A stretch of DNA of 40,590 nt from Flavobacteriaceae bacterium (GTDB taxonomy: Bacteria; Bacteroidota; Bacteroidia; Flavobacteriales; Flavobacteriaceae). The position numbers and the translations under genes were made by a program. Below the pieces are notes generated by a model. The model searched no databases. It saw only the letters and a list, made by a program, of their open reading frames with translations, and was not told the DNA's origin. Below are positions 1 to 40,590 of the stretch, one piece after another; the first letter of the stretch is position 1, and each line of letters opens with the position of its first letter. Location: NCBI GenBank assembly GCA_029939235.1, contig JAOZTG010000010.1, forward strand, positions 1 through 40,590, given 5' to 3'.

Positions 1-1108
1 TTACAGGACCATAGATCAAAAATCCGATAGAGATCAAACAAATATTATCAACAACCGGATGACCTACCGGATTTTGCCAATAAAAAAAGATGGCAATCAC
101 AATCAATACCATGTAGATAATACTTACTGGAGCTCTTTTCCCTTTAAAGACCTTATCGCTTAACCATCCGCTTAACAAAGTGCCTGGAATGGCAGCAATT
201 TCATAGGCAGAATATGCCCAGCTACTTGCCTGTTCTGTAAATCCTTTTACCTCAATAAGGTATGTGGGAGCCCAATCCTGTATACCGTACCTCACAAGGT
301 AAACAAAGGCATTAGCAAATGCAATGGACCAAAGCAATTTGTTTGGTAAAATATGCTTGGTAAAGATATCCATTGCAGAAATACCATTATTTTCCTCCTC
401 TTCTGTCTTCTCTTCATGATTTTCAGGATAGTCATTTTTCCATTCTTCAATAGATGGTAAACCTACCGATCGGGGTCGGTCTCTTAATAAAAAGAAAATC
501 AGGACAGCTACTCCAATAGCAATCATCCCAGGAAAATAGAACTTGGCTCGCCAGTCGGCAAATAATTCAACACCAAGAACAGCTAAAATTGGCATCAATG
601 CACCTCCAATATTATGGGCAACATTCCAGACAGACATTTTTGTACCTCTTTCAGTTATAGAAAACCAATGCACCATGGTTCTGCCGGAAGGAGGCCAGCC
701 CATTCCCTGAAACCAGCCATTTAGAAAAAGTAAAACCGACATGATCAAAATAGAACTTGTGGCAAACGGCATCACTCCCATAACGATCATTGTAATAGCA
801 GAAAGCAAAAGACCAAGAGGCATAAAATATCTAACATTACTCCTGTCCGATACATTTCCCATGATAAATTTGCTCAAACCGTATGAAATGGCCAAAAAAG
901 ATATTACAAATCCAAGCTCTGTTTTTGTAAAACCCTGATTAATGAGATCGGGTATGGCTAAGGCAAAATTCTTTCTGATCAAATAATACCCAGCATATCC
1001 TATAAATATTCCTAAAAAGACCTGAATACGTAGCCTTTTATAAGTTTTGTCAATTTTTTCTTCTGCGATAAGCGGTTTACCGGGTAGAGCTTTTAAGAAT
1101 TTGAGCAT
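1..1108 (-). CDS. glpT: MFS organophosphate:phosphate antiporter, GlpT-like (3' end runs off the window)
   Basis: Reverse-strand translation from ATG at 1108: [55 protein letters not shown]...[21 protein letters not shown]...; matches recalled GlpT motifs ([30 protein letters not shown]). Confidence 0.9.
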
Positions 1109-1291
1109 AATGAATAATTAGTAAGAGTTTTTAAAGATAGTAATTTGCATGATAATTAAATGATTCCAAGTTTATAAATTGGATAAACTTAAATATCAAT
1201 GCTTTAAATATATATTTCTCTATTCAGTAATAGTGAAGCTGTATATTACATATATATCAAATTTCAGTATAATATATCAAACAAAAAACTA

Positions 1292-1337
1292 ACTGGTAGG
1301 TACTGGTTGGTTTTGTAAAATATTTGTTATAGTTTTG
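1292..1337 (+). promoter_or_regulatory. Predicted gal operon promoter with tandem direct-repeat operator
   Basis: ACTGGTAGGT (1292-1301) directly followed by ACTGGTTGGT (1302-1311); TTGG (1307-1310) - 19 nt - TAGTTTTG (1330-1337) fits the Bacteroidetes TTG/TAnnTTTG promoter. Confidence 0.5.
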
Positions 1338-1404
1338 TTCAGCTTATACAATAATTTAAAATATTTAAATATATGTCGAAAAGCATAATTGGAAAAATGA
1401 ACAA

Positions 1405-2451
1405 ATGAGAAAAATCGATTTCAATACACGTGTCAATAATAAAGAAATTCAATTATTTACTCTTACAAATCATAATGGAGTGACAGTTGAAATCACCAAT
1501 TATGGAGGTAAGGTAGTGTCCATCATTGTACCTGATAAAAATGGTGAATTTAAGGATGTTGTTCTGGGTTATGAAAACATAGATGAATATATATCCGGTA
1601 ATCCGTATTTTGGAGCATTAGTTGGACGTTACGCCAACAGAATCCAAAAAGGAAAATTTTCATTGCTGGGAAAAGAGTATCAATTAGCTAGAAATAATGG
1701 TGAAAATCATCTTCACGGAGGAATAGTTGGGTATAATGATGTTGTTTGGGATACCAATTTCGATAAAGATAAAAGTAAGTTAGTACTAACTTATTTAAGT
1801 AAGGATGGTGAGGAGAATTATCCAGGTAATTTGTCTCTCAAAGTTGTTTATACTTTATCAGAAGATAATGAGCTTAAAATTTCGTATGATGCAACTACAG
1901 ATCAAACTACGATCATCAATTTAACACATCATTCTTTTTTCAATTTGAAAGGAGAAGGAAATGGAGATATTTTAGATCATGAGTTATATATTAATGCAGA
2001 TGCTTTTACACCTACAAATGCTGATTCGATTCCAACAGGTGAAATCAAAAACGTAGAGGGATCTCCAATGGATTTTAGAGAAGTTACTGCCATAGGAAAA
2101 AGAATAGAAAATAAGGATGAACAATTGCAATTTGGTAATGGCTATGATCATAACTGGATCTTAAAAAATGATAATAAAAGTATTGTTTTAGCTGCTTCAG
2201 TTTATGAACCAGAATCAGGTAGATTTATGGAAGTATGGACGGATCAACCCGGAATGCAGTTCTATACAGGTAATTTTTTAGACGGAAGTGATGTTGGTAA
2301 AGGAGGGAATAAATACCAGCGAAGATCGGCTTTTTGTTTGGAGACACAGCATTTTCCGGATTCTCCAAATCAGCTGCATTTTCCAAGTACAATTCTGGAA
2401 CCCAATGAAAATTATTCTTATACTTGTACATACAAATTCTCTATAAAATAG
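1405..2451 (+). CDS. galM: Aldose 1-epimerase (mutarotase)
   Basis: ORF 348 aa; NYGGKVVSIIVPD, GRYANRIQKGKF, LHGG, THHSFFNL motifs; next to galK. Confidence 0.93.
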   Translation: MRKIDFNTRVNNKEIQLFTLTNHNGVTVEITNYGGKVVSIIVPDKNGEFKDVVLGYENIDEYISGNPYFGALVGRYANRIQKGKFSLLGKEYQLARNNGENHLHGGIVGYNDVVWDTNFDKDKSKLVLTYLSKDGEENYPGNLSLKVVYTLSEDNELKISYDATTDQTTIINLTHHSFFNLKGEGNGDILDHELYINADAFTPTNADSIPTGEIKNVEGSPMDFREVTAIGKRIENKDEQLQFGNGYDHNWILKNDNKSIVLAASVYEPESGRFMEVWTDQPGMQFYTGNFLDGSDVGKGGNKYQRRSAFCLETQHFPDSPNQLHFPSTILEPNENYSYTCTYKFSIK

Positions 2452-2454
2452 ATT

Positions 2455-3603
2455 ATGAATTCAGATCAAATAATTAAGAAATTTGAAAAACTTTTCAAGA
2501 AAAAACCTTTACTTATTCGTTCACCCGGACGTATCAATTTAATAGGAGAACATACCGATTATAATGATGGATTTGTTTTTCCGGCGGCGATCAATAAAGA
2601 GATTCATTTTGCTGTGGCTGAAAATAATGTAGATATGTTCCGTTTTTATGCACTGGATCTGCAAGAGAGTTTTGAATTAAAAATTGAGGATCTTGCTAGG
2701 ACAGAAACTTCATGGGCAAATTATTTACTGGGTGTAGCAGCTCAGTTTAAGAAGGCGGGATATGAATTAACAGGTATTGATTGTGTTTTTGGAGGAGATA
2801 TTCCTTTGGGAGCAGGACTTTCCTCATCAGCTGCTATTGAAAATGGTTTTGCTTTTGCTTTAAAAGAATTTTTAAATGCACCTGTGACCAAAATTCAAAT
2901 GATAAAAATGGCACAAAAAGCTGAACATGAGTATGCCGGTGTAATGTGTGGAATTATGGATCAGTTTGCAAGTATGACCGGTAAAAAAGATCATGCCATA
3001 AAGCTGGATTGTCGTTCACTGGATTATGAATATGCAAATATAGATTTAAAGGATTATGGTATTTTACTTTGCAATACTAATGTAAAACATGAACTTGCTT
3101 CATCAGCATATAATACACGAAGACAAGAATGTGAGACTGGTGTAAAAATCCTCCAAAAATATGATAAAAAAATTACAGCATTACGAGATGTGAGTCTGCA
3201 GTTGCTGGAACAGCATCATGATGAATTTGATCCTACAGTGTATAAACGATGTGAATTTGTGGTAAAAGAAAATTGGAGAGTGGAAGAGGCTTTTTCCGCA
3301 TTAGCAAAAAATGATATCAAGGCTTTAGGAGCTTTGATGTTCAAATCACATGAAGGCTTAAGAGATGATTATGATGTAAGTTGTAAAGAACTAGATCTGT
3401 TATTTGATATGGCTAAAAAGTCGGAGGATGTAGTTGGAGCAAGAATGATGGGAGGAGGCTTTGGAGGTTGCACCATCAATATTGTGAAAAAAGAAAAAAT
3501 GAGTTCCTTTTCGGAGGAAATCATAAAAGAATATTCTAAGTTTACAGGAATGGAGCCTGAAATTTACACTGTAAATATTACAGACGGAACAGGCCTAATT
3601 TAA
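2455..3603 (+). CDS. galK: Galactokinase
   Basis: ORF 382 aa; SPGRINLIGEHTDYNDGFVFPAAI and PLGAGLSSSAAIE GHMP-kinase motifs, GGGFGGCTI near the C-terminus. Confidence 0.96.
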   Translation: MNSDQIIKKFEKLFKKKPLLIRSPGRINLIGEHTDYNDGFVFPAAINKEIHFAVAENNVDMFRFYALDLQESFELKIEDLARTETSWANYLLGVAAQFKKAGYELTGIDCVFGGDIPLGAGLSSSAAIENGFAFALKEFLNAPVTKIQMIKMAQKAEHEYAGVMCGIMDQFASMTGKKDHAIKLDCRSLDYEYANIDLKDYGILLCNTNVKHELASSAYNTRRQECETGVKILQKYDKKITALRDVSLQLLEQHHDEFDPTVYKRCEFVVKENWRVEEAFSALAKNDIKALGALMFKSHEGLRDDYDVSCKELDLLFDMAKKSEDVVGARMMGGGFGGCTINIVKKEKMSSFSEEIIKEYSKFTGMEPEIYTVNITDGTGLI

Positions 3604-3617
3604 AAATTAATTATACA

Positions 3618-5267
3618 ATGATGACAACAGGTTTTGGGTTTTGGGATTATTTCGTATTTATTGCTTATGCCATACTTATTTTAGGAGTAGGTTTATGGGT
3701 GTCACGAGATAAAAAAGGGCATGAAAAAAATGCCGAAGATTATTTTTTGGCAAGTAAATCATTACCCTGGTGGGCTATTGGAGCCTCCTTAATTGCGGCT
3801 AACATTTCTGCAGAGCAATTTATCGGTATGTCAGGCTCTGGATTTGTACTTGGACTGGCAATTGCTTCCTATGAATGGATGGCTGCATTAACTCTTATCA
3901 TTGTGGCAAAATACTTCCTTCCAATTTTTATTGAAAAAGGTATTTATACCATTCCCGAGTTTATTGAAAAAAGATACTCTTCCAATCTAAAAACTATTTT
4001 AGCTATTTTTTGGCTTGCATTATATGTATTTATCAACTTAACATCCGTTCTTTATTTAGGAGGTCTGGCAATTGAGACCATCATGGGTGTTGATATGGTA
4101 TATGCTATTATTGGTCTTGCTTTATTTGCTGCGGCCTATTCTTTATACGGAGGATTGTCTGCTGTAGCCTGGACAGATGTAATACAGGTTGTCTTTTTGG
4201 TTTTAGGAGGTTTAGTAACCACTTATATTGCATTGAATACGGTTTCCGATGGAGGAGGTGCAATGGCTGGGTTTAGCAAGGTAATGGAAGCTGCACCTGA
4301 TAAATTTCATATGGTTATAGAGAAATTCAATACGGACGGAAGTGATAATGCCAATTATTTGAATTTGCCCGGCATTTGGGTAATTGTCGGTGGATTATGG
4401 GTTGCGAATCTGTATTACTGGGGATTTAACCAATATATCATTCAAAGAACTTTAGCGGCAAAATCATTAAAAGAATCTCAAAAAGGAATTCTTTTTGCAG
4501 CATTTTTAAAATTGATCATTCCTTTGGTGGTGGTAATTCCGGGAATTGCTGCCTATGTAATGATCAATGATCCTGAGATCATGGCTCGTTTAGGAGAGGC
4601 CGGTCAGTTTAAAATACCTTCCTCAGAACAAGCCGACAGAGCTTATCCGTGGTTATTACAATTTTTACCAACCGGATTGAAAGGAGTTGCCTTTGCAGCT
4701 TTGGCAGCAGCGATTGTTTCTTCCTTAGCTTCGATGCTAAATTCAACCTCTACAATATTTACAATGGATATTTATCGTGAATATATCAATAAGAATGCAG
4801 ATGATAAAACAACGGTGAAAGTAGGAAGAATTACTGCGGCAGTTGCCCTGGTGATCGCTGTATTGATTGCTCCTATGCTTGACGGTCTTGATCAGGCATT
4901 TCAATATATTCAGGAATATACAGGTATGGTGAGTCCTGGTATTTTGGCTGTGTTCTTATTAGGATTATTCTGGAAAAAAACAACCAATAATGCAGCAATT
5001 TGGGGCGTTTTAGCATCCCTGGCAATTGCTTTATTCTTTAAGTTTGTACCTATTCAGGGAATGGAACCATGGATGCATCAAATGGGTATGACATTTATCC
5101 TAACATCGTTGATTATTATTGTGATCAGTTATATGGAAGGAAAGGGTACGGATAATTCTAAAGGAATTCCTTTGACAAAGGATCTGTTTAAAACTTCTCC
5201 AGGTTTTAATATTGGATCTTTTGTTGTAATGATAATTATGGTAATTTTATATACTATTTTTTGGTAA
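3618..5267 (+). CDS. Sodium:solute symporter (SSS/SGLT family), probable galactose/glucose uptake
   Basis: ORF 549 aa; multi-TM, EDYFLASKSLPWWAIGASLIAANISAEQFIGMSGSG is typical of SSS family; follows galMK. Confidence 0.9.
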   Translation: MMTTGFGFWDYFVFIAYAILILGVGLWVSRDKKGHEKNAEDYFLASKSLPWWAIGASLIAANISAEQFIGMSGSGFVLGLAIASYEWMAALTLIIVAKYFLPIFIEKGIYTIPEFIEKRYSSNLKTILAIFWLALYVFINLTSVLYLGGLAIETIMGVDMVYAIIGLALFAAAYSLYGGLSAVAWTDVIQVVFLVLGGLVTTYIALNTVSDGGGAMAGFSKVMEAAPDKFHMVIEKFNTDGSDNANYLNLPGIWVIVGGLWVANLYYWGFNQYIIQRTLAAKSLKESQKGILFAAFLKLIIPLVVVIPGIAAYVMINDPEIMARLGEAGQFKIPSSEQADRAYPWLLQFLPTGLKGVAFAALAAAIVSSLASMLNSTSTIFTMDIYREYINKNADDKTTVKVGRITAAVALVIAVLIAPMLDGLDQAFQYIQEYTGMVSPGILAVFLLGLFWKKTTNNAAIWGVLASLAIALFFKFVPIQGMEPWMHQMGMTFILTSLIIIVISYMEGKGTDNSKGIPLTKDLFKTSPGFNIGSFVVMIIMVILYTIFW

Positions 5268-5406
5268 TCTGGCAAACAGATCTCATATATTACTAAGAGC
5301 ATGTTCGGTAGTTAAATACGAGCTACTATCTGTTAAAGGTTGTCAAAATTGAAACAAAAAACAGATATCGCAAGTATTTAAAATATATAATAAAACCAGT
5401 AAAAAA

Positions 5407-6702
5407 ATGAAAAAAGTAAATATAAACACAATACATCCAAAAGAATTAATAACCTTAATTCTTGGTAAAATATACAAAGCAGGAAATACAACTACATCTG
5501 GTGGAAATATTTCCATACGGGATGAAAAAGGTGATATTTGGGTAACACCATCAGGAATTGATAAGGGTACACTTACTGCTAATGATATCAATTGTGTAAG
5601 AACTGACGGAACCATTGAAGGGCCACATAAACCTTCCTCAGAGTATCCATTTCATATTGGTATTTTCAATAAAAGAGAAGATATCAATGCTATTATTCAT
5701 GCACATTCGCCAGCTTTAGTTGCTTTTAGTATTGTAGCCAAACAGCCAAATACAAAAATTACTCCCTGGGCTCATGCTATTTGCAAAGAAATGGGACTTG
5801 CTAAATATGCGGTACCGGGTTCACAAAGTTTAGGAGATATAATTGCAGAGGAGTTTGCAAAAGGTTTCAATGGTGTGATCATGGAAAATCATGGTGTTGT
5901 AATTGGGGGTAAAGATATGATGGAAGCATATGATCGTTTTGAAACACTGGAGCTTTTGGCGCAAACACTTGTAAATGCTGCCGAATTTGGTACGCCAATT
6001 GAATTGTCAACAAAACAATTAAAAGCTTATGAGGTTAAATCAACAAATTTATTAGAAAAAAATACAGATGTAATTTTTACTTCTGCCGAAAAAGCAATCA
6101 GAAATGAGATCATTTCTTTTATGGATAGGTCTTGTAATCAAAAATTGATGTATTCAAGTGTTGGTTCTATTTCGGTTCGATTGGAGGGTAACGACTTTAT
6201 TACAACTCCAAAAGATAAATTACGTTGGAATTTAGAACCTTCAGATCTTATTCAAGTCAAAAATGGCAAGATGGAAGCAGGTAAAAAAGCAAATGATTAT
6301 ATAATGCTTGATAAAGAAATTTTTGAAAAAAATGGGGAGGTAATGGCAATTGTTCATACGGCATCACCAAACCTGATGGCATTTTCGGTGATTCATAAGG
6401 AGCTTGATGTGCGTACTATTCCGGAAAGTTGGATTTTTCTTCAGGATGTGATGAATGTTAAATATGCTGATCAATTTGCCGGTGAAACAGAAATTGCAGA
6501 TAAAATCACCTTAGGAAGTCCTTTAGCTGTTATAGAAAACGATTCAGTTATTGCTGTTGGAAATAATTTAACACTTGCTTTTGATAGATTAGAGATAGGA
6601 GAATTCTCTGCTAAATCGCTGCTTATGGGTAATAAATTAGGAGATTTTATGCCAATGTCAGAAAACGATGTAGAGGATCTAAGAATTGCTTTTTTACAAT
6701 AG
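5407..6702 (+). CDS. Class II aldolase/adducin family protein with two tandem aldolase-II domains
   Basis: ORF 431 aa; first domain has GGNISIRD, IIHAHSP and MENHGVV; the second has the same fold pattern with degenerate motifs (IVHTASP, IENDSVI). Confidence 0.8.
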   Translation: MKKVNINTIHPKELITLILGKIYKAGNTTTSGGNISIRDEKGDIWVTPSGIDKGTLTANDINCVRTDGTIEGPHKPSSEYPFHIGIFNKREDINAIIHAHSPALVAFSIVAKQPNTKITPWAHAICKEMGLAKYAVPGSQSLGDIIAEEFAKGFNGVIMENHGVVIGGKDMMEAYDRFETLELLAQTLVNAAEFGTPIELSTKQLKAYEVKSTNLLEKNTDVIFTSAEKAIRNEIISFMDRSCNQKLMYSSVGSISVRLEGNDFITTPKDKLRWNLEPSDLIQVKNGKMEAGKKANDYIMLDKEIFEKNGEVMAIVHTASPNLMAFSVIHKELDVRTIPESWIFLQDVMNVKYADQFAGETEIADKITLGSPLAVIENDSVIAVGNNLTLAFDRLEIGEFSAKSLLMGNKLGDFMPMSENDVEDLRIAFLQ

Positions 6703-6754
6703 TAAACACCAAGTTTTAATACAAGAATTCTTCTCAAAGAAGAATTAAAAATTA

Positions 6755-8188
6755 ATGAATATGGCTAACGATACCAATCTCAGTAGCATCGAAAACAATG
6801 AAATTGATTTAAATCCGGGTGGAGAATTTGAGAGGACTCCGGTACCTGAATCCAAACTTAAAAGCTGGAAACATTTTTTAGGGATGTATGCCGGTGAGCA
6901 TGCTGCAGGTACTGAATTTATGATTGGTCCGTTATTTTTAACTGCAGGGGTTAGTGCCTTTGACCTGATCATAGGGTTGTTAATTGGTAATTTATTGGCT
7001 GTTTTAAGTTGGAGGTTTTTAACAGCCGAAATTGCTGTAAAGCATCGATTAACATTGTATTATCACTTAGAAAAGATCAGCGGTAAAAAATTAGTAATTG
7101 GTTATAATTTAGCAAATGGATTGCTATTTTGTTTTTTGGCCGGAGCAATGATCACTGTATCAGCTACAGCTGTAGGAATTCCTTTTAATATGGAAATGCC
7201 AAAGTTAACGGATACGATGCCAAATAGTATAACCTGGGTTGTTATTGTTATAGGTATTGGTGCTGTAATTTCGTTAATTGCCGCAAAAGGATTTAATACA
7301 GTTGCAAAGGCTGCAAACTGGATGTCACCGGTAATAGTTTTAGCTTTTTTAGTAAGTGGTATTGTTGCGCTTCAACAATTAGGAGTTAAGAATTTTTCTG
7401 ATTTTTGGGCTATTTGGGGTGAAGGAAGTGATCCTTTTCCTGGACAGATAAAATTTACATTTTGGCATATTGTTTTTTGGTCATGGTTTGCCAATGCAGC
7501 AATGCATATTGGTATGTCTGATCTATCTGTTTTTCGTTTTGCAAAAAGTAAAAAATCTGGTTGGACAACTGCAGCAGGAATGTATGTAGGTCATTATATG
7601 GCATGGATAGCAGCGGCATTACTTTATGCTGTCTATTTAAAAACTCCTGAAGCCCAAATGATGTTATCTAGTGGTAGTGCACCAACCGTTGCACCCGGTC
7701 CTTTGGCATATAATGCCATTGGTGTTTTTGGAATTATTGCAGTGGTTTTAGCAGGCTGGACAACAGCGAATCCTACCATTTATAGAGCAGGGCTGGCATT
7801 TCAGGCAATTATCCCAAAAGTATCTACATTTTGGGTGACCATTATAGCAGGTTCCATTGCAACGATTGCAGGAATATTTCCTGCATTTGCCATGAAATTA
7901 CTTGATTTTGTTGCTTTTTATGGATTTATGCTAGCACCAATTGGAGCAATTATTGTATTTGAATATTTTTATTCTGAAAGATTTGGAATTCAAAAATTTT
8001 ATGCAGAAAAAGCAGGCTTAAAGTATAATCCTGCTGTTTTAATTGCATGGATACTACCATTTATTCTGTTCTACATAATCTCAGTGAAGTATGATATATT
8101 TTTGTCTTTTCTTACGCTTCCGGCATGGATAGCCAGCGGACTTTTATTTTTGATCATAAGTAAATATATCCAGGGAGTTAACAAATAA
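6755..8188 (+). CDS. NCS1-type (purine/cytosine permease-like) transporter
   Basis: ORF 477 aa; multi-TM, WKHFLGMYAGEHAAGTEFMIGPLFLTAGVSAFDLIIGLLIGNLLAVLSW resembles NCS1 N-termini. Confidence 0.7.
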   Translation: MNMANDTNLSSIENNEIDLNPGGEFERTPVPESKLKSWKHFLGMYAGEHAAGTEFMIGPLFLTAGVSAFDLIIGLLIGNLLAVLSWRFLTAEIAVKHRLTLYYHLEKISGKKLVIGYNLANGLLFCFLAGAMITVSATAVGIPFNMEMPKLTDTMPNSITWVVIVIGIGAVISLIAAKGFNTVAKAANWMSPVIVLAFLVSGIVALQQLGVKNFSDFWAIWGEGSDPFPGQIKFTFWHIVFWSWFANAAMHIGMSDLSVFRFAKSKKSGWTTAAGMYVGHYMAWIAAALLYAVYLKTPEAQMMLSSGSAPTVAPGPLAYNAIGVFGIIAVVLAGWTTANPTIYRAGLAFQAIIPKVSTFWVTIIAGSIATIAGIFPAFAMKLLDFVAFYGFMLAPIGAIIVFEYFYSERFGIQKFYAEKAGLKYNPAVLIAWILPFILFYIISVKYDIFLSFLTLPAWIASGLLFLIISKYIQGVNK

Positions 8189-8228
8189 AGATAGGACTAG
8201 GAGATTATTTAAACTTGAAAATAAAAAT

Positions 8229-8380
8229 TTATCTTTCCTTCATCATAAAACTTCTGGGCGATTTGTCATAGTATTTCATAAAGCAGGAAGAAAAATACTT
8301 TGGATCGTTAAAACCAACAGCATAAGCAACTTCGGAGATATTGTGAGTAAGCATTCGGTAAAGTACACGATTTAATTTTC
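8229..8380 (-). pseudogene. Decayed AraC-family regulator C-terminus (HTH remnant)
   Basis: Reverse strand reads ...KLNRVLYRMLTHNISEVAYAVGFNDPKYFSSCFMKYYDKSPRSFMMKER*, a canonical AraC HTH_18 C-terminus, with in-frame TAG TGA immediately upstream and no intact ORF. Confidence 0.8.
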
Positions 8381-8640
8381 ACTAAGCTTCTGGTTTTTAA
8401 TTATGTAGTAGCAGTTCATCAACAAAATATAGCCCTTGTGGGACCACAAGAAATGATCTCATTTTTTTTCTTTAATTTTTTTCTTGTTTTAGCTTATGAG
8501 TTTGTTTTTATGTATTTAAAATTTTATTCTTTGATGTTAAGAATGATTAAGTTAGGTGTGAATAGAGGTGTTTTATTAGGATAAGTTTAACTAATCTTAA
8601 ATTTTTTTCAAAGGATACATTATTATTTATAACCTTTTTA

Positions 8641-8648
8641 TATATTTG
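8641..8648 (+). promoter_or_regulatory. Predicted -7 element TATATTTG upstream of the small secreted protein gene
   Basis: TATATTTG matches TAnnTTTG; the gene start lies about 50 nt downstream. Confidence 0.4.
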
Positions 8649-8697
8649 CAACATAAAATGGATATATTCGTTATTGAAATTAAAAGAAATTAATTCT

Positions 8698-8877
8698 ATG
8701 GCTAACAAGTACCTTAAGACAGTTTTATTCATGATTATGTTTATAATTGTCGGCTCTGCATTTGCGCAGGGACCACCCCCACCCCCACCAGGACTTCCTA
8801 TTGATGGAGGGATAGTTGCTTTATTTGCGGCAGGAATTCTTTATGGAATTAATAAACTACGTAGTAAGAAAAAATAG
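8698..8877 (+). CDS. Small signal-peptide protein with proline run and GLPIDGG-TM-basic C-terminus (PID-CTERM-like)
   Basis: From ATG 8698: MANKYLKTVLFMIMFIIVGSAFAQGPPPPPPGLPIDGGIVALFAAGILYGINKLRSKKK; signal peptide, Pro6, hydrophobic helix, basic tail. The ORF track start at 8674 is an alternative. Confidence 0.75.
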   Translation: MANKYLKTVLFMIMFIIVGSAFAQGPPPPPPGLPIDGGIVALFAAGILYGINKLRSKKK

Positions 8878-8881
8878 TTTT

Positions 8882-9466
8882 TTAAAGTTGCTGAAGTTTA
8901 GCTACATACTTTCCAATTACATCAAATTCTAAATTCACAGTATCGTTTATTTTAAAGCTGTGAAAGTTTGTGTTTTCATATGTGTAGGGAATAATTGCCA
9001 CGCCAAAACTATTATTTTTAGAATTCACAACTGTTAAACTAACTCCGTTTATAGTGATAGATCCTTTTTCAATGGTAAGATTATTGTATTTTTCATCATA
9101 TTCAAAGGTATAGAACCAGCTTCCATCAGTTTCCTTAACATCTGTACATCTTCCAATTTGATCTACATGACCCTGAACAATGTGGCCGTCCAGTCGTGAA
9201 CCAAGTTTCATAGCTCTTTCTAAATTAATTTTGTCTCCAATCTTTAACTGACCAAAATTAGATTTATCTATAGTTTCTTTGATGGCAGTCACAGTATGAG
9301 TATCATCTTTAAGTGCAATAACGGTTAAACAAACGCCGTTGTGCGCCAGACTTTGATCGATTTTTAATTTAGAAGAAATATTACTTCTTACAGTTATGTG
9401 TACATTTTCTTTTTCAAACACCAAATTGGTAACCTCCCCTAACTCTTCTATGATTCCGGTAAACAT
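8882..9466 (-). CDS. ribE: Riboflavin synthase (alpha subunit)
   Basis: ORF 194 aa; MFTGIIEELGEV, LAHNGVCLTV, GHIVQGHVD, ITINGVSLTVV duplicated lumazine-binding motifs. Confidence 0.96.
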   Translation of the reverse strand: MFTGIIEELGEVTNLVFEKENVHITVRSNISSKLKIDQSLAHNGVCLTVIALKDDTHTVTAIKETIDKSNFGQLKIGDKINLERAMKLGSRLDGHIVQGHVDQIGRCTDVKETDGSWFYTFEYDEKYNNLTIEKGSITINGVSLTVVNSKNNSFGVAIIPYTYENTNFHSFKINDTVNLEFDVIGKYVAKLQQL

Positions 9467-9546
9467 ATTCTAATTTTTATTGATTAAATTTGTCAAATAA
9501 TTTAGATATTTTCTAAATTCAAAAATAACAAATAATAAGGAGTTGG

Positions 9547-10578
9547 ATGAATAAATCAGAAAAAATAAAAGTAGGTATTTCTATTGGTGATATTAATGGT
9601 ATAGGTATAGAAATTATTTTAAAAACATTTGAAGATACTAGGATGCTTGATTTTTGTACACCAATCATTTTTGGTTCAACAAAGGTTTTGAGCTATCATA
9701 AAAAAGTATTGAATCTTCATACCAATGTGCATGGTATTGATCAGGTAAGGAATTCTGTAAATAATAAGCTTAATTTATTAAATGTTTGGAAAGAACAGGT
9801 TGATATTGAGCTTGGTAAACCAACTAAAATATCGGGGAAATACGCTTTTAGATCCTTGCAAAGTGCTACAAAAGCATTAAAAAATAAAGAAATTGATGTT
9901 TTAGTTACTGCTCCAATTAATAAAGATAATATACAATCGGAAGATTTTCAATTTAAAGGACATACCGAATATTTAGAAAGTAATTTAGATGGGGAAAGTT
10001 TGATGATCTTAATGACAGATGAGTTAAGAATAGGTTTGATCACAGGTCATCTTCCGATAAGTGAGGTGGCAAAAACAATTACTCCTGATCTTATTAAAAG
10101 GAAAGTGGAGATTTTGTATGATTCTCTTGTAAAGGATTTTAATATTTCTAAACCTAAAATTGCTGTTTTAGGGCTAAATCCTCATTGTGGTGATCATGGG
10201 GTTATTGGAACTGAAGATGATGAAATTACAATTCCAACCATAAAAGAGATCCAGTCCACCGGTAAATTAGTGTATGGACCCTATGCAGCAGATAGCTTCT
10301 TTGGAAGTGAAAGTTATAAAAAATTTGATGGTGTTTTAGCCATGTATCATGATCAGGGTCTGGCACCTTTTAAAACTCTGGCATTTGGTAAGGGTGTGAA
10401 TTATACCGCAGGATTAAGTGAAATCAGGACTTCTCCTGATCATGGAACGGCATATGAAATCGCAGGAAAAGGAGTTGCAAATCACAGTTCTTTTAAAGAA
10501 GCATTATTTAAAGCAATTTCTATTTCTAAGACTAGAAATGAATATATTGAACTGAATAAAAATAAATTAAGGAAATAG
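9547..10578 (+). CDS. pdxA: 4-hydroxythreonine-4-phosphate dehydrogenase
   Basis: ORF 343 aa; GISIGDINGIGIEI, GHTEYLE, LGLNPHCGDHGVIGTEDDEI, MYHDQGLAPFK, RTSPDHGTA motifs. Confidence 0.96.
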   Translation: MNKSEKIKVGISIGDINGIGIEIILKTFEDTRMLDFCTPIIFGSTKVLSYHKKVLNLHTNVHGIDQVRNSVNNKLNLLNVWKEQVDIELGKPTKISGKYAFRSLQSATKALKNKEIDVLVTAPINKDNIQSEDFQFKGHTEYLESNLDGESLMILMTDELRIGLITGHLPISEVAKTITPDLIKRKVEILYDSLVKDFNISKPKIAVLGLNPHCGDHGVIGTEDDEITIPTIKEIQSTGKLVYGPYAADSFFGSESYKKFDGVLAMYHDQGLAPFKTLAFGKGVNYTAGLSEIRTSPDHGTAYEIAGKGVANHSSFKEALFKAISISKTRNEYIELNKNKLRK

Positions 10579-10622
10579 ATGAAATATTTCGCAAAGTAAT
10601 TTTTTAATGTATTAAAATTTAC

Positions 10623-10630
10623 TACCTTTG
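10623..10630 (+). promoter_or_regulatory. Predicted -7 element TACCTTTG for the DUF177-rpmF transcript
   Basis: Exact TAnnTTTG match 22 nt upstream of the likely ATG at 10652. Confidence 0.45.
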
Positions 10631-10651
10631 CGCGCTCAAATTTATATTCAG

Positions 10652-11188
10652 ATGAAGTTGTTAAAAGAATATGAAGTATCTTTTTTCGGTTTAAAAGAAG
10701 GCTCTCATTATTTTGAATATAAAATTGAAAAACAGTTCTTTGAGGCTTTTGATTTTGATGAATTTTTAGATACGGATGTAACAATAGAGTTGAATCTGAT
10801 AAAGAAAAGTACATTATTAGAATTGCATTTTACAGCTAAAGGAACAGTTAAGGTTGCTTGTGATCTAACGAATGAACCATTTGACCAACCAATAAACGGA
10901 ACATTGGATATGGTTGTGAAATTTGGAGATGAGTTTAATGATGATAATGATGAAATAATTATTATCCCTCATGGTTCTCATCAATTTAATGTTGCTCAAT
11001 ACATATATGAAATGATTGTATTGGCTACACCAAAGAAAAAAATTCATCCAGGAATTGAAGATGGTACATTACAATCGGATATTTTACAAAAGCTTGAAGA
11101 ATTAAGACCAAAAGAGAAAAATAATTTAAATGAAATTGACCCTAGGTGGGAAGATTTAAAGAAGTTACTAATAGATAAAAACACATAG
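10652..11188 (+). CDS. DUF177 / YceD-family protein (23S rRNA accumulation)
   Basis: ORF beginning [17 protein letters not shown]..., [14 protein letters not shown], ending [11 protein letters not shown], immediately upstream of rpmF. The track start at 10628 overlaps the predicted -7 element. Confidence 0.85.
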
Positions 11189-11190
11189 AG

Positions 11191-11385
11191 ATGGCACATC
11201 CTAAAAGAAAAATATCCAAGCAAAGAAGAGATAAGAGAAGAACTCATTACAAAGCGATAGTTCCGCAAATTGCTAAAGATCCTACAACAGGTGAGGCACA
11301 TTTGTATCACAGAGCTCATTGGCATGAAGGAAAACTTTATTATAGAGGTCAAATTTTAATTGATTCAACTGAGAATCAAGCATAG
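11191..11385 (+). CDS. rpmF: 50S ribosomal protein L32
   Basis: [22 protein letters not shown] is the canonical L32 N-terminus. Confidence 0.97.
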
Positions 11386-11407
11386 TATAGTTTTTCAATA
11401 AAACACT

Positions 11408-11436
11408 AAAAACCCTCATTTTTGAGGGTTTTTTTG
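11408..11436 (+). terminator. Intrinsic terminator after rpmF
   Basis: AAAAACCCTC ATTTTT GAGGGTTTTTTT hairpin plus U-run. Confidence 0.9.
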
Positions 11437-11499
11437 TTGTTTTTAATTGGAATGACCTAAAAAAACACTTTTTTTACTCGAATCACAAATCAAATTTAT

Positions 11500-11507
11500 T
11501 ACTTTTG
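11500..11507 (+). promoter_or_regulatory. Predicted -7 element TACTTTTG for the fabH-accBC operon
   Basis: Exact TAnnTTTG match in the intergenic region; no clear -33 element at optimal spacing. Confidence 0.35.
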
Positions 11508-11568
11508 ATTCCTGATTTTTGTAAAAAAAAAGTACAATCATTTTAAATTATATTGTAAATATTTAATT

Positions 11569-12564
11569 ATGAGTAGAATTACTGCTGCTATAACAGCCGT
11601 TGGAAAATATGTTCCGGATTATGTTCTTACAAACTCTGAACTGGAAACAATGGTTGATACAAATGATGAGTGGATTGTTGCAAGAACAGGAATTAAAGAG
11701 CGAAGAATATTGAAAGATAAAGATAAGGGGTCTTCTTTTTTGGGAATTAAAGCAGCAGAAGATCTAATATCAAAAAAAGATCTGGATCCAAAGCAAATTG
11801 ATTTGGTAATAGTTGCAACAGCAACTCCTGATATGCAAGCTGCTTCTACTGCTGCATTTGTTGCTACTCAAATTGGGGCAATAAATGCCTTTTCCTTCGA
11901 TCTCGAATCTGCATGTTCAAGTTTTATTTATGGAATATCTGTTGCCAGTCAGTATATAGAAACAGGAAGGTATAAAAAGGTTTTACTAATTGGAGCCGAT
12001 AAATGCTCGTCAATGATAGATTATACTGACAGAGCTACTTGTATTATTTTTGGTGATGGAGGTGGAGCTGTGTTGTTTGAACCCAACACAGAAGGGAATG
12101 GATTTCAAGATGAATATTTACGTACAGATGGAACCGGAAGGCAGTTTTTGCAAGTTCCGGCAGGAGGTTCACTAAACCCTGCTACTGAAGAGACAGTAAA
12201 AAATCGATTGCACTATGCCAGACAAGATGGTCAAACTGTATTTAAAAATGCAGTTTTTAATATGGCAGATGTATGTGAAAAGGTTATGGATAGAAATAAT
12301 TTAGAAAATGAAAATATTGCATGGCTGGTAGCGCATCAGGCAAATAAAAGAATTGTTGAAGCAACAGCCAGAAGAATGAAACTAGATGCATCTAAAGTGA
12401 TGCTGAATATTCAACATTATGGAAATACAACCTCAGCAACAATACCATTATTGTTAGCTGATTATGAAAATCAACTTAAAAAGGGTGACGACTTGGTTAT
12501 TGCGGCTTTTGGGGGTGGCTTTTCATGGGGAGCAATTTATTTTAAATGGGCTTATGACTCTTAA
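11569..12564 (+). CDS. fabH: Beta-ketoacyl-ACP synthase III
   Basis: ORF 331 aa; TNDEWIVARTGIKERR, SFDLESACSSFIYG (active-site Cys), HQANKRI, GNTTSATIP, FGGGFSWG. Confidence 0.96.
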   Translation: MSRITAAITAVGKYVPDYVLTNSELETMVDTNDEWIVARTGIKERRILKDKDKGSSFLGIKAAEDLISKKDLDPKQIDLVIVATATPDMQAASTAAFVATQIGAINAFSFDLESACSSFIYGISVASQYIETGRYKKVLLIGADKCSSMIDYTDRATCIIFGDGGGAVLFEPNTEGNGFQDEYLRTDGTGRQFLQVPAGGSLNPATEETVKNRLHYARQDGQTVFKNAVFNMADVCEKVMDRNNLENENIAWLVAHQANKRIVEATARRMKLDASKVMLNIQHYGNTTSATIPLLLADYENQLKKGDDLVIAAFGGGFSWGAIYFKWAYDS

Positions 12565-12589
12565 TTAAAACATTTTAAATTAAAATATT

Positions 12590-13066
12590 ATGGAATTAAA
12601 AGAAATTCAGAATCTAATTAAATTTGTTGCCAAATCTGGAGCAAGTGAAGTGAAATTAGAAATGGAAGATATTAAAATAACCATCAAAACTGGTACTGGT
12701 AAAAAAGAAACAACCATTTATCAACAAACTTCTCCAGAACAATTTGTTCCACAAGTACCTGTTGCTGCAGCACAACCTGTTGCCGAGGTTCCTATCCAGG
12801 AGGAAAAGAAAGAGGAAGATTCAAAATTTATCACGATCAAATCTCCTATTATCGGAACTTTTTATCGAAAGCCTTCACCTGACAAAGAAGTCTTTGTTAA
12901 AGTTGGTGACACTATAAATACAGGTGATACGGTATGTATTATTGAGGCTATGAAATTATTTAATGAAGTTGAATCAGAAGTTTCTGGTAAAATTGTAAAA
13001 GTACTGGTGGATGATTCTTCACCAGTTGAATTTGATCAGCCCTTATTTTTGGTTGACCCTTCTTAA
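12590..13066 (+). CDS. accB: Acetyl-CoA carboxylase biotin carboxyl carrier protein
   Basis: ORF 158 aa; IIEAMKLFNEVESEVSG biotinylation motif. Confidence 0.97.
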   Translation: MELKEIQNLIKFVAKSGASEVKLEMEDIKITIKTGTGKKETTIYQQTSPEQFVPQVPVAAAQPVAEVPIQEEKKEEDSKFITIKSPIIGTFYRKPSPDKEVFVKVGDTINTGDTVCIIEAMKLFNEVESEVSGKIVKVLVDDSSPVEFDQPLFLVDPS

Positions 13067-13126
13067 TAATCATAATTTGAAATACACAATAGTATTGTGT
13101 GACAAATTATATAATTTGTAAAAATT

Positions 13127-14476
13127 ATGTTTAAAAAAATATTAGTAGCTAACAGGGGTGAGATTGCCCTTAGAGTAATTAGAACCTGTCGTGAGATGGG
13201 TATACAGTCTGTTGCAGTCTATTCAACGGCTGATGCAGAGAGTTTACATGTAAAATTTGCAGATGAAGCTGTTTGTATAGGCCCTCCGTCAAGTGCAGAT
13301 TCCTATCTAAAAATTTCGAATATTATGGCAGCAGCGGAAATTACCAATGCAGATGCTATTCATCCAGGATATGGTTTTTTAGCTGAAAATGCCCGTTTTT
13401 CGAATATTTGTGAGGAACATGGAATAAAATTTATTGGTGCTTCTGCGGATATGATCAATTTAATGGGTGATAAGGCTTCGGCAATTGCTACTATGAAAAA
13501 GGCAAGCGTACCAACAATTCCCGGATCAGATGGGATTATACCTACTTTAGAAGATGCAAAAAAGATTGCTAAGAAAATAGGATATCCGGTTATGCTAAAG
13601 GCTACTGCAGGTGGAGGAGGAAAAGGAATGCGTGCTGTTTGGAATCCTGAAGAGATTGAAAATGCATGGGAGGCAGCAAGACAAGAAGCAAAGGCAGGTT
13701 TTGATAATGACGATATGTACATGGAAAAACTGATTGAAGAACCACGTCATATCGAAATACAAATAATTGGTGACTCATTAGGTAAGGCATGTCATTTGTC
13801 AGAAAGAGATTGTTCTATTCAACGTAGACATCAAAAATTGACTGAAGAAACTCCTTCGCCATTTATGACAAAGTCTTTACGCGAAAAAATGGGAGAGGCT
13901 GCTGTTAAAGCTGCAGAATCCATTAACTATGAAGGTGTTGGAACTGTTGAATTTTTGGTAGATAAAAATAGAAATTTCTATTTTATGGAAATGAACACCC
14001 GTATTCAGGTGGAACATCCGATAACTGAACAGGTTATTTCAAATTTTGATCTGGTACGTGAACAAATTAAAGTTGCGGACGGAATTCCTATTTTAGGAAT
14101 TAATTATTTTCCATCTCAACATGCTATTGAGTGCAGAATTAACGCCGAAGACCCTTTTAATGATTTCAGACCTTCACCTGGATTTATTGAAACATTTCAT
14201 GCTCCCGGTGGTCATGGAGTAAGATTAGATACTCATGTTTATGCGGGATATACTATTCCGCCAAATTATGATTCGATGATTGCTAAATTGATCATTACCG
14301 CCCAAACAAGAGAAGAAGCTATTAGTAAAATGAAAAGGGCGTTAGATGAGTTTGTAATAGAAGGGGTGAAGACAACCATTCCATTCCACAGACAATTGAT
14401 GGATCACCCGGATTATATTGCAGGTAATTACACAACAAAATTTATGGAAGATTTTGTGATGAATCCAGAGAATTAA
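13127..14476 (+). CDS. accC: Acetyl-CoA carboxylase biotin carboxylase subunit
   Basis: ORF 449 aa; [50 protein letters not shown]. Confidence 0.97.
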
Positions 14477-14500
14477 TAGTGGTTTGATATAGATTAAGAT

Positions 14501-14527
14501 AAAGGATGTGATTTTTCATATCCTTTT
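14501..14527 (+). terminator. Intrinsic terminator after accC
   Basis: AAAGGATGTGATTTTTCATATCCTTTT hairpin. Confidence 0.7.
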
Positions 14528-14560
14528 ATTTTTTATATTTACTTCTAAATTTCTAGCTAA

Positions 14561-15025
14561 ATGAAAGATCCTAGTTTTAAAATTGACGGTATCGATAAAA
14601 TTATTTTAAATCATTTGATGAATGATGCCAGAACTCCTATTTTAAGTATAGCAAGAGAGATAGGAATCTCAGGTGCTGCAATCCATCAAAGATTGAGAAA
14701 ACTGGAGGCTGCAGGTTTAATTTCCGGATCAAAATTTGTTATCAACCCAAAGGTTTTAGGATATAAGACATTAGCTTTTGTAGGAATCTTTTTAGATAGT
14801 TCGAGTAAATATAAAGAAGCAATAAAGAGGCTGAAAGAAATTGATGAGGTAATTGAAAGTCATTATACCACAGGTAATTATGCAATATTTGTAAAGATTT
14901 TATGTAAAGATAATGAGCATTTAATGCAGGTATTGAATCACCAGATCCAACATATTAAAGGCGTTGCACGAACAGAAACTTTTATTTCACTGGATCAGCA
15001 TATTGACAGGCAAATAAAAATTTAA
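14561..15025 (+). CDS. Lrp/AsnC family transcriptional regulator
   Basis: ORF 154 aa; DKIILNHLMNDARTPILSIAREIGISGAAIHQRLRKLEAAGLI HTH plus RAM domain. Confidence 0.94.
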   Translation: MKDPSFKIDGIDKIILNHLMNDARTPILSIAREIGISGAAIHQRLRKLEAAGLISGSKFVINPKVLGYKTLAFVGIFLDSSSKYKEAIKRLKEIDEVIESHYTTGNYAIFVKILCKDNEHLMQVLNHQIQHIKGVARTETFISLDQHIDRQIKI

Positions 15026-15027
15026 GA

Positions 15028-15063
15028 TTTGTTGCTTTCATCTAAAAAAATCAAAGCAACAAA
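15028..15063. terminator. Bidirectional intrinsic terminator between convergent genes
   Basis: TTTGTTGCTTT ... AAAGCAACAAA, 11-bp perfect inverted repeat between converging ORFs. Confidence 0.8.
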
Positions 15064-15080
15064 CTTTTAGATTGACACAA

Positions 15081-15758
15081 TTAACTTCTGCTATTGTAAA
15101 TATTCAAATAATACAGTAAAGTTGCTATAGAACTTAATGCTGCGACAACATATGTTCTGGCAGCCCATTTTAAAGCATCTTTGGCAGCTCCCTGTTCTTC
15201 ATTGGTTAGCATGTTTTTATTTTCTAACCATGCCAGTGCTCTGTTGCTTGCATCGTATTCAACAGGTAAAGTAACAATACTGAAAATTACGGTAGCCGAA
15301 AAAAATATGATTCCTGCAAGTAAAAGCTGCGGGAATGAATTTACGGTAAAAATTCCTGCAATCAATAAAAAAGAGGCTAATTTAGAAGATATACCAACTG
15401 TTGGAACCAATTTGGATCTTAAATTTAACCACTTATATGATTTTGCATGCTGCACCGCATGTCCGCATTCATGTGCAGCAACGGCAGCTGCTGCAGCATT
15501 TCGTTGATTGTAAACACCTTCACTTAAATTTACTGTTTTGTTTTGAGGATTGTAATGATCGGTTAACATTCCTTTTGCGGAAATGACCTTCACATCAAAT
15601 ATTTGATTGTCAGCCAACATTTTTTCGGCAATTTCTTTACCGGATAAATTATTTTGTAAATGTAAATGTGAGTACTTTTTAAACTTACTTTTTAAACGGT
15701 ATTGAACAAGCATCCCAACTGCACCAATGATAAGGATCAATATATAACCACCTGCCAT
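15081..15758 (-). CDS. Zinc metallopeptidase (YugP-like, DUF/peptidase_Mx)
   Basis: ORF 225 aa; AAVAAHECGHAVQHAKSY (HEXXH-like HECGH), multi-TM. Confidence 0.88.
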   Translation of the reverse strand: MAGGYILILIIGAVGMLVQYRLKSKFKKYSHLHLQNNLSGKEIAEKMLADNQIFDVKVISAKGMLTDHYNPQNKTVNLSEGVYNQRNAAAAAVAAHECGHAVQHAKSYKWLNLRSKLVPTVGISSKLASFLLIAGIFTVNSFPQLLLAGIIFFSATVIFSIVTLPVEYDASNRALAWLENKNMLTNEEQGAAKDALKWAARTYVVAALSSIATLLYYLNIYNSRS

Positions 15759-15834
15759 ATTTTATATTTGAAAGATTAATATTATTCATTTTAATGTATA
15801 ACTTTACATCATAAAGTATTCCAATTATAAAGAT

Positions 15835-16863
15835 ATGACAAATATTCCGAATATATTGTTGATTTATACCGGTGGAACCATCGGAATGGTCAAACATCAT
15901 AAAAGTAATGCCTTAAGAGCATTTAATTTTGATCAGATTACGCAGAAAATTCCCGAATTGAAATTATTAAATTGCAATATCCAAACAATATCTTTTATTA
16001 CACCTATTGATTCGTCTAATATGGATACTAAATACTGGGTGCAAATTGCTGAAATAGTTGAAAGTTATTATGATCAAATGGATGGTTTTGTCATTCTTAG
16101 TGGTACAGATACCATGTCATATACATCTTCGGCTATTAGCTTTATGTTTGAGAATTTAAATAAACCCATTATTTTTACAGGATCTCAACTCCCAATAGGT
16201 GATCTTCGTACGGATGCAAAAGAAAATTTAATTACAGCTATACAGATTGCATCAACATTTAAGAACGGAAAACCAGTTATTAGTGAAGTGTGTTTATATT
16301 TTGAATATAAATTGTATAGAGCAAATCGTACAACCAAAATAAGTGCAGAACAATTTGACGCATTCCATTCACCTAATTTTCCCCAATTAGGAGAAAGCGG
16401 AGTACATTTAAATTTCAATAAAAGAGTATTGAAAGAAATTGTTCAAAAAAAGAAACTAATAGTAAGAAAAAATGTTGATGCAAATATTGTAATTCTTAAA
16501 TTATTCCCTGGTATTCAAGAAAATGTTGTTCAATGTATTTTAGATATTAAGAATTTGCAGGGAGTGATACTTGAAACTTACGGAGCAGGGAATGCCCCAA
16601 CTTCAAAATGGTTTATTGATCTGCTGCAAAGTGCTATTAAAAAAAATATACCAATAGTGAATGTAACTCAGTGTATTAGCGGTAGTGTTAACCTTGGACA
16701 TTATGAAACCAGTAGTCAGCTAAAAAGAATAGGTTTGATTGATGGCAGGGACATAACAACAGAATCTGCAGTTGCTAAATTGATCTATCTGATAGGTGTA
16801 AACATTCCAAAGGGAGATTTAAAAAAAATATTTGAAACATCATTAAGGGGTGAAATGGAGTAG
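15835..16863 (+). CDS. ansA: Type I asparaginase
   Basis: ORF 342 aa; ILLIYTGGTIGMV, GFVILSGTDTMSYTSSAISF, GAGNAPTS. Confidence 0.93.
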   Translation: MTNIPNILLIYTGGTIGMVKHHKSNALRAFNFDQITQKIPELKLLNCNIQTISFITPIDSSNMDTKYWVQIAEIVESYYDQMDGFVILSGTDTMSYTSSAISFMFENLNKPIIFTGSQLPIGDLRTDAKENLITAIQIASTFKNGKPVISEVCLYFEYKLYRANRTTKISAEQFDAFHSPNFPQLGESGVHLNFNKRVLKEIVQKKKLIVRKNVDANIVILKLFPGIQENVVQCILDIKNLQGVILETYGAGNAPTSKWFIDLLQSAIKKNIPIVNVTQCISGSVNLGHYETSSQLKRIGLIDGRDITTESAVAKLIYLIGVNIPKGDLKKIFETSLRGEME

Positions 16864-16935
16864 TTTTCCCCTTAAAAATTTTTTCATATTAATATTTTTT
16901 TGTTACTTGCCGTTCATATAAAATTGTGACTTTGA

Positions 16936-17022
16936 GGAGAGGTGGCCGAGTGGCTTAAGGCGCACGCTTGGAAAGCGTGTTTATGAGAGATCGTAACGGG
17001 GGTTCGAATCCCTTTCTCTCCG
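16936..17022 (+). tRNA. tRNA-Ser(GGA)
   Basis: GGAGAGG acceptor / TCTCTCC, D-arm GGCCGAGTGG, anticodon in CTTGGAAAG (GGA), long variable arm, GGTTCGAATCC T-arm; no encoded CCA. Confidence 0.96.
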
Positions 17023-17098
17023 CAGAATGTACGTTATATTGTAAAAAATTTATATCTTTAACCCGTTAACTAATATTTAATAACAAAGAATTACAAAA

Positions 17099-17815
17099 AT
17101 GAAAAAAGTATCTACTATCCTAACAGTTACAGGATTATTGTTTTTAAGCTCAGCTCAAAACATGTACGCACAAACAGAAGCAGTTGAAAAAACGTTTCAT
17201 CAAGAGTTAAAACTACGTTTTATTGAAGGGGGTCCTTTCTTTATGGGAATCGTTTTGGTAACCTTAATTTTAGGTTTAGCAATTGCTATTGAAAGAATTA
17301 TTTATTTAAACATGGCTACTACCAATACTGATAAATTGGTAAACAATGTTGAAGAAGCCTTAAATTCAGGTGGAGTGGAAGCTGCAAAAGAAGTTTGTAG
17401 AAACACTAAAGGACCTGTTGCATCTATTTTTTATCAAGGTTTAGATAGAATGGATGAAGGTGTTGAAGCTGCTGAAAAAGCAGTTGTTTCTTATGGTGGA
17501 GTTCAAATGGGATTGTTAGAGAAAAATATATCTTGGTTATCCTTATTTATTTCATTGGCTCCTATGCTTGGTTTCATGGGTACTGTAATTGGTATGATCG
17601 GTGCATTTGACTCGATTGAAGCAGCAGGTGATATTTCTCCGGCGGTAGTTGCAGGGGGTATTAAGGTAGCATTATTAACTACAGTATTTGGTTTGGTTGT
17701 TGCAATTATTCTTCAAATTTTCTATAATTATATTATCTCTAAAATGGATGGTATTGTTAATAGTATGGAAGATGCTTCAATTAAATTAGTGGATCTTTTG
17801 ATCAGAAATAAATAA
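17099..17815 (+). CDS. MotA/TolQ/ExbB proton channel family protein
   Basis: ORF 238 aa; ISWLSLFISLAPMLGFMGTVIGMIGAFDSI, VAGGIKVALLTTVFGLVVAI. Confidence 0.95.
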   Translation: MKKVSTILTVTGLLFLSSAQNMYAQTEAVEKTFHQELKLRFIEGGPFFMGIVLVTLILGLAIAIERIIYLNMATTNTDKLVNNVEEALNSGGVEAAKEVCRNTKGPVASIFYQGLDRMDEGVEAAEKAVVSYGGVQMGLLEKNISWLSLFISLAPMLGFMGTVIGMIGAFDSIEAAGDISPAVVAGGIKVALLTTVFGLVVAIILQIFYNYIISKMDGIVNSMEDASIKLVDLLIRNK

Positions 17816-17826
17816 TAAGAATAATT

Positions 17827-18291
17827 ATGAATGATAAAATATCTAAAATATTATCTATAGTTACGGGGTTGATCGGTCTTATTGCCGTTTACTTCTTAGT
17901 TAGGATAATTATGGAAGGAGATGATGTTGTTAAAGAAAGCGTTGACGTTCAAAACAGCCTTGTATCTCCGTATATTACATTTGCCATATGGATATTAGCT
18001 ATTACAGCTACTCTGGCAATTGTATTTTCATTAGTGAACATGGTAAAACATCCGAAATTACTTAAACAAACTTTAATTTCATTGGTGTTTATGGGTGCTG
18101 TATTAGCCATTTCTTATGTGATGGCATCAGATGCTGCTGTAACCAATGCATCTGGAAATGTACTTGAATATGGTGAAAAAGGAGCTGTTTCTAAATGGGT
18201 GAGTACCGGTATATGGTATACTGTAATATTGGGAGCCATCGCATTATTAGGAATATTAGCAGATTTTGTTAAATCATTAGTTTCAAAATAA
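17827..18291 (+). CDS. Hypothetical inner-membrane protein of ExbB/ExbD cluster
   Basis: ORF 154 aa, four predicted TM segments, between exbB and exbD-like genes with tight spacing. Confidence 0.8.
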   Translation: MNDKISKILSIVTGLIGLIAVYFLVRIIMEGDDVVKESVDVQNSLVSPYITFAIWILAITATLAIVFSLVNMVKHPKLLKQTLISLVFMGAVLAISYVMASDAAVTNASGNVLEYGEKGAVSKWVSTGIWYTVILGAIALLGILADFVKSLVSK

Positions 18292-18295
18292 TATT

Positions 18296-18937
18296 ATGGC
18301 AAGAAGAGATTTACCGGAAATTAATGCAGGGTCAATGGCAGATATTGCTTTCTTGCTACTCATATTTTTCTTAGTTACAACTACGATGGATGTGGATACA
18401 GGGATATCTCGGAAATTACCTGAAAAACAGCCGGATGATATGGAACAACCTAAACTAAAAGAGAAAAATGTTTTTATTGTTACAGTAAACCGTAACAATC
18501 AAATTTTAGTGGAAGGTGATAAAATTATGACCGTAGATAAAATTCGTCAGGAAGCAATGGATTTTATCGATAATGGAGGTGGAATTGGAAACCCAATGAA
18601 AGATCCAATAACTGGTGAGGCATTACCTCCTGCGGAATGTGATTGGTGTGGAGGAAAGAAAGACCCAGCGTCTTCTGATCATCCAAATAAAGCAGTTATA
18701 TCTTTAGAAAGTGATAGAGGTACATCATACGGTACCTATATTGCTGTGCAAAATGAATTGGTTGGAGCATATAATGATTTAAGAAATAAATTATCTAAGA
18801 AGTTATATAACGTTAGTTATGATAAACTTTTGAAAGATGCCAAGAATAATTCATCTAATGAAAGCTTAAAAGAAAAGATCAAGAATATTAAAGCAAAATA
18901 TCCTCAGATCATTTCAGAAGCTGAACCAAAAAAGTAA
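18296..18937 (+). CDS. ExbD/TolR family biopolymer transporter
   Basis: ORF 213 aa; LPEINAGSMADIAFLLLIFFLVTTTMDVDTGI; contains a CDWCGGKKD insertion. Confidence 0.93.
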   Translation: MARRDLPEINAGSMADIAFLLLIFFLVTTTMDVDTGISRKLPEKQPDDMEQPKLKEKNVFIVTVNRNNQILVEGDKIMTVDKIRQEAMDFIDNGGGIGNPMKDPITGEALPPAECDWCGGKKDPASSDHPNKAVISLESDRGTSYGTYIAVQNELVGAYNDLRNKLSKKLYNVSYDKLLKDAKNNSSNESLKEKIKNIKAKYPQIISEAEPKK

Positions 18938-18943
18938 AATTTT

Positions 18944-19411
18944 ATGTCAAAGTTTAGAAAAAAGAAAAAAGGAATGCCGGCTATTTCTACAGCCTCTTTA
19001 CCGGACATTGTATTTATGCTATTGTTCTTTTTTATGGTTACAACAGTAATGCGGGAAACAACATTGAAAATTAAAAAACCCCAATTACCTTATGCAACAG
19101 AAGTTAAAAAATTAGAACGAAAAAGCCTTGTAAGTTATATTTATGTTGGTAAAGTGAAGGGACAGAATGGTGATAAGATTCAATTGAATGATAGAATAGC
19201 AGATGTGAAAGATGTAAAATATTTTATTTTTGCTGAAAGAGAAACTCATCCTGAAGATGAAATACCTCTTTTAACAACATCCATAAAAGCAGATATAGAA
19301 TCTAGTGTTGGTACTATTACCGATATCAAAGAAGAGTTGAGAAATGTCAATGCTCTGAAGATTAATTATTCTACTTTAAAAGGTGATATTATGAAGAATG
19401 TAAAAAAGTAG
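18944..19411 (+). CDS. ExbD/TolR family biopolymer transporter
   Basis: ORF 155 aa; MPAISTASLPDIVFMLLFFFMVTTVMRE. Confidence 0.93.
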   Translation: MSKFRKKKKGMPAISTASLPDIVFMLLFFFMVTTVMRETTLKIKKPQLPYATEVKKLERKSLVSYIYVGKVKGQNGDKIQLNDRIADVKDVKYFIFAERETHPEDEIPLLTTSIKADIESSVGTITDIKEELRNVNALKINYSTLKGDIMKNVKK

Positions 19412-19426
19412 TTTTAAATTAATATA

Positions 19427-19456
19427 AAAAAAAACTCCAATTTTGGAGTTTTTTTT
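19427..19456 (+). terminator. Intrinsic terminator after exbD
   Basis: AAAAAAACTCCAATTTTGGAGTTTTTTTT. Confidence 0.88.
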
Positions 19457-19483
19457 GTTTTATACTCTCAATATTGCATTGAT

Positions 19484-20098
19484 CTAAAATAATCCATGAA
19501 TTTGTGCATCAATCCTGTCAATAACTGAACCAAGATCTTCAGGTTTATCTACAATATTCAAATTGTCAATATCAATGATAAGAAGTTTTCCTTTTGTATA
19601 AGTAGAGATCCATGCTTCATATCTCTCATTTAATCTGCTTAAATAATCAATACTGATTGTATTTTCAAAATCTCTTCCACGCTGATGTATTTGTCCAACT
19701 AGAGTCGGAATGCTGGCACGCAAATAAATCAAAAGATCAGGAGGTGAAACCAATCGCTCCATTAATTCAAAGAGTGATTCGTAATTACTAAAATCTCTGT
19801 TGGTCATTAAACCCATTGCATGAAGGTTTGGAGCGAAGATATTAGCATCTTCATAGATGGTTCTGTCCTGAATAATATTTTTACCACTTTCACGGATTTC
19901 AAGTATTTGTCTGAATCTACTATTCAAAAAATAAATCTGCAGATTAAAGGACCAACGTTCCATAGAACCATAAAAATCATCCAAATATGGATTTTCGGCT
20001 ACCGATTCATAATGAGGATCCCATTTATAATGTTTAGCCAAAAGACTTGTTAATGTAGTTTTTCCTGCTCCAATATTTCCTGCAATTGCAACGTGCAT
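19484..20098 (-). CDS. Deoxynucleoside kinase
   Basis: ORF 204 aa; HVAIAGNIGAGKTTLTSLLA P-loop, IIQDRTIYEDANIFA, YLRASIPTLVGQIHQRGRDFE. Confidence 0.94.
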   Translation of the reverse strand: MHVAIAGNIGAGKTTLTSLLAKHYKWDPHYESVAENPYLDDFYGSMERWSFNLQIYFLNSRFRQILEIRESGKNIIQDRTIYEDANIFAPNLHAMGLMTNRDFSNYESLFELMERLVSPPDLLIYLRASIPTLVGQIHQRGRDFENTISIDYLSRLNERYEAWISTYTKGKLLIIDIDNLNIVDKPEDLGSVIDRIDAQIHGLF

Positions 20099-20412
20099 AA
20101 ATCTTAATTATTTAATTGTAAAATAGTAATTTTAATAATCACTAGGGATTGCGAATTTATAAAAAATATAGCGTATTTCTGCGTTTTAAACATTTAAATA
20201 ATCTATAATAAGTAATTTTGAAATTGGTTTAGTTGAATTCTATTGATTTGTTTTAAAGTAATGATTTTTTAAACTATAAATGATAATTAGATGTTTTAAT
20301 TAATGAGTTTTAAACTTTTATTCTTTTTAATGGTCTAATAATCTATAAAGTGTGACGAGTTTGTGTTCTAAATTGACTAAATTGTTTTAGATACAACAAT
20401 AATATAATAACA

Positions 20413-21279
20413 ATGAAAAAAATAATTATAAGTATTTGCTTAACGGTTTTTTTATTTACAACTTCATTAAGCGCTCAAGATTTTCAGGGAAAAGCTATTT
20501 ATGAGTCAAAAACAAATTTGAATATTGATTTTTCAAAATCAGGGATTCCTGCTGACAGAATTAAGATTTTTCAAGAGAGGATGAAAAGTAATCTGGAAAA
20601 AACGTATGAATTGACCTTTAATAAAACAGCTTCAATTTATAGAGAAGAAGAAAAATTAGATCAGACTTCTAGTAGAGGTGGCATGAGGTTTTTAATGATG
20701 ACTGGTGGAGTTTCCGGAAAACATTATAAAAATGTTCAAACTAAAAAATCGACTAAAGAAAATGAATTTAGTGGTAAAAATTTTTTAATAAAAGATGAAC
20801 TGGTTGTTTATAACTGGAAAATGGAAAAGGAAACAAAGATGATTGGTGGTCAAATGAGTTTTAAAGCAACTACTGTTGTAAATATGCCAGTGAGAAGAGA
20901 AATGAGTTTTGGAAGAAGAAATGATAGTGAAGAAGAAAAGAAGGAAGAGGAAGAAATAAAAAAACCATCAACCGAACCTGTTATTGTTACTGCATGGTAT
21001 ACTCTTGATATACCAATAAGCCAAGGTCCTGGAGATTATTGGGGTTTACCGGGATTAATTTTGGAAGTGAGTGTTAGAGATACTAAGATCATGTGTACAA
21101 AAATTGTTCTAAATCCAAAAGAGAAAACCGAATTAAAGGAACCAACTAGAGGGAAAATTGTAACTCAGGAAGAATATAATGAAATAGTTACTAAAAAGAC
21201 AGAAGAGATGAGAGAAAGATTTAGAAATGAACGCCAAAAAAGTGGTAGTGAACGGGGAAGGATGAGACATAGTAATTAG
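20413..21279 (+). CDS. GLPGLI family protein
   Basis: ORF 288 aa; signal peptide, DIPISQGPGDYWGLPGLILEV contains the family signature (GLPGLI). Confidence 0.93.
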   Translation: MKKIIISICLTVFLFTTSLSAQDFQGKAIYESKTNLNIDFSKSGIPADRIKIFQERMKSNLEKTYELTFNKTASIYREEEKLDQTSSRGGMRFLMMTGGVSGKHYKNVQTKKSTKENEFSGKNFLIKDELVVYNWKMEKETKMIGGQMSFKATTVVNMPVRREMSFGRRNDSEEEKKEEEEIKKPSTEPVIVTAWYTLDIPISQGPGDYWGLPGLILEVSVRDTKIMCTKIVLNPKEKTELKEPTRGKIVTQEEYNEIVTKKTEEMRERFRNERQKSGSERGRMRHSN

Positions 21280-21303
21280 TTGATATTTTCAAAATTTACT
21301 TAA

Positions 21304-23967
21304 ATGAAGAAAATCGTACTGTTTATTGTCTTTTTTATTCCTTTTTTTATGTTTTCACAAACCGTTAAATTAGAAGGAATTATTAATGATAAGTCTGGGC
21401 CATTAGAAATGGCAAATGTAATAGCATTTAAAAAAGGCACAAATCTATTGCAATCGTATTCTATAACGGATGTAAAGGGTAGGTATAAATTAAATTTGGA
21501 ACAAAATACGGAATATACCTTAAAAGTAAGTTATTTGGGGTATACTACACAAAATGTGGATATTGAGATTGATGATTCAGAAAATCAAACAAAAAATATC
21601 GAAATGTTGGAGTCAAATGAATCATTAAATGATATTGAACTAACCTATGAAATGCCTGTAAAAATAATTGGAGATACCATAGTTTACCATACGGATTCAT
21701 TTATTACAGGAACCGAGAAAAAGTTAGAAGATATTTTAGATAAACTACCAGGCATTGAGATTGATGATAATGGTGAAATTGAAGTGGAAGGGAAAAAAGT
21801 TAAAAAAATTCTTGTAGAGGGAAAGGAGTTTTTTGATGGAGATACAAAGTTAGCAACTCAAAATATACCTGCAAGTGCTGTTGACAAAGTACAGGTTCTT
21901 AAGAATTACAATGAAGTTTCAGGAATGAGAGGTATAACTAATGATGAAGATAATATTGCTATTAATATAAAGTTAAAAGAGGGTAAAAATAAGTTTTGGT
22001 TTGGAGAAGTAAATGCGGGAGCTGGAATGAGTGATGAGGATTATAAGTATTTAGCAAAACCAAAATTGTTCTATTATAGTAAGGATAAAAGTGTTAATGT
22101 ACTTGCAGACTTTAATAATATTGGAGAGCCTCCATTTACAAGAAGAGATTACTTTAGATTTACTGGCGGATTAAGAGGCTCTATGAACGGAAGTGGAACT
22201 TCGTTTAATGTATCTTCCAGTGATTTAGGATTTACTACAGCTCAAAATAATAGAGCACAAGAAATTGTTTCAAATTTTGGTGCAGTAAATTTTAGTTTAA
22301 CACCAAAAGAATCAATGGTTTTTAATGGTTTTTCTATAGTAAATGATTCTGAAACAGATATGTTTGTTCAGCGAAATACAGTGTATAATGAATCTGGAAT
22401 TGTAGATAGAAGTGAGACTACTTCAAAACAAAAAAACCAATTGGCAATGTTGAAATTCAGTACTACATATACTCCATCTGAAAATTTGCATATAGATTAC
22501 GATATATTCGGAAAAATATTAAAACAATCAGAAAAAAATGATGTAATATCTACACAGCGAAGTGCTGATACATATTTAGAGGAAAAACCTGTTTCTTTGA
22601 ATCAGAACTTAAATGCATATTACACATTGAATGATAAAAATGTGTTTTCATCAGAGTTACAATACATTTATCAGAAAGATACTCCTTTGTTCAACTCAAT
22701 TGCCCAAGAACAGCCTTTTGAAATAATACCTACCATTGACCAGGATTTTTACGATTTAATTCAAAATAAAAAATTTTCAACAAGTAAATTTGATGGGAAA
22801 GTAGATTATTACTACCTGTTAAATAATAAAAGCAATTTGAATTTCACCTTAGGAACAACAATAAGTTCTCAAAAATTTGAATCAGATTTGTTACAGAAAT
22901 TAGAGGATGGTACAATAGTGAATTTTGAAGAAGAAAATTTAAATAATGATGTTGATTTTTATTTTTCAGATGTTTTTTTAGGGATTCATTATAAATTGGT
23001 GAAGGGTATTTTAACTTTTAACCCTGGATTGACTTTTCATAAATATAAAGTGGAAGATAGACAACTAAGTACAACCGATACCAATGAGCTAACAAAATTT
23101 TTACCTAATCTTTATGCAAGATTACAATTTAACTCATCGCAAAGTTTACGTTTTAACTATTCTATTATTACTCAATTTTCTGATGTAAATAAATCTGCAG
23201 AAGGATATATGTTAACAAATTATAAATCTCTAGTAAGAGGAAATAGAGAACTTGAAAATTCATTAAACCATAGATACTCTTTAAGCTTTTTTAGTTTTAG
23301 CATGTTTTCTTTCACCAATATAAATGCTTCCATAACCTATACAAGAAAAGTTGACGGAATAAAAAGTAATACAGAGATCATAGGAATAGATAGGGTATCC
23401 TATCCTCTTAACTCAATATTTGCAGATGAAACCTTTACAGGATTCTTTAGGTATGGTAAAACATATAGTAAATTCAAAACTAATTTTAGAGCCAATATTA
23501 ATAATTCAAAATTTAACAATATTGTAAATGATGAATGGGTGAAATCAAAAACATTTACACAAAGTTATCAGGCTAGTGTGGCTACAAAGTTTAAAAAGGC
23601 TCCAAATTTTGAAGTAGGGTATCAACTTTCTTTTTCAAAATATGCTTCAACCGGAAGTACTACCAATCGTCCGTTTGCTAATTTAGAGATTCCTTTTTTA
23701 AAGAGTTTTATTTTTACTGTAGATTATAGTTATTATAATTATAAAAATGATGAAAAAACTTATGAGAATAAGTATTCATTTTTAAGTGCAGATCTATATT
23801 ATCAACAAAAAAATAGTAAGTGGGAATTCAAATTATCTGGGAGAAATTTAACCGATAACTTATCCATTAATACAGATAGTTATAATGAAATTTCCGACAC
23901 AAATACATCTTCTTTATATTATATTCAGCCTAGACTTTGGATGATCTCCGTAAAGTATATTTTATAA
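21304..23967 (+). CDS. Outer-membrane beta-barrel protein with carboxypeptidase-like N-terminal domain (TonB receptor-like)
   Basis: ORF 887 aa; signal peptide, CarboxypepD_reg-like repeat (VKLEGIINDKSGPLEMANVIAFKKGT), EDILDKLPGIEIDDNGEIEVEGKKVKKILVEGKEFF plug-like. Confidence 0.87.
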   Translation: MKKIVLFIVFFIPFFMFSQTVKLEGIINDKSGPLEMANVIAFKKGTNLLQSYSITDVKGRYKLNLEQNTEYTLKVSYLGYTTQNVDIEIDDSENQTKNIEMLESNESLNDIELTYEMPVKIIGDTIVYHTDSFITGTEKKLEDILDKLPGIEIDDNGEIEVEGKKVKKILVEGKEFFDGDTKLATQNIPASAVDKVQVLKNYNEVSGMRGITNDEDNIAINIKLKEGKNKFWFGEVNAGAGMSDEDYKYLAKPKLFYYSKDKSVNVLADFNNIGEPPFTRRDYFRFTGGLRGSMNGSGTSFNVSSSDLGFTTAQNNRAQEIVSNFGAVNFSLTPKESMVFNGFSIVNDSETDMFVQRNTVYNESGIVDRSETTSKQKNQLAMLKFSTTYTPSENLHIDYDIFGKILKQSEKNDVISTQRSADTYLEEKPVSLNQNLNAYYTLNDKNVFSSELQYIYQKDTPLFNSIAQEQPFEIIPTIDQDFYDLIQNKKFSTSKFDGKVDYYYLLNNKSNLNFTLGTTISSQKFESDLLQKLEDGTIVNFEEENLNNDVDFYFSDVFLGIHYKLVKGILTFNPGLTFHKYKVEDRQLSTTDTNELTKFLPNLYARLQFNSSQSLRFNYSIITQFSDVNKSAEGYMLTNYKSLVRGNRELENSLNHRYSLSFFSFSMFSFTNINASITYTRKVDGIKSNTEIIGIDRVSYPLNSIFADETFTGFFRYGKTYSKFKTNFRANINNSKFNNIVNDEWVKSKTFTQSYQASVATKFKKAPNFEVGYQLSFSKYASTGSTTNRPFANLEIPFLKSFIFTVDYSYYNYKNDEKTYENKYSFLSADLYYQQKNSKWEFKLSGRNLTDNLSINTDSYNEISDTNTSSLYYIQPRLWMISVKYIL

Positions 23968-23971
23968 GGAA

Positions 23972-24760
23972 TTAATAATTTATTCTGTATTGATATATTT
24001 CTTTGCCATCAAAAATATGTATGGAATTATTATAAATGTGAATATTTATTATCAATTTATTATATTCCAGATTAATTAAAAAAGTCTTAGTATTTTCTAG
24101 ATAATAGAGGGAGTTATCCTTATAGTAAATAAAGTTTTTCCTAAGAGGAAAAATATTGGAAACATTATCTATGCTATAGAACTGAATAAAATTACCATAT
24201 TCATTAAATTTAAGTATTCCTTTTTTTGATAAAAGCCACACATTTTTATAAGTACTCTTAATTAAATTTGGATTAAAACCATCATGATAAAAATTCATTG
24301 GTTGCGTTTCCACTTTTAATGAATGTTTTTTATAATCATACAAATACAATTTTGTATCATCTGAGAAAATCCATAGATCATTTTCTGATGATCCACTTAC
24401 AAATTGCACATTATTGAAGCGTGTTTCCTTGGTAAGATCTATTCTATTGGTTAGTTCATTTAGGTTATTATCTAATAGAATAACCGAATTAAATTCTTTA
24501 TAAAAAATTACTAATTTAAACGGGTTTTGGATGTTTACAGAGGTAATTTGACCTAACTGAACATTACTGTAGTTAATGGTATTTTTTGTGCTTTTTTTGA
24601 ATAGTACATTATTTTTAATAAAGTAGATATTCTTAAATTCATCTACACCAATAAACGTATCAGCCTGTAAAGGAGTTTTTGAAATAAACTCAGTTTTTAT
24701 TTCCTGTGCAATCAAAATATTGATAAATAACAAAAAAGTAAAATGTAAAAATGTTTTCAT
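23972..24760 (-). CDS. Hypothetical secreted protein, possible beta-propeller repeats
   Basis: ORF 262 aa with signal peptide (MKTFLHFTFLLFINILIAQ) and WIFSDDTKLYLYDY-type strands. Confidence 0.65.
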   Translation of the reverse strand: MKTFLHFTFLLFINILIAQEIKTEFISKTPLQADTFIGVDEFKNIYFIKNNVLFKKSTKNTINYSNVQLGQITSVNIQNPFKLVIFYKEFNSVILLDNNLNELTNRIDLTKETRFNNVQFVSGSSENDLWIFSDDTKLYLYDYKKHSLKVETQPMNFYHDGFNPNLIKSTYKNVWLLSKKGILKFNEYGNFIQFYSIDNVSNIFPLRKNFIYYKDNSLYYLENTKTFLINLEYNKLIINIHIYNNSIHIFDGKEIYQYRINY

Positions 24761-24787
24761 TGATTCAAAAGTAATGATTTATTAAAT

Positions 24788-24820
24788 AAAAAAAGACCTG
24801 ATTTTCATCAAGTCTTTTTT
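24788..24820 (-). terminator. Intrinsic terminator downstream of metK
   Basis: AAAAAAAGACCTGATTTTCATCAAGTCTTTTTT inverted repeat; U-run on both strands. Confidence 0.75.
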
Positions 24821-24853
24821 ACTCTTTATTTTTTTCTACTTACTCTTTTAAAA

Positions 24854-26107
24854 TTACAAATCAAAAGCCTCTTTTACTATATCAACATAATCAAGTTTTT
24901 CCCATGTAAACAATTCCACCTCTAGTGTTGTTTTACCTGCATAAGGTGATGTAAAATGCTTAGTGATTTTTTTAGGAGATCTACCCATATGTCCATAAGC
25001 AGCAGTTTCACTATAAATAGGGTTGCGTAGTTTTAATCTTTTTTCGATAGCGGCTGGTTTCATATCAAATATTTCTTCCACTTTTTTTGAAATTTCACCA
25101 TCTGTCATAGTAACTTTTGCAGTATTAAAAGTTTCAATATTGATAGAAGTAGGCTCTGCTACACCAATTGCATAAGAAGCTTGGACCAATACCTTATCAC
25201 AAACACCAGCAGCAACCAAATTTTTGGCTATATGACGTGTTGCATAAGCAGCAGAACGATCAACCTTACTTGGATCTTTTCCGCTAAAAGCACCACCACC
25301 ATGAGCACCTCTTCCACCGTAAGTATCCACAATAATTTTTCTTCCCGTTAAACCGGTGTCTCCATGAGGTCCTCCAATCACAAATTTACCAGTTGGATTT
25401 ACATGATAAGTGATCTTATCATTGAATAATACCTGGATATTTTCGGGGAGTTTTGCAACTACTCTTGGTATTAATATTTCAATAATATCTTTTTTAATTT
25501 TTGCCAGCATTACCTTATCTTCATCAAACTCATCATGTTGGGTAGAGATAACGATGGTGTCAATTCTTTGGGGAATATTATCATCAGAGTATTCAATAGT
25601 TACCTGACTTTTGGCATCTGGTCGCAAATAAGTGATCTCCTTATTCTCTCTTCTAATATCAGCTAATTCTCTTAATAATAAATGGCTAAGATCCAGAGCT
25701 AGAGGCATATAATTTTCAGTTTCGTTTGTTGCATAACCAAACATCATTCCCTGATCACCGGCTCCCTGTTCTTCTTTATCTTCGCGTTCTACTCCTTGAT
25801 TAATATCTTGTGATTGTTCGTGAATCAATGAGATTACTCCACAGCTTTCCCCATCAAACCGATATTCACTTTTGGTATAACCAATTTTATTGATGGTATC
25901 ACGAGCAATTCTTGCAACATCAATATAAGTTTTGGTATGCACTTCCCCCGCCAAAATTACCTGACCAGTTGTTACCATGGTTTCACATGCTACTTTTGAA
26001 TCTGGGTCAAAAGCTAAAAAGGCATCTAATAAATTATCAGATATTTGATCGGCAACCTTATCCGGATGTCCTTCTGAAACAGATTCTGATGTAAATAAAT
26101 ATGACAT
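24854..26107 (-). CDS. metK: S-adenosylmethionine synthetase
   Basis: ORF 417 aa; [58 protein letters not shown]. Confidence 0.98.
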
Positions 26108-26132
26108 AATATTTTTATTTATGTAAGAGGCT

Positions 26133-26203
26133 AAAAAAATGATTGCAGTATATCTAAAGAAGTAAATTTTGCTTTAGCATTTTTTTATGAGGTTGCAATC
26201 ATT
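26133..26203 (-). promoter_or_regulatory. Expression-platform helix competing with the metK SAM-II aptamer
   Basis: Minus strand AATGATTGCA (26203-26194, inside the aptamer) is a perfect complement of TGCAATCATT (26147-26138), which is followed by a U7 run; CTAAAG (26177-26172) also pairs with CTTTAG (26159-26154). Confidence 0.65.
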
Positions 26204-26217
26204 ACAAATCTATCCTC
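26171..26217 (-). ncRNA. SAM-II-type riboswitch aptamer upstream of metK
   Basis: Minus-strand RNA GAGG AUA GAUUU GUAAUG AUUGCAA CCUC AUAAAAAAAU GCUAAA GC. It shares the ordered SAM-II (SAM-V-like) pattern P1-GAUUU-N6-AUUGCAA-P1'-(10-11 nt)-GCUAAA, in the 5' UTR of metK. Confidence 0.85.
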
Positions 26218-26231
26218 TAAGATTATGGGAG

Positions 26232-26239
26232 CAAAGCTA
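26232..26239 (-). promoter_or_regulatory. Predicted -7 element (TAGCTTTG) of the metK promoter
   Basis: Exact TAnnTTTG match on the minus strand about 15 nt upstream of the SAM-II aptamer. Confidence 0.6.
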
Positions 26240-26283
26240 TAAAATCTTTAAATAATAAAATAGTATTTTCAAAAAAAATATTA

Positions 26284-26317
26284 TTTGTGCATATTAAAAT
26301 ATTTTCTATTACATTTG
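26284..26317 (+). promoter_or_regulatory. Predicted promoter of the metY leader transcript
   Basis: TTTG (26284-26287) - 22 nt - TACATTTG (26310-26317), 21 nt upstream of the first leader ORF ATG. Confidence 0.65.
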
Positions 26318-26338
26318 TTGAAACAATTTAAAAAACAA

Positions 26339-26410
26339 ATGAATTTAATTTTTAATCATATGATGCCTATGACAATGTGTATGTTTTACACGGGGGCAGG
26401 TATTGTTTAA
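26339..26410 (+). CDS. Methionine-rich leader peptide 1 (23 aa): MNLIFNHMMPMTMCMFYTGAGIV
   Basis: Direct translation; 6 Met of 23 including MMPMTMCM; stop 25 nt before a terminator hairpin; last codons complementary to the terminator 5' arm. Confidence 0.85.
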   Translation: MNLIFNHMMPMTMCMFYTGAGIV

Positions 26411-26435
26411 AATTTAATTAAAGATAAAATACTTA

Positions 26436-26468
26436 AAGCTTCTGTTTTTAACAGGAGCTTTTTTTTTT
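26436..26468 (+). terminator. Attenuator terminator 1
   Basis: AAGCTTCTGTT TTT AACAGGAGCTT (11-bp stem with one G-U) followed by T8. Confidence 0.9.
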
Positions 26469-26486
26469 GACATAAAAGAGTAAAAA

Positions 26487-26582
26487 ATGAATAAAACTAC
26501 AAACACTATGACAATTGAAATGAAGATGTTCATGCAAATAATGCATAGAACAATGATCGGGTATTGCCAAAATAGAAACTAG
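26487..26582 (+). CDS. Methionine-rich leader peptide 2 (31 aa): MNKTTNTMTIEMKMFMQIMHRTMIGYCQNRN
   Basis: Direct translation; 7 Met of 31; last codons (GGTATTGCCAAA) are a perfect complement to the terminator 2 arm and loop. Confidence 0.85.
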   Translation: MNKTTNTMTIEMKMFMQIMHRTMIGYCQNRN

Positions 26583-26605
26583 TTAAAAATGATACAATAT
26601 TTTTT

Positions 26606-26641
26606 AATCCCTTTGGCAATACCTTAACCAAAGGGATTTTT
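26606..26641 (+). terminator. Attenuator terminator 2
   Basis: AATCCCTTTGG caataccttaa CCAAAGGGATT + TTT, 11-bp perfect stem. Confidence 0.88.
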
Positions 26642-26729
26642 CATAAAACTAATTTTTGAAGATTTACATACAGTAAAGAATTCATAAACCGATGAATTTC
26701 AAATTAATTAAACAATAAAAACAAAGATC

Positions 26730-28007
26730 ATGAGTACACAAAATAGAATTTCAACCAATGCATTACATGCCGGACATGATATCAGTGAAACCGCTGGAAC
26801 AAGAGCAATCCCAATTTATCAAACAACCTCGTATGTTTTTAATGATTCTGATCACGCAGCAGATTTATTTTCGTTAAAAGAACCCGGTTTTATCTACACT
26901 CGATTGAATAATCCTACTAATGATATTTTAGAAAAGAGATTAGCAGTATTGGATGGTGGTATTGGAGCGGCTGTATTTGCATCGGGAACCGCTGCTATAT
27001 CTACTGCCTTACTAACATTGTTAAAAACAGGAGATCATATCGTTGCATCTAATTCTTTATATGGAGGAACCTATAACCTTTTGAATGTTACATTACCAAG
27101 ATTAGGCATAACCACCACTTTTGTTGATGCGCAGGATCCTGATAATGTATCAAATGCATGTAAAGAAAACACAAGAGCTGTTTTTATTGAGTCTATTGGG
27201 AATCCTAAATTAGACGTTTTAGATATTAGATCAATATCCAATAAGGCAAAACAATTTCATATTCCACTAATTGTTGACAATACCATAGCAACACCTTATT
27301 TGCTTAATCCAATCAAACATGGAGCAAATATTGTGGTGTATTCCTTGACAAAATATATCGGTGGTCAGGGTAACTCTCTTGGTGGAGCAATTGTTGATGC
27401 TGGTAATTTTGATTGGGCAAATGGTAAATTTCCCGAATTTACCGAACCATCTAAAGGATATCATGGATTGATTTACAGCGAAGCTATTGGCGAAGCAGCT
27501 TATATTGCAAAAGTAAGACTCGAAGGATTGCGTGATTATGGGGGAGCTTTGAGTCCGTTCAATGCTTTCCAAATTTTGCAAGGATTAGAAACACTACCTG
27601 TTAGAATGAAAGAGCACTGTAATAATGCTCTTGCATTAGCAAAATGGCTGGGAAAACAAAAGGAGGTGAGTTGGGTAGATTATCCAGGATTAACAAAGTC
27701 TAAAACCTATCAAAATACTATTAAATATTTACCGAAAGGACAAAGTGGTATAGTAACTTTTGGTGTGAAAGGTGGTTTTGAAACGGCTAAGAAAGTCGTA
27801 GATAACACAAAATTATTTTCACTTTTAGCAAATATTGGGGATACTAAATCATTGATCATTCACCCTGCTAGTACTACACATCAGCAATTATCAGATGACG
27901 AACAATTAGAATCTGGTGTAACAAAAGATCTGATTCGATTATCGGTTGGAATTGAAGATATTGATGATCTGAAAAGAGATCTTCGTAAGGTTTTTGATAT
28001 TATTTAA
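26730..28007 (+). CDS. metY: O-acetylhomoserine aminocarboxypropyltransferase (sulfhydrylase)
   Basis: ORF 425 aa; TNALHAGHDISETAGTRAIPIYQTTSYVF, VVYSLTKYIGGQGNSLGG, NPTNDILEKRLA: Cys/Met metabolism PLP family, long MetY-type insertions. Confidence 0.94.
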   Translation: MSTQNRISTNALHAGHDISETAGTRAIPIYQTTSYVFNDSDHAADLFSLKEPGFIYTRLNNPTNDILEKRLAVLDGGIGAAVFASGTAAISTALLTLLKTGDHIVASNSLYGGTYNLLNVTLPRLGITTTFVDAQDPDNVSNACKENTRAVFIESIGNPKLDVLDIRSISNKAKQFHIPLIVDNTIATPYLLNPIKHGANIVVYSLTKYIGGQGNSLGGAIVDAGNFDWANGKFPEFTEPSKGYHGLIYSEAIGEAAYIAKVRLEGLRDYGGALSPFNAFQILQGLETLPVRMKEHCNNALALAKWLGKQKEVSWVDYPGLTKSKTYQNTIKYLPKGQSGIVTFGVKGGFETAKKVVDNTKLFSLLANIGDTKSLIIHPASTTHQQLSDDEQLESGVTKDLIRLSVGIEDIDDLKRDLRKVFDII

Positions 28008-28118
28008 TAAATGAAAAAATATGAACACAATCTGTAAAGTATTGTTAAATAGAGATGTGATTTGTTGTAGATATGTAAATTAATTCTTTATTTTGCAGCA
28101 AAGTTCATAAACTTAATT

Positions 28119-28270
28119 AATTGTTATCAAGAAAGGTGGAGGGAAGGACCCTTTGAAACCTTGGCAACCCTTTAAATTAAATAAAGAAGGTGCTAAATTC
28201 TACCATATTTGGATAGATAACCTATGAAAACGCATCATTTTTTCATCACCTTTCCATAACAATTTTTTTT
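28119..28270 (+). promoter_or_regulatory. Long-range expression-platform pairing of the SAM-I leader
   Basis: AATTGTTAT-caa-GAAAGGTG (28119-28138) is complementary to CACCTTTC-c-ATAACAATT (28247-28264), which runs into T8. Confidence 0.65.
28123..28221 (+). ncRNA. SAM-I (S-box) riboswitch aptamer
   Basis: GTTATCAAGAAAGGTGGAGGGAAGGACCCTTTGAAACCTTGGCAACC...GAAGGTGCTAAATTCTACC...GATAGATAAC: canonical S-box core with P1 GTTATC/GATAAC. Confidence 0.96.
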
Positions 28271-28292
28271 ACAGATTTTAAATTTTAAACTT

Positions 28293-31200
28293 GTGAAACA
28301 AGAATTATTATATACAAAAATTAACAACTTTACTACTGAGACAGGGTATTTTTATCCAGTATTTGAATTGTCTTATCAAGTATTCGGACAGGATTTAGGT
28401 ACTGCTCCTATAATTTTAGTAAATCATGCATTAACCGGGAATTCAAATGTTGCTGGTAAGAATGGTTGGTGGAAAGATCTGATAGGTCAGGGAAAAGTTA
28501 TTGATACGAATAATTATACGATTATTTCCATCAATGTTCCCGGTAATGGGTTTGATGAAATTCCTGAAAATTTAATTGATAATTATGAGGATTTTAATGC
28601 CCGGGATATTGCCAGATTATTTGGTTTGTTGTTACAGCAAATAAAAGTAAATAGATTGTATGCTGTTATTGGTGGATCGCTCGGTGGCGGAATTGCCTGG
28701 GAAATGGCATTTTTATTTCCTGATCTAATTCAAAATTTAATTCCTGTTGCATCTGATTGGAAAGCGTCTGACTGGATTTTAGCGCACAATAAAACCCAGT
28801 TGCAAATATTATCCAATTCAAGTCAGCCAGTACATGATGCCCGTATGATGGCGATGTTGTTTTACAGAACAGCAGATTCCTTTAAAGAAAAATTCAATCG
28901 CACAAAAAATAAGGAACAAGGTAATTTTAATACAGAAAGCTGGTTGTTGCATCATGGTAAACAACTCGAAAACCGGTTTACTTTACAGGCTTATAAAATG
29001 TTGAATCATTTATTGAGTACGGTTGATGTAACACGTAACCGAGCTCCGTTTCCTGAATTGGCAAATCAAATTGAAGCAGCTGTCCATCAAATTGGTGTGG
29101 ATTCTGATTTCTTTTTTGTGCCACAGGAGATCAAAGAAACTCAAAAGCAATTAAATAAAGCGGGAATTGAAAACACCTATAATGAGATCAAATCTATTCA
29201 TGGTCATGATGCTTTTTTGATTGAGTACGAACAGTTATCTGAGTTTTTAAGTGATGTATTTAAATTTCCAAAAGCAAAATTATCGAAACAAAAAAAGATC
29301 AAAATTGTAAAATTTGGAGGTAGATCTCTGGCAAATGGTAAAGGAATTGAAAAAGTAATCCAGGTAATTTCTTCAAAGATACATCATGGAGAAAAAATTG
29401 CTATTGTAGCTTCGGCCAGGGGGAATTCTACAGATGATCTGCTTGATATCTTAGAAGAAGCTAAATCGGGTAATGGTTATAAGAAAAAGTTTGACAAATT
29501 TAAAAAATATCAGCTTAGTCCGGATCAAAGTGTTGATTTTAACCATGAGTTTTCTTTGTTAGAAAAGGTTTTTGAAGGTGTACATTTATTGGGTGATTAC
29601 AGCACAAAAATAAAAGACAGGGTTTTGGCTCAGGGTGAATTAATGTCGGTTAAAATGCTGACAAACCTTTTACAAAAAGAAGGGTTTGATGCAAATTATG
29701 TAGATACCAGAGAATTAATCAAAACAGACGATACTTTTGGAGAGGCAATTCCATTACAGGAATTATCCAAAGAAAATGTGATAAAATATTTTAAAAAGAA
29801 TAAGGATAAAATTCAGGTTGTTGCTGGTTTTGTAGCTTCTAATCTTGATGGAGAAACTACTACTTTAGGAAGAAACGGATCGAATTATTCAGCATCCTTG
29901 ATCGCTAATTATTTAGATGCGGAAGAGCTGGAAAATTACACCCACGTTGATGGAATTTTTACAGCTAATCCTGATTTGGTTTCCGAAGCAAAAAAAATTG
30001 AAGAACTTACTTTCCAGGAAGCAAATGAAATGGCAAATTTTGGAGCGAATATTTTACATGCAAAGACAATTATTCCACTTGTGGAAAAAAACATTCCACT
30101 TAGGTTGTTAAATACTTTTGATACGGATAACAAGGGAACTTTAATCAGGTCAGAATCCAAAAACAAGGGAATTCGATCAGTTACAGTACAGGAGAATGTT
30201 TCTTTAATCAGTTTGGTTGGCCGTGGTTTACTTGGAAAATCAGGTGTGGATGCCCGAATTTTTTCTGCCTTGGCAAATAGCGATATTAGTGTGAGTATTA
30301 TTTCACAGGGATCATCAGAAAGAGGAATAGGATTTGTGGTAAATGCTTCCGATGCAAAGAAAGCAAAACTGGCTCTTGAAAAAGAGTTTAGTAAGGAGTT
30401 TGAAACCCATGATGTTAATAATATACGAGTTAAGAATAATCTTGGAATCGTATCTGTTATAGGTCAAAGTTTAGATAATTTCAATTTCGCATACAATGCC
30501 TTGATGAAAAATGGCGTTTCACCGGTATTGATCAACAATACCGTTACTGGTGATAATATTTCGTTATTACTTAAAAATAAGGATATTAACAAAGCTATTA
30601 ATGTAATTCACGGACATATTTTTGGAGTTTCCACCAAAATTAATATTGCCATATTTGGTAAAGGTTTGGTTGGAGGAACTATGATCGATCAAATATTAAA
30701 AAGTACGGTTGATATTGAAAAGCGTAAAAATATCAAGTTGAATATTTTTGCGATAGCCAATTCTAAAAAAGTGCTTTTACAAAAAGATGGAATTAATGAA
30801 AATTGGGAAGAAGCATTAAATGAATTTGGTAAAGAGAATTATACGATAAATGATATCATGCAATTTGCAAAAGAAAATCATTTTGAAAATCTGATCGCAG
30901 TTGATAATACGGCTAATGATAGTTTTATTCAGAATTATATTCCTTTGATTGAAAATGGTTTTGATTTGGTTTCTTCTAATAAAATAGCTAATACAAAAAC
31001 ATATAAATTCTACACAGAACTTCGGGAATCTTTAAAAAGAAATGATAAGAGTTATTTGTATGAAACGAATGTTGGTGCAGGGTTACCTTTAATTGATACC
31101 ATTAATCTGTTACATAATTCAGGTGAGAATATCACAAAGATTAAAGGGGTATTTTCGGGTAGTCTGAGCTATTTGTTTAATAATTTCTCTGTGGAAGAAA

Positions 31201-31715
31201 AACTGTTTTCTGAAATTTTAAAGGAGGCAGTTCAACAAGGATTTACAGAGCCAGACCCAAGAGAAGATCTTAGTGGAAATGATGTTGGAAGAAAATTATT
31301 AATTTTGGCAAGAGAACTGGATCTTAAAAATGAATTTGACGATATAAAAATACACAATTTAATTCCAGAGCATTTAAGAAATGGAAGTAAAGAAGAATTT
31401 TTAGCAAATATGGAAGATCTGAATCCAGTCTATAAAAGGATAAAAGGAAATCAGGAAAAAGGTAATGTTTTGCGTTATGTTGGTGAGTTATCAGGAGATC
31501 TTCAAAAGGAAAAGGGTAATTTAGAAGTAAAACTTGTTTCTGTTTCAGAAAACAGTTCGTTGGGGCAGGTAAAAGGATCCGATTCTATTTTTGAGATTTA
31601 TACGGAGTCTTATGGCGACAGACCTATTGTAATTCAGGGAGCAGGTGCAGGTGCAAAAGTAACTGCTAGAGGAGTATTTGGAGATATTTTACGTCTCGCA
31701 GAAAAAGCGATTTAG
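28293..31715 (+). CDS. Trifunctional fusion: homoserine O-acetyltransferase-like (MetX) + aspartokinase + homoserine dehydrogenase
   Basis: ORF 1140 aa (GTG start). N-terminal alpha/beta hydrolase with VNHALTGNSNVAG...GGSLGGG...SIHGHDAFL; aspartokinase KIVKFGGRSLANG, TLGRNGSNYSAS, ACT region; homoserine dehydrogenase IFGKGLVGGTMIDQIL, SGSLSYLFNNF, GFTEPDPREDLSGNDVGRKLLILARE. Confidence 0.92.
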   Translation: MKQELLYTKINNFTTETGYFYPVFELSYQVFGQDLGTAPIILVNHALTGNSNVAGKNGWWKDLIGQGKVIDTNNYTIISINVPGNGFDEIPENLIDNYEDFNARDIARLFGLLLQQIKVNRLYAVIGGSLGGGIAWEMAFLFPDLIQNLIPVASDWKASDWILAHNKTQLQILSNSSQPVHDARMMAMLFYRTADSFKEKFNRTKNKEQGNFNTESWLLHHGKQLENRFTLQAYKMLNHLLSTVDVTRNRAPFPELANQIEAAVHQIGVDSDFFFVPQEIKETQKQLNKAGIENTYNEIKSIHGHDAFLIEYEQLSEFLSDVFKFPKAKLSKQKKIKIVKFGGRSLANGKGIEKVIQVISSKIHHGEKIAIVASARGNSTDDLLDILEEAKSGNGYKKKFDKFKKYQLSPDQSVDFNHEFSLLEKVFEGVHLLGDYSTKIKDRVLAQGELMSVKMLTNLLQKEGFDANYVDTRELIKTDDTFGEAIPLQELSKENVIKYFKKNKDKIQVVAGFVASNLDGETTTLGRNGSNYSASLIANYLDAEELENYTHVDGIFTANPDLVSEAKKIEELTFQEANEMANFGANILHAKTIIPLVEKNIPLRLLNTFDTDNKGTLIRSESKNKGIRSVTVQENVSLISLVGRGLLGKSGVDARIFSALANSDISVSIISQGSSERGIGFVVNASDAKKAKLALEKEFSKEFETHDVNNIRVKNNLGIVSVIGQSLDNFNFAYNALMKNGVSPVLINNTVTGDNISLLLKNKDINKAINVIHGHIFGVSTKINIAIFGKGLVGGTMIDQILKSTVDIEKRKNIKLNIFAIANSKKVLLQKDGINENWEEALNEFGKENYTINDIMQFAKENHFENLIAVDNTANDSFIQNYIPLIENGFDLVSSNKIANTKTYKFYTELRESLKRNDKSYLYETNVGAGLPLIDTINLLHNSGENITKIKGVFSGSLSYLFNNFSVEEKLFSEILKEAVQQGFTEPDPREDLSGNDVGRKLLILARELDLKNEFDDIKIHNLIPEHLRNGSKEEFLANMEDLNPVYKRIKGNQEKGNVLRYVGELSGDLQKEKGNLEVKLVSVSENSSLGQVKGSDSIFEIYTESYGDRPIVIQGAGAGAKVTARGVFGDILRLAEKAI

Positions 31716-31773
31716 TGTTGATATCAATTCAAATTTCAAGAATGGTGTAGATAAATTGATTAACAGAAAAAAT

Positions 31774-32946
31774 ATGAGTTTAAAAAAACATTTCGAAACA
31801 GAAGCTATTAGAATGCAAAGTGAGAGATCACAGTTTAGCGAGCATTCAACACCTTTATACCTGACGTCGAGTTTTGTTTTTGATGATGCTGAAGATATGA
31901 GGGCATCCTTTGCGGAAGAAAAAGACAAAAATCTTTACAGCAGATTTACTAATCCTAATACATCTGAATTTATTGATAAAATTGTGCAAATGGAAGGAGC
32001 TGAAAGTGGATATGCTTTTGCAACCGGAATGGCAGCAATATTCTCAACCTTTGGTGCATTATTGAGTAGTGGAGATCATGTAGTTTCCTGCCGATCAGTT
32101 TTTGGTTCAACGCATACATTATTTACAAAGTATCTTCCTAAATGGAATATTGAAACTTCGTATTTCAAAGTTGATGAAGTAGATAAAATTGAAAGCCTGA
32201 TACAGCCAAATACAAAAATATTATATGCAGAAACCCCTACAAATCCGGCAGTTGATATTCTGGATTTGGAATTACTCGGACAAATAGCCAATAAGCACAG
32301 TTTACTTTTAGTGATAGATAATTGTTTTGCAACACCATATTTACAAAAGCCAATTGAATTTGGAGCTGATATTGTTGTACATTCTGCAACAAAATTGATA
32401 GACGGACAGGGAAGAGTTTTAGGTGGAGTAGCGGTAGGGAAAGCAAATCTGATGCGAGAAATATACTTATTTTCACGAAATTCAGGGCCGGCAATGTCAC
32501 CATTTAATGCCTGGATTTTATCAAAAAGTTTAGAAACTTTAGCTGTTAGGGTCGATAAACATTGTGAAAATGCTTTAAAAGTAGCTGAATTTTTAGAGGA
32601 TCATCCCAATGTAAACTGGGTGAAATATCCATTTTTAAAATCTCATCCACAATATGATATTGCCAAAAAACAAATGAGATCAGGTGGAAATATTGTAGCT
32701 TTCGAGGTGAAAGGAGGAATTGAAACAGGAAGAATATTTTTAAACAATATAAAAATGTGTTCTTTGTCGGCTAATCTGGGAGACACTCGTACTATTGTCA
32801 CGCATCCTGCATCAACAACACATAGTAAACTAAGAGAAGATGACCGGTTGGAAGTAAGCATAACAGATGGTTTAGTAAGAGTTTCAGTTGGTCTTGAACA
32901 CATTGAAGATATATTAAATGATTTAGGACAGGCATTGAAAGGTTAA
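31774..32946 (+). CDS. Trans-sulfuration family PLP enzyme (O-succinylhomoserine sulfhydrylase / cystathionine gamma-synthase-like)
   Basis: From ATG 31774 (MSLKKHFETEAIRMQSERSQFSEHSTPLYLTSSFVF...); VVHSATKLIDGQGRVLGG PLP-lysine motif. The track start at 31678 overlaps the upstream gene. Confidence 0.92.
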   Translation: MSLKKHFETEAIRMQSERSQFSEHSTPLYLTSSFVFDDAEDMRASFAEEKDKNLYSRFTNPNTSEFIDKIVQMEGAESGYAFATGMAAIFSTFGALLSSGDHVVSCRSVFGSTHTLFTKYLPKWNIETSYFKVDEVDKIESLIQPNTKILYAETPTNPAVDILDLELLGQIANKHSLLLVIDNCFATPYLQKPIEFGADIVVHSATKLIDGQGRVLGGVAVGKANLMREIYLFSRNSGPAMSPFNAWILSKSLETLAVRVDKHCENALKVAEFLEDHPNVNWVKYPFLKSHPQYDIAKKQMRSGGNIVAFEVKGGIETGRIFLNNIKMCSLSANLGDTRTIVTHPASTTHSKLREDDRLEVSITDGLVRVSVGLEHIEDILNDLGQALKG

Positions 32947-32947
32947 T

Positions 32948-33439
32948 ATGCAGTTAAAAATAAAACATAAACACCATACCCATGGTGAAACTAATCGAAG
33001 AAGTTTAGTTAAATCCTTTACTTGGCGTTTAATTGGTAGTTTGGACACAACGGTTATTGCCTATTTTGTAACTGGAGGAGATTGGAAACAGGCTATTTCT
33101 ATTGGGGGATTTGAAGTAATTACCAAAATGGTTTTATATTTTTTTCATGAAAGAGCCTGGATTAAAATTAAATGGGGCAAAAGAATTGAAGATCTGCCGG
33201 GAGTAAAAACAGCTGATACAAAAAGACGCAGTGTGGTTAAAGCAACAACCTGGAGACTTTTAGGAACTCTGGATACATTTATTCTCTCTAGTGTTTTTAC
33301 GAAAAATGTAAAACATGCGGCAGGAATATCTTTAATTGAATTATTTACAAAACCTATTTTATATTTTTTCCATGAAAGATTTTGGAACAGTATATTTTGG
33401 GGTAAAAGAGAATTTGAAGAAATAAAAAATGAAAAATAA
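32948..33439 (+). CDS. DUF2061 protein with two tandem DUF2061 domains
   Basis: ORF 163 aa; two copies of RRSxVKxxTWRLxGxLDT...FHERxWxxIxWGKR. Confidence 0.9.
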   Translation: MQLKIKHKHHTHGETNRRSLVKSFTWRLIGSLDTTVIAYFVTGGDWKQAISIGGFEVITKMVLYFFHERAWIKIKWGKRIEDLPGVKTADTKRRSVVKATTWRLLGTLDTFILSSVFTKNVKHAAGISLIELFTKPILYFFHERFWNSIFWGKREFEEIKNEK

Positions 33440-34430
33440 AATTGAAGAATTAATCAAAGATAAGATATTGATCTTAGATGGAGCAATGGGAACCATGATC
33501 CAGCAGTATAATTTTACGGAAGAAGATTTTAGAGGTGATCGTTTTAAGAATTTTCAGGGATCTCTGAAGGGGAATAATGATCTACTTACCTTAACGCAAC
33601 CAGAAGCGATCAAAGAGATACACAGAAAATATTTAGTAGCAGGTGCAGATATTATTGAAACCAATACTTTTTCAGGAACAACAATTGCTATGGCTGATTA
33701 TCAGATGGAAGATCTTGTTTATGAACTAAACTTTCAATCGGCTAAAATAGCAAAAGAAATTGCGGAAGAATTTACTGCTAAAGAACCTCATAAACCTCGT
33801 TTTGTTGCTGGTTCTATGGGGCCAACCAATAAAACAGCAAGTATGTCTCCTGAGGTTAATGACCCGGGATATAGAGCCATTACTTTTGAAGAATTAAAAA
33901 CAGCATATAAAGAGCAGGCAGGAGCATTGGTTGATGGAGGAGCAGATCTGCTTTTAGTAGAAACAGTTTTTGATACTTTAAATGCAAAAGCAGCTTTGTT
34001 TGCTATTGAAGAAATTAAAGAAGAGAAGGGAATTCATATTCCGGTAATGATGAGTGGTACTATTACAGATGCAAGTGGAAGAACATTATCTGGTCAAACC
34101 GCAGAGGCTTTTTTGATCTCAGTTTCACATATTCCACTTTTAACGGTAGGTTTGAATTGTGCATTGGGCGCAAAACAATTGACACCTTATTTGCAAACAA
34201 TTTCAGATAAAACAAGTTTTGGTGTTTCTGCTCACCCAAATGCAGGATTACCCAATGCTTTTGGAGAATATGATGAAAGTCCGCAGGATATGGCAGAACA
34301 GATCAAAGAATATTTAGATAAGAACCTTGTAAATATTGTTGGTGGTTGTTGTGGTACAACTCCGGAACATATTAAAGCTATTGCCGATGTGGTTAAAGAG
34401 TATAAACCCAGAATAGTTGATAGTTTTTAG
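33429..34430 (+). CDS. metH: Methionine synthase, homocysteine-binding (S-methyltransferase) subunit of split MetH
   Basis: ORF 333 aa; [47 protein letters not shown] Zn-binding CC. Confidence 0.94.
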
Positions 34431-34876
34431 TTGATGGTTATAAGTAATGGTCAATAGTTGTTTTAAGGAAAATATTAAAGATGAAAGAATATACAGAATT
34501 AGAAGTGTGGATTGAAGCAAGAAAACTAACAAATATGGCATATGTAGTAAGTAAAAATTTTCCAACATCTGAAGTTTATGGACTGACAAATCAATTAAGA
34601 AGATGTGCTATTTCAATTCCTTCTAATATAGCTGAAGGTTGTGGAAGACAAACGGCAAAAGATACTATTCATTTTTTACATATAGTAAGAGGATCTTTAT
34701 ATGAGTTAGAAACTCAATTATTAATTTCAAATGATCAGGAATATATTTCTAGTGAGGAATTGGATATATTTATTGCTCAAATAGTTTCTTGAAAGAAACT
34801 ACTAAATGGTTTTATAAATTATTATAAAAGATTATGAACTTAAACGACCAACAACCGACAACTAAAAACCATCAAC
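34430..34876 (+). mobile_element. IVP (23S rRNA intervening-sequence protein)-type insertion between the two metH ORFs
   Basis: Four-helix-bundle IVP ORF bounded by GTTGATGGTT (34430-34439) and its inverse AACCATCAAC (34867-34876), plus further TTGT/ACAA-type degenerate repeats on both sides. Confidence 0.6.
34481..34792 (+). CDS. Four helix bundle protein (S23/IVP family), prematurely truncated
   Basis: ORF 103 aa; ELEVWIEARKLTNMAY...LTNQLRRCAISIPSNIAEGCGR. In-frame TGA is followed by [14 protein letters not shown], the expected C-terminal helix. Confidence 0.88.
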   Translation: MKEYTELEVWIEARKLTNMAYVVSKNFPTSEVYGLTNQLRRCAISIPSNIAEGCGRQTAKDTIHFLHIVRGSLYELETQLLISNDQEYISSEELDIFIAQIVS

Positions 34877-37563
34877 AGAATAAAAATAACTGTAAGACTT
34901 TAAAGTTGTCAGGTTTAGAGCCTTTAATTATTGATGAGAATAGCAATTTTATCAATGTGGGAGAGAGAACAAATGTAGCAGGATCACGAAAATTTCTTCG
35001 ATTGATAAATGAAGAAAAATATGATGAAGCGCTTGATATTGCACGACATCAGGTGGAAGGTGGAGCACAGATCATCGATATTAATATGGATGATGGATTG
35101 ATTGACGGTAAAAAAGCAATGGTTGATTTTATGAATTTGATTGCTGCCGAACCGGATATTGCAAGAGTTCCGATAATGATCGATAGCTCAAAATGGGAGA
35201 TTTTAGAAGCAGGATTGCAGGTTGCACAAGGAAAATGTGTAGTGAATTCAATCAGTTTAAAAGAAGGAGAAGAAGCTTTTATTCATCATGCAACTTTGAT
35301 AAAACGATATGGGGCAGCTGCAATCATCATGGCTTTTGATGAATTTGGTCAGGCTGATAGTTATGATCGCAGAATTGAAATTGTAAAGAGATCGTATGAT
35401 ATTCTTGTAAATAAGGTGAATTTTGCACCACAGGATATCATATTTGATTTGAATATATTTCCGGTTGCAACCGGAATGGAAGAGCATAAAGCTAATGCTA
35501 CTGATTTTATTGATGCAACAAAATGGGTAAAAGAGAATTTACCCTGTGTGAGTGTGAGTGGAGGTTTGAGCAATGTGTCTTTTTCATTTAGAGGAAACAA
35601 TGCAGTAAGAGAAGCTATGCACTCAGTATTTTTATATCATGCAATTAAAGCAGGTATGAATATGGGAATTGTAAACCCTACTATGTTAGAGGTTTATGAT
35701 GAAATTCCGAAAGACCTGCTGGAGCATGTTGAAGATGTGATTTTAAACAGAAGAGATGATGCTACCGAACGTTTATTAGAGTTGGCTGAAACCGTAAAAG
35801 AATCAAAAAAAGAACAAAAAATAGATCTTTCATGGAGAGAGAAATCTCTTCAGGATAGAATAACACATGCTTTGGTAAAAGGAGTTGATGCCTATATTAT
35901 TGAAGATGTTGAAGAAGCAAGACAACAAGCTAATGAACCGGTAGAGGTAATTGAGATCAATTTAATGACGGGTATGAATGTAGTTGGTAATCTATTTGGT
36001 TCGGGAAAAATGTTTTTGCCACAGGTAGTAAAATCAGCAAGGGTAATGAAAAAAGCAGTATCTTATTTAACCCCTTACATCGAGGCTACTAAAGAAGTTG
36101 GGGCAAGAGGAGCAGGAAGGATATTAATGGCTACTGTAAAAGGCGATGTACACGACATAGGTAAGAATATTGTGAGTGTTGTTTTGGCTTGTAACAACTA
36201 TGAAATTGTGGATCTGGGTGTAATGGTTCCGCCTGAAAAAATTATTGAAGCAGCCAAAAAGGAAAATGTTGATGTAATTGGTTTGAGTGGTTTGATCACA
36301 CCGTCATTAGATGAAATGGTATTTTTGGCAAAGGAAATGGAACGTCAAAATTTTAGAGTCCCTTTATTAGTTGGTGGAGCAACCACTTCCAAAGCGCATA
36401 CTGCAGTAAAAATTGATCCTGAATATAAACATGGTGTTGTACATGTTTTAGATGCTTCAAAAGCGGTTACAGTTGTTGGAGATCTTTTAAATAAAAAAAA
36501 TTCAAATAAATATATAAACAATGTCAAAAATGATTATGAAAAGTTCCGTGAAGGATTTCATAAAAGGGCAAAAACGAAAGAATTATTATCTTTAGAAGAT
36601 GCAAGAAAGAATAAGTTTAAAATAGATTGGGAGAAAGAAAAAATTCCAACTCCAAAGTTTATTGGAACGAAAGTATTTGATAACATTCATCTTAAAAAAT
36701 TAGTCAATTATATTGACTGGACACCATTTTTTAGAACCTGGGAGTTACATGGGAAATATCCGGCTATTTTAACAGATGAAAAAGTAGGAGTGGAGGCAAG
36801 CAAATTGTTTGCGGATGCAAAAAGAATGCTAAAACTGATTATTGATAAAAATTTACTGGAAGCCAAAGCGGTTTTCGGTATTTATCCTGCCAATTCTGTA
36901 AATGACGATGATATTGAGGTGTATGATGATCAATTCCGCGAAAGCGTAAAAAGTAAATTCATCACCTTACGTCAGCAAGGTAAAAAAAGGGAAGGAATAC
37001 CAAATATTGCACTTGCTGATTTTATTGCCCCTAAGAATTCGAATAAAGATGACTATTTTGGTACTTTTTGTGTGTCAGCAGGATTTGGTACGGATGAACT
37101 TGCCAGAAAGTATGAAGCGGAACATGAAGATTATGAAGCGATTATGGTAAAAGCAATTGCAGATAGACTGGCGGAAGCTTTGGCTGAATATTTACATCAG
37201 GAGGTTAGGAGACAATTTTGGGGTTATGCAAGTGATGAACAATTAGGTAATTCAGGTTTAGTGAAAGAAGATTATCAGGGAATTCGTCCGGCACCTGGTT
37301 ACCCTGCCTGTCCCGATCATACTGAAAAAAGAACCATTTGGGATTTGTTAAAAGTGGAAGAAAATACTGGTGTTAAATTAACTGAAGGTCTGTCAATGTG
37401 GCCTGCAGCATCTGTTTCTGGATTTTATTTTGCCAGTGAGAAGTCAAAGTATTTCGGTTTGGGTAAAATAACTAAAGAACAGGTAGAGAGTTTTGCCAAA
37501 AGAAAGCATATGGATGTGGACGAAGCTACAAGATGGTTACAACCAAATTTGATTGATAATTAG
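34834..37563 (+). CDS. metH: Methionine synthase, pterin/cobalamin/activation-domain subunit of split MetH
   Basis: ORF 909 aa; [52 protein letters not shown] (DxHxxG B12 motif), [15 protein letters not shown] activation domain. Confidence 0.96.
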
Positions 37564-37576
37564 AGTAAAGAAAAAA

Positions 37577-38533
37577 ATGAAGATTACTGAACATATTGAT
37601 AAAGCAAAAGGTAAGACATTGTTTTCCTTTGAGATAATACCACCAAAAAAAGGACAAAATATCCAGAATTTATATGATAATATTGATCCTTTGATGGAAT
37701 TTAAGCCACCATTTATTGATGTTACTACATCTAGAGAAGAGCATATTTATATCAAAAAAGAAGGAGGATTATTAGAACAAAGAATAACAAGAATGCGTCC
37801 TGGAACCGTTGGTATATGTGCATCATTAAAATACAAATATGATATTGATCCGGTACCACATGTTTTATGTGGAGGTTTTACCAAAGAAGAGACAGAATAT
37901 GTTTTGGTAGATTGTCATTATCTGGGAATTGATAATGTTGTTGCACTTCGGGGTGACTCTATGAAACATGAGCCTAGTTTTCAGCCTTGTGAAGGGGGGC
38001 ATCATTATGCTTCTGAACTGGTTGAGCAAATTCACGATATGAATAATGGAAAATACTTGTATGAAATAGAAGGAACTGCCTATAAAACAGATTTTTGTAT
38101 TGGGGTTGCCGGTTACCCGGAAAAGCATTTTGAATCTCCAAGTCTTGAATCAGATCTGAGAAAATTAAAAGAAAAAGTAGATGCAGGAGCAGATTATGTG
38201 GTGACACAAATGTTTTTTGACAATCAAAAATATTTTGATTTTGTTGAAGCAGCAAAAAATATTGGAATAAATGTTCCTATTATACCAGGGATCAAACCTA
38301 TATCTATACCAAGACATTTAAATATCCTTCCTCAGATCTTTAGAGTGAATCTTCCTGATTCACTGGTACAAGAGGTAGAGAAATGTAATAATAAAAGTGA
38401 AGTTCGTCAAGTTGGAATGGAATGGGCTGTACAACAATCAAAAGAATTAATTGCAGCTGGAGTTCCGGTTGTACATTACTACTCCATGGGGAAATCTAGT
38501 AATATCAAAGCAATAGCCGAAAAAGTTTTTTAA
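37577..38533 (+). CDS. metF: 5,10-methylenetetrahydrofolate reductase
   Basis: From ATG 37577 (MKITEHIDKAKGKTLFSFEIIPPKKGQ...); FSFEIIPPKKG, DVTTSREE, ALRGD, GVAGYPEKH, TQMFFDN, PGIKPI. Confidence 0.95.
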   Translation: MKITEHIDKAKGKTLFSFEIIPPKKGQNIQNLYDNIDPLMEFKPPFIDVTTSREEHIYIKKEGGLLEQRITRMRPGTVGICASLKYKYDIDPVPHVLCGGFTKEETEYVLVDCHYLGIDNVVALRGDSMKHEPSFQPCEGGHHYASELVEQIHDMNNGKYLYEIEGTAYKTDFCIGVAGYPEKHFESPSLESDLRKLKEKVDAGADYVVTQMFFDNQKYFDFVEAAKNIGINVPIIPGIKPISIPRHLNILPQIFRVNLPDSLVQEVEKCNNKSEVRQVGMEWAVQQSKELIAAGVPVVHYYSMGKSSNIKAIAEKVF

Positions 38534-38625
38534 AAAAATCGATTGAAATTGTAAGGTTATCAGTAGTTTTTATACAGATATAAGAAAATTTAATTATCAA
38601 AATTATTTTTGGTAGAATTATTGTT

Positions 38626-38633
38626 TATTTTTG
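38626..38633 (+). promoter_or_regulatory. Predicted -7 element TATTTTTG for the thioredoxin gene
   Basis: Exact TAnnTTTG match 42 nt upstream of ATG 38675; the nearest TTTG upstream (38608) is only 14 nt away. Confidence 0.35.
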
Positions 38634-38674
38634 CAACGAAATTATTTAGAAACAAATTATTAAAATATAAAATT

Positions 38675-38992
38675 ATGGCAATAGAAGTGACCGATGCTAC
38701 TTTTGATGAAGTAGTATTACAAGCAGGTAAACCTGTTATAGTTGATTTTTGGGCAGTATGGTGTGGACCATGTAGAATGTTACACCCAATTATCGATGAA
38801 ATCGAAAAAGAAATTGGAGATAAAATTGTTATTGCAAAAGTTGATGTTGATAACAATCAGGAATATGCAGCCAAATATGGAGTAAGAAATATTCCTACTG
38901 TATTGATCTTTAAAGGAGGAGAAATTGTTGAAAAACAAGTTGGAGTTGCTCCAAAAAATGTTTATTTAGAAAAATTGAATGCTCTTTTGTAA
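38675..38992 (+). CDS. trxA: Thioredoxin
   Basis: From ATG 38675: MAIEVTDATFDEVVLQAGKPVIVDFWAVWCGPCRM; WCGPC active site. Confidence 0.97.
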   Translation: MAIEVTDATFDEVVLQAGKPVIVDFWAVWCGPCRMLHPIIDEIEKEIGDKIVIAKVDVDNNQEYAAKYGVRNIPTVLIFKGGEIVEKQVGVAPKNVYLEKLNALL

Positions 38993-39014
38993 AAAGAAGA
39001 AATTTTAAGATAGT

Positions 39015-39052
39015 AAAAGGTTTGATTCAATTTTGGATCAAACCTTTTTTTG
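39015..39052 (+). terminator. Intrinsic terminator after thioredoxin gene
   Basis: AAAAGGTTTGAT tcaattttgg ATCAAACCTTTTTTT. Confidence 0.9.
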
Positions 39053-39058
39053 TCAATT

Positions 39059-39089
39059 ATTTGAATTGAATGGTAATTTCTTATATTTG
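39059..39089 (+). promoter_or_regulatory. Predicted promoter of the DUF58 gene
   Basis: TTTG (39059-39062) - 19 nt - TATATTTG (39082-39089); the ATG follows 4 nt later, implying a very short or leaderless 5' UTR. Confidence 0.5.
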
Positions 39090-39093
39090 AAAT

Positions 39094-40008
39094 ATGCAGT
39101 TAACAAAAATCGAGAATGTTCCAAATATTGAGCTTCTTGCCCGTCAGGTTGTTGAAGGGTTTATAACTGGTATGCATAAAAGTCCGTTTCATGGTTTTTC
39201 AGTTGAATTTGCTGAGCATCGTTTATATAACAAGGGTGAAAGTACACGTCATATTGACTGGAAATTGTTTGCAAAAACCGAAAAACTATTTATCAAAAGA
39301 TATGAGGAGGAAACAAATTTAAGATGTTATATTATCATTGACAACTCTTCATCCATGCATTTCCCTGTTAGAAACAAACTAAACTTGAATAGTTTAAATA
39401 AAATACAATTTTCAGTAATTGCAAGTGCAGCACTTTCTGAAATTTTAAAGCGTCAACGGGATGCTGTCGGACTAAGTATTTATACTGATAAGATTAATTT
39501 TTTTGCCCCGGCTAAAGGAAGTGAACGGCATAGAAGAATGCTTTTACAGCGATTGGAGGATATTTTAGAGCAAAAGAAAACCCAATTAACAAATACTTAT
39601 AAAGTGTTACATCAAGTAGCGGAAAAGATCCATAAAAGATCTTTGATTTTTTTGTTTTCGGATATGTTTCAGGATGATAAAAAAGAAGAAGAACTGTTTG
39701 AAGCACTACAACATTTAAAATATAACAAACACGAAGTAGTTTTCTTCCATACATTTGATGGAAAATTGGAAAAAGACTTTGATTTTGAAAATTCTCCTAA
39801 AAAATTTGTAGATGTGGAGACTGGAGAAAAGATCAATTTATTTACTGAAAACATAAAAGAAAATTATCAAATTAGTATGGATAATTATTTTAATAAATTG
39901 AAATTAAAGTGTATGCAGTATAAAATTGATTATGTGCCAGTAGATATAAATAAAGGCTTTGATCAAATTTTGATTACATATTTATTAAGGCGACAGCGAT
40001 TTTTGTAA
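39094..40008 (+). CDS. DUF58 domain-containing protein (vWA-like)
   Basis: ORF 304 aa; GFITGMHKSPFHGFSVEFAEHRLYNKGESTRHIDWKLFAKTEKLFIKRYEEETNLR, IIDNSSSMHF. Confidence 0.93.
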   Translation: MQLTKIENVPNIELLARQVVEGFITGMHKSPFHGFSVEFAEHRLYNKGESTRHIDWKLFAKTEKLFIKRYEEETNLRCYIIIDNSSSMHFPVRNKLNLNSLNKIQFSVIASAALSEILKRQRDAVGLSIYTDKINFFAPAKGSERHRRMLLQRLEDILEQKKTQLTNTYKVLHQVAEKIHKRSLIFLFSDMFQDDKKEEELFEALQHLKYNKHEVVFFHTFDGKLEKDFDFENSPKKFVDVETGEKINLFTENIKENYQISMDNYFNKLKLKCMQYKIDYVPVDINKGFDQILITYLLRRQRFL

Positions 40009-40024
40009 AAAAAGCATATTTCTT

Positions 40025-40055
40025 TTTGTCAAAAGAAAAAACGAACTTATATTTG
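40025..40055 (+). promoter_or_regulatory. Predicted promoter of tRNA-Asp
   Basis: TTTG (40025-40028) - 19 nt - TATATTTG (40048-40055). Confidence 0.65.
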
Positions 40056-40072
40056 CAACCGCTAAGAGCAAC

Positions 40073-40146
40073 GGTTTGGTAGTTCAGCTGGTTAGAATAC
40101 CTGCCTGTCACGCAGGGGGTCGCGGGTTCGAGTCCCGTCCAGACCG
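40073..40146 (+). tRNA. tRNA-Asp(GTC)
   Basis: GGTTTGG/CCAGACC acceptor, anticodon loop CTGTCAC (GTC), GGGTTCGAGTCCC T-arm, discriminator G; no encoded CCA. Confidence 0.96.
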
Positions 40147-40209
40147 CTTTTATAATAGTTGTGTTGTTAGCGTTAGGTCTTGTAACCTAACAAGTTAACC
40201 AATGAAAAG

Positions 40210-40234
40210 CTTCAGTTAATACTGAGGTTTTTTT
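40210..40234 (+). terminator. Intrinsic terminator downstream of tRNA-Asp
   Basis: CTTCAGT TAAT ACTGAGG TTTTTTT. Confidence 0.75.
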
Positions 40235-40378
40235 GTTTAAATAACCACCATAGCACCTATATTTCCTTTTTTACCTGTACTTTAGTTGATAATTTAATGA
40301 ACTTTGATAGAGGGAAGTATAGCAAATTTCCTTGACTTGAAACTTGTAAATCTACTATGATTGTTTCCGAGCTATAGT

Positions 40379-40590
40379 GTAATATCCCCCAAAAATAAGA
40401 CAGTTTAGAAGTAGACAAAAAGAGTTAACTTTAAACTGTAAATTATGAAAGCAAAAAGATTCACACCAGAACAAATTAGCACCATTTTACGCGAGTATGA
40501 TAATGGTAAAGAAGCAAAAACAATCATCCGAGATCATGGAGTGAGTAAAGCTTGTAATAATTTTGAATTGATACTGTGCCGGAATCGAAA
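40379..40590 (+). mobile_element. 5' end of an IS3-family-type insertion sequence (truncated by window edge)
   Basis: TG-starting end TGTAATATCCCCCAAAAATAAGACAG followed by an OrfA-like reading frame. Confidence 0.65.
40445..40590 (+). pseudogene. IS3-type transposase OrfA (HTH_Tnp), apparently frameshifted
   Basis: MKAKRFTPEQISTILREYDNGKEAKTIIRDHGVSKA..., then the frame degenerates; the expected ...YAGME-like motif appears in another frame (YCAGIE). Confidence 0.6.

Follow-up and report, generated by a model that had tools for sequence, protein, structure and literature searches.

In the window, by which we mean the whole 40,590-nt stretch of flavobacterial DNA that was analysed, the metY gene is preceded by what are very probably two ribosome-mediated transcription attenuators in series. 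Judging by the codons of their leader peptides, these would sense Met-tRNA and, in many relatives, probably Cys-tRNA as well. The metK-metY intergenic region contains, in this order, a promoter-like site, leader ORF1, terminator 1, leader ORF2 and terminator 2 (Table 1), which is the arrangement that a first-pass annotation of the sequence had proposed. Both of the Met-rich ORFs that it described and its first terminator, with a long T-run, were confirmed, as was its single promoter; no second TAnnTTTG was found between the promoter-like site and metY, so that a single transcript would carry the two units. The second terminator was borne out as regards its perfect stem but proved weaker than had been implied, its U-tract being short; because its tail is merely ATTTTTCAT, it is absent from the listing of the consensus scan. 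Downstream of metY follow a SAM-I riboswitch, a MetX-aspartokinase-homoserine dehydrogenase fusion, a second PLP enzyme of Cys/Met metabolism and a split MetH. Based on the protein families around metY (metK, metY, the MetX fusion, the PLP enzyme and MetH), the entire neighbourhood is devoted to methionine synthesis. The adjacency to SAM riboswitches that had been pointed out was also found, with SAM-II on the minus strand before metK and SAM-I after metY. SAM-II, the putative Met-codon attenuators and SAM-I all lie inside approximately 2.1 kb of one methionine cluster.

Table 1. Coordinates of the features in the methionine cluster of the window.
Feature	Position	Strand	Evidence or remark
metK	24854-26107	-	TIGR01034
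SAM-II riboswitch, 5' of metK and divergent from the metY leader	26164-26223	-	cmscan/Rfam
Promoter-like site, Bacteroidota-type, TTTG-N22-TACATTTG	26284-26317	+	Sequence; TTTG at 26284-26287, 22 nt, TACATTTG at 26310-26317
Leader ORF1, 23 codons, 6 Met, stop TAA	26339-26410	+	Translates to MNLIFNHMMPMTMCMFYTGAGIV
Unit 1 antiterminator strand ACGGGGGC, within the final codons of ORF1	26390-26397	+	Duplex with the 5' arm of terminator 1; compensatory changes in relatives
Intrinsic terminator 1, 12-bp stem, long T-run	26435-26461	+	Consensus scan; homologous terminators at the same place in relatives
Terminator 1 5' arm segment, alternative partner of 26390-26397	26438-26445	+	Duplex
Leader ORF2, 31 codons, 7 Met, stop TAG	26487-26582	+	Translates to MNKTTNTMTIEMKMFMQIMHRTMIGYCQNRN
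Unit 2 antiterminator strand GGTATTGCCAAA, inside ORF2	26560-26571	+	Perfect inverted repeat; covariation
Intrinsic terminator 2, perfect 11-bp stem AATCCCTTTGG/CCAAAGGGATT (26606-26616/26628-26638), weak U-tract	26606-26638	+	
Terminator 2 5' arm/loop segment, alternative partner of 26560-26571	26612-26623	+	Perfect inverted repeat
metY, O-acetylhomoserine sulfhydrylase, regulated gene	26730-28007	+	NCBIfam TIGR01326, 632 bits, above cut-off
One-ORF fusion of MetX-like acetyltransferase, aspartokinase and homoserine dehydrogenase	28293-31715	+	Downstream of SAM-I
Methionine synthase in two ORFs (homocysteine S-methyltransferase; B12/pterin/activation-domain)	33429-37563	+	

Chance is excluded as the source of the pair of Met-rich ORFs. 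The 506-nt region (23% GC) was shuffled 5000 times with its dinucleotides preserved; one ORF of 12-60 aa with at least 6 Met arose in 6 of these sequences and two arose in none. In the window itself, no ORF other than ORF1 and ORF2 fits this description on either strand. Consensus terminators were not above chance in the region (one found, 0.8 expected). Leader-peptide profiles that were run against the own genome matched ORF1 (E 1.3e-10, at no other place) and ORF2 (E 1.4e-12) and found nothing beyond the metY leaders except one insignificant match; no similar sequence was found in phages. In the survey of 214 upstream regions, from which 20 phylum-level stretches, mostly outside the class, had been excluded as too poorly anchored, 93 regions carry a terminator downstream of a Met/Cys-rich leader ORF before metY. 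Two units in series occurred in 40 of these 93, among them Lutibacter, Mesonia phycicola, Christiangramia gaetbulicola, several Flavobacterium and Puteibacter caeruleilacunae (Prolixibacteraceae). The tandem layout is common in relatives, though not universal: L007, L008, L019 and L205 have only one Met-rich unit between the promoter and metY, and are natural single-gate comparisons. In the relatives, a promoter-like element lies approximately 28 nt 5' of ORF1 and none lies between the units in most of the loci inspected, and read-through should therefore need both gates. In the case of P. caeruleilacunae, metY is preceded by two leaders of near-pure Met runs (MMMSMMMAMFMMMW); its metY is 76% identical to that of the window, which suggests that the gene and its leader may have moved horizontally.

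The check on conservation that had been suggested was also run: the Met-rich ORFs, the positions of Met and of the stop codon, the terminators and the pairing between ORF and terminator are all kept, with compensatory changes. In the alignments, Met8, Met13 and Cys14 of the unit 1 peptides are invariant in 11 relatives, and in the unit 2 peptides Met16, Met23 and Tyr26 are invariant and Met19 nearly so. Moreover, 599 ATG triplets of the leaders are in the leader frame and 42 are out of it (203:4:5 by frame in unit 1 and 396:2:31 in unit 2, leader frame first). Being almost confined to that frame, the triplets appear to act as codons.

Further analysis concerned the pairing of the final leader codons with the 5' arm of the terminator (unit 1) or with its 5' arm and loop (unit 2). 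In the window, the antiterminator comprises 8 bp including three G-U pairs in unit 1 and a perfect 12-bp repeat in unit 2. That the last codons of each ORF pair with the arm of its own terminator, as had been claimed, agrees with the duplexes in both units, with their covariation and with the better pairing of cognate than of swapped partners, which was equalled in 0 of 10000 permutations for both units. Examples from the relatives are GCAGAGG/CCUCUGC, GCAGCGC/CCGCUGC and GCGAAGG/CCUUUGC for unit 1 and GGUAUUGCC/GGCAAUACC, GAUAUUGCC/GGUAAUAUC and GCUAUUGCC/GGUAAUAGC for unit 2. In a register taken from the duplex prediction, which favours paired cells, 98% of the cells were paired in unit 2 and 88% of those in unit 1; exchanges between G-C, A-U and C-G were among them, and sliding the partner lowered the share to 22-59%. 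Double-change cells, counted over rows that are distinct sequence pairs and not independent events, numbered 8 and 6, which 1 and 0 of 500 shuffles reached. The same antiterminator strand, GCAGAGG, is read as A-E in L005 and as Q-R in L009 and L011. One strand that is read in different frames by lineage indicates that selection there acts on the RNA pairing and not on the peptide.

The mechanism that these features suggest would start with a ribosome translating ORF1 while RNA polymerase transcribes. With plentiful Met-tRNA, the ribosome would reach the stop codon and mask the antiterminator strand, the terminator hairpin would form and transcription would end. With scarce charged Met-tRNA (in many of the relatives, also Cys-tRNA), it would stall at the Met/Cys codons just upstream of the last codons; these, left free, would pair with the emerging 5' arm of the terminator and RNA polymerase would read through. 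ORF2 would repeat this step, and metY would be transcribed only if both gates were open. We infer the translation of the ORFs, the stalling and the response to methionine; the elements, their conservation and covariation, the frame of the ORFs, the placement of the codons and the exchange with SAM-I are what the sequences show. Because the elements are conserved across many flavobacteria, ribosome stalling at Met codons most likely decides whether metY is switched on.

The placement of the Met codons aligns well with this mechanism. For the computation, the edge of the ribosome was placed 12 nt past the first base of the A site. Before the 3' arm emerges, the antiterminator probability was then 0.92-0.93 if the A site contained a Met codon and 0 if it contained the stop codon. 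Met codons before and past the occlusion boundary numbered 207 and 11 in unit 1 and 375 and 21 in unit 2 (Fisher p of 5e-35 and 8e-22, inflated, as are all of the p-values, by the phylogenetic non-independence of the relatives). In unit 1, the last effective Met lies one or two codons before the boundary in 53 of 54 leaders. In unit 2, it usually lies three or four codons before it, which is no closer than in random placement. Folding at equilibrium proved not diagnostic of the switch and was dropped: once the hairpin is complete, nearly every unit favours the terminator at any ribosome position. E. coli trpL and hisL do likewise, trpL being a control for this equilibrium point only, because the automatic choice of antiterminator overlooked the known trp 2:3 pairing. 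The switch is therefore expected to be kinetic, and folding before the 3' arm of the terminator emerges was used instead. In free RNA, the antiterminator probability in the window was 0.07 for unit 1 and 1.00 for unit 2 and varied across relatives. As a lead from the model, unit 1 of the window is predicted to terminate and unit 2 to read through when translation is lacking, a difference that is not conserved. A protector (1:2) hairpin does not appear to be conserved. Of the features that characterise an attenuator, those found were an ORF rich in codons of the pathway, a terminator before the structural gene, a covarying antiterminator and the codon placement, with a weak U-tract in terminator 2. 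Conservation, pairing and codon geometry all argue for the methionine attenuator that had been proposed, with the qualifications that the signal in many relatives probably includes Cys and that some of them have a single unit.

As to the signal, Met is the most enriched residue over base composition in both units (6.9-fold and 8.7-fold in units 1 and 2), and Cys, which is second in unit 2, is enriched as well (2.4-fold and 6.4-fold). It is almost an even question whether the leaders sense Cys in addition to Met, with Met having come to dominate in the lineage of the window. This enrichment of Cys, the invariant Met-Cys at the unit 1 boundary, Flavobacterium leaders such as MKTIAKRNMMCCKMMQMCIPICCCQK (MMCCKMMQMC) and the Cys-rich ORFs before metY in another family of the class are consistent with a double signal. 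However, the window leaders have 2 Cys against 11 non-initiator Met, the Cys of ORF2 lies beyond the boundary, and the antiterminator sequence (TGCTGCTGCC) accounts for part of the Cys codons in unit 2 of the relatives, as Cys in that unit shows no bias towards the effective region. The signal of the window leaders thus appears to be mostly Met; in the many relatives with Met- and Cys-rich leaders, it is probably Met plus Cys.

A different question is whether both gates work in the window. It seems unlikely that only unit 1 is functional there and that unit 2 is a decaying duplicate, the weak terminator of which no longer stops transcription. The short tail of terminator 2 would fit such a decay, as would L003 (G021), a near relative. 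In the last 170 nt before its metY, the U-tract of terminator 2 is lost while ORF2 and the antiterminator are kept, and decay of the second gate is possible there. The window, however, retains the perfect antiterminator repeat, the terminator stem and all 7 Met, and a stall in its unit 2 alters even the equilibrium fold, as it does in few other units. Moreover, a good U-tract is found at terminator 2 in Lutibacter and others. Two working gates are the reading that we retain.

Flavobacteriaceae that lack the leaders usually have SAM-I upstream of metY (Tenacibaculum, Winogradskyella, Yeosuana and others), and none of the surveyed regions of this family, to which the exclusivity is limited, holds both upstream of metY. 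SAM-I was called by cmscan and the covariance model, and a regular expression was discarded (one false match in L019, 11 missed, family f17 failed). All 100 of the SAM-class stretches that were searched were positive with the covariance model, while 92 leader loci and the window gave 21 matches, every one of which, including that of the window, was downstream of metY. A quick metY tree showed at least 8 changes between the leader and SAM-I states, 4 to 5 of them forced by well-supported branches; the row of L019 was mislabelled as SAM, so that 8 may be slightly too high, and since metY may have moved between lineages, these are exchanges on the gene tree. In six loci from another family of the same class (L239, L242, L246, L255, L258 and L260), SAM-I lies at about -350, and the ORF that follows it, between roughly -240 and -110, is rich in Cys. 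In these loci (in L239, 1143-1248 with the ORF after it, and likewise in the other five), the ORF has 34-47 aa and Cys-rich end runs (CCMCM..CCC, CCCCCC). A clear intrinsic terminator was not seen after the Cys-rich ORF in such loci; their sequences make a double control of metY by SAM and Cys possible.

The presence of SAM-I at the same position in sister lineages and the structured fold of the leader region (z of about -4) could point to a metabolite-binding riboswitch with a new Met or SAM aptamer, in which the ORFs would be incidental. This is highly improbable, because cmscan found no Rfam match in 26224-26729 (neither a SAM-I/SAM-II aptamer nor a T-box upstream of metY), what is conserved is the reading frame with its Met codons and not an aptamer fold, ATG is biased to one frame, and the sole conserved RNA pairing is that of the antiterminator against the terminator. 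That the ORFs are functional small Met-rich proteins, e.g., metal-binding ones, with terminators that merely bound separate transcripts, is hardly credible: Met/Cys-rich peptides can bind copper, but here the C-terminal residues track the RNA pairing (A-E or Q-R from one strand), most inspected loci have no promoter between the units and the presence of leaders is tied to the absence of SAM-I at metY.

On balance, we favour the broader view that a large, unrecognised family of Met/Cys attenuators, often serial, controls homocysteine synthesis across Bacteroidota and was repeatedly exchanged with SAM-I; related bacteria would then sense either SAM or charged Met/Cys-tRNA, and an AND gate would sharpen the response. 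In textbooks, methionine biosynthesis stands for control by SAM riboswitches, T-boxes and protein repressors. If the attenuators are real, methionine, and probably cysteine, would join the amino acids under ribosome-stalling control, and would do so in a phylum that is reported to be generally without Shine-Dalgarno signals (PMC3155529). One gene that is under SAM sensing or tRNA-charging sensing in sister genera would be a clean natural experiment. Additionally, two gates in series for the same signal would allow a direct test, in culturable Flavobacterium or Lutibacter, of what a second identical gate contributes.

Ribosome-mediated transcription attenuation of the trp/his/leu type is classical. 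Like the E. coli trpL, hisL and leu leaders, the metY leaders have a short ORF with codons for the product of the pathway, an intrinsic terminator and an antiterminator that stalling would free. They differ in using Met codons (plus Cys in relatives), in having the antiterminator strand inside the final codons of the ORF, and in consisting of two units in series, apparently without a conserved protector hairpin, in Bacteroidota. The SAM-I riboswitch (S-box, RF00162) shares with them the position before metY, which it occupies in sister lineages, and the shut-off at high methionine supply, but it binds SAM directly, without an ORF, and is absent upstream of metY where the surveyed Flavobacteriaceae have leaders. 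In Flavobacterium psychrophilum, which belongs to the same family as the window, leader-peptide attenuation was considered likely upstream of amino-acid biosynthesis operons (PMC9723704), a statement made in general terms, with methionine not mentioned in the main text. In Actinobacteria, short leader ORFs with runs of codons for a sulfur amino acid precede the cys operons, although these use Cys only and a conserved terminator was not found there (PMC1262725). No methionine-codon leader-peptide attenuator was found in the literature searched; earlier predictions could be present in the comparative attenuation survey of Lopatovskaya, Seliverstov and Lyubetsky (2010, Mol Biol 44:128; cited in PMC4833913). 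In that literature, the methionine specificity, the tandem layout with the same signal and the exchange with SAM-I appear to be undescribed. The novelty that had been suggested for a methionine attenuator, and for a tandem one, agrees with these searches. Tandem attenuators as such have a precedent in the mgtCBR operon of Salmonella, the signals of which are ATP and proline (PMC3641672). There, too, one leader mRNA carries two short ORFs, mgtM and mgtP, each of which steers its own transcription attenuator; the signals of mgtM and mgtP differ, whereas both metY ORFs carry codons for the same amino acid.
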